Shown here piece by piece: positions 1-34,080 of a stretch of DNA of 34,080 nucleotides. A program made the translations under genes and the position numbers. Positions within the stretch are counted from its first letter, which is position 1. Each line of letters opens with the position of its first letter. This stretch comes from Fibrobacter sp. (GTDB lineage: Bacteria > Fibrobacterota > Fibrobacteria > Fibrobacterales > Fibrobacteraceae), in the NCBI GenBank assembly GCA_017615055.1, contig JAGAAW010000048.1:1-34080 (forward strand), read 5' to 3'. The notes under the pieces were generated by a model. The model did no database searches and was not told the origin of the DNA. It worked only from the letters and a program-made list of their open reading frames with translations.

Positions 1-587
1 CACACACCGAAGGACTCACCTTCGACGTGATGACCTGCGTGAACCGCGAAAACCTCAAGGAACTCCCGAAGATCCTCGACATGCTCCTGAAAATCGGCGT
101 GAAGCGTTGGCGCATCGCGACGGTGTTCCCGAAGGGCCGTGCCAAGGACAATCCGCTGTTCCAGCTCACGAACCAGGAATTCCGCCAGGTGTTCGATTTT
201 ATCCGCGAAGTCAAGAAACTGAACGTCATCAACGTGAACTACGGCTGCGAAGGTTTCCTCGGCAGCTACGAGAAGGACGCCCGCAACTACCCGTTCTTCT
301 GCCGTGCCGGCGTGAACGTGAGTTCCGTGCTTTGCGACGGCAGCATCTCCGCCTGCCCAAGCCTGCGCGGCGACTACATACAAGGTAACATCTACAAGGA
401 CGACCTGTGGGATGTGTGGCAGCACCGCTACCAGGTGATGCGCGACCGCAACTGGGCAAAAATCGGCGACTGCAAGACCTGCAAGTATTGGCGCTACTGC
501 GAAGGCTCCAGTTTGCACCTCAGGGACGAGAAAACGAAGGAACTGGCATATTGCCACGTGCAGCGCCTCGAAGACGCTGGCGCATAA
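1..587 (+). CDS. Radical SAM/SPASM protein, C-terminal part (5' truncated)
   Basis: The frame is already open at base 3, so the start and the radical SAM CxxxCxxC motif lie outside the window; the GTG/ATG at 27-32 is internal. Counting from base 27, the visible part has a SPASM-type cysteine pattern: C92, C103 and C110 in an FFC...LCDGSISAC context followed by GNI and W residues, then C149-x2-C152-x5-C158 and C176. SPASM domains bind auxiliary [4Fe-4S] clusters and usually act in maturation of peptides or proteins. The substrate is not identifiable from the fragment. The gene ends at TAA 585-587 and is followed by a hairpin terminator, so it is not part of the rel-nuo unit. The family assignment is good; the subfamily is unknown. 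Confidence 0.82.
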   Translation, partial: HTEGLTFDVMTCVNRENLKELPKILDMLLKIGVKRWRIATVFPKGRAKDNPLFQLTNQEFRQVFDFIREVKKLNVINVNYGCEGFLGSYEKDARNYPFFCRAGVNVSSVLCDGSISACPSLRGDYIQGNIYKDDLWDVWQHRYQVMRDRNWAKIGDCKTCKYWRYCEGSSLHLRDEKTKELAYCHVQRLEDAGA

Positions 588-614
588 CCCCTAAAATTCC
601 GTTTTTCGTATTAT

Positions 615-647
615 GAAAAAAACGCTTGACAAAAAAAGCGTTTTTTC
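615..647 (+). terminator. Hairpin terminator after the radical SAM gene
   Basis: An A-run, then CGCTT at 623-627, pairs with AAGCG at 636-640 followed by six T residues (641-646), giving an approximately 11-bp stem with an 8-nt loop. A-run and T-run flank the stem, so it could act in both directions. A perfect TTGACA (626-631) lies inside the stem and loop, so the terminator overlaps a possible -35 element for rel. Confidence 0.7.
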
Positions 648-673
648 TGCATATTTTTCGCATATTTTCGCGA
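626..673 (+). promoter_or_regulatory. Putative promoter region of the rel-nuo unit
   Basis: TTGACA at 626-631 is followed 17-19 nt later by CATATT-like hexamers. Two near-identical segments, CATATTTTTCGC (650-661) and CATATTTTCGC (661-671), lie in tandem and resemble the TAYATTT plus GC-rich motif seen before hisS, ilvD and the sugar nucleotidyltransferase gene. Two overlapping -10 elements are possible. The leader to the ATG at 716 would be about 40 nt. Confidence 0.5.
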
Positions 674-715
674 AAAACGCCCAATTTGCCTACGAGAAAT
701 AATAAATTATACTTG

Positions 716-2857
716 ATGGATAAGGCAAAATTCACACCTAATGAGGAACACATCATTAAGGTGCTCCTCAAGAAGAATTCCAAGCTCGAGGAAGGAATTC
801 TCCGTAAGGCTATTGCCTTTATCGCCGACGCCCATGACGGCCAGTACCGCAAGAGCGGCATGCCCTACACCGAGCACCCCTACGAGGTGGCCAAGATCCT
901 CGCCGAACTCCAGCAAGACCAGGCGACCGTGCTCGCCGGCCTGTTGCACGACGTGGTAGAGGACACCCCGCACACTCTGGCCGAAATCGCGACCGAATTC
1001 GGGGACGACACCGCATTCATGGTCGACGCCGTTACCAAGATTACCGCCGCCCAGGAACAGAACAAGGCGGTGCAGAAGGCGGAAACCTACCGCAAGTTGA
1101 TTATAGCGATGGCAAAGGACCCGCGGGTCATCATGATCAAGATCGCGGACCGCATCCACAACATGCGTACCATGCGGTACATGAAGCCCGAAAAGCGCAA
1201 GTCCATCGCCCAGGAAACGCTCGACATATACGTGCCCCTCACCCACAGGTTCGGTCTTTACAAGCTCAAGACCGAGCTCGAGGACCTGAGTTTCAAGTAC
1301 GTGAACCCCGACGAGTACCAGAAAATCGTCGACGCGCTTATCGAGAACAAGGAAAAGCGCGAAAAGTACGTGCAGTCCGTGATTGGCCCGCTACAGATCA
1401 AGATGGCGCTCGAGGACTTCGACTGCACCATCCAGGGCCGCACCAAGAATATCTACAGCATCTACAACAAGATGATCAGTCGCGACTGCCAGTTCGAGGA
1501 CATCTTCGACATATTTGCGATACGCATCATCGTGGAGACCATCCCCGAATGCTACCTTGCGCTCGGGTACGTGCACAACCTGTGGACCCCGATGCAGAGC
1601 CGCTTCAAGGACTACATCGCGACCCCGAAGCCGAACCTTTACCAGAGCATCCACACCACCGTGATCGGCCCCGAGAACAAGATGGTGGAAGTCCAGATCC
1701 GCACGAAGGACATGGACCTGACCGCCGAGAAGGGATTCGCCGCGCACTGGGCCTACAAGATGGAAACCCAGCACGAGGGCGAGGAACTTGCGTGGCTCAA
1801 CCACATGGTAAAGCTCCAATCGGAAATTTCCGACTCCAAGGAGTACCTGGACTTCTTGAAGGTGGACCTCAAACCCGAAGGCATGACGGTATTTACCCCG
1901 AAGGGTGCCTCCATCGAACTGCCGGAAGGCTCCACGGTGCTCGACTTCGCATTTGCCATCCACACGGAACTGGGCCTGCACTGCATCGGTGCCCGCATCA
2001 ACGAGGAAGTCGTGAGCCTCGACCACGTGGTGACGCACGGTGCCACCATCCAGGTACTCAAGAGCCCGAGCCAGGAACCGAGCCCCGAGTGGCTCGACAT
2101 CGTAAAGACGGTGAAGGCCAAGCAGGAACTGCGCCGCTGGATGAAGACCAGCATTATACAGCAGTCGCGTAGCCTCGGCAAGGAAATCTGGACCCGCGAA
2201 CTCAGGCTTGCGAAAGTCGAGAAGGACAAGCGCCCCGGCGAGGACGAAATCCGCAGGTACTTCGGTACCCTCTCGATGGACGACTTCTACGAGCGTATTG
2301 GCCAGGGCGAACTGCCCCTGCAGGACATCCACAGGTTCATTACGGGCGGGAGTTCGCTCCCCAAGGAAATGTCGCTCCGGTTCTTCCCCACCTTCGGGAA
2401 AGACAAGAAGAACGACGTGCGCGACGAGATGCCCCTGCAGATTGGCCAGGAGACAAGCCTCGTGATACACTTCGCGGACTGCTGCGCGCCCCTCCCGGGC
2501 GACGAGATCGTGGGCGTCCTCCGCCCGCAAATCGGTATCGAGGTCCACAACCGCAACTGCAGCACCCTCAAGAACCTCCCGGTAGAACAGCAGATTGCCG
2601 TCGCCTGGAGTGCCGAGGTCAGCAAGCCATTCATGACCCACCTCACTATCGACACAGACAACCGCAAGAACATCACGCTCGACATCCTCGAGCAGCTCAA
2701 GGGTTCCGACGTATCGCTCGACCGCATGAGCGTGGCCAGCAAGCAGTCCACGGGCCGCATCCGCATGGAATTCAAGGCGTTCCGCAAGGAGCAGGTGGAC
2801 GCCATCATCACAAAGATTAAACAGATTTCGGGCGTACGGGAGGTTTCGAAGGCATGA
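716..2857 (+). CDS. rel: Bifunctional (p)ppGpp synthetase/hydrolase (RelA/SpoT family)
   Basis: This 713-residue protein has the full long-RSH layout. The HD hydrolase domain has H54, H78-D79 and D145 in place, so ppGpp hydrolysis should be active. The synthetase domain carries GRTKNIYSIY (241-250), the RFKD motif at 296-299 followed by YIATPKPNLYQSIHTT, and VQIRT. RFKD (RxKD rather than the ExDD of dedicated RelA) is typical of bifunctional Rel/SpoT enzymes. A TGS domain (about 393-455) begins MTVFTPKGASIELPEGSTVLDFA, shown here as a description of its first residues, and an ACT domain closes the protein (about 635-713). An upstream in-frame TTG at 626 would extend it by 30 residues, but that stretch is low-complexity and lies in the terminator/promoter, so ATG 716 is chosen. 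Its stop overlaps the next gene by 4 nt, linking it to the nuo genes downstream. Confidence 0.96.
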   Translation: MDKAKFTPNEEHIIKVLLKKNSKLEEGILRKAIAFIADAHDGQYRKSGMPYTEHPYEVAKILAELQQDQATVLAGLLHDVVEDTPHTLAEIATEFGDDTAFMVDAVTKITAAQEQNKAVQKAETYRKLIIAMAKDPRVIMIKIADRIHNMRTMRYMKPEKRKSIAQETLDIYVPLTHRFGLYKLKTELEDLSFKYVNPDEYQKIVDALIENKEKREKYVQSVIGPLQIKMALEDFDCTIQGRTKNIYSIYNKMISRDCQFEDIFDIFAIRIIVETIPECYLALGYVHNLWTPMQSRFKDYIATPKPNLYQSIHTTVIGPENKMVEVQIRTKDMDLTAEKGFAAHWAYKMETQHEGEELAWLNHMVKLQSEISDSKEYLDFLKVDLKPEGMTVFTPKGASIELPEGSTVLDFAFAIHTELGLHCIGARINEEVVSLDHVVTHGATIQVLKSPSQEPSPEWLDIVKTVKAKQELRRWMKTSIIQQSRSLGKEIWTRELRLAKVEKDKRPGEDEIRRYFGTLSMDDFYERIGQGELPLQDIHRFITGGSSLPKEMSLRFFPTFGKDKKNDVRDEMPLQIGQETSLVIHFADCCAPLPGDEIVGVLRPQIGIEVHNRNCSTLKNLPVEQQIAVAWSAEVSKPFMTHLTIDTDNRKNITLDILEQLKGSDVSLDRMSVASKQSTGRIRMEFKAFRKEQVDAIITKIKQISGVREVSKA

Positions 2858-3444
2858 TTACCCCGCTCCACCATAGCGACTACACGCTCAAGAACCGCGC
2901 GTTCAACTGTCGCATGCGCAACCGCTACTACGAGGAAGTCTACTACGCCTTCAGGGCGATTCTCCCTACGGACCGTAACGGGAACATCGACGGTTCTGCC
3001 ATGGACCTCCCCTGGTTCAACAACCTCAAGCAAGAAATCAAGAGGCTCGACCGCCTGCTCATGACATGCCTCGAGTATTCGCAGGCAGCGGTTTTCTACG
3101 GGAAGGCCGACATCGCCACGCTCTACTCCAAGGACAAGCGCTGGGGTATTTTGCAGGAGGAAATCTTCCTCGTGCACTTCTTGCAGGAACTGCTTTCCAC
3201 CACCCGCTACATTATCGCGCGTATCGAGACCGACCAGATGCTGCAGCAGTGGAGCGGCTCCATGCAGGACATGAAGGCGAAGCCCATGAATTCCGGCTTC
3301 GTAAGTTCCATCCAGGAAAAACTCGTCGCCATGAACAACGCGACCATTGAGGAATTCAAGGACTTGTTCAAGCACATCATCGACAGGTTCCAGATAGGCA
3401 ATACGCTGTTCGGGACCGTACAGGAACTCCAGAACTTCTATTAA
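2854..3444 (+). CDS. Unknown 196-residue protein between rel and nuoA
   Basis: I do not recognise this protein. It is soluble (no signal peptide or membrane segment), with predicted mostly helical, charged sequence rich in Leu, Gln, Glu and Arg, and paired Tyr/Phe residues near the N-terminus (RYYEEVYYAF). There is no obvious catalytic or metal motif. Its ATG overlaps the rel stop (ATGA at 2854-2857), which implies translational coupling, and nuoA begins only 5 nt after its stop. The position suggests a role tied to stringent signalling or complex I, but nothing in the sequence says which. It may be lineage-restricted. Confidence 0.85.
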   Translation: MITPLHHSDYTLKNRAFNCRMRNRYYEEVYYAFRAILPTDRNGNIDGSAMDLPWFNNLKQEIKRLDRLLMTCLEYSQAAVFYGKADIATLYSKDKRWGILQEEIFLVHFLQELLSTTRYIIARIETDQMLQQWSGSMQDMKAKPMNSGFVSSIQEKLVAMNNATIEEFKDLFKHIIDRFQIGNTLFGTVQELQNFY

Positions 3445-3449
3445 TAATT

Positions 3450-3830
3450 ATGTCTGAATATATCATCCTATCAATCTTCCTTTTCCTGGGCGCGTTTATC
3501 GCGGCAGCGGCCACCGTCACGGGCCTACTGCTCGGCTACCGCACCCGGAACACCAAGAACAAGATGGCCCCGTACGAATGCGGCATGGAGACCATCGGCA
3601 ATGCGCGCATCCAGTTCAAGGTGGGCTACTACCTGTTCGCGCTCCTGTTCCTCGTGTTCGACATCGAAGCGCTCTTCCTGTTCCCCGTCATGATGAACTT
3701 CAAGGAAATCATGGCTGGTCACACCGCACTTTCACCTATCGTTGTTGTTATTGACCTCGTGATATTTATGGCTATCCTTGTATCTGGCCTTGCATACGCC
3801 TGGAAAAAAGGAATTCTCAAATGGGAATAA
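3450..3830 (+). CDS. nuoA: NADH-quinone oxidoreductase subunit A
   Basis: This 126-residue membrane protein has three hydrophobic segments (about 5-27, 60-80 and 95-115). It carries the family signature [21 protein letters not shown] (residues about 41-61; the ECG cysteine loop contacts NuoD and NuoH) and the [10 protein letters not shown] motif. NuoA is one of the seven membrane-arm subunits of complex I and helps form the quinone-tunnel entrance. Length and order match the family. The last 10 nt overlap nuoBC. There is no strong Shine-Dalgarno in front of the ATG, only AGGAAC further upstream, so translation may be coupled to the preceding gene. Confidence 0.96.
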
Positions 3831-5080
3831 TCAATTTTGCACCTAAGATCCTAGACCCGATTCCCGGCGGCAAGTACGTCGTGAACGCGATCGACTATGT
3901 TGTAAACTGGGCACGTGCCAACTCCATCTGGCCCCTCACCTACGGTACCAGCTGTTGCGCCATCGAAATGATGAGTAGCTCCATGGCCCGTTACGACATC
4001 GCACGCTTTGGAAGTGAAGTGTTCCGCTCGTCCCCAAGACAGGCGGACCTTTTTATTCTTGCAGGCACCATCACGCACCGCATGGCACCCGCCATCCAGA
4101 TGCTCTGGGAACAGATTCCGGGCCCCAAGTACGTGATTGCCATGGGCGCATGCACCATCAGCGGCGGCCCGTTCATCTATGACAACTACTCCGTGGTACG
4201 CGGTGCACAGAACCTGATTCCGGTCGACGTTTATGTGCCCGGTTGCCCGCCGCGCCCCGAGGCCCTTTTCCACGGGCTCTTGACTTTGCGCGAAAAGATC
4301 TTGAAGGAAACCTGCCGCCACCCGTGGCACGTAGGCAGGCCGAAAGACGTGTCTACCATGGACCGCTACCGCGAAGCCGCAAAGACCTGGGCAGCCCTTG
4401 AAGAAATGAAGGACGAGGAGATGGCCGAAGCCCGCGCGAAGTTCAAGGAAGAACACCCGGACTACAAGAGTGCCTTCAAGCCCATCCGCGTGAAGAAGGA
4501 AGACTTCCCCGAGGTACCGCGCGTACCGTTCAAGCGTCTCGGGCTTACGCAGTCTGAACTCTTCGCGAAACTGCGCGAAAAGTTCCCCGAGGTGACGGTC
4601 CACACCCATAGCGAAGACCCCATCGAAGACGTGGTGGCGGCAACCCCCGCCGACCGCCCGCTCGAAGTGATGGTAAGGCCCGAAGACTACCTCCCGATTG
4701 TGGAATACGTGAAGAACAGTCCCGACTTCAAAATGGACTACCTCATCGACGTAACCGCAATCGACTACGATGACCATTTTGACCTGGTGACAATGCTCCG
4801 GAGTATCGATATCGGACACAAACTGTTCCTTTGCGTCCAGCTGAAGAAAGACTTCTCGATTCCCGAAGAAAAACGCCCGACATCGCTTTTGGCAAGCATC
4901 GGCACCATAAGCAATCTCTACCCCGCAGCCGAATTCAAGGAACGCGAGGTTTACGACATGTTCGGCATCAATTTTGAAGGGCATCCCGACCAGCGGCGCA
5001 TATTCCTCGACCGCGATTTCGTGGGCTACCCGCTCCGCAAAGACTTCACGCACCCGCAGATGATCAGGAGGCCCGTATAA
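3821..5080 (+). CDS. nuoBC: Fused NADH-quinone oxidoreductase subunits B and C
   Basis: This single 419-residue chain has an N-terminal NuoB (about 1-170) and a C-terminal NuoC (about 280-419), joined by a charged linker rich in Glu, Lys and Ala. The NuoB part has the tandem C45-C46, C111 (CTISGGPF) and C142 ([11 protein letters not shown]), the ligands of the terminal cluster N2 that reduces quinone. The NuoC part contains the [20 protein letters not shown]-type signature near 375-395. NuoC is usually separate or fused to NuoD; a BC fusion is uncommon. The reading frame is uninterrupted through the junction, so this is a real fusion rather than a misread. It starts inside nuoA and its TAA shares one base with the nuoD ATG. 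Confidence 0.95.
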
Positions 5081-6216
5081 TGCCTACACTGCCTCCAGGA
5101 TTCCGCATCCAGCGCGAAACCAATACCGAAGAATTCTTCATCAACATGGGTCCGCAGCACCCGAGTACGCACGGTGCACTGCGCCTTGCACTCCGCATGG
5201 ACGGCGAAACCATCGTTGAAGTCGTCCCGCACTTTGGCTACATCCACCGCGGCATGGAAAAGCAGGCGGAATCGATGAGCTACCTGCAGTACATCGCGCT
5301 CAGCGACCGTCAGGACTACCTCACCGCCATTCAGAACAACCTGGGTGTCGTGATTGCCTTGGAAAAGGGCATGAACGTGGGTGTACCCGAGAAGGGAGAA
5401 TACATCCGCGTGATGCTCCAGGAACTGGGCCGCATTGCAAGCCACCTGGTGTTCTTTGGCTGCTTCGGCGGCGACCTGGGCGGGCAAACCTGCCTGCTGT
5501 TCGGGTTCAAGGAACGCGAGATGATCCATGACATACTGGAAGAAGTCACCGGATCGCGACTCACCACGAACTTCTTTAGGCCCGGTGGAAGCCGTTACGA
5601 CGTGCCCGATACGTTTATCCCGCGCGTAAAGGCGTTCCTCGATCACCTGGAAGATTCCATGAGGGACTACGAGAGGTTCCTTTCGAAAAACATCATTGTG
5701 CTCGAGAGAAGCATCGGGATTGGCGTGCTCACCAAGGAAGACGCCATCGCCTACGGATGCTCTGGCCCGGTACTGCGTGCCAGCGGTGTTGCGTTCGACG
5801 TGCGTCGCGTGAACCCGTACAGCATCTACGATCAGTTCGATTTCGACATACCCGTGTTCCACAACGGCGACTGCTATGACCGTTACAAGATCCGCATTGC
5901 GGAGATTCATGAATCCATGAAGATCCTGCGGCAGTGTGTAGAAAAGTTCCCGAAGGAAGGCCCCTGGCGCAGCAAGGAAAAGCCGGTGCGACTCCCCGAA
6001 GGCCGCTACTACAGTGAAATCGAGACGGCGAAAGGTCTGTATGCCACCTACGTGGTGGCGGCAACGACCGGCGAGAAGCCCTACCGTATTCACACGCGTG
6101 GGCCAAGTTTCCCGCACATTGCAGCACTCAACAAGATGGCGCAGGGCCACAAGATTTCGGACCTCGTGACCATCATGGCCACCCTCGACCCCGTGATCCC
6201 GGAAATTGACAGGTAG
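5080..6216 (+). CDS. nuoD: NADH-quinone oxidoreductase subunit D
   Basis: This 378-residue protein is the 49-kDa-type subunit, related to the hydrogenase large subunit. It shows INMGPQHPSTHGALRLALR near residue 22, GYIHRGMEK and SDRQDYLTAIQNN. The His of the HPSTHG loop and the Tyr of DRxDY are the residues that hold the quinone headgroup in characterised enzymes. The [NiFe] cysteines of hydrogenases are absent at the expected places, as in true NuoD. The C-terminus ends in the usual EIDR. It is directly followed by nuoH, 3 nt on, without nuoE, nuoF or nuoG in between. Confidence 0.96.
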   Translation: MPTLPPGFRIQRETNTEEFFINMGPQHPSTHGALRLALRMDGETIVEVVPHFGYIHRGMEKQAESMSYLQYIALSDRQDYLTAIQNNLGVVIALEKGMNVGVPEKGEYIRVMLQELGRIASHLVFFGCFGGDLGGQTCLLFGFKEREMIHDILEEVTGSRLTTNFFRPGGSRYDVPDTFIPRVKAFLDHLEDSMRDYERFLSKNIIVLERSIGIGVLTKEDAIAYGCSGPVLRASGVAFDVRRVNPYSIYDQFDFDIPVFHNGDCYDRYKIRIAEIHESMKILRQCVEKFPKEGPWRSKEKPVRLPEGRYYSEIETAKGLYATYVVAATTGEKPYRIHTRGPSFPHIAALNKMAQGHKISDLVTIMATLDPVIPEIDR

Positions 6217-6219
6217 CTT

Positions 6220-7341
6220 ATGTTTGTTCCCTCAGTTACAAACCCCATCGGCGATTTTGTACGCGACATGATCCCGCGACTTGCGGAGTTCCTGCCGGCA
6301 AGTTTCCAGAGCGAGACGCTCAATAGCGTTACGGCGTTCCTGGTTAACGCAATTATCTGCGTCGTTGCCGTCTGTGCCGTGAATATCGGGTCAGCCCCGA
6401 TTCTCATCTTCATGGAACGCAAGGTATGTGCCCATATCCAGTGCAGGCTTGGCCCCATGAGGCTCGGCTGGCACGGCACCATCCAGACCATCGCCGACGT
6501 TATCAAGATGCTCTTCAAGGAAGTCTACGCCCCGAGCGGCGCAGACAAGCTCATGTTCTACCTGGCACCGCTCATCGTGCTTATCGCCCCCTTCATCGTG
6601 TGCGCGCTTATCCCGTTCGGGCGCAACCTCGTCGTTGCAGACGTTTCGATGGGCATCCCGCTCATTATCGCAGTGAACGGCTTCGGCGTGCTGGGCATCT
6701 TGCTTGGCGGCTGGAGCAGCAACAACAAGTATTCCCTGCTCGGTGCACTCCGTAGCGGTGCGCAGATGATCAGCTACGAAATCTCGTTCGCGATGATCCT
6801 CCTGTTCGTCGTGATGATCTCGGGTTCCACGAACCTCATGAGCATCACCCTCGGGCAAGAAGGCACGATTCTCGACTGGTGGATCTTCAAGATCCCTGTG
6901 CTCGGGTTCATCGCCTTCATCTTGTTCTTCATTTCTTCTACCGCCGAAATGAACCGCGCGCCCTTCGACATCGCCGAAGCCGAGCAGGAACTTACGGGCG
7001 GCTACCATACGGAATATAACGGCACGCCCTTCGCCATGTTCTACCTCGCCGAATACATCGCGCTGGTAACGAACTCGGCACTTGCCACCACATGCTTCCT
7101 CGGAGGTTTCCTGCCGCCCTGTATCGGGATTGCTGCAATAGACAACTACCTCTACATGGTGCCGGGAGTCGTGTGGTTCTTCGCGAAGGTCTACTTCATG
7201 ATTTGGTGCTACATGATGGTCCGCTGGACGTTCGTGCGCCCGCGCGTGGACCAGCTGATGGATTTCGAATGGAAATTCCTGTTGCCCGTTAACCTCGTGC
7301 TGCTCGTTGCTGGGGCCGCATACATTGCGATTGGAGGCTAA
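6220..7341 (+). CDS. nuoH: NADH-quinone oxidoreductase subunit H
   Basis: This 373-residue polytopic membrane protein has about eight hydrophobic segments. Recognisable conserved loops include ERKVCAHIQCRLGP (near residue 66), the GWHGTIQTIADVIKMLFKE stretch, and STAEMNRAPFDIAEAEQELTGG followed by EYNGTPFAMFYLAEY. These charged loops line the quinone chamber and the start of the proton axis. NuoH is the subunit that couples the peripheral arm to the membrane arm. Start ATG 6220 lies 3 nt after nuoD. The N-terminal extension of about 45 residues before the first membrane helix is somewhat longer than usual. Confidence 0.96.
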   Translation: MFVPSVTNPIGDFVRDMIPRLAEFLPASFQSETLNSVTAFLVNAIICVVAVCAVNIGSAPILIFMERKVCAHIQCRLGPMRLGWHGTIQTIADVIKMLFKEVYAPSGADKLMFYLAPLIVLIAPFIVCALIPFGRNLVVADVSMGIPLIIAVNGFGVLGILLGGWSSNNKYSLLGALRSGAQMISYEISFAMILLFVVMISGSTNLMSITLGQEGTILDWWIFKIPVLGFIAFILFFISSTAEMNRAPFDIAEAEQELTGGYHTEYNGTPFAMFYLAEYIALVTNSALATTCFLGGFLPPCIGIAAIDNYLYMVPGVVWFFAKVYFMIWCYMMVRWTFVRPRVDQLMDFEWKFLLPVNLVLLVAGAAYIAIGG

Positions 7342-7344
7342 GGC

Positions 7345-7818
7345 ATGCAAGAGAATATCACTTTACTCCAGTATTTTAAGCGTTACCTGAAGCGTTGCAT
7401 TACCGGGCCGTGGAGCCTCATGTGCGGGCTTTCCGTTTCGCTCAAGTATTTCTTTGACCCGCGCCGCATTGTCACGGAGCAGTACCCCGAGAACCGCAAG
7501 ACGCTCAAGATGCACGACCGCTACCGCGGAAGGCTCGAGATGATTGAGGACGAAGAGGGCAATAACCGCTGCACCGCCTGCGGCATGTGCGAACGCGCCT
7601 GCCCGAATGCATCTATCAACGTGCTTGCCACCAAGAACATTGCGGGCAAAAAGGTGCTGGGCCGCTACGTGTACCACTTCGCAAGTTGCACCCAGTGCGG
7701 GCTCTGCGTAGAGGCATGCCCGTTCGGCGCCATACGCATGAACCAGGATTTCGAGGTGGCGACCACCGACCCGAACTCGCTCGAAATGACTTTGAACAAG
7801 AAGGAGGGACAAGGCTAA
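7345..7818 (+). CDS. nuoI: NADH-quinone oxidoreductase subunit I (2x[4Fe-4S])
   Basis: This 157-residue ferredoxin-like subunit has two perfect CxxCxxCxxxCP motifs: C76-C79-C82-C86 (CTACGMCERACP) and C115-C118-C121-C125 (CTQCGLCVEACP). They hold clusters N6a and N6b, which pass electrons to N2 in NuoB. Because NuoE, F and G are not encoded here, NuoI is the outermost iron-sulfur subunit present and would be the docking point for an alternative electron donor. The amphipathic N-terminus (YFKRYLKRCITGPWSLMCGL) matches the membrane-contacting helix of NuoI. The stop shares one base with the nuoJ start. Confidence 0.96.
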   Translation: MQENITLLQYFKRYLKRCITGPWSLMCGLSVSLKYFFDPRRIVTEQYPENRKTLKMHDRYRGRLEMIEDEEGNNRCTACGMCERACPNASINVLATKNIAGKKVLGRYVYHFASCTQCGLCVEACPFGAIRMNQDFEVATTDPNSLEMTLNKKEGQG

Positions 7819-8426
7819 TGTTCCCGAACCTGTCTATTCCGGGGCTACAGTTGCCCGACTTGCCTTTTGCATTCCCGATGGGTGGCATGGACATCGCGTT
7901 CTACGCCGTCGCCATCGTGATGCTCGTTACCGCAGTCTTTACCGTCGCGGTCAAGAACATTCTGCAGAGCGCCGTGTTCCTGATTTTCAGTTTCGTCGCG
8001 ACCGCAATCCTCTACCTGCTCCTACATGCCGAATTCATCGCGCTTGCGCAGGTGATGGTCTACGTGGGCGGCGTCGTTATTTTCGTGGTATTTACGATTC
8101 TCCTTACAAGCCGCCTCGGCGAAGACGCCTTCACGACAAAGATTCCGCGCGTGTTTACCGCGTTTGTACTATCTATCGCGTTCGTATTCGTGATGATCAA
8201 GTGCATTCTCCCCACGCCAGAGATTGCGTCGGGGGTCGTTAGCGCCGCAACCGACTACTCCTCGCTCGAGCACATCTCGCTGCGCTTGCTCGGCTACGAC
8301 GTGAGCGGATTCATCATTCCGTTCGAAGTGGTGAGCGTGCTCCTGCTGATGACGCTAGTCTGCGCCATCACGGTCGCCCGCCGCAGCAAGGACGAAATGG
8401 ATACCAATCCGAAGGAGGTCAAGTAA
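7818..8426 (+). CDS. nuoJ: NADH-quinone oxidoreductase subunit J
   Basis: This 202-residue membrane protein has five hydrophobic segments. The family signature lies in the third helix: LLHAEFIALAQVMVYVGGVV, with the flexible glycine pair and the Glu that belong to the proton-coupling axis. The frame stays open upstream to 7587, but that part is out of phase with and buried in nuoI; ATG 7818 overlaps the nuoI stop and gives the expected length. An extra N-terminal 25 residues rich in Pro and Leu precede the first helix. The stop overlaps the nuoK ATG. Confidence 0.95.
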   Translation: MFPNLSIPGLQLPDLPFAFPMGGMDIAFYAVAIVMLVTAVFTVAVKNILQSAVFLIFSFVATAILYLLLHAEFIALAQVMVYVGGVVIFVVFTILLTSRLGEDAFTTKIPRVFTAFVLSIAFVFVMIKCILPTPEIASGVVSAATDYSSLEHISLRLLGYDVSGFIIPFEVVSVLLLMTLVCAITVARRSKDEMDTNPKEVK

Positions 8427-8731
8427 TGAACCTTCTTAACTGCCTTATTCTCGCATTCTTGCTGTTCGGCATTGGCGTCTGGGGCCTGATGCGCCGCCGC
8501 CACTTGATCGGCATGCTCATTTCCATTGAACTCATGCTGAACGCCGCGAACATCAATTTCATCAGTTTTGCCTACTTCACGGCACACGACGCTACCGCCG
8601 GTGCACTATTCAGTATTTTCGTCATCGCCGTCACGGCCTGCGAAATGGCAATCGCCCTTGCCATTATCGTTACCATGTACCGCCGTCACAAGAGCCTTGA
8701 CGCCGACCAGTTGAGGGACCTCCATGATTAA
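8426..8731 (+). CDS. nuoK: NADH-quinone oxidoreductase subunit K
   Basis: This 101-residue protein with three membrane helices is typical in length for the family. Two membrane-buried glutamates that carry protons in characterised enzymes are in place: E35 in LISIELMLNAANINF and E73 in TACEMAIALAI. It overlaps nuoJ by one base and nuoL by 8 nt, consistent with coupled translation. Confidence 0.96.
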   Translation: MNLLNCLILAFLLFGIGVWGLMRRRHLIGMLISIELMLNAANINFISFAYFTAHDATAGALFSIFVIAVTACEMAIALAIIVTMYRRHKSLDADQLRDLHD

Positions 8732-10679
8732 CGATACTACTCTTGGCTACCTCATTCTGATACTGCCGTTCCTGACGTTTGCCATAAACGGACTTTTCCT
8801 CGGCAACAAGAACGCGAAAGCCGCTGCCGGCCTCGCCGTGACATTCAACGGGCTCGCGTTTGCCTCGGCGGCTATCCTTGCCGTTCACTACTTCACGTCG
8901 ACTTTCGCCCCGCAGAAGGCGGTGCTTTTCGACCATACCTTCATCCCGTTCGCAGGCGATCTTGTCGCACGCATCGGGATGCTTATCGACCCGCTCTCGG
9001 TGATGATGCTCGTCGTGGTCACGTTCATCAGCTTCATGGTGAACATCTACAGCATCGGCTACATGCGCGAGGACCGTGCAATGGGCAGGTTCTTCGCCCT
9101 GCTCTCGCTGTTCAGTTTCAGCATGCTCGGGCTCGTCGTGGCGACCAACCTCTTCCAGATGTTTATCTTCTGGGAACTGGTGGGTGTTTCCAGTTACCTG
9201 CTTATCGGTTTCTGGTACCACAAGCCCTCCGCGGTAAGTGCCTCCAAGCAGGCGTTCATCCTCACGCGATTCGCCGACAGTTTCTTCCTGCTCGGCATCG
9301 TGCTCGTGAGCTACGTGGTCGGCAGTTTCGACTTCTCGACCATCAATTCGCTCTCGATGTACCCGTTCCGTAACGAGACTATCGACATGGGCCTGTGCAT
9401 CATGAGCAAGTCCAACGCGCTCATCCTCGGATCAATCCTCATATTCACCGGCGGCTGGGGAAAATCCGCCATGTTCCCGATGCATATCTGGCTCCCGAAC
9501 GCGATGGAAGGCCCGACTCCGGTCAGTTCCATCATCCACAGCGCCACGATGGTGGTCGCAGGCGTATACCTGGTCGCAAGACTCTTCCCGTTCTTCGCTG
9601 TCTGCGGCAACGCCCTCACGCTCATCATGTGGGTGGGTGCATTCACCATGGTGTTCGCCGCCGTCATCGCCTGCACGCAGAAAGATATCAAGCGAATCCT
9701 CGCCTACTCCACGCTCTCGCAGCTCGGGTACATGATGTTCGCGCTCGGTGCCTGCAAAATCGGTCAGGCCATCATTACCACGGGCTGGACCGCTTCTACG
9801 TTCCACATCTTCACGCATGCTTTCTTCAAGTGCAGCCTCTTCCTTATCGCGGGTAGCCTCATCCATCAGGTGGGCACGAACGACCTCGACGCAATGGGTG
9901 GACTCCGCAAGAAGATGAAGGTGACCTACGCTTGCACGCTCATCTCGATTCTCGCCATTTCGGGCATCCCGCCGTTCTCCGGCTTCTTCTCGAAAGACGA
10001 AATCATTCTCGCCGCCTTCCAGGGCCACCACTACGCGGTATTCGCGCTCGCCCTCCTTACGAGCGGGCTCACCACGTTCTACATGTTCCGCCTGTTCTTC
10101 CTCGCATTCCACGGGGAGCCGCGCCATGAGGGCGTGAAGGCGGGCCACGTGCACGAGGATCTCGCGATGACGCTCCCGATAGTGATTCTCGCCATCCCGG
10201 CATTCCTGAGCGGTATTCTCGGGAAGGGGCTGTTCGAGCACTTCTTTACCCCCGGCAAGTTGCATGTCCCGACCATGCTGAAGGTCGCCCATGCGGAATG
10301 GATCCCGTTTGTCGCCATCGGCGTTGCGGTACTGGCGCTCCTTATCGCCTGGTACCTGTACGCTAGCCCGAAGGCGAAGGCCCAGCGAGCTCTCGATTCC
10401 ACGAACCGGAGCGGCATTTACAAGATTATCTACAACAAGTTCTACTTCGACGAGATGTACTATACTGTCGTAAGGCAGTTCATTTTCGGCGGTGTCGCCC
10501 GCGTGGCGCGCGCCTTCAACGACTATGTAATCGAGGGGCTGCTCGCGTTCAGCATCTGGTTCGTCCACAAGCTTGGCGAACTCGTCCGCACGGCGCAGGC
10601 GGGCTACCTCCCCTTCTATCTGGGAACGCTGCTCGTAGGCTTGCTCCTATGGCGATTCTTCGGACAACTTCCCCTGTAG
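8724..10679 (+). CDS. nuoL: NADH-quinone oxidoreductase subunit L
   Basis: This 651-residue antiporter-like subunit is the distal proton pump of the membrane arm. Key family segments are FIFWELVGVSSYLLIGFWY (Glu of TM5), GKSAMFPMHIWLPNAMEGPTPVSS (Lys, plus the discontinuous-helix region) and FHIFTHAFFKCSLFL. The C-terminal part (about 540-651) carries the lateral helix and final transmembrane helix that clamp the arm, with a YFDEMYYTVV segment as in other NuoL proteins. Full length makes this a complex I subunit rather than an Mrp-type antiporter protein. A 7-nt gap separates it from nuoM. Confidence 0.96.
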   Translation: MINDTTLGYLILILPFLTFAINGLFLGNKNAKAAAGLAVTFNGLAFASAAILAVHYFTSTFAPQKAVLFDHTFIPFAGDLVARIGMLIDPLSVMMLVVVTFISFMVNIYSIGYMREDRAMGRFFALLSLFSFSMLGLVVATNLFQMFIFWELVGVSSYLLIGFWYHKPSAVSASKQAFILTRFADSFFLLGIVLVSYVVGSFDFSTINSLSMYPFRNETIDMGLCIMSKSNALILGSILIFTGGWGKSAMFPMHIWLPNAMEGPTPVSSIIHSATMVVAGVYLVARLFPFFAVCGNALTLIMWVGAFTMVFAAVIACTQKDIKRILAYSTLSQLGYMMFALGACKIGQAIITTGWTASTFHIFTHAFFKCSLFLIAGSLIHQVGTNDLDAMGGLRKKMKVTYACTLISILAISGIPPFSGFFSKDEIILAAFQGHHYAVFALALLTSGLTTFYMFRLFFLAFHGEPRHEGVKAGHVHEDLAMTLPIVILAIPAFLSGILGKGLFEHFFTPGKLHVPTMLKVAHAEWIPFVAIGVAVLALLIAWYLYASPKAKAQRALDSTNRSGIYKIIYNKFYFDEMYYTVVRQFIFGGVARVARAFNDYVIEGLLAFSIWFVHKLGELVRTAQAGYLPFYLGTLLVGLLLWRFFGQLPL

Positions 10680-10686
10680 GTGCAAT

Positions 10687-12225
10687 ATGGATACACTGCT
10701 TTTCAATTTGATCTGGGTCATCCCGCTTATAACGGTACTCCTTTGCATCCCCATACCCGCCACGTACGCGAAGTTGCTTCGTGGCCTGCATGCCGCATCG
10801 GCAAGCATTGTCCTTCTGATGGTATGCTACCTCACCTACCGCGTGTTCATGCTCTCGGGCACCCCCGCATCCGATGCGGCATCCCCGCTCATGCTCCGGT
10901 TCCTGACCGACATTCCGTGGATTTCGATGTTCAATTCCCACTATATTGTGGGTGCTGACGGCCTCAACATGCTGCTGCTTGCACTGACCGCATTTATCGT
11001 GTGGGGCGGCGTGCTCGTGAGTTTCAACATCAAGGGGAACCAGAAGGTATTCTTCGCGCTCATCCAACTGCTCGCCACGAGCGTGTACGGCGTGTACATG
11101 AGTTTCGACCTGGTGCTGTTCTTCGTGTTCTACGAGATGGAAGCGCTATGCATGTACCTGATGATCGCCTGCTACGGCAGCGGCCGCAGGGACTACGGCG
11201 GTAAAAAACTCACCTTGACGCTCGCGTTCGGGTCCTCGATGATTCTTGCGACCCTGTTCGGGCTCTACTTCGAGAGCGGCGTGCACAGCTTTAGCCTTAT
11301 GGAACTTTCGAAGGCGACCATCCCGATGAATTTCCAGATGTGGGCATTCCCGCTCATGTTCATGGGCTTTGCCGTTTCGAGTTCGCTGTTCCCGTTCCAC
11401 TTCTGGAGCCCGGACGGCCATTCCGCCGCACCTACCGCGGTCTCAATGCTTGCTGCCGGCGTGATGATGAAGATGGGTGCCTACGGCTGCCTGCGCGTCG
11501 CCATGTTCCTGATGCCCGAAGCCGCAAAAATCTGGCTCCCCTACGTGGTGGCACTCCTCATATTCAACGTGGTTCTCGGCCCCTTCATCGCGCTGCGCCA
11601 CAAAGACCTCAAGTACATCACGGCATACAGTTCCATCAGCCACTTGGGCCTTATCTTCCTGGGCCTTGCCGCAATGACCCCGATTGGCCTCCGCGGTGCA
11701 AGCCTGCAGATGATTTCGCACGGGTTCCTTACCGGGCTGTTCTTCGCAACTATCGGCATGATCTATGAACGCACGCATACCCGCGACATCACCGAGATGG
11801 GCGGCATCATGCGCAAGATGCCCTTCCTGGGCGTCGGATTCGTGATTGCCGGCTTTGCGGGACTCGGGCTCCCGGGATTCAGCGGGTTCATCGCCGAGAG
11901 CAACATCTTTATCGGCGCATTCCAGCAGGAATCCACCCTCACGCGCATCGTAACTATACTTGCGATACTTTCCATCACGACGACTGCGGTCTACATTCTC
12001 CAGACTGCAAACCGCATGCTGCACGGACCGCTCCCGCAAAAGTTCGAGAGCCTTACCGACGGCTGCCTGCGCGAAAAACTTGTCATTGTCGTGCTTGTCG
12101 CATGCTTGCTCTTTATAGGCGTTTGCCCGGGTCCGTTCGCAGACCTGCTCGACCAGAGCATCGCCCCGATATTCGAAAAGATTTCTGCGGCCACCCAGCC
12201 CGTCACCAGCGGGATAGGAGGTTAA
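10687..12225 (+). CDS. nuoM: NADH-quinone oxidoreductase subunit M
   Basis: This 512-residue antiporter-like proton-pumping subunit has around 14 membrane helices. Conserved features include FFVFYEMEALCMYLMI (buried Glu), SSLFPFHFWSPDGHSAAPTAVSM, and the YSSISHLGLIFLGL plus GFLTGLFFATIGMIYERTHTRDI region. Length and gene order (L-M-N) are standard. A GATACACTGC-type start context with GTAGGTGCAATATG supplies a weak ribosome-binding AGG. nuoN begins 3 nt after the stop. Confidence 0.96.
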   Translation: MDTLLFNLIWVIPLITVLLCIPIPATYAKLLRGLHAASASIVLLMVCYLTYRVFMLSGTPASDAASPLMLRFLTDIPWISMFNSHYIVGADGLNMLLLALTAFIVWGGVLVSFNIKGNQKVFFALIQLLATSVYGVYMSFDLVLFFVFYEMEALCMYLMIACYGSGRRDYGGKKLTLTLAFGSSMILATLFGLYFESGVHSFSLMELSKATIPMNFQMWAFPLMFMGFAVSSSLFPFHFWSPDGHSAAPTAVSMLAAGVMMKMGAYGCLRVAMFLMPEAAKIWLPYVVALLIFNVVLGPFIALRHKDLKYITAYSSISHLGLIFLGLAAMTPIGLRGASLQMISHGFLTGLFFATIGMIYERTHTRDITEMGGIMRKMPFLGVGFVIAGFAGLGLPGFSGFIAESNIFIGAFQQESTLTRIVTILAILSITTTAVYILQTANRMLHGPLPQKFESLTDGCLREKLVIVVLVACLLFIGVCPGPFADLLDQSIAPIFEKISAATQPVTSGIGG

Positions 12226-12228
12226 CCC

Positions 12229-13671
12229 ATGTCTGAATTCTATATCCCCAACTTTATCGTACCCGACCTGCTGTTGCTGATTTTCCCGTTCATCGTCATC
12301 GGGAGCAGGCTTTTCTGCAGTGCGCAATCCAAGGTGCCCTGGCGTATCGCGAACATCGGGTTCATCGCCATTTTCGTGCTCCTGAACCTCATCCCGATCG
12401 CCAGCGGCGAAGGAAGGTTCTTCATTACCAACTGGCGCGTTGACGACTTTGGCGTGCTCATGCGCGAAGTGCTGATGGTTTCTGCGATTCTCGGAATCTG
12501 GTTCGCGAAGGACTACTTCGAGCACGGTGCAGACGGCAAGCCGCAAATGCACCAGATTGCAGAATTTATCGGTGCAACCGCATTTGCCACCTTCGGTGGC
12601 TTTACCGTAGTTTCGGCATGCGACATGCTCACGTTCTTCCTCGGGCTCGAAATCGCGACTATCCCGATGTACGCCCTCACCGCTTGGAACAAGAAAGACC
12701 AACTGGGCTCAGAAGCGGCCACCAAGTACATCCTCATGGGTTCCGTCGCGACCGCGTTCGAACTCTTCGGCTTCAGCTACCTCTACGGCTTTGCCGGTTC
12801 GCTCCACTTTACCGAAATTGAGAACGCCGTCGCTGCCGGCACAAGCCCGCTCCTGTGGGTCGCCGTGCTGTTCCTCTTCTGCGGAATCGGGTTCAAACTC
12901 ACGCTGTTCCCGTTCTACACCTGGGCCCCGGACGTGTACGAAGGCGCTCCGACCCCGGTTACGGCAATCCTTTCCGTTACCTCGAAGGCAACCGCCATCG
13001 CATTCCTGGTCGTGCTGGTGTTTGGTCCCCTCGCCCCTGTCCAGGAGCAGGTCGCCCCGCTTATCGCGCTCCTCGCCGGTACCACGCTGTTCGTGGGTAA
13101 CCTCGGCGCGCTCAAGCAGAGCAGGCTCCGCAGGTTCATGGCGTACAGTTCCATCGCTCAGGCGGGCTATATAATGGTGGCGCTCCTCGGGCCCGAAGCG
13201 ATCGCGAAAACGGCCATCATCTACTACCTGTTCGTCTATGCGGTATCGAACTACCTCGCCTTCTTCGTGTTCGGCATTATCGGGCACCACCGCGAAGAAA
13301 CGTTCGCATCGCTCCGCGGGCTTTCCAAGCAAGACGTGAGCCTCGCTATCGCGCTCGCCATCGCAATGTTCAGCCTTGCGGGCATCCCGCCCCTCGCCGG
13401 TTTCTTCGGCAAGTTCCACCTGTTCTTCAGCGGAGCCTCTACCGGCCACTACGTGCTGGTCACCTTCGCCGTCCTGAACAACGTGCTCGCGCTGTTCTAC
13501 TACATCCAGCTTATCAAGAGCGCATGGGTGGACGAACCCGACGGGCACCTGACCCCGCTACGCCTCACCAAGAGGCAGCGCGGCGTCATTATCCTGCTCA
13601 CGGTCATGGTGGTGATACTCGGATTCCTGCCGTTCCTGAGCAACAACGTATTCTCGGGTTTCAGTCTTTAG
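12229..13671 (+). CDS. nuoN: NADH-quinone oxidoreductase subunit N
   Basis: This 480-residue antiporter-like subunit shows LTFFLGLEIATIPMYALTAW (Glu of the pump channel), KLTLFPFYTWAPDVYEGAPTPVTA and YSSIAQAGYIMVALL, all standard NuoN segments. It is the last gene of the unit. A GGGATAGGAGGTTAACCC sequence in front of the ATG contains a full AGGAGG ribosome-binding site that also includes the nuoM stop. Minus-strand genes converge on it 16 nt after the stop. Confidence 0.96.
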   Translation: MSEFYIPNFIVPDLLLLIFPFIVIGSRLFCSAQSKVPWRIANIGFIAIFVLLNLIPIASGEGRFFITNWRVDDFGVLMREVLMVSAILGIWFAKDYFEHGADGKPQMHQIAEFIGATAFATFGGFTVVSACDMLTFFLGLEIATIPMYALTAWNKKDQLGSEAATKYILMGSVATAFELFGFSYLYGFAGSLHFTEIENAVAAGTSPLLWVAVLFLFCGIGFKLTLFPFYTWAPDVYEGAPTPVTAILSVTSKATAIAFLVVLVFGPLAPVQEQVAPLIALLAGTTLFVGNLGALKQSRLRRFMAYSSIAQAGYIMVALLGPEAIAKTAIIYYLFVYAVSNYLAFFVFGIIGHHREETFASLRGLSKQDVSLAIALAIAMFSLAGIPPLAGFFGKFHLFFSGASTGHYVLVTFAVLNNVLALFYYIQLIKSAWVDEPDGHLTPLRLTKRQRGVIILLTVMVVILGFLPFLSNNVFSGFSL

Positions 13672-13673
13672 AT

Positions 13674-13692
13674 TTTAGACTTACGGTCTAAA
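13674..13692. terminator. Short hairpin between convergent transcription units
   Basis: TTTAGAC (13674-13680), loop TTACG, GTCTAAA (13686-13692) form a perfect 7-bp stem just after the nuoN stop and across the stop of the minus-strand gene. It lacks a long T-run, so intrinsic termination is plausible but weak. Confidence 0.4.
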
Positions 13693-14026
13693 TGACCGCG
13701 TCAATCTTTTCGTTCCAATGGTTCGTGGTTTCACGGACCATTTCTTTTCCGCAGTCACAAATGCTCAAAAAGCAGATTTCGTTTACAACCTCATAATCAG
13801 AACCGCCGTTAAACACGTTGGCGTTACCGTACTCTTCGCGGTCTTTCCACACATAGACCTTGCACGCATATTGCGCCGAGGCAGACTTGCAATAAGCGAC
13901 AAGCATGTCTTCGGTGAGGTCGGCCGCAGTCGAAACACCCGCCGACGCAAGGATTTCGGTCAGCGAAATGGCGCGCGTGCCGTCCTTGGCTAGAATTCTT
14001 CCGGCGATGTTGTACTCGACTTCCAT
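13688..14026 (-). CDS. Unknown 112-residue protein
   Basis: I do not recognise this protein. The frame is open further upstream, but that part overlaps trmJ; ATG 14026 (MEVEYNIAGRIL) starts 4 nt after the trmJ stop and gives a compact protein. It is acidic and soluble, with a mix of beta-like (VEYNIAGRILAKDG) and helical segments, and a C-terminal CDCGKE pair of cysteines after CFLSIC that could bind a metal. No signal peptide or membrane helix is seen. It is likely cotranscribed with trmJ. Confidence 0.7.
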   Translation of the reverse strand: MEVEYNIAGRILAKDGTRAISLTEILASAGVSTAADLTEDMLVAYCKSASAQYACKVYVWKDREEYGNANVFNGGSDYEVVNEICFLSICDCGKEMVRETTNHWNEKIDAVI

Positions 14027-14030
14027 AAAG

Positions 14031-14807
14031 CTAGGATTCTGCGTCTTTAGCGGCTTCGGCAGCCTTTGCAGCCTTGTCGGCGGCCTGCTCCAAGCGAGCG
14101 GGCTTTTTTGCAAGGTTACGAATCAAGCCAAACAATGCCGAAAGTTCGTTGCGCGTGGGGTGCAGGCGCTGCAACAGCGTATTGAGGAAGTTGTCGCGCC
14201 AAGCCTGGTCATGATACTGGCCCGTCAAGTAGCGATCGAGGAACTTCTTGAAGCTGTCGATCTGGTCGATGGTCGCCGGGGCCGTCTCGCAGGCGCCCTT
14301 CGTGCCGCGCTTCGCACGACCTTCGCCATTCGCGAGCGCGCCACTGCGGCAAAGTTCATACAGGCCGACCGTCACCGCCTGCGCCAAGTTGAGGCTCATG
14401 AGCCCCGGCACCGGGATTTCGCACTGGTACGTGCAGGCGTTCACCTCTTCGGTCTCGAGCCCGCAGGATTCGCGCCCAAACACGAGCGCAATCGTGCCAT
14501 TCTCGGGCAGGAGTTCCGAAAGCCCAGGCATCATCGTGTGCTTGATGGCAGAACCGTAAATGCGGCGGCTGAACGCGACCGCGCAGGCGCAATCGCCGAT
14601 GGCATCCTCGAACTTATGCACGATGGTCGCCTTGTCCAGGACCTCGTGGCTGTTCGGTGCCGTGTGGTAGGAATTTTCAATCACCTTGTCGCGCCTCGGG
14701 TAGACGATATACAGTTCGTCGAGGGCGTAGCAGTGCATCGCGCGGGCCACGAAGCCCACGTTGTGCGGGTGTTCCGGTTCAACTAAAACGACTCTGAATT
14801 TTCTCAT
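14031..14807 (-). CDS. trmJ: tRNA/rRNA 2'-O-methyltransferase, TrmJ/SpoU type
   Basis: This 258-residue SPOUT-superfamily methyltransferase has the three trefoil-knot motifs in order: LVEPEHPHNVGFVARAM (motif 1, residues about 8-24), LVFGRESCGLETEEV (motif 2, the SAM-binding loop) and IPVPGLMSLNLAQAVTV (motif 3). The wording NVGFVARAM and the roughly 80-residue helical C-terminal extension fit TrmJ, which methylates the 2'-OH at tRNA position 32, better than TrmL or RlmB. The exact target nucleotide cannot be read from sequence. The C-terminus ends in an Ala/Lys-rich helix. A dispersed repeat lies between this gene and the upstream nucleotidyltransferase gene. Confidence 0.85.
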   Translation of the reverse strand: MRKFRVVLVEPEHPHNVGFVARAMHCYALDELYIVYPRRDKVIENSYHTAPNSHEVLDKATIVHKFEDAIGDCACAVAFSRRIYGSAIKHTMMPGLSELLPENGTIALVFGRESCGLETEEVNACTYQCEIPVPGLMSLNLAQAVTVGLYELCRSGALANGEGRAKRGTKGACETAPATIDQIDSFKKFLDRYLTGQYHDQAWRDNFLNTLLQRLHPTRNELSALFGLIRNLAKKPARLEQAADKAAKAAEAAKDAES

Positions 14808-14823
14808 ATGCTTACAATCTATC

Positions 14824-14866
14824 AGATCCTTCGACTTCGGGCTGCGCCCTCCGCTCAGGATGACAC
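14824..14866 (+). repeat. Dispersed hairpin repeat, copy 1
   Basis: AGATCCTTCGACTTCGGGCT... through CTCAGGATGACAC. The ends AGATCCTTCGAC and GCTCAGGATGACAC recur at 17772, 24653, 24996 and 25288; the centre (GGGCTGCGCCC) forms its own small hairpin. It lies between two minus-strand genes. Confidence 0.8.
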
Positions 14867-14867
14867 T

Positions 14868-15743
14868 TTAGTTAATTTTCCAATTAAAGCCTTTCCCGCG
14901 GATTTCGTTCTCGATGGTTTCGCCTTCGGCGATTTCCGCACCATCATAGATGACGGAATGCCGGATTTTCACGCCCGCGGGCAGTTCCACGCCGGGCTCG
15001 ATTACGGCCTCGTTCACGTCACGGCCCAGTTCCTTCAGGCGGGCCTCCACCGCGGCCATCAAGCCCTCGGGCGACCCCATGTCAATCCACGTCGCATGCA
15101 GTTGCGTCATGTCCACGAACGGTGCGCGGCCCGCGGCGATTTCCAGCTTCCAGAATTCGCGTATATCGAATTCGCCTTCACGGATTCGCGAGAGGGCGGC
15201 ATCGCTGTACCACGACACGCCGGAGAACGTCGCGGGCATACCCTCTTCGCTCCCGAAACGCCCGGCAATTCCCGCCAGGCGACCGTCAGAATCCACACGG
15301 AAGGTATTGACCTTCGGGAAGTCCACCGCCAAGAGCGCCACCTGCGGGCCGGCCGGCCGAGCCGCCTGCGCTTGCGCGTTACTCACGAACGCCTTCAAAT
15401 CAAAACTGCAATAGGCGTCGCCGTTCATCACCAGCAAGCCACCGCGGTAACCCTCGGCGTAAATACGGCGCAGCGGCCCCGCAGTTCCCAAGATTTCCGG
15501 CTGTTCCACCCAGACCTTCTCGAAACCGAGCGCCTTGCCCGCCTCCACCACCTGTTCCGCCAGGTAATGCGCATTCGCATGCAAGCGCACGTTCCCGATG
15601 GCACGGGCCTTTCGGGCCTGCAAGTCGAGGATCGAGGCGTCCACCACGGGCACGAGCGGTTTCGGCACGTCGTTTGTAAGCGGACGGAGTCGAGTCCCGA
15701 GCCCAGCCGCCAAAATCAAAACGTTCAGGGAAGCGTTATCCAT
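14868..15743 (-). CDS. Sugar-1-phosphate nucleotidyltransferase (ManC/MurU-like)
   Basis: This 291-residue protein begins with the nucleotidyltransferase signature LILAAGLGTRLRPLTNDVPKPLVPV, split here as ILAAGLGTRLRPLT plus PKPLVPV (residues about 10-34), followed by a metal-binding MNGDAYC (Asp near residue 110). The second half has WIDMGSPEGLMAA and a short C-terminal left-handed-helix-like stretch with I-x-P and V-I-x-D repeats. Such enzymes make NDP-sugars: GDP-mannose, or UDP-MurNAc in the MurU branch; substrate choice is uncertain. An in-frame codon 9 positions upstream exists, but ATG 15743 is preferred because the inverted repeat and promoter-like motif abut it. Confidence 0.85.
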   Translation of the reverse strand: MDNASLNVLILAAGLGTRLRPLTNDVPKPLVPVVDASILDLQARKARAIGNVRLHANAHYLAEQVVEAGKALGFEKVWVEQPEILGTAGPLRRIYAEGYRGGLLVMNGDAYCSFDLKAFVSNAQAQAARPAGPQVALLAVDFPKVNTFRVDSDGRLAGIAGRFGSEEGMPATFSGVSWYSDAALSRIREGEFDIREFWKLEIAAGRAPFVDMTQLHATWIDMGSPEGLMAAVEARLKELGRDVNEAVIEPGVELPAGVKIRHSVIYDGAEIAEGETIENEIRGKGFNWKIN

Positions 15744-15770
15744 TGCCGTAAATGTAGAAAATAACGGCAA
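15744..15770 (-). promoter_or_regulatory. Inverted repeat and promoter-like motif at the nucleotidyltransferase start
   Basis: TTGCCGT (15744-15750) and ACGGCAA (15764-15770) form a 7-bp inverted repeat with a 13-nt centre. On the minus strand the centre holds CTACATTTACGGC (15757 to 15745). If TACATT is the -10 element, transcription would begin at or next to ATG 15743, giving a leaderless mRNA, and the inverted repeat would be an operator covering the start site. Confidence 0.45.
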
Positions 15771-15772
15771 AC

Positions 15773-16081
15773 CTACTTCGCGGCCGATTCGGCCATAAGC
15801 CTTACTGCGAGTTCAACAAGGGCGTCATCCACGAGCGTCTGGTAATGACCACCGCGAGCGTTGGCGTACTCACGGATTGCATCCACCGCCCCAGAATGCA
15901 GGCGGAACGTGTAAGGTTTCTTCGCCGTCGCCCTAAACTTGGCGGAGCGCACCGTCATCGATGAATTGAAAAAGGTCTTGGTTTCTTCCCTGGGAACAAC
16001 CTCGAAATCGCCGCTTTCCACGGTTTCCATGAGAGAGCGTTCCTTCTCGTCAAACGGCTTGTTGATAAATTTTCTAGCCAT
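15773..16081 (-). CDS. BrnA-like antitoxin/DNA-binding protein (orphan)
   Basis: This 102-residue protein has an N-terminal basic and acidic stretch (MARKFINKPFDEKERSLMETVE), a linker, and a C-terminal half (YTFRLHSGAVDAIREYANARGGHYQTLVDDALVEL) resembling the ribbon-helix-helix/BrnA antitoxin fold that ends in YQTLxxxAL. BrnA proteins neutralise the BrnT ribonuclease and repress their own operon. The frame is open to 16192, but the ATG at 16081 gives a sensible protein. The upstream gene that should encode BrnT is reduced to about 22 codons (16082-16149), so this looks like an antitoxin without its toxin, or a domesticated regulator. The family call is moderate. Confidence 0.65.
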   Translation of the reverse strand: MARKFINKPFDEKERSLMETVESGDFEVVPREETKTFFNSSMTVRSAKFRATAKKPYTFRLHSGAVDAIREYANARGGHYQTLVDDALVELAVRLMAESAAK

Positions 16082-16149
16082 AGCCAAACTTCTCTTTCTG
16101 CGAGAACCTTCTCGGCTTTTTTCGAGTCCCACTCGAAATCGATATCCAT
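16082..16149 (-). pseudogene. Vestige of a brnT toxin gene
   Basis: ATG 16149 opens MDIDFEWDSKKAEKVLAERE, which resembles the N-terminus of BrnT toxins (FEWDxxKAxxNLxKHGV). After about 22 codons the frame runs into brnA out of phase and stops at 15955. BrnT is normally about 90 residues with His/Arg/Lys catalytic residues further on; all of that is missing. A consensus promoter lies directly upstream. Interpretation: internal deletion removed the toxin and joined the first codons to the antitoxin gene. Confidence 0.6.
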
Positions 16150-16155
16150 ATAATA

Positions 16156-16192
16156 TCCCTTTTAATATAAAATTTTGTAATACATTTGTCAA
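16156..16192 (-). promoter_or_regulatory. Consensus promoter of the brnT-remnant/brnA unit
   Basis: Minus strand: TTGACA (16192-16187), 17-nt spacer, TATATT (16169-16164), then AAGGGA (16161-16156) and the ATG at 16149. Both hexamers and the spacing are near ideal. Start of transcription would fall about 8 nt before the ATG. Confidence 0.7.
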
Positions 16193-16199
16193 TACATTT
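16179..16199. repeat. Direct repeat over the -35 element, possible antitoxin operator
   Basis: AATACATTT occurs at 16179-16187 and 16191-16199, a 12-nt period that spans the -35 hexamer of the brnA promoter. Ribbon-helix-helix repressors often bind such short repeats; this is inference. Confidence 0.45.
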
Positions 16200-16207
16200 T
16201 CCAGGAC

Positions 16208-16267
16208 TCAAAATTGGCTTTTTAACTCAAATTTATTGAATAATTCCCTGATTTCATTAAACATCAT
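16208..16267 (-). other. 19-codon ORF with strong ribosome-binding site, possible gene remnant
   Basis: On the minus strand a GGAGG lies a few bases before ATG ATG at 16267, followed by 19 codons (MMFNEIRELFNKFELKSQF) and TGA. It is too short to assign; it may be the surviving N-terminus of a deleted gene or a real small peptide. Confidence 0.3.
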
Positions 16268-16335
16268 ATAGCCTCCATGGCCGCATTTGCGGTCGGTTGA
16301 TTGTTAGAGGCGTCCCTTCCACCTGAAATTCAGAT

Positions 16336-16377
16336 AAAAAAAGAACGCACCTTGCCTTTCCATAGCAAGATGCGTTC
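16336..16377 (-). terminator. Intrinsic terminator pointing left, with no gene upstream
   Basis: GAACGCA-C-CTTGC (16343-16355) pairs with GCAAG-A-TGCGTTC (16365-16377), with one mismatch and a 9-nt loop. On the minus strand it is followed by seven T residues (16342-16336). No minus-strand gene lies between it and 16520, so it would end a non-coding transcript or a leader. Confidence 0.7.
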
Positions 16378-16415
16378 GGGCATTAATGTACCTAAGTTTC
16401 AGAAGAAAGGCAAGG
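16343..16415 (-). promoter_or_regulatory. Attenuator-like alternative pairing
   Basis: CCTTGCCTTTC occurs on the plus strand at 16350-16360 and its exact 11-nt reverse complement GAAAGGCAAGG at 16405-16415. In a minus-strand RNA the upstream copy would pair with the loop and 3' arm of the terminator and exclude it, the arrangement of an antiterminator. Confidence 0.45.
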
Positions 16416-16519
16416 ACGACTAAAAAATTTTACATAGTATTAGCAAACTTGCTTAAATAAAGGTATATTCAGAAAGTAGATCTTATGGGGACTCTTTATG
16501 AGCCGAGGTAAAACAAAAA

Positions 16520-17035
16520 ATGTTCTGTCCGGAATGCGGCGAAAACTACAATTTCACTGAACCCCGTTGCCCTTGGTGCGGGGCGCCAAAGCCGCATAAA
16601 GAGTCTTCAAACGAAAAAGAAGATATTGTCGAGGAAGAAAAAATCCCGCTCAAGACCCGACTGTATTCCAAGCGTTATGTCGCCGTACTTATTTTGTTCA
16701 TCATCGGAATTACATGTATTACCGTAATTGCGAGAGACGCATTTATTGCTGAAATACAGGATAAGTTTGATTTTAATTCCAATTACTTCATTGCATTCGT
16801 TTACCTATTATGCCTTCCCTTTTTAGGGATCTTGGGATATATGTACGACAGCGAGCAAAAAAAGAATCCCCGGGATGATTCTAAAAACGATCTAGTTTCT
16901 ATGTACAAGACAATGTGGAATTTCTATTATCAGGCTCCATTTAAGTACGGCCACCGTTGTATAAAAGAGCGCAACTACAAGGGCCTAGTTCTTTTTGCGG
17001 CATTCATCGCAGCGCTTGCATTTATATTTATCTAA
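16520..17035 (+). CDS. Zinc-ribbon membrane protein
   Basis: This 171-residue protein begins with a zinc ribbon, CPEC at residues 3-6 and CPWC at 17-20, then an acidic linker and three hydrophobic segments (about 52-70, 90-110 and 154-170). The layout (N-terminal zinc ribbon in the cytoplasm, then membrane helices) is common in small bacterial proteins of unknown function. It is A+T-richer than its neighbours. A TATATT hexamer at 16464-16469 is the best candidate -10 element. It converges on the next gene with only 2 nt between the stops. Confidence 0.75.
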   Translation: MFCPECGENYNFTEPRCPWCGAPKPHKESSNEKEDIVEEEKIPLKTRLYSKRYVAVLILFIIGITCITVIARDAFIAEIQDKFDFNSNYFIAFVYLLCLPFLGILGYMYDSEQKKNPRDDSKNDLVSMYKTMWNFYYQAPFKYGHRCIKERNYKGLVLFAAFIAALAFIFI

Positions 17036-17037
17036 GC

Positions 17038-17661
17038 CTATTTATATTTTCGGCTATAGTTCTCGAAGACGATATTCACGTTAAAATACTCGTTCCGTTC
17101 CTTGCCTTCGGAATCGACGACTTGCATGAGGTCGCAGGTATTGTCGCCATCGCCCACCGTCTGCTGACGCATGAGCCTCCAGCCCATTATCCGCATGATG
17201 AAGTATTCCTCCTCGACATCGATGACAATCCTACCCTCCTTGCAGTTCTTGCCGGAACCGCTCTGCCCTATAGAGCGAAGGAGCCCAAGTTCAATATCGA
17301 GATGGCGTTTTGACTCGACAGAGTCCCCCAACGCCTCCGACGCCCACGAAAGCATCCTATGCGCCGTCATGTTGAGGTAATTTATGTCCAGAATGGACTT
17401 GGTCAATTTCTTGACCTCTGCGTAGTTTTTCTCGCCGGCTGCGGCATACATTTTCCTATTCATTTCGTCAATCTTGCTCTGCTTGCGTTTCACGTACCAG
17501 GAAGTCCTAGCGCAGTTCAGGCGCAGAGCGGCATAGTCCACATCCGTCTCTCCAGCCTTTACTTTATTCAGAATATCGGAGCAAGTCTTTTCGTATTCGT
17601 CCGCATAGGACGTTGCAGCCAAAAACAGGGCTGCGATGAGTGTCAGGGCTAGGCGTTTCAT
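17038..17661 (-). CDS. Secreted DUF4919-like protein
   Basis: This 207-residue protein has a clear Sec signal peptide (MKRLALTLIAALFLAATSYA, cleavage likely before DEYEK). The mature part resembles DUF4919 proteins of the Bacteroidetes/Fibrobacter type: DVDYAALRLNCARTSWY followed by alternating helices, and a C-terminal IVIDVEEEYFIMRIMGW...VVDSEGKERNEYFNV beta-rich half. The frame is open 20 codons upstream, but AGGAGGT lies 5 nt before ATG 17661, so that start is firm. Function unknown; periplasmic or secreted. The mature region contains four cysteines that could form disulfides. Confidence 0.75.
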   Translation of the reverse strand: MKRLALTLIAALFLAATSYADEYEKTCSDILNKVKAGETDVDYAALRLNCARTSWYVKRKQSKIDEMNRKMYAAAGEKNYAEVKKLTKSILDINYLNMTAHRMLSWASEALGDSVESKRHLDIELGLLRSIGQSGSGKNCKEGRIVIDVEEEYFIMRIMGWRLMRQQTVGDGDNTCDLMQVVDSEGKERNEYFNVNIVFENYSRKYK

Positions 17662-17771
17662 GGGGACCTCCTTTTCTGAGGAAGATACACATTCCCATCT
17701 CGCCCAGACCACACTTTCCATAATCCAAGTCGTAATATTACGCGCCTTCCGCGACTAGGCAATACTTCACT

Positions 17772-17803
17772 GGATCCTTCACGCTTCGCGTTCAGGATGA
17801 CGC
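17772..17803 (+). repeat. Dispersed hairpin repeat, copy 2 (short form)
   Basis: GGATCCTTCACGCTTCGCGT then TCAGGATGACGC. Same ends as copy 1 with a shorter centre, lying in the gap between the DUF4919 gene and hisS. Confidence 0.7.
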
Positions 17804-17829
17804 ATACATTTTCCACCCTCATTTTCCTT

Positions 17830-17864
17830 ACTAGTAACTAGTAACTAGTAACTAATAACTATAT
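17830..17864. repeat. 7-bp tandem repeat upstream of hisS
   Basis: ACTAGTA occurs three times in tandem (17830-17850), followed by ACTAATA and ACTATAT. The last unit runs into the putative -10 element of hisS, so a change in copy number would move upstream sequence relative to the promoter. Confidence 0.85.
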
Positions 17865-17872
17865 TTAGCGCC
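17859..17872 (+). promoter_or_regulatory. Promoter-like motif at hisS
   Basis: CTATATTTAGCGCC. TATATT (17860-17865) lies only 10 nt before the hisS ATG and no ribosome-binding site fits in between, so a leaderless or nearly leaderless mRNA is likely. Confidence 0.5.
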
Positions 17873-17875
17873 ACT

Positions 17876-19180
17876 ATGAGCATTTCTATCCCTCAGCTGC
17901 CCAAGGGCACGCGTGATTTTTACCCGGAAGCCCAGCGCATCCAGAACTACATTTTCGATACCTGGCGCAGTGTCGCCGAATCTTTTGCCTACGAAGAATA
18001 TGAAGGCCCGATGTTCGAGCATCTGGAGCTTTACACCGGCAAGTCCGGCGAAGAGATCGTAAGCCAGCTTTACAACTTCAAGGACAAGGGCGACCGCGAA
18101 ATCGCGCTGCGCCCCGAAATGACTCCGACGCTCGCCCGCCTCGTGATCCAGAAGGCCCGCGAGCTCAAGAAGCCCTTCAAGTGGTTCAGCATGCCGCGCC
18201 TTTTCCGCTACGAGAAGGCTCAGAAGGGTCGCCTGCGCGAGTTCTTCCAGCTGAACATGGACATTATCGGCACCGAGAGCATCTACGCCGAAGCCGACCT
18301 GCTCGCCTCCATCGCCACGATGCTACGCAAGTTCGGCCTCAAGGACGGCGAATTCGCGATTGGCGTCTCGAGCCGCAAGCTTTTGGCCACCTACCTCGAA
18401 GAGATCGGCGCCCCGAACCCGGCGCTTGTGTACCCGGTGCTTGACCGCCGCCTGAAAATCGGGCCTGAAGCCTTCGCGAAGGCGCTTGCCGAAGCCGGTC
18501 TCACCGAAGAACAGGTGAAGATGCTCGACGACTTCATGAGCTGCAAGAGCATCGAAGAAGTCAAGACCAAGGTGCACAGCGAAAACGCGACCGCGGCCCT
18601 CGCCGAAATCGAGGACCTGTTCGCCACCCTTACCGCCGCAGGCTACGGCGAATGCGTGAACCTCGACCTCTCCATCGTGCGCGGCCTCGCCTACTACACG
18701 GGCATCGTGTTCGAAGTCTTCGACAAGGGCAAGTCCATGCGTGCCATCGCTGGCGGTGGCCGTTACGATAGCCTCACCGAAAAGCTCGGCGGCGACCGCA
18801 TCCCGGGCGTGGGATTCGGTATGGGCGACGTAGTGCTTGCCGACCTGCTCGCCGAGCACAACCTGCTCCCGAGCCCCAAGCAGAGCGTGGACTTCTACAT
18901 CGCAAGCTTCGGCAACGACATGAAGAAGGTTTTTGAGACCGCACAGATGTTCCGTGACGCGAAGTACGGCAACTGCTCCGTATCGCACCCGCTCGCCCCC
19001 ATGAAGATGGGCAAGCAGCTCGACCAGGCGAACAACCAGGGCGCAAAGATCGTCGTCTACGTAGACGGCTCCAAGGCTGCCGCTGGTGAATTCGAGTACA
19101 AGGACATGCGCGTGGGCGAAATGCTCGTGGGCGACACCTCCGCGATTGTTGCGCGTTTAAAGACCGAGGTAACAAAGTAA
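17876..19180 (+). CDS. hisS: Histidyl-tRNA synthetase
   Basis: This 434-residue class II aminoacyl-tRNA synthetase charges tRNA-His. It starts with PKGTRDFYPEAQRIQ (HisRS N-terminal signature, residues 9-23). It has class II motif 1 around EEYEGPMFEHLELY, motif 2 RYEKAQKGRLREFFQLNMDIIG, the histidine-specific LDLSIVRGLAYYTGIVFEVF, and motif 3 AGGGRYDSL...PGVGFGMG. The last 90 residues form the anticodon-binding domain. Length is standard. It heads the plus-strand group of surface-modification genes, 4 nt upstream of the next start. Confidence 0.97.
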   Translation: MSISIPQLPKGTRDFYPEAQRIQNYIFDTWRSVAESFAYEEYEGPMFEHLELYTGKSGEEIVSQLYNFKDKGDREIALRPEMTPTLARLVIQKARELKKPFKWFSMPRLFRYEKAQKGRLREFFQLNMDIIGTESIYAEADLLASIATMLRKFGLKDGEFAIGVSSRKLLATYLEEIGAPNPALVYPVLDRRLKIGPEAFAKALAEAGLTEEQVKMLDDFMSCKSIEEVKTKVHSENATAALAEIEDLFATLTAAGYGECVNLDLSIVRGLAYYTGIVFEVFDKGKSMRAIAGGGRYDSLTEKLGGDRIPGVGFGMGDVVLADLLAEHNLLPSPKQSVDFYIASFGNDMKKVFETAQMFRDAKYGNCSVSHPLAPMKMGKQLDQANNQGAKIVVYVDGSKAAAGEFEYKDMRVGEMLVGDTSAIVARLKTEVTK

Positions 19181-19184
19181 CAAG

Positions 19185-20753
19185 ATGATGACCCCGTTCA
19201 AATCATTTCTCAGCATTCTAAGTCTATTCGTTGTCCTCGGGCTGCTCGCCTGGGTTTACCCCGCCAGCGGCATTTCGATTGCAAACCACACATTCCGGTT
19301 CCCCGCACTCACGGACATCTTCGAGAAAGAAGACCCGAACGCCCTCGCGGAAGACAACAACGCCGAAACCGACCCGCAGAAAGCTATCGAAGAAATGATG
19401 GCGGCTACGCAGGCAAAGGAACTTGCCGCATTTTCGGACTCGCTGAACTTCTACGAGGATTTCTTCAAGAACGGGCGCAACAGGTTCGACCTGCCGAACA
19501 ACGATCCCACGTGGTTTGACCGTCTGTTCCTGCACCTGGAACTCGCGAAGATGGATTCGAACATCGTGCACATCATGCACTACGGCGACTCGCAGCTCGA
19601 AGAAGACCGCATATCTTCCACCATCCGCGAAGACCTGCAGAAGGAATTCGGCGGTGGCGGCCCAGGCATGCTCCCCGCCGTGCTGAACATCCCGTCGCAG
19701 ACGACTAGCGTGTGGAACAACGGTGACCTTACCCGCTTCATCATGTTCGGCACCGAAGAAGACCGCGCCGACCACAACCGCTACGGACCTCTCGCCCAGG
19801 TGAGCAAGTTGCAGGGCAGCGCCGTCATCGGCATCAAGAAGCGCGAAGACAAGGACGGCAAGTTCACGCGCGTCGGCGGCTACGGCACCATCAAGGTTCT
19901 TGCCAGCAAGCGCGGCAACCTGAAGGTAAGGCTCGCCTATGAAACCACCGTCGTCGAGAACGAAGGCACGGACAAGGAAAAGCGCAAGAAGAAGTTTGTC
20001 GACGCCCCTGCCCCCACGGACGAAAAATTCAATAAGCTCCGCGTGTTCACTTGGAAACTTCCCGACACCACGTCGAACGCGAAGGTCTACCTCTCCGGCA
20101 ATGCCGAAATCTACTCCGTCTCGGTGGACGGCCCCTACGGTGTCGCCGTGGACAACGTCGCCATGCGCGGCAGTTCGGGTACGGTATTCAGCCGCATGGA
20201 CAAGGAACTCCTCGCCGAATCGTTCAAGGCGATGAACGCCCGCCTCATCATCATGGAATACGGCGGAAACCTGGTCCCGAGCATCAACAAGAGCAACATC
20301 GAGTACAACAAGAACCTTATCGCCAAGCAGATCCAGACCATCCAGAACGCGAACCCCGATGCGGACATCCTGTTCATCGGCCCTGCCGACATGGCACGCC
20401 AGCTGGACGGCAAGATGAAGAGCTATCCGGGCTTGCTGCCCACCATCGAGTTCCTGCGCGAAGTCGCGCTCGAGAACGGTGCCGCCTACTGGGATATGTA
20501 CCGCGTGATGGGCGGCGAAGGTTCCATGCGTAAGTGGGTCAAGCAGTCCCCGCCGCTCGCCGGAGCCGACTACATCCACTTCAGCCGCAGGGGTGCCGCC
20601 TACATGGGTGAACTCTTCTGCAACGCGCTGCGCATGCACTACGACTACTTCAAGTTCCGCGACAAGCACAAGATCGACGACGCGAAGCTGAAGGACATCC
20701 AGAAGTTCGCGAAGCCCGCAGAAACGGCACCCAAGGCGGAGGCAGCGCAATGA
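19185..20753 (+). CDS. SGNH-hydrolase-like exported protein (first of pair)
   Basis: This 522-residue protein has one N-terminal hydrophobic segment (about 8-27; signal anchor). The SGNH pattern is present: block I HYGDSQLEED with S136 as candidate nucleophile, a conserved asparagine and glycine in DNVAMRGSSGT, MEYGGN, and block V DYIHFSRRG with D462 and H465. A beta-rich insert (about 200-310) separates the blocks. Together with the next two genes it resembles AlgX/AlgJ- or PatB-like partners of an MBOAT protein, which move acyl groups onto surface polysaccharide or peptidoglycan. ATG codons at 19185 and 19188 are both possible. The gene overlaps its downstream neighbour by 4 nt. Confidence 0.8.
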   Translation: MMTPFKSFLSILSLFVVLGLLAWVYPASGISIANHTFRFPALTDIFEKEDPNALAEDNNAETDPQKAIEEMMAATQAKELAAFSDSLNFYEDFFKNGRNRFDLPNNDPTWFDRLFLHLELAKMDSNIVHIMHYGDSQLEEDRISSTIREDLQKEFGGGGPGMLPAVLNIPSQTTSVWNNGDLTRFIMFGTEEDRADHNRYGPLAQVSKLQGSAVIGIKKREDKDGKFTRVGGYGTIKVLASKRGNLKVRLAYETTVVENEGTDKEKRKKKFVDAPAPTDEKFNKLRVFTWKLPDTTSNAKVYLSGNAEIYSVSVDGPYGVAVDNVAMRGSSGTVFSRMDKELLAESFKAMNARLIIMEYGGNLVPSINKSNIEYNKNLIAKQIQTIQNANPDADILFIGPADMARQLDGKMKSYPGLLPTIEFLREVALENGAAYWDMYRVMGGEGSMRKWVKQSPPLAGADYIHFSRRGAAYMGELFCNALRMHYDYFKFRDKHKIDDAKLKDIQKFAKPAETAPKAEAAQ

Positions 20754-22480
20754 CAAGACTCCCGCGCATCCTTTGCCTTGTAGCAGGCGTCCTCGCAACC
20801 GCGCTATTCGCAGCGCCCCCGGTTTCCACGCCCGCAGGCTACGTCGTCGACTTTACCAAATACGACTTCATCGATTCCACGCTGAACATTATCCAGTACC
20901 CCAGCGGCAAGGATGCCTTCGAGCCCTTCTTCCAGAAGATGGACACGCTCGTGTTCGAGAACAAGGGTAAGATAAACATTCTCCACATCGGTGGTTCGCA
21001 CATCCAGGCCGACGTCGTGTCAGGCCGTATCCGCGAGCACCTCGTGAAGGAATATCCCGGCTCTTCTGCAGGCCGCGGCTTCGTATTCCCCTACTCCGCT
21101 GCCCGCACCAACACGCCTTCCAGTTACGGCTCGCAATACAAGGGCGTGTGGGACATGAGCAAGAACGTGCTCCGCGAAGTCCGTAAGCCTCTCGGGCTCC
21201 TGGGTATCGCCGTCAGCACGTCTGACCCGCGCGCCGAATTCACGCTCCTGCTCGACAAGTACAATTCCGCCCCGATCTACGCCGAAACAAAGTTCCGCCT
21301 CTTCGGGTACAGCGACAGCAATAATGTCGTCCCCGTGCTCGTAGTCGATTCGGTGGATATCAAGGGTGTACGCGACACTGCAACGCAGAGCTACGTGTTC
21401 AAGAGCCCCCGCCCGATAGACACGCTCCATTTCGAATTCCGCTGGGCAGACAAGGAACTGCAGGCGAAGGTCACGCAGTACCTCATCGACTCGCTCGTGC
21501 AGGATTCCATCTACCGCGCAAACCTGGACACGCTCAGCGCAGATTCCACAGCAGACAGCACCGCAAAGAAGAATGCGCTCCCCGAGAACCAGGAAGCCTC
21601 CGCAGACTCCATGTACCAGGGCAACTGCGACATCATGGACACAACCTGCCTCGAGAAGGAAGAACCCAAGAACGACCTTCTCGCCGCGTGCAGGATTTTC
21701 CTGGATTCTACCAAGGCCGATACGACCGCAAAAGACACGATTGCAGCAGATTCTACCCGCAAGAACGATTCCACCGTCGTGGCGGACACGCTGCAAAAAG
21801 CGATATGCGATTCGCTGATCGCGCTTTCCGAGACGCTTTCGATTGTGCGCCCGCGCTTCACCATGACCGGCGTCATCTCCGAATCGGACTACCCGGGTAT
21901 CGTCTACACGAACGTCGGCATCAACGGCGCCCGCATCGCGCACTACTTCGAAGAAGTCTGCCCGCTGTTCGAGAAGGAACTCGCCTTCCTCAAGCCCGAC
22001 CTCGTGATATTCGCAATAGGCATCAACGACGCGAACGTAGAGAAATTCGACGACAAAACCTTCCGCAACAACTACGACATTCTCATCGAGCGCATCAGGC
22101 GCGTGAACCCGAATGTCGCGTTCATTTTCGAAACAAACAACGACATGTACCGCAAGGTGCGCAAACGCCGCTACGTGCAGCACCCTGTGGGCGAACAGGC
22201 ACGCAAGGCATTCTTTGCGCTTGCCGAAAAGCACAAGGCCGGCGTGTGGGACAAGTTCTCCCTGATGGGCGGTCTTGGTTCCATGGCAAAATGGGAAAAG
22301 GCTAGCCTCGCGAAGAAGGACAAGATCCACTTCAACATGGCGGGCTACCACCTGCTCGGCGACATGTTCTACAAGGCGCTTATCGACTCGTACCAGGAGC
22401 ATATCGCGAACCTCCCCGCGATTAAGCCGGCAGAAAAGAAGCCCGAAGAAAAACCTGATACGTCCAAAACCAAGAAATAA
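20750..22480 (+). CDS. SGNH-hydrolase-like secreted protein (second of pair)
   Basis: This 576-residue protein has a signal peptide (cleavage near ALFAA-PPVS, about residue 21). The nucleophile block reads HIGGSHIQAD (S83), so the usual GDS Asp is replaced by Gly. The closing block is DKIHFNMAGYHLLGD with the DxxH pair intact, and GINDANVEKFDD supplies the asparagine block. Between about residues 255 and 355 there is an insert rich in Asp, Ser, Thr, Lys and Ala with ADSTADSTAKK- and STKADTTAKD-like repeats and three cysteines, which splits the catalytic domain. ATG 20750 overlaps the previous stop (ATGA). A paralogue of the preceding gene with a different insert; probably a periplasmic acyltransferase or esterase partner. 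Confidence 0.8.
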   Translation: MTRLPRILCLVAGVLATALFAAPPVSTPAGYVVDFTKYDFIDSTLNIIQYPSGKDAFEPFFQKMDTLVFENKGKINILHIGGSHIQADVVSGRIREHLVKEYPGSSAGRGFVFPYSAARTNTPSSYGSQYKGVWDMSKNVLREVRKPLGLLGIAVSTSDPRAEFTLLLDKYNSAPIYAETKFRLFGYSDSNNVVPVLVVDSVDIKGVRDTATQSYVFKSPRPIDTLHFEFRWADKELQAKVTQYLIDSLVQDSIYRANLDTLSADSTADSTAKKNALPENQEASADSMYQGNCDIMDTTCLEKEEPKNDLLAACRIFLDSTKADTTAKDTIAADSTRKNDSTVVADTLQKAICDSLIALSETLSIVRPRFTMTGVISESDYPGIVYTNVGINGARIAHYFEEVCPLFEKELAFLKPDLVIFAIGINDANVEKFDDKTFRNNYDILIERIRRVNPNVAFIFETNNDMYRKVRKRRYVQHPVGEQARKAFFALAEKHKAGVWDKFSLMGGLGSMAKWEKASLAKKDKIHFNMAGYHLLGDMFYKALIDSYQEHIANLPAIKPAEKKPEEKPDTSKTKK

Positions 22481-22495
22481 TTTTGCATTGAAGTC

Positions 22496-24346
22496 ATGCT
22501 CGATTACCTGATACCTTACCTCACCCGCACCTTCGCTTTCGACCAGAACAGCCCCCTGCTCTTTACGCAGTTCTACTTCTGGGGATTCTTCGCGGTCGTG
22601 TTCGCCATCTTCTCGCTCGTCCACCGGAAGCTTTTGCTCCGTAACGCATTCCTGTTTGCGACCAGCCTTTTCTTCTACTACAAGACAAGCGGCAGCTACG
22701 TCTGCATCCTCATCTTCTGCGTGATTGCGAACTTCTTTATAGGCAAGTGGATTGAAAAGGCTCAGGTGCAGTGGAAAAAGAAGTTCCTGATGATCATCGT
22801 CGTCATCATCGACCTGCTCGTTCTCTGCTACTACAAGTACTCCTACTTCTTCCTGGATGCCCTCTACGACTTTACCGGCATCGAACTGCACGTGTACAAC
22901 TTCTTCGCCGCCGCAAGCAACAAGATGTTCGGCACGCATTCGCTCGTCGATACCATCATTTTGCCCGTGGGCATCTCGTTCTTCACGTTCCAGGCGATGA
23001 GTTACTGCATCGACATCTACCGCGGTAAAATCAAGCCCGTAACGAACATTCTCAACTTCGGTTTCTACCTCTCGTTCTTCCCGCAGCTGGTGGCAGGCCC
23101 CATCGTGCGCGCCGACAAGTTCGTCCCGCAGCTTTACAAGCCGTATTTCCTCCCGCGCCGCACCTTCGGCATCGCCGTGTTCTGGATATTGAACGGCCTC
23201 GGCAAGAAGATCATTTTGAGCGACTACCTCGCGACAAACTTCGTGGACCGCGTGTTTGACCAGCCGCTGCTCTACACTGGCCTCGAGAACCTCATCGCGC
23301 TCTTCGCCTACTCCCTGCAGGTCTACGCCGACTTCTCGGGCTATACCGACATCGCCATCGGCGTGGCTCTCCTCATGGGCTTCCGCCTGCCGCAGAACTT
23401 CAACAGTCCCTACAAGGCGCTCTCCCCCACCGAATTCTGGCGCCGTTGGCACATTTCGCTTTCTAGTTGGTGGCGCGACTACCTGTACATTCCGCTGGGC
23501 GGCAACCGCAACGCGACCCTCGGCACGTTCTTCTGGATGGGCTTCTTGAGCCTTGTCGCCATCATGCTTTCGGGCAGTGTCTGGGTCGGCATCGCCCTCG
23601 GCGCATTCTTCCTCTACATCGGCATCTACGCCTACTTCAAGCCGGATTCCCGCAAGTTCATTACCACCAACATGAACGCCATGGCAACCCAGATCGTGGG
23701 CGGTTGGTGGCACGGAGCCAGCTGGAACTTTATCATCTGGGGCGGTCTCAACGGCTTTGGCCAGGTGTTCAACAAAATCTGGTGCAAGCGAAGCCTCACC
23801 TTCCGCGCAAGTGCGTCATTCATCCTGTTCGCCGCAAGCGCCATCATCTTCAAGAACTACCACATCGCCATCTTTGCGATTACCGCCGTCTATTTCGGCG
23901 TGCTGTTCTTCGGCATCTATGCCGTGCTCGTGTTCCGCCTGTTCAGCCAAAAAACATACCACTGGCTGTACGTGGCATGGAACGTGACGCTCACCTTCGT
24001 GTTCATTACCTTCACGCGACTCTTCTTCCGCGCGGGCTCCAACCTCGACCCCGCCGAAGCGAACGAAGTCGCCTGGAACACTGCGAAGAACATGGTCCAG
24101 CAGATGGGTACCGCCTGGAAATGGGATACACTCGGCACCATCGCCTGGGAGCACATCAACATCATCCTCGTGTTTATCGCAGGCATGCTCATCCACTGGG
24201 TTCCCAAGAAATGGAAGAGCCGCTACCGCATCACGTTCGCCTCGCAGCCTCTCCCGCTGATGGTCCTCAGCACGGCATTCATCATATTCATCATCTACCA
24301 GTTCATGAGTGCCGACAGTTGCCCGTTCATTTACTTCCAGTTCTAG
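22496..24346 (+). CDS. MBOAT-family membrane O-acyltransferase (AlgI/DltB-like)
   Basis: This 616-residue polytopic protein has about 12 membrane helices. Signatures are ILPVGISFFTFQAMSYCIDIYRG (near residue 158), YADFSGYTDIAIGVALLMGF, FWRRWHISLSSWWRDYLYIPLGG, and the catalytic-His motif WWHGASWNFIIWGGLNG (about 403-419). The family takes an acyl group from a cytoplasmic donor and hands it across the membrane for O-acylation of alginate, teichoic acid or peptidoglycan. Location just after two SGNH proteins supports a surface polysaccharide O-acetylation module. The substrate is unknown. It starts 15 nt after the previous stop and ends 4 nt before the next start. Confidence 0.92.
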   Translation: MLDYLIPYLTRTFAFDQNSPLLFTQFYFWGFFAVVFAIFSLVHRKLLLRNAFLFATSLFFYYKTSGSYVCILIFCVIANFFIGKWIEKAQVQWKKKFLMIIVVIIDLLVLCYYKYSYFFLDALYDFTGIELHVYNFFAAASNKMFGTHSLVDTIILPVGISFFTFQAMSYCIDIYRGKIKPVTNILNFGFYLSFFPQLVAGPIVRADKFVPQLYKPYFLPRRTFGIAVFWILNGLGKKIILSDYLATNFVDRVFDQPLLYTGLENLIALFAYSLQVYADFSGYTDIAIGVALLMGFRLPQNFNSPYKALSPTEFWRRWHISLSSWWRDYLYIPLGGNRNATLGTFFWMGFLSLVAIMLSGSVWVGIALGAFFLYIGIYAYFKPDSRKFITTNMNAMATQIVGGWWHGASWNFIIWGGLNGFGQVFNKIWCKRSLTFRASASFILFAASAIIFKNYHIAIFAITAVYFGVLFFGIYAVLVFRLFSQKTYHWLYVAWNVTLTFVFITFTRLFFRAGSNLDPAEANEVAWNTAKNMVQQMGTAWKWDTLGTIAWEHINIILVFIAGMLIHWVPKKWKSRYRITFASQPLPLMVLSTAFIIFIIYQFMSADSCPFIYFQF

Positions 24347-24350
24347 GTTG

Positions 24351-25865
24351 ATGGAAAATTCGGCATTCGAAAAGCGTATCAAGCGGCAGGTCATCGGTAA
24401 GGCCCGCCGTTTTTTGGCAATTGCACCGCTCGGTTTCGAACAAACTCTCGCTTGCGAAATTGAATTTTGCAACCCGCTAGTTGTTGGCGATGGAAAGGTC
24501 GAATTCACCGCAAAGATTACCGACGCCTGGAAGGCTGTCGCATACACGCGAGTCGCGAACCGTATCCTGATGCACATCGCCGATTTCAAGGCCGAAAACT
24601 TCCGCGAACTCGAGAAAAAAGCCGTCGAAATCCCGTGGGAACTGTACCTCCCGTGTCATCCTGAGCAAGATGCCGCAAGGCATCGCGTCGAAGGATCTAT
24701 AAGCATTCACGTCACCTGCAAGCACTCGCGCCTGTACCACAGCGACGCCGTAGCAGAACGTTTGCAGAAAGTGATTAAAGTGGGAAGCGTCCCCCTCGCT
24801 CCTGCCGACGCGGCATCCGCTACCCCCTCTGCGGGGACACCCCGCAACGCCCCGCAAAACCTGTTCGTCACGCTTATCGATGACCGTTGCACCCTCTGGC
24901 TCGACCTCGCCGGCGAAGAGCTGTACAAGCGCGGGCACGAGCGGTTCGTGAACGAAGCCCCCCTCAAGGAAACCATCGCCGCAGCGATGCTCTTTGAGAT
25001 CCTTCGACTACGGGCTGCGCCCTCCGCTCAAGATGACACAAGTATAAAAGTTCAGGATGACACGAAGTTCGCCCCATCATCTACAGCTATTCCACCTCAC
25101 ATTTCACATTACACATACCACACTCCACATTACACATTGTTTGACCTAATGGCAGGGAGCGGCACGTTCAGTCTCGAGGCCGCATACATGGCAAGCGGGC
25201 TCATCCCCGGCAAGTGCCGCGACTTCGCACTCAAGCACCAGCCCGCATTCAAGCCCGCCACCTGGAACCACATTATCAAACAAGAGTGTGTCATTCTGAG
25301 CGGAACGCCGAACGGCGTGGAGTCGAAGAATCTAATCGCAAACATCATCACGAGCGATATCTCCGAACGCGCCGTCGAAATCATCCGCCACAACGCGCAA
25401 AACAGCCCGCTCGCGCAGTCACTACCTGCAAAAAACAGTGCAACCGGCGCGCCCTCCTCCCCCGCGACAAACACGAATCCTGCAACAAGCATAAACCCGC
25501 AGATCCGCGACTTCTTCACATACACCGCAAAAGAGATTGCGGAAGCGTGCCCGGGCGACACTCAACCCGCAATTCTCCTGAACCCACCGTATGGCAAGCG
25601 CCTCGACTTTGACGCCCCGAAACTCTACACCAGAATCGGCAAAAAACTCACAGAACTCACCCGCGATCTCGTACCCTTCGGCCTGCACCTCACGGTCGCA
25701 ATCCTCGCCCCCAAGGACGATTCCCACCCCGGCAGCAAGTTCACATGCACATCAAACCTCTTGTGCGAATGCCCGGCCCTAGACCCCGCAAAAAACGCCT
25801 CCGCAAAACTCATCGAGACAAGCCATGGCGGCCTAGGCCTGAACACCTTTATCGCCAGAATCTAG
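24351..25865 (+). CDS. THUMP-domain RNA methyltransferase (RlmL-N/UPF0020 type) interrupted by in-frame repeats
   Basis: This 504-residue class I SAM methyltransferase has a ferredoxin-like/THUMP N-terminus (IAPLGFEQTLACEIEF, then ITDAWKAVAYTRVANRILMHI). The catalytic part has FDLMAGSGTFSLEAAYMA (SAM motif I) and ILLNPPYGKRL (NPPY catalytic motif for N-methylation of a base, as in 23S rRNA m2G enzymes). Three dispersed repeats lie in frame and add LPCHPEQDAARHRVEGS-, LRLRAAPSAQDDTSIKV- and CVILSGTPNGVESKN-type stretches that match nothing in the family. The frame is open upstream to 24309, but ATG 24351 follows the MBOAT stop by 4 nt. The domain cores are intact, so the enzyme may still work. 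Confidence 0.85.
   Translation: MENSAFEKRIKRQVIGKARRFLAIAPLGFEQTLACEIEFCNPLVVGDGKVEFTAKITDAWKAVAYTRVANRILMHIADFKAENFRELEKKAVEIPWELYLPCHPEQDAARHRVEGSISIHVTCKHSRLYHSDAVAERLQKVIKVGSVPLAPADAASATPSAGTPRNAPQNLFVTLIDDRCTLWLDLAGEELYKRGHERFVNEAPLKETIAAAMLFEILRLRAAPSAQDDTSIKVQDDTKFAPSSTAIPPHISHYTYHTPHYTLFDLMAGSGTFSLEAAYMASGLIPGKCRDFALKHQPAFKPATWNHIIKQECVILSGTPNGVESKNLIANIITSDISERAVEIIRHNAQNSPLAQSLPAKNSATGAPSSPATNTNPATSINPQIRDFFTYTAKEIAEACPGDTQPAILLNPPYGKRLDFDAPKLYTRIGKKLTELTRDLVPFGLHLTVAILAPKDDSHPGSKFTCTSNLLCECPALDPAKNASAKLIETSHGGLGLNTFIARI
24653..24700 (-). repeat. Dispersed hairpin repeat, copy 3 (inside a coding sequence)
   Basis: Plus strand GTGTCATCCTGAGCAAGATG... to GTCGAAGGATCTAT, i.e. reversed relative to copy 1. 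The centre GATGCC-GCAA-GGCATC is a perfect 6-bp hairpin differing in sequence from other copies. It encodes about 16 extra residues between WELYLP and ISIHVTC of the methyltransferase. Confidence 0.8.
24996..25066 (+). repeat. Dispersed hairpin repeat, copy 4 plus a partial copy (inside a coding sequence)
   Basis: GAGATCCTTCGACTACGGGC through GCTCAAGATGACAC (24996-25039), then a second half-copy TTCAGGATGACACGAAG (25050-25066). Almost identical to copy 1 at 14824. A low-complexity CACATTACACATACC-type tract follows (about 25090-25137). Together they add roughly 45 residues just before the SAM-binding motif of the methyltransferase. Confidence 0.8.
25288..25333 (-). repeat. Dispersed hairpin repeat, copy 5 (inside a coding sequence)
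   Basis: GTGTCATTCTGAGCGGAACG through GAGTCGAAGAATCT. The ends carry one substitution each relative to other copies (ATTCTGAG, AAGAATCT); the centre ACGCCG-AA-CGGCGT is a perfect hairpin. It adds about 15 residues to the methyltransferase. Confidence 0.78.
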
Positions 25866-25925
25866 GCCATTTTCCGATACAAAAATTCCCGCAAATGTTA
25901 CAAAAAGCGTTCACGACCAAATTAA

Positions 25926-26013
25926 GGAACACTTAGGGAACACTTTATCTTGATATGCATCACCCTAACCATTTTTTTACATCCCAAATGAGCAACATAA
26001 ATATATTTTTGGC
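25926..26013 (+). promoter_or_regulatory. Putative control region of the GH45 gene
   Basis: The 179-nt gap 25866-26044 holds a direct repeat GGAACACTT at 25926-25934 and 25937-25945 (11-nt period, one helical turn), a TTTACA at 25976-25981 and TATATTTTTGGC at 26002-26013, which resembles the recurring promoter motif. AGAGG lies 8 nt before the ATG at 26045. The direct repeat would be suitably placed for an activator. Confidence 0.4.
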
Positions 26014-26044
26014 TTGAATGTTTGGGCTAATTTAGAGGTATAAC

Positions 26045-27646
26045 ATGAAAAGTCCCTTTATCAAGTCTTTAGTGGTAGCAGGCGCATTGGTGTTTGCTTG
26101 GAACTGCTCCGACGAAAACGTAACCACCCCCATTGTCAATCCCCAGGGTGCTGACCAGTTTGCCGCTGTAACTACCGCCAGCTGGATTTTCAACGGCGAC
26201 CAGACATACATCATCACGCCGTCCGAAGCAGGGTTCACCGTTTCAGACAAGGCCGGCAACCCCGTCGGCACATACAATCCGGCAACAGGCATCGTTTCCG
26301 ATGGTGAAGGTGCTCCCATCGCTTCCGTACCGGACCTCTCGCAGCTCTCCGTACTTACCCCAGACCAGACGATTATCAACCCCGATGGCTCGATTACGGA
26401 CCTGGCAGGCAACCCCATCTCTGAACCTGTAGACCCGAATCCGGGCAGTCAGGAAGACCCGAATCCGGTTACCCCGGACCCGGTAATTACCAGTTCCGAA
26501 ACTCCGGTCAACCCGGAATCTTCCGCAACGACCAATCCTGACCAGCCGAAGCCCACCTCGTCTGCCACTCCTGAACAGCCGAAGTCCTCCTCCTCTGCCA
26601 AGCAGGAGCAGCCGAAATCTTCCTCGGCCAAGGCAACCGCTCAATGTACATCAGAACAGTGCCTTGACGCACCTTCGGGCACATGTGCCACCCATTACCA
26701 GAGCCTCAAGGGCCCCCACCAGGAACAATACGCCTACGACAAGTCCTGCAACATAAACTGCTACTACGACCCGAATGGCAAGGATTGCAAGGATATGGGC
26801 GCGGGCACTGCACAGCCTTCGAGCAGCACCACCCAGCCCAAGTCCTCGAGCAGCGCAAAGTCTAGTTCCTCGGCAAAGTCCTCTAGCTCCGCCAAGTCCA
26901 GCTCCAGTGCAACGCCTGCCAGTTCCAATGGTGGTAACAGCGGCAGCACCTATCAAATCAAATATGTGAACGGCGGCAAGAGCGGTTCTGGCTATGCAAC
27001 CCGTTACTGGGATTGCTGCAAGCCTCACTGCGCATGGCCCGAACACGGCGGAACCGCAAACACCTGCGACGCCAGAGGAAACAAGGTTGGTGACAAGAGC
27101 GCACGCAGCATGTGCGACGGTGGCGATGCTGGCATTTGCAGAAGCCAGTTCCCCATTGTCATTAACGACACGCTGGCATTTGCATTTGCAGCAACCCCGG
27201 GCGGAGAGAGCAACTGCGGCAAGTGCTTCGACCTCGTCTTTGATGGCGGATGCAAATACGAAGCAACAAACCTGCACAAGCAAATGAAGGGCAAGCACCT
27301 TATTGTCATGTCCAACAATGTTGGTTATGACGTGGCCGGCGGTCAATTCGACGTGATGATTCCGGGCGGCGGCTATGGTATCTTTAACGGTTGTTCCCAG
27401 AAAATGGGCTGGGGTTCCCAGGGCTCTCAATACGGAGGCCTTCTCGACGAATGCGAAAAGGAAACAGGCTACAATTCGGGCAAGTACAAGAGCTGCCTTA
27501 TCGAAAAGTGCAACAAGTCCTTCTCTTCGGACGCCGAAGCTAAGGAAGGATGCCTCTTCCTCGCCAACTGGATGAACGCCGCAGGCAACCTTACCCACAC
27601 GTATAAGGAAGTGGAATGCCCGCAGGAACTGAAGGACAGATACTAG
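26045..27646 (+). CDS. GH45 endo-beta-1,4-glucanase, cell-envelope lipoprotein or secreted
   Basis: This 533-residue enzyme hydrolyses internal cellulose bonds with inversion. The catalytic module (about 300-533) has the GH45 signature TRYWDCCKPHCAW with D323 as candidate base and QFDVMIPGGGYGIFNGC with D436 as candidate acid, plus many paired cysteines typical of subfamily A. The N-terminus (MKSPFIKSLVVAGALVFAWNC) is a signal sequence ending at C21; the lipobox is not canonical (WNC), so lipidation is uncertain. Residues 36-125 form a small unassigned domain. A Cys-rich segment (201-248, six cysteines) lies between two low-complexity linkers of the KPTSSATPEQPKSSSS and AKSSSS type (about 140-200 and 257-295). 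Monocistronic, followed by a strong terminator. Confidence 0.92.
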   Translation: MKSPFIKSLVVAGALVFAWNCSDENVTTPIVNPQGADQFAAVTTASWIFNGDQTYIITPSEAGFTVSDKAGNPVGTYNPATGIVSDGEGAPIASVPDLSQLSVLTPDQTIINPDGSITDLAGNPISEPVDPNPGSQEDPNPVTPDPVITSSETPVNPESSATTNPDQPKPTSSATPEQPKSSSSAKQEQPKSSSAKATAQCTSEQCLDAPSGTCATHYQSLKGPHQEQYAYDKSCNINCYYDPNGKDCKDMGAGTAQPSSSTTQPKSSSSAKSSSSAKSSSSAKSSSSATPASSNGGNSGSTYQIKYVNGGKSGSGYATRYWDCCKPHCAWPEHGGTANTCDARGNKVGDKSARSMCDGGDAGICRSQFPIVINDTLAFAFAATPGGESNCGKCFDLVFDGGCKYEATNLHKQMKGKHLIVMSNNVGYDVAGGQFDVMIPGGGYGIFNGCSQKMGWGSQGSQYGGLLDECEKETGYNSGKYKSCLIEKCNKSFSSDAEAKEGCLFLANWMNAAGNLTHTYKEVECPQELKDRY

Positions 27647-27663
27647 TCTAAAGCAAAAGAACT

Positions 27664-27698
27664 AAAAAATTCCCCGGCAATGCCGGGGGATTTTTTTT
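27664..27698. terminator. Strong bidirectional terminator
   Basis: CCCCGGC-AAT-GCCGGGG (27672-27688) with eight T residues after it (27691-27698) and six A residues before it. It ends the GH45 gene on the plus strand and probably the minus-strand operon whose last stop is at 27731. Confidence 0.92.
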
Positions 27699-27730
27699 CA
27701 TCTAAAGCCGTCTAAGGATCCAAACAAAAG

Positions 27731-28915
27731 TTAAAACAAGTCGCGGATGGAAAGCTTCCGTAACTTAATCCTTATCGGGATAGAACGGAAGAAATTCCTC
27801 CAGTAGGCAATTTCTCCCCAAAACATCTCCACCGGAGAGAACGGGCAAAAACGCATGGCACGCCAGCGACGGCCAAACCAACGCGTTACAAAGTTGCGGT
27901 AATTGGCCCCGTAATAAAAACCAAAGTTACCCCCGGCAATAACCTTCGCAAGCATCTGCTTGCCAAGCCCTTTATCCGGTGCACAAAGCATATACGCGCG
28001 GTCCAAGGCGTATATATGCCCCAACACCCACATGAGCGCTTTTGCAGTGCGCAGAAGTCCAAACCGGCGGAGATTCTTAGACATTTCAAGCCTATCGGAA
28101 TCGTTAGCCCGCAAAAGCAGTACATAGTAGTCGGTTAATTGCTTCAGGCCTATACCACTCGAAAGCAGATGCCTCTGGATGTGCGAAAGCTGCATCGCCA
28201 AAGCAAACTTGAGTGAAGGAACGTAGAAACCTTCCGGCACAAGTTCTACACTCTCAATTTCACGGGCTAGATAGTTCTGCAATGCTCTGTTTGTAAAGGG
28301 GTTCAGGTTTCCCGAAGAGGGCTTAAAGTGTACTTCGACGTTGACTCCGTTACACTTTTGGAGCAAATGCACGTGGTGACCAGAAAGAGAAAGTTTCTCC
28401 CGAGCGAGGGCATAAAGTTCTTCACGGGACTTCCCCCGTGAAAAGAAGAATGACCCCGACGGTTCAGTGATCATCATCCCGAGTTTCTGCAACAAGGCAA
28501 CCACGCCCTCTCGCCCGCCCTCTACCCAGATATCGATATCACCCGCTTGGCGGATAAACGCATCAGGGTAAAGCCTAGCGTTTGCAGCGCCCTTCAGTAT
28601 AGCAGAACGCCTCCCCTGGTCCGCAAAAAGTTCGGTAAGCCGCTTGGCCTCATCGTTCACCATGCGGTTATGCCCACGAATCGCCTCCGCCTCGCTCGCC
28701 CACTGGAACGCGAGATCCAACGGCGGCCGCCGATCCTTCGGCAACTTGCAGACACCCGCATACGCGATGCCCACCACAGATAGCTTGGAGGCGAGAGAAT
28801 ACAAAAGAGACCACTCTTCAGCGGTCTCTACGTTGAAATTTGCAGACTCATCCTTACCCGCACCGAATGCGAGCCGAATGAGGGTAAAGAGATTACGTTC
28901 AGACAGAATACTCAC
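27731..28915 (-). CDS. NTP_transf_5-type nucleotidyltransferase
   Basis: This 394-residue protein matches the uncharacterised nucleotidyltransferase family NTP_transf_5. It has SAILKGAANARLYPD (about 105-118) followed by RQAGDIDIWV with the metal-binding D126 and D128, then the helical C-terminal half usual for the family. It begins with GTG at 28915, one base of which belongs to the TAG of the upstream short peptide (TAGTG), and CAGG lies 4 nt before, so its translation is coupled to that peptide. Members of this family occur as tailoring enzymes in some lasso-peptide clusters (paeninodin type). What it modifies here is unknown; the two short peptides upstream are the obvious candidates. Last gene of the operon. 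Confidence 0.8.
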   Translation of the reverse strand: MSILSERNLFTLIRLAFGAGKDESANFNVETAEEWSLLYSLASKLSVVGIAYAGVCKLPKDRRPPLDLAFQWASEAEAIRGHNRMVNDEAKRLTELFADQGRRSAILKGAANARLYPDAFIRQAGDIDIWVEGGREGVVALLQKLGMMITEPSGSFFFSRGKSREELYALAREKLSLSGHHVHLLQKCNGVNVEVHFKPSSGNLNPFTNRALQNYLAREIESVELVPEGFYVPSLKFALAMQLSHIQRHLLSSGIGLKQLTDYYVLLLRANDSDRLEMSKNLRRFGLLRTAKALMWVLGHIYALDRAYMLCAPDKGLGKQMLAKVIAGGNFGFYYGANYRNFVTRWFGRRWRAMRFCPFSPVEMFWGEIAYWRNFFRSIPIRIKLRKLSIRDLF

Positions 28916-29061
28916 TAAACCTGAACAGGCGTATCATTCGGATTATCGTTATAATTCAGAATAATCGTATTAGAATCAATAAGCAACAAATCACTCTTAT
29001 TCCGAAGTGAAATGACTCTTACTGATGGAGCCTCATATTCTTTTTTTTGAATAAACACCAT
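28915..29061 (-). CDS. Short peptide 2 (48 residues), candidate RiPP-like precursor
   Basis: ATG 29061 to TAG 28915, with AAAGG 7 nt before the start. The N-terminal half reads IQKKEYEAPSVRVISL, matching the leader of the 41-residue peptide upstream (KKxYExPxxxVxx[IL]). The second half is quite different: a hydrophobic LLLIDSNTIIL stretch followed by an Asn/Asp/Pro-rich end (NYNDNPNDTPVQV) without cysteine. No signal peptide of Sec type. Stop and downstream GTG overlap by one base. Too short for ordinary ORF calling. Supported as real by ribosome-binding site, coupling, and leader shared with its neighbour; role is inference. Confidence 0.7.
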   Translation of the reverse strand: MVFIQKKEYEAPSVRVISLRNKSDLLLIDSNTIILNYNDNPNDTPVQV

Positions 29062-29079
29062 ATTCACGCCTTTATAGTT

Positions 29080-29205
29080 TTATGGAGTCTGAACTTCAAA
29101 TTCATCGGGGCAAGAACCGCCACAACTACCACATAAAGGTTTTAAATCGGAAGCAATTTTAACAACCTTCATTTCTGGCTTTTCATAAGTTTTCTTTTCA
29201 TCCAT
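29080..29205 (-). CDS. Short peptide 1 (41 residues), Cys-rich candidate RiPP-like precursor
   Basis: ATG 29205 to TAA 29080, starting 6 nt after the stop of the giant surface-protein gene, with GAGG 9 nt before the ATG. Leader: MDEKKTYEKPEMKVVKIASD, containing Y7-x-x-P10. The tail has C25, C28 and C32 in LCGSCGGSCPD, a small Gly/Ser/Cys cluster, and ends EFEVQTP. Tyr-x-x-Pro leaders are bound by recognition elements in lasso-peptide and related systems, and the Cys cluster could be a modification or metal-binding site. Similar YxKP-type short peptides of unknown role occur in Bacteroidetes, so a non-RiPP function remains possible. 18 nt separate it from peptide 2. Confidence 0.7.
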   Translation of the reverse strand: MDEKKTYEKPEMKVVKIASDLKPLCGSCGGSCPDEFEVQTP

Positions 29206-29211
29206 GGTATT

Positions 29212-32200
29212 TTACCTCACAATTATGCGCTTACCATTATAGTAATATGTACCCTGGGTCGTTGGCTTGCCGTTGAGTTTACGACCACTTAAATCGTACC
29301 AGCGATCCATTTTTAGTTCGCCAGTTTTGGAATTCAACGCACCTCCACCAATAACTCGACCGTTTTTCCCAACAATTTCAATTTCGAATTCTTCCGGAAG
29401 TGTACTCAAATCAGCAAAACGTTCAACCAATCTAGACGATTTCGTTAGCACCTTAGATTCGTCATAAGCAAGGTACGCACGCATCGGCAGAACAGCCGCT
29501 GGCTGGTTTTTATTTTTAATTCTAAAGAACTTCCCTATCGTCAATCCCTTTGTCGGATTTTCTATACCAGAATACCCATATGCATAATCCCATTCTGGAT
29601 GATCTTCATTTATAACGACCGTTTCATAAGATCCTTTAAAAACCCAGCCATTATATACAACCTGTTCTGGCTCTTTTGTAATTAATGAAACAGGTTTATC
29701 CAAAACAAAGTTTATGTTTGTTTCAGAAGGAAGATAAACATAGGGACGACCCGCTTTTAATTCATTTCCGTCAGGCACCTTAACAATAAATTTCCATTTT
29801 CCCGTGGAATTATCAATCGATTCAAATTCCCAGAAATCACCACACTTAGATTTACCACATTGAACTTCATTCAAACTAACTGTAAACGGGAACATAACCG
29901 TTGACATAGCATTTACAGTAAACGTACGATTGAAAATCACATGGTCTACAACTACATTGTCGCTCTCAGGAATACTAACATCTTCTTGATTAGAGTTTTC
30001 GTTATTGATTTCAGCACGAGTACCAGTTTCATCTGTAAGAATTACGACATTGCCATAGTTCTTCACAACCTGAGCCACAACAGAGATCGTTCCAGGCACA
30101 GACTCAATATACCCTTCAAACGAAGTAGTAATGTCCACGTCTCCATCTTTAATGACAACGTTGCAAGATGCGGTCTTTTCACCATCCTTAACATCCGTCA
30201 CATGTTCACTAGAAGTTGCCGTGATTGTATATCCCCAAGGATTATCCGCAGCAATTTCACATTCTGCACTGTGCGGATTTGCATCATATTCAAACACCTG
30301 CGATATTGCAGTGACTGTAATCGTCGACGGAACAGGACTCCACTGAGCCATAAGCGTCCTATTGCCGAAGGAGCCCGCCGGCAAAGCAGTCACAACGTCG
30401 CCGGTCACTCCATCAAGCCAACCTGCGAACGAGAATCCAACTCTTTCATTCGGAGTAGCAAGAGCAAGTTCGCCCGATTCAACCGTAAACGTGAAGGAAG
30501 TATTCCCTTCCATCGAGCCACCAGCCAAATCGTATGTTGCGGTATATTCAGCAGCAGTCCAACTAGCTGTGAAGGACTTTGCTCCCGTGGAGTTAAGCGC
30601 AATCGCTGTTACAGCTTCGCCATTAGCATCATCCGTCCACCCGGCAAAAACATAACCAGACTTTGTCGGAATAGGAAGATCAAACTCAGACTCAACAGTG
30701 TAAGTCACAGGAGTCCCTTCAGGAAGGGCGCCTCCATCGAGATTATATGTAATAATGTATTCGTCAGCCTTCCAATACGGATACAAGGTCAAGTCAGCAT
30801 TTTCATCATAGGAAGCACCCAGGTCATAATCTTTGCCACCTTTATCAGTCGTAGACCAGCCATCAAGAGTATAGTTTTCGCGCACATACTTGTCGATAGC
30901 GTCCTTGAACGTATACAATTGATCCTTAGTTTTATATTCTGTCAAATCCTTTGCCCCAGAGCCACTCAACACTTCACCAGGTTTATACACAATTTTATTT
31001 TGCCACTTGGCATAGAGCGTCAAATCCGCATCAATGTTACGGATTTCTTCCACCTGATTTTCGAAGGTATTTTCTTTGAACCATCCGGCAAAAGTGAAAC
31101 CCGTATAGGATGCTTTATTAAGAGTAAAAGGTACCGGTCCCATGTATGACGATATGTTGTTAACATTGTTCGTACCGCCATTCAGTTCGTAGTCAACATG
31201 ATATGTATTGCACGTCCAATGAGGGTAGAGCGTATCAGTGACATTTTTCTTATATATCGCACCAAGCGCGAATTCTATGTCGCCATTATCTGTTCCAGCC
31301 CAACCATCCTGAGTACAACCTTTAATCTTGAATTCCTCCACGGCACCTTTAAGCGTTGTATCCCTACCCCATTCCTTTATGGCCGCAGAAATCGTCCCAG
31401 AAACATTATGACCGGAAAGATAAACAATATAAAGCTTAGTCGGTTTCCACTGTCCATATATGGTCAAATCACCATAATCGCCTGCGACAGTCTGAGTAGC
31501 CCGCTGAGTAAAACCGTCATCATAGTACCAACCGGCAAAATCATACCCCTCCTTGGTCGGATTCTCCGGGAAGACAATTCCATGTTCAATATCATATTCC
31601 GATGAAGAAACCGAACCGCCATCATTATAGGTAACGGTATAATTTTTCAAGTCCCAATGAGCATAGAGAACAGTGCTTGAGTGAATTTTTGTTTCGGCAA
31701 AATTAAAGCTAGAAGCTGCACCATCAAGATACCATCCAGCAAACACATAACCCGAGTCAACTTCGATGGTTTCCGCATTCGGTTCTGGGACCAAATCATT
31801 TTCATCGACTTCTACAAATTCAACCTTGGTTTTGCCATGACCATCAGCATGGAACGTCACCGTATATGTTTCTTTCGCGGTCCAAATGGCATAGAGAGTC
31901 GTGTCTTTTGTTGCAAACGTATTCAAAGCATTCAAGTCGATAGCCTGTTCAACAGAGGCGCCCTTGTCAAAAGCCCAGCCCCTAAAATACATCCACACAC
32001 CACCATCACAATTTTCACCATTAACAGTACCCGTGCAATAAGTTTCAGGAAGCGGTTCAATTCCTTCAACGGTAATCGGATCACCCGGATCAACAATCTT
32101 GGTTTTGACCGTAGGGAAAGGTTGTGTTTCAGAAGGGAAATAGCCATCATCAGCATCAAAGGCAATAGTAAAAGCCAACGTCCACACGGCATAAATCGTA

Positions 32201-33480
32201 GTAGATGCAGTCGCGTTTCCCAAACTTGCCGAGGGAGCCAGGGCAGTAGATGTTGTAGCCCAACCAAGGAACTTGTAACCTTCGCGAGCAGGCTTTGTAA
32301 TTTCGTCATCGGTAATCAGAACATTTTTTGCAACTACCTTGTGCGTTTTCGCGCCTTCGCCGAAGGCTCCTTCATTTGCATCAAATGTTACCATGTAACC
32401 ATCGGAACCATTCAAGGAAACGATATCTTGTCCAACAGACCATACACTAGATGAAGCATTTTTACAAACACCATCCTCCCAGGTTCCTCCATTCAAGCCA
32501 CAAACCACATCTTCGGAATTAACATCAGGCACACCATTCGCCTGTCCTGTCGTGATATTTCCCTTTCCAATACCACCTGCAACAACATCCGAGTCATAGT
32601 AGGTGTTTTGGACATTCAACCCATCCTTGGTGCTTTGCCCGACAACGCCTCCAGACTTGCCATTGCCTGCATTGACTATGCCAGTCCCAGTATATGCGCA
32701 AGAATTAATGTTGACATTGCCCTTCGTATAACCAGCAATACCACCAACAAAAGCATTATTTCCACTCACATATATGGTAACTTCACTCACGCAATTTTCA
32801 ATCGTACCGCTGGCAGAATTGCCAACAATACCACCAACCCCCTGTCCATCACCGCTCGTAGTTATTGAACCCGTAACATAAATTCCAGAAATGGTCCCCG
32901 CTTCCTGCCAACCAACAAGGGAACCTACCGAAATCGGCTTTCCCTTACCCAAGATACTGCCTTCACCATTGGAAGCCTGGATATCGACAACTTCCAAAAT
33001 CAAGTCCTTTACAACACCACCCGTACTTAACGTTCCGATAAAACCAACATTCTGGCCATTACAATTCGGTTTTTTATCTTTTTCCGTGCAATAAACATTG
33101 GTTTGCACGTTAGCAAGTTGAGCCCCATCTGTATACAAGCCAGAAATCTTGTGACCATCGCCATCAAAAGTTCCCTTGAACTTGGTATCGCCCTTACCAG
33201 AAGCAATCGGCATCCACAGATGACCGCCCAAATCCATGTCTTTCAGCAACTTAGCATTAATGTTTGACCGAATATTTGCATTATCCTTTGTAGTCGTATC
33301 CGTCTCCGCAGCAAACCAGGCCAATTGCGCTTCGTTCGCAATCAAATAGAACTGTTTCCCGTCAATGGTGGCAGAATCTGGCCTTTCCTTCGAAACTCCA
33401 TCCCATGCACCAAAACTCTGGCCGAAGACGGTCAGTAAAACGAATAGGGTCAGAAACTTAATGTCTTTTAAGTAATGCAT
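29212..33480 (-). CDS. Giant InlB/B-repeat surface protein with GLUG motifs and T9SS-like C-terminus
   Basis: This 1422-residue exported protein has a signal peptide (MHYLKDIKFLTLFVLLTVFGQSFG, cleaved before AWDG). The first 300 residues have GLUG-type repeats (VGGIVGNSASGTIENC, FVGGIAGYTKGNVNINSC). About 360-1045 hold nine InlB-like B repeats, each of the form YTVTYxxxGG ... GYxFAGWYxD ... TLYAxW. Residues about 1046-1340 form an unassigned beta-rich region. The last roughly 30 residues (MDRWYDLSGRKLNGKP ... GTYYYNGKRIIVR) resemble the C-terminal sorting signal of type IX secretion. The frame is open 23 codons upstream, but ATG 33480 has GAGGG before it and starts the signal peptide. A+T-rich relative to the nuo region. 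Probably an adhesin or surface scaffold. Confidence 0.88.
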   Translation of the reverse strand: MHYLKDIKFLTLFVLLTVFGQSFGAWDGVSKERPDSATIDGKQFYLIANEAQLAWFAAETDTTTKDNANIRSNINAKLLKDMDLGGHLWMPIASGKGDTKFKGTFDGDGHKISGLYTDGAQLANVQTNVYCTEKDKKPNCNGQNVGFIGTLSTGGVVKDLILEVVDIQASNGEGSILGKGKPISVGSLVGWQEAGTISGIYVTGSITTSGDGQGVGGIVGNSASGTIENCVSEVTIYVSGNNAFVGGIAGYTKGNVNINSCAYTGTGIVNAGNGKSGGVVGQSTKDGLNVQNTYYDSDVVAGGIGKGNITTGQANGVPDVNSEDVVCGLNGGTWEDGVCKNASSSVWSVGQDIVSLNGSDGYMVTFDANEGAFGEGAKTHKVVAKNVLITDDEITKPAREGYKFLGWATTSTALAPSASLGNATASTTIYAVWTLAFTIAFDADDGYFPSETQPFPTVKTKIVDPGDPITVEGIEPLPETYCTGTVNGENCDGGVWMYFRGWAFDKGASVEQAIDLNALNTFATKDTTLYAIWTAKETYTVTFHADGHGKTKVEFVEVDENDLVPEPNAETIEVDSGYVFAGWYLDGAASSFNFAETKIHSSTVLYAHWDLKNYTVTYNDGGSVSSSEYDIEHGIVFPENPTKEGYDFAGWYYDDGFTQRATQTVAGDYGDLTIYGQWKPTKLYIVYLSGHNVSGTISAAIKEWGRDTTLKGAVEEFKIKGCTQDGWAGTDNGDIEFALGAIYKKNVTDTLYPHWTCNTYHVDYELNGGTNNVNNISSYMGPVPFTLNKASYTGFTFAGWFKENTFENQVEEIRNIDADLTLYAKWQNKIVYKPGEVLSGSGAKDLTEYKTKDQLYTFKDAIDKYVRENYTLDGWSTTDKGGKDYDLGASYDENADLTLYPYWKADEYIITYNLDGGALPEGTPVTYTVESEFDLPIPTKSGYVFAGWTDDANGEAVTAIALNSTGAKSFTASWTAAEYTATYDLAGGSMEGNTSFTFTVESGELALATPNERVGFSFAGWLDGVTGDVVTALPAGSFGNRTLMAQWSPVPSTITVTAISQVFEYDANPHSAECEIAADNPWGYTITATSSEHVTDVKDGEKTASCNVVIKDGDVDITTSFEGYIESVPGTISVVAQVVKNYGNVVILTDETGTRAEINNENSNQEDVSIPESDNVVVDHVIFNRTFTVNAMSTVMFPFTVSLNEVQCGKSKCGDFWEFESIDNSTGKWKFIVKVPDGNELKAGRPYVYLPSETNINFVLDKPVSLITKEPEQVVYNGWVFKGSYETVVINEDHPEWDYAYGYSGIENPTKGLTIGKFFRIKNKNQPAAVLPMRAYLAYDESKVLTKSSRLVERFADLSTLPEEFEIEIVGKNGRVIGGGALNSKTGELKMDRWYDLSGRKLNGKPTTQGTYYYNGKRIIVR

Positions 33481-33507
33481 ATAGCTAGCCCTCTTTTTTT
33501 GTAAAAA

Positions 33508-33536
33508 ATAGTAAATTTCGCCGTTTTTAGTGTAAA
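33508..33536 (-). promoter_or_regulatory. Promoter of the surface-protein/short-peptide operon
   Basis: Minus strand: TTTACA (33536-33531), exactly 17 nt, TACTAT (33513-33508), leaving a leader of about 20 nt with GAGGG before ATG 33480. Good match in both boxes and spacing. Confidence 0.7.
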
Positions 33537-33559
33537 GTATTACAAACAAAGTGCCGAAT

Positions 33560-33607
33560 CGTGAACAAAATCACGGTTTTTGCGCACAAAAAAGGTCGTT
33601 TTTGTGC
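33560..33607. promoter_or_regulatory. Two inverted repeats upstream of the operon promoter
   Basis: CGTGA-ACAAAA-TCACG (33560-33575) and GCACAAAAA-AGGTCG-TTTTTGTGC (33584-33607; 9-bp arms). They lie 24 and 48 nt upstream of the -35 box. No T-run follows on the plus strand, so operator sites are more likely than terminators. The rest of 33608-33766 shows no gene. Confidence 0.45.
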
Positions 33608-33766
33608 ACCTGGCCACATTCTCATGAAAAACTTACGGATTTCATACATAAAAAAAGGGGCTTCGCGACGCCTGGGGGCTCCAGCAAATTCCCTATAAAA
33701 TCTATCGGATTTATCACATGAAACGTCAAAAAAGGCCTTTTTCAAGGTCGTTCCGACGTGGATTTT

Positions 33767-33779
33767 CTACATTTTCCGC
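33767..33779 (+). promoter_or_regulatory. Promoter-like motif of ilvD
   Basis: CTACATTTTCCGC, the same motif as near 15745-15757 and 17859-17872. The leader to ATG 33805 would be about 25 nt and holds AGGA 5 nt before the start. Confidence 0.5.
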
Positions 33780-33804
33780 ATAAAAACAAACAAAAGGATT
33801 TACT

Positions 33805-34080
33805 ATGCCGAAACTTCGTTCGCTCAAGACTATGGAAGGCCGTGAAATGGCCGGTGCACGCGCCCTTTGGCACGCAACAGGAACCAAGGTGGAAGACTTT
33901 GGTAAGCCGGTGATTTGCGTGGTGAACAGCTACACTCAGTTTGTTCCGGGCCACGTTCACCTGAAGGACTTGGGCCAGGTGGTCGCCCGCGCTATCGAAG
34001 CCGCCGGTGGTGTCGCCAAGGAAATGAACACCATCGCCGTGGACGACGGTATCGCCATGGGCCACGACGGCATGCTCTAC
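33805..34080 (+). CDS. ilvD: Dihydroxy-acid dehydratase, N-terminal part (3' truncated)
   Basis: The first 92 codons match IlvD closely: [20 protein letters not shown], then [40 protein letters not shown] and GHDGMLY. The enzyme converts dihydroxy-acids to 2-keto acids in valine, leucine and isoleucine synthesis and carries an iron-sulfur cluster. The [Fe-S] cysteines and most of the protein lie beyond the window. It is divergent from the surface-protein operon. Confidence 0.95.

Follow-up and report, generated by a model that had tools for sequence, protein, structure and literature searches.

Linear polyphosphorylated peptides (LPP) were described by Popov et al. (2026) from the lpp cluster of Paenibacillus alginolyticus and were presented as restricted to the Bacillota; the roles of the kinase, the RRE and the protease of this system were shown by experiment (PMC13381572). 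The LPP leader has the consensus YxxPxVLxHQxIxFETxxS, with a Tyr-to-Ser spacing of 18, the Ser3 of the core is phosphorylated, the leader is cleaved two residues before this Ser3, and no activity of LppN could be detected in the heterologous host that was used (PMC13381572). Tailoring of a Ser by a kinase and an enzyme of the NTP_transf_5 type is also documented for paeninodin and pseudomycoidin, and in pseudomycoidin PsmN was linked to the addition of hexose on the phosphorylated Ser (PMC8498205).

Here, we considered a 34,080-nucleotide stretch of Fibrobacter sp. DNA (hereafter the window), which is contig C156 of a genome of 2.9 Mb in 170 contigs (G000, 77% complete) and in which the original prediction had pointed to two short minus-strand ORFs as a RiPP-like precursor pair. 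From the anatomy and the homology of these ORFs, we infer that they do encode RiPP precursors and, quite likely, precursors of linear, leader-cleaved and probably Ser-phosphorylated peptides of an LPP-like pathway, the genes of which lie in two places.

Each ORF is preceded by a purine-rich ribosome-binding site, as predicted (Table 1), and the expected gap of 18 nt between them holds with the ATG start of precursor 2. This peptide can also be read from a GTG at 29067 (50 aa, 28915-29067), but the ATG is the likelier start since AAAGG lies 7 nt before it, versus 1 nt before the GTG, and since the closest relative has a TTG at the GTG position. The common leader KKxYExPxxxVxx[IL] could be confirmed near the N-terminus of both ORFs, which are adjacent and on the same strand, for a mean of 0.07 ORFs with this motif in third-order Markov copies of the window. 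Precursor 1 starts 6 nt past the stop codon of the upstream gene (1445 aa) and, from their sequences, the surface protein, precursor 1, precursor 2 and NTP_transf_5 genes read as one operon. A gene encoding a GH45 family glycoside hydrolase (26045-27646) is convergent with these genes and has a homologue at the corresponding position in the syntenic relatives. At the edge of the window (27-587) lies the C-terminal portion of a radical SAM/SPASM protein (TIGR04133, rSAM_w_lipo), for which no link to the peptides was seen.

Table 1. Features of the putative peptide operon, numbered from the first nucleotide of the window.
Feature	Positions	Strand	Description
Exported adhesin-like protein, seven InlB-type (Flg_new) repeats	29212..33549	minus	PF09479 2e-60; first gene of the putative operon; same arrangement in relatives
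28-residue C-terminal tail of the adhesin-like protein	29215..29298	minus	YDLSGRKLNGKPTTQGTYYYNGKRIIVR; common to other genes preceding precursors
Ribosome-binding site of precursor 1	29215..29218	minus	GAGG; overlaps the last codons of the surface-protein gene; basis: sequence
Precursor peptide 1	29080..29205	minus	ATG start, 41 aa; leader KKTYEKPEMKVVKI; Ser27 = Tyr+20; tail CGSCGGSCPDEFEVQTP
Ribosome-binding site of precursor 2	29069..29073	minus	AAAGG; basis: sequence
Precursor peptide 2	28915..29061	minus	ATG 29061, 48 aa; Ser = Tyr+21; tail SNTIILNYNDNPNDTPVQV
NTP_transf_5 nucleotidyltransferase	27731..28915	minus	394 aa; PF14907 5e-44; GDIDIW motif; start within the precursor 2 stop codon

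Using a search profile built from 35 sequences, we collected 384 matches in 76 of the 111 genomes of the bacterial family (1-13 per positive genome, with a median of 4 per Fibrobacter genome); precursor 1 of the window matched at 2e-14 in the genome search, and precursor 2 matches the profile at 5e-10. These peptides are of about 36-60 aa, with a leader of the form KKxYxxPxMxVVxL...LLxxS. Throughout 82 non-redundant precursors the Tyr and the Pro three residues on are invariant, a Ser is found at +19, +20 or +21 from the Tyr in 81 (mostly at +20), Lys occupies position -3 in 78 and position -2 in 75, and Leu prevails at +16 and +17, while the tails (11-33 residues) are acidic, with a median charge of -3. 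Scans of the tested peptides against Pfam and NCBIfam gave no useful match, so that routine annotation is likely to overlook such peptides. Two more orphan precursors were observed in the window genome (L034 on C168 and L035 on C114), 3' of genes for larger proteins and without adjoining NTP_transf_5.

Identity among the 82 precursors is 41% in the leader (16% when shuffled) versus 21% in the tail (17% when shuffled), a contrast that is partly circular because the relatives were gathered with a profile or pattern containing the leader. The less biased part of this comparison comes from the syntenic loci of G020, G036, G080, G081 and G087, recognised by the surface protein upstream, the 394-aa NTP_transf_5 and the convergent GH45 gene. 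The leader is kept and the tail changed in G081, G036, G087 and G020; in G080, the closest relative, precursor 1 differs by two residues, which both fall in the tail (dN 0.02 and dS 0.14, on few substitutions), and precursor 2 is identical except for the GTG/TTG codon. We looked in the homologous loci for broken ORFs, or for a leader conserved no better than the tail, and found neither. The tails of the two window ORFs differ from each other, as had been noticed, but neither is unique: NTIILNYNDNP of precursor 2 is close to NCIILNYNENP of the second peptide in L052, and DEFEVQTP of precursor 1 to DSFEVIIKDRP of a syntenic relative.

The pair is also genetically tied to the surface-protein gene, a link that was absent from the original prediction and that appears to be new. 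A same-strand gene ending in [FYVI]D[LMI]xGR is found within 400 nt upstream of 71 of the 82 precursors, which often lie at 40 nt or less from the adhesin-like gene, against a background of 37 among 636 genes of the same regions for this loose pattern. A strict profile of the 28-residue tail retrieved only 2-7 genes per genome in five genomes, 18 in total, and every one of them is followed by a precursor. The upstream partners have signal-like N-termini and carry InlB-type repeats in the eight cases scanned (8/8); the adhesin-like protein of the window gave no match to an NCBIfam sorting-domain model. Across the genus, the numbers of precursors and of tails vary together (Spearman 0.75, uncorrected for relatedness). 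All this would agree with processed peptides that are partners of the upstream adhesin, which they would modify, anchor or diversify at the surface, rather than free products, a purpose compatible with LPP-like maturation; a joint surface function of peptide and adhesin may be the most interesting reading of the linkage. We nevertheless keep this role as a tentative possibility, since co-transcription alone could account for the adjacency and since many tail genes have no precursor. Among 40 more tail genes, picked by hand so that none had a precursor listed beside it beforehand, about 15 have one on inspection (13 by script, one of them spurious, and three missed by the pattern). A strict one-to-one pairing of tail gene and precursor was dropped on this larger sample. 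The tail also occurs without precursors in two gene families and in G100 (L271) and G101 (L251), two genomes of another genus of the family that have no protease either, so that in these genomes the tail stands apart from the peptide system.

Many Fibrobacter loci show the gene order precursor(s)-NTP_transf_5-HprK-like kinase-signal-peptidase-like protease-PqqD (RRE)-ABC exporter, typically with a kinase of about 300 aa, a protease of about 150 aa and a PqqD of 89 aa. By contrast, kinase, protease, RRE and exporter are not beside the precursors in the window and its syntenic relatives, and the locus could for this reason be taken for a relic, which would have lost the processing genes once nearby and kept NTP_transf_5 and precursors that are not matured any more. 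We find this unlikely, as another contig of the same genome, C136 (L160), carries a processing operon with overlapping frames and intact motifs, encoding a kinase of 294 aa, a protease of 149 aa, a PqqD of 89 aa and an ABC protein of 557 aa; moreover the DxD of the window NTP_transf_5 is intact, the precursor ORFs are open and dN is low relative to dS in G080 (few substitutions). The C136 cassette has no NTP_transf_5, which is present in the window, and the system is thus split over two contigs in this genome. In G020, G036, G080, G081 and G087 both parts share one contig, at distances from about 11 kb (G020) to about 75 kb (G080), which makes mis-binning unlikely and the split a matter of genome arrangement. 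The pair is one of several dispersed sets, which rely on processing enzymes from another place in the genome.

Kinase, protease and short stand-alone PqqD are each present once in nearly every positive genome, and precursors and protease go together: 71 genomes have both, 5 precursors only, 2 the protease only and 33 neither (of 111, shared ancestry ignored). The window genome encodes a stand-alone RRE (PqqD) next to a kinase, an exporter and a protein resembling leader peptidases; this set, along with the open ORFs and better-kept leader of the homologous loci, supports the precursor pair that had been proposed. At G020:C2:368306-369161, in a genome rated 100% complete, the kinase is spread across two frames, through either a frameshift or an error in the sequence.

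The kinases conserve a Walker A motif, GKSGTGKST, and NDDNPVVR, both intact on C136, and match HprK models weakly (NCBIfam TIGR04352 at 3e-4, Pfam at 0.02); on these motifs and this weak profile similarity, the protein qualifies as a predicted HprK-like kinase. The C136 protease carries NGRSM, YVIHR and MGDGN, corresponding to Ser, His and Asp residues that are conserved in A4, and the protease of L048 matches TIGR02228 at 3e-5, under the curated cut-off. Outside the seed group, proteases and PqqDs could escape our narrow motif pattern, and the ones that did were assessed by visual inspection of their sequences. The discrete PqqD of G000 matches PF05402 at 53.6 bits; Asn35 and Asp74 are invariant in six Fibrobacter copies and were equated by position with N33 and D70 of LppB. 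An AF2 model of the C136 PqqD (pLDDT 86) displays an RRE-like fold, its eight best PDB matches being the lasso RREs TbiB1 and TfuB1 (in leader-peptide complexes) and PqqD (E 0.02-0.17). The exporter copies of L048 and L049 match ABC_membrane and ABC_tran, and the C136 copy has a Walker A motif.

NTP_transf_5 genes are present in 78 of the 111 genomes, many of them directly downstream of a peptide of the family, and the window copy is the sole one in its genome. The DxD is invariant. A sequence search of the PDB gave no match, and an AF2 model (pLDDT 79) gave a weak nucleotidyltransferase-like match to 5uvd (prob 1.0, E 0.004, TM 0.31 by query); as the structural matches are weak, we propose no substrate for this enzyme. 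Between the window (27731-28915) and G080 (L172, 8220-9398), the N-terminal end of NTP_transf_5 is nearly identical and the middle much more different, with adjoining precursors that differ by 2-5 nt, a pattern suggestive of a mosaic enzyme shaped by recombination.

The YxxP leader had suggested a lasso peptide system, with a lasso cyclase that would turn the tails into threaded rings, and YxxP leaders, RRE, HprK-like kinase and NTP_transf_5 are indeed known in lasso clusters too. The phosphorylated lasso peptides of the paeninodin and pseudomycoidin type share with the Fibrobacter system the HprK-like kinase, the NTP transferase, the discrete RRE and the ABC exporter (PMC8498205). Unlike them, however, this system has YxxP in place of WxxP and a protease of the signal-peptidase type; the lasso B2 (transglutaminase-like) peptidase was over the cut-off in none of the 111 genomes, and no macrolactam cyclase (asparagine-synthase-like) was seen beside the cassettes examined, at the level of the loci. 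The class suggested by the genes is LPP-like instead, and we regard lasso precursors as very improbable. That the ORFs are due to chance or mis-calling, as their shortness and the several possible start codons of precursor 2 might suggest, can practically be dismissed given two motif-bearing ORFs for 0.07 expected and the hundreds of homologues that share this leader.

The LPP-like reading of the pair can be followed through the steps of a pathway, which we infer from the gene content, linkage, conservation, intact catalytic motifs and RRE-like fold of the PqqD model described above. Both peptides would be translated in an operon with the exported adhesin-like protein and the nucleotidyltransferase, and the PqqD-type RRE encoded on C136 would bind the KKxYxxP part of their leader. 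The adjoining HprK-like kinase would then phosphorylate the conserved Ser at Tyr+20/21, a site placed by analogy, and the NTP_transf_5 encoded beside the peptides may add a further group to the Ser phosphate, as PsmN does in pseudomycoidin. The signal-peptidase-like protease, with its Ser/His/Asp residues, would cut the leader off just before the Ser (again placed by analogy), and the MsbA-like ABC protein would export the acidic and variable tail peptide, possibly to act at the cell surface. One set of kinase, protease, RRE and exporter per genome would serve several dispersed precursors, most of them behind a surface-protein gene.

When named genomes were scanned with the protease profile, matches were recovered, beside Fibrobacter loci, in Prevotella, Bacteroides, Paludibacteraceae, Rikenellaceae and other Bacteroidales, and in many of the Bacteroidota matches kinase, protease, PqqD and exporter are found together. 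The Fibrobacter precursor profile had matches in 19 of 24 tested genomes (best 2e-9, with E up to 1, the weak ones including chance matches), for example MKKQYIVPDMQIVPLKSQGALLSAS and MKKQYIKPETEVVKLQQQCQLLAGS, and several of these Bacteroidota matches lie behind genes with CTD-like C-termini, a count to which no background rate is attached. No report of the cassette in Fibrobacterota or Bacteroidota was found in a literature search that had few subscription papers within reach; on these sequence matches, the cassette and the similar precursors of Bacteroidota appear to be new. If the LPP-like reading is true, the LPP class would be broadened to two further phyla, Fibrobacterota, where precursors number in the hundreds, and Bacteroidota, and would gain new study hosts. 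The linkage to surface-protein genes gives a specific clue to what LPP-type peptides may do, one that can be put to the test. It is conceivable, although we lean somewhat away from it, that several InlB-repeat adhesins each have their own RiPP companion, matured in trans by the single set of the genome, in a phosphopeptide pathway for surface-protein display or recognition in both phyla rather than for a free antibiotic.

The C-terminal tail of the upstream genes is comparable to the T9SS C-terminal domain, or basic terminal domain, of Fibrobacter cellulases (PMC6851124), in that exported surface proteins end in a basic stretch in both cases, but it differs in its 28-residue type and in the few genes per genome that carry it. 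For the peptides and their enzymes, the closest comparison is with LPP. The system differs from it by its phyla (Fibrobacterota and Bacteroidota versus Bacillota), by tails of 11-33 aa in Fibrobacter versus a core of 45 aa, by a leader that matches only the YxxP and the Ser of the LPP consensus with a Tyr-Ser distance mostly of 20 (also 21) versus 18, and by the several dispersed precursors per processing set that are tied to surface-protein genes; the single cluster typical of LPP is seen in many Fibrobacter loci, whereas the window genome has its genes on two contigs. Both have a leader peptidase resembling archaeal-type signal peptidases (Ser/His/Asp), a discrete RRE, an HprK-like kinase, an NTP transferase and an MsbA-like exporter, and both have a YxxP leader followed by a conserved Ser and a variable C-terminus; LPP has no cyclase, and none was seen beside the Fibrobacter cassettes examined. 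Judged from its genes alone, the Fibrobacter system is likely a variant that works like LPP.

Follow-up and report, generated by a model that had tools for sequence, protein, structure and literature searches.

The locus described here, from a rumen Fibrobacter, probably provides the substrates and a tailoring enzyme of a RiPP system resembling the linear polyphosphorylated peptides (LPPs), with a maturation cassette that acts in trans. It was found in a 34,080-nucleotide stretch of DNA (hereafter the window), which is the whole of contig C156 of a 2.93-Mb Fibrobacter sp. MAG (77% complete, 4.5% contamination). On the minus strand the gene order is a 1445-aa ORF, peptide 1, peptide 2 and a gene of the NTP_transf_5 family. 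Features of this locus and of the cassette are summarized in Table 1.

Table 1. Features of the window locus and of the maturation cassette on contig C136 of the same MAG.
Feature	Coordinates	Strand	Remarks
NTP_transf_5 (PF14907) polymerase-beta-type nucleotidyltransferase	27731..28915	-	394 aa, GTG start
Precursor peptide 2, ..KKEYEAPSVRVISLRNKSDLLLIDSNTIILNYNDNPNDTPVQV	28915..29067 (from ATG: 28915-29061)	-	TAG overlapping NTP_transf_5 GTG
Precursor peptide 1, MDEKKTYEKPEMKVVKIASDLKPLCGSCGGSCPDEFEVQTP	29080..29205	-	Ser at Y+20
Large secreted repeat protein, GLUG and Listeria-Bacteroides repeats	29212..33480	-	PF09479 E 1.8e-60, PF07581
C-terminal domain common to peptide-paired secreted proteins, ..NSKTGELKMDRWYDLSGRKLNGKPTTQGTYYYNGKRIIVR	29212..29394	-	protein alignment
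Intrinsic-terminator-like stem and T-run 3′ of NTP_transf_5	27672..27688	-	consensus match only
HprK-like kinase	C136 26795-27679	-	weak HprK-family matches and motifs
S26-like (signal-peptidase-like) protease	C136 26349-26798	-	TIGR02228, fold, Ser-His-Asp
PqqD	C136 26083-26352	-	PF05402 E 2e-14
ABC exporter (MsbA-like)	C136 24437-26110	-	part of C136 cassette

The ORF of the secreted protein spans positions 29212-33549, its likely start is the ATG at 33480, and its N-terminus is signal-like. Six bp separate its end from peptide 1, and 12 bp lie between the two peptide genes. The stop codon of peptide 2 and the start codon of the NTP_transf_5 gene share one base (TAGTG), an overlap described in the first-pass annotation and confirmed by the ORF coordinates. 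Peptide 2 more likely starts at the ATG at 29061, since the codon further upstream differs in the nearest relative (TTG, versus GTG here). Judging from the gene spacing, both peptides are probably co-transcribed with the secreted repeat protein and NTP_transf_5. The terminator-like element is common to NTP_transf_5 and a convergent GH45 gene.

In a search of their own genome with the peptide profile, peptides 1 and 2 were matched with E-values of 8.9e-12 and 3.5e-10, respectively. Tyr and the Pro at +3 are both present in 100% of 82 distinct Fibrobacter peptides, a set gathered by profile and counted on the Y..P pattern, which bears on this invariance. Numbered from the Tyr, the same peptides have Leu+16 in 91%, Leu+17 in 78% and Ser+20 in 87% of cases, and their segment past the predicted cut is short (median 18 aa) and acidic. 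Peptide 2 carries its Ser at +21 instead of +20. Ser+20 is also found in 97% of 30 peptides from Prevotella and other Bacteroidales, which were found with the Fibrobacter profile and hence are not fully independent. Purifying selection acts on the peptide genes (pS 0.233, pN 0.048; seven pairs); chance occurrence of small ORFs was rejected on the basis of background density, this selection and the profile statistics. At locus L092 of the relative G063, peptide 2 has the same amino acids after the start codon, and its gene differs by one synonymous and one start-codon change. Tandem peptides (pairs such as those of L051, L055 and L066) are of two kinds, the first ending like DSFEVIIKDRP and the second like GFAPFKQDPLA; these are possibly two-component products.

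Genes encoding a PqqD-type RRE, an HprK-like kinase, an S26-like protease and an ABC exporter are missing from the window, and all four were identified on contig C136, with no peptide or NTP_transf_5 gene beside them. The first-pass annotation had noted the lack of protease, RRE and transporter genes in the window, and had proposed a system either minimal or supplied in trans. The absence was borne out, and a genome search that it suggested for PqqD-like and ABC transporter genes found both in the cassette; the trans alternative thus stands, while a minimal, nucleotidylation-only system was rejected because the maturation cassette is present in the same genome. The C136 kinase is 61% identical to that of L036, and the cassette genes have the same strand and order. 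The kinase P-loop (GKSGTGKST) and DD motif (LLNDDNPVVR) are conserved. The protease matches TIGR02228 with E 3e-6 to 1e-4, under the family cut-off; its fold matches LexA/UmuD and the E. coli signal peptidase (Z 8.4, 96 residues, 2.4 A), and S30, H68 and D83 are invariant. The kinase and protease assignments combine weak profile matches (E 1e-3 to 1e-6) with motifs and, for the protease, the fold. Searching PDB sequences with the profiles of kinase, protease and NTP_transf_5 yielded no useful match. In G063 both loci are located on one 128-kb contig, C17 (L092 and L194), with about 76 kb between them (NTP_transf_5 at C17:92498, kinase at C17:15915), so binning alone does not account for the split. 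Kinase and protease are fused in one ORF at L056:7669-9081, L124:7394-8761 and L137:870-2189.

A recurring gene order was distinguished in Fibrobacter: secreted protein, one to three YxxPxM peptides, NTP_transf_5, a kinase of ~300 aa, a protease of ~150 aa, an 89-aa PqqD and the ABC exporter. Complete clusters with all seven parts in this order are present in some genomes. NTP_transf_5 is located within 4.5 kb of the kinase at 49 of 72 kinase loci; no copy lies within this distance at the remaining 23. There is one kinase per Fibrobacter genome, as against 379 peptide matches dispersed across 80 genomes (up to 13 per genome). Many peptide genes lack an adjacent NTP_transf_5 because the system acts in trans. 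One enzyme set apparently serves many unlinked precursor genes, and mining based on gene neighbourhood would miss most of the peptides. Among 40 good genomes (≥90% complete, ≤5% contaminated), kinase, NTP_transf_5 and peptides are all present in 37 and all absent from three; the Fisher value for this co-occurrence (1e-4) overstates independence, since the genomes are related. In one 100%-complete genome, which has peptides and NTP_transf_5, the kinase gene extends over two frames (G003:C2:368303-369161, L190), possibly a broken gene or an assembly error.

The nucleotidyltransferase of the window matches PF14907 with E 5e-44 (151 bits; gathering cut-off 31.2) and is the sole copy found in the MAG. 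Its catalytic G-D-I-D and E-x-H positions are kept, and in the family alignment GDID and the later Glu show no or hardly any variation. An AF2 model (pLDDT 89.4) has the fold of DNA polymerase beta-type nucleotidyltransferases, with MenT1 (8an4; Z 12.3, 168 residues) and ANT(2″)-Ia (Z about 10.7) as the nearest structures. In the NTP_transf_5 tree, the window copy belongs to a clade of six rows, all peptide-linked (support 100/99), and each of the six genomes has the kinase elsewhere. PF14907 is present in 75 of 80 Fibrobacter genomes. Among 67 Fibrobacter NTP_transf_5 genes, a homologous peptide on the same strand lies no more than 2.5 kb upstream of 38 (expected 0.0019 per gene); one has a peptide downstream and none has one on the opposite strand. 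The earlier proposal of a unit made up of the enzyme and the YExP peptides is upheld. That the enzyme always accompanies such peptides was true of most genes, not all: 47 of the 67 have an adjacent peptide and/or kinase, and 20 have neither.

The unlinked NTP_transf_5 genes (L042, L046, L047, L058, L059, L074, L087 and others) include seven that form one clade of the tree; such copies may have a different role or act in trans. Compared with its nearest relative, the window gene is a mosaic (27731-28915 versus L092:7720-8898), with 86-91% DNA identity over the first ~120 codons and 55-69% over the rest, while the adjoining peptides are 96-99% identical. This pattern suggests recombination within the NTP_transf_5 gene.

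Nearly all sampled peptide genes are preceded, at a median distance of 19 bp, by a gene whose secreted product has a common C-terminus, and the same secreted-protein gene lies upstream of the peptides in relatives of the window genome. The exceptions are L179, L182, L192, L040 and L065. The paired proteins have a mostly signal-like N-terminus and end in the common pattern ..NTxTGE....WFDLKGRKLN.KP..KGTYY.NGKKVI.K. When three genomes were searched with a profile of this tail, 19 genes were found and a peptide gene was next in 17, although the profile was built from peptide-paired proteins and favours such tails. Neither NCBIfam nor Pfam recognized the shared domain. By eye it may be a T9SS sorting tail, and tails of this type have been proposed in F. 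succinogenes (PMC6851124). The pairing is repeated at several Prevotella loci. Such pairing suggests that the peptide product and the secreted protein work together at the cell surface.

LPPs are RiPPs reported in May 2026 and exemplified by the lpp cluster of Paenibacillus alginolyticus (Popov et al., PMC13381572). Their machinery consists of a SipW-like (archaeal-type signal-peptidase-like) protease LppS, a discrete RRE LppB, an HprK-like kinase LppK, an NTP transferase LppN and an MsbA-like exporter LppD; the peptides have YxxP leaders, are cut two residues N-terminal of a Ser and are phosphorylated up to four times on this Ser3 (PMC13381572). The Fibrobacter system has the same five protein types: a signal-peptidase-like peptidase with the Ser-His-Asp residues (TIGR02228 below cut-off, LexA/SPase fold), a discrete PqqD-type RRE, an HprK-like kinase, an NTP transferase and an MsbA-like exporter. 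Neither a macrolactam cyclase nor a B2 protease accompanies them, and the YxxP leader and a conserved Ser (core position 3 in LPPs) are shared. The leader motifs, YxxPxMxVV..L....LLxxS here and YxxPxVLxHQxIxFETxxS in LPPs, have Tyr, Pro and Ser in common but differ in the middle, in the Tyr-to-Ser spacing (20 versus 18) and in the residues before the cut (Leu-Leu versus Glu-Thr). LPP genes are clustered, with one to three precursors, near capsule loci of Bacillota, whereas the present system occurs in Fibrobacterota and Bacteroidota, with dispersed precursors usually paired with a secreted protein and often a single trans cassette. Precursors and enzymes are together at the 49 clustered kinase loci but split in the window genome and at the 23 others, so we classify the system as an LPP-like variant and not as a plain LPP member. 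More distant kinase and PqqD relatives (E 1e-2 to 1e-6) are those of the HPr-rel-A system/SynChlorMet cassette (TIGR04352/TIGR04353, ScmC/ScmD); these two models were not matched above cut-off (20 of 200 bits and 16-20 of 35 bits).

By analogy with LPP and lasso RREs, the PqqD-type protein of C136 would bind the YxxPxM leader, and the kinase would then, like LppK, phosphorylate the conserved Ser ~20 residues past the Tyr. NTP_transf_5 may next modify the phosphoserine, by nucleotidylation or by glycosylation as reported for PsmN; this is the least certain step. The predicted cut by the protease follows the conserved Leu-Leu and leaves two residues ahead of the Ser, and the exporter would release the product as a linear peptide that is short and acidic. 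The role of this product in relation to the paired secreted protein is likewise among the least certain points. As one possibility among others, we tentatively propose that the mature product, a phospho- or glycophosphopeptide, serves the upstream protein specifically, for instance as anchor, sorting cofactor or displayed ligand, and recognizes it by the shared C-terminal domain. In that case a single modification cassette would equip many surface proteins of both Fibrobacter and Prevotella. This peptide family has had no function so far, and its close association with surface proteins points to one that can be tested.

The phosphorylated lasso peptides paeninodin, pseudomycoidin and Bsf share with this system the HprK-like kinase, the PqqD RRE, an ABC exporter, a YxxP or WxxP leader and the NTP transferase (PsmN, BsfN), which agrees with the first-pass statement that this family includes lasso tailoring enzymes. 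It is nevertheless highly improbable that the window carries a lasso-peptide locus or remnant, with NTP_transf_5 as tailoring enzyme and the cyclase and B2 protease elsewhere. LasB2 (Transglut_core3, PF13471) was found in none of the 80 Fibrobacter genomes, and the 40 good genomes nearly suffice by themselves to refute the reading as regards B2. The suggested search for lasC-like genes gave only partial Asn_synthase (PP-loop) matches of ~50-90 positions, in 41 genomes, and the S26-like protease replaces B2 in every complete cluster seen. The lasso reading was rejected on these grounds.

It is also conceivable, if unlikely, that NTP_transf_5 does not tailor peptides and has another role (e.g. 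on tRNA or surface polysaccharide), being in the operon by chance or co-regulation. Its fold is nearest to the tRNA-modifying MenT toxins and ANT(2″), some copies are unlinked, and the LPP study detected no effect of an lppN deletion (PMC13381572). Against this reading stand the excess of copies directly downstream of peptides, the proximity to most kinase loci, and the same NTP_transf_5 neighbourhood in Prevotella and Phocaeicola. We consider it quite improbable, too, that the peptides, instead of being exported products, regulate or chaperone the secreted repeat protein inside the cell or in the periplasm, the cassette serving other substrates. Their almost constant position 3′ of genes for secreted proteins with the common C-terminal domain would suit such a role, but the conserved Ser and Leu-Leu after the YxxP leader, and the co-loss with the kinase, tie them to the cassette.

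LPPs have been called restricted to Bacillota (PMC13381572). A family of RiPPs whose 2026 description limits it to that phylum appears, with homologous machinery, in most sampled Fibrobacter genomes and, judged by the kinase, in the Segatella/Prevotella family. The arrangement in Prevotella is the same as in Fibrobacter. The kinase profile matched 122 of 151 sampled genomes of the Segatella baroniae family (Segatella/Prevotella), among which weaker partial matches may be other HprK relatives. The system is not mentioned in the covered parts of papers on Bacteroidales RiPPs and rumen bacteriocins. A plasmid-borne LPP-type cluster of Butyrivibrio (Bacillota) matches the Fibrobacter profiles for the kinase (1e-22), protease (1e-22), PqqD (2e-13), ABC exporter (2e-86) and NTP_transf_5 (9e-7) and has a YVKPEL peptide; judging by these matches, it links the LPPs and the Fibrobacter system. 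Human-associated Bacteroidota, namely Prevotella sp. oral taxon 299 (L245) and Phocaeicola massiliensis (L247), likewise carry the kinase/protease/PqqD cassette.
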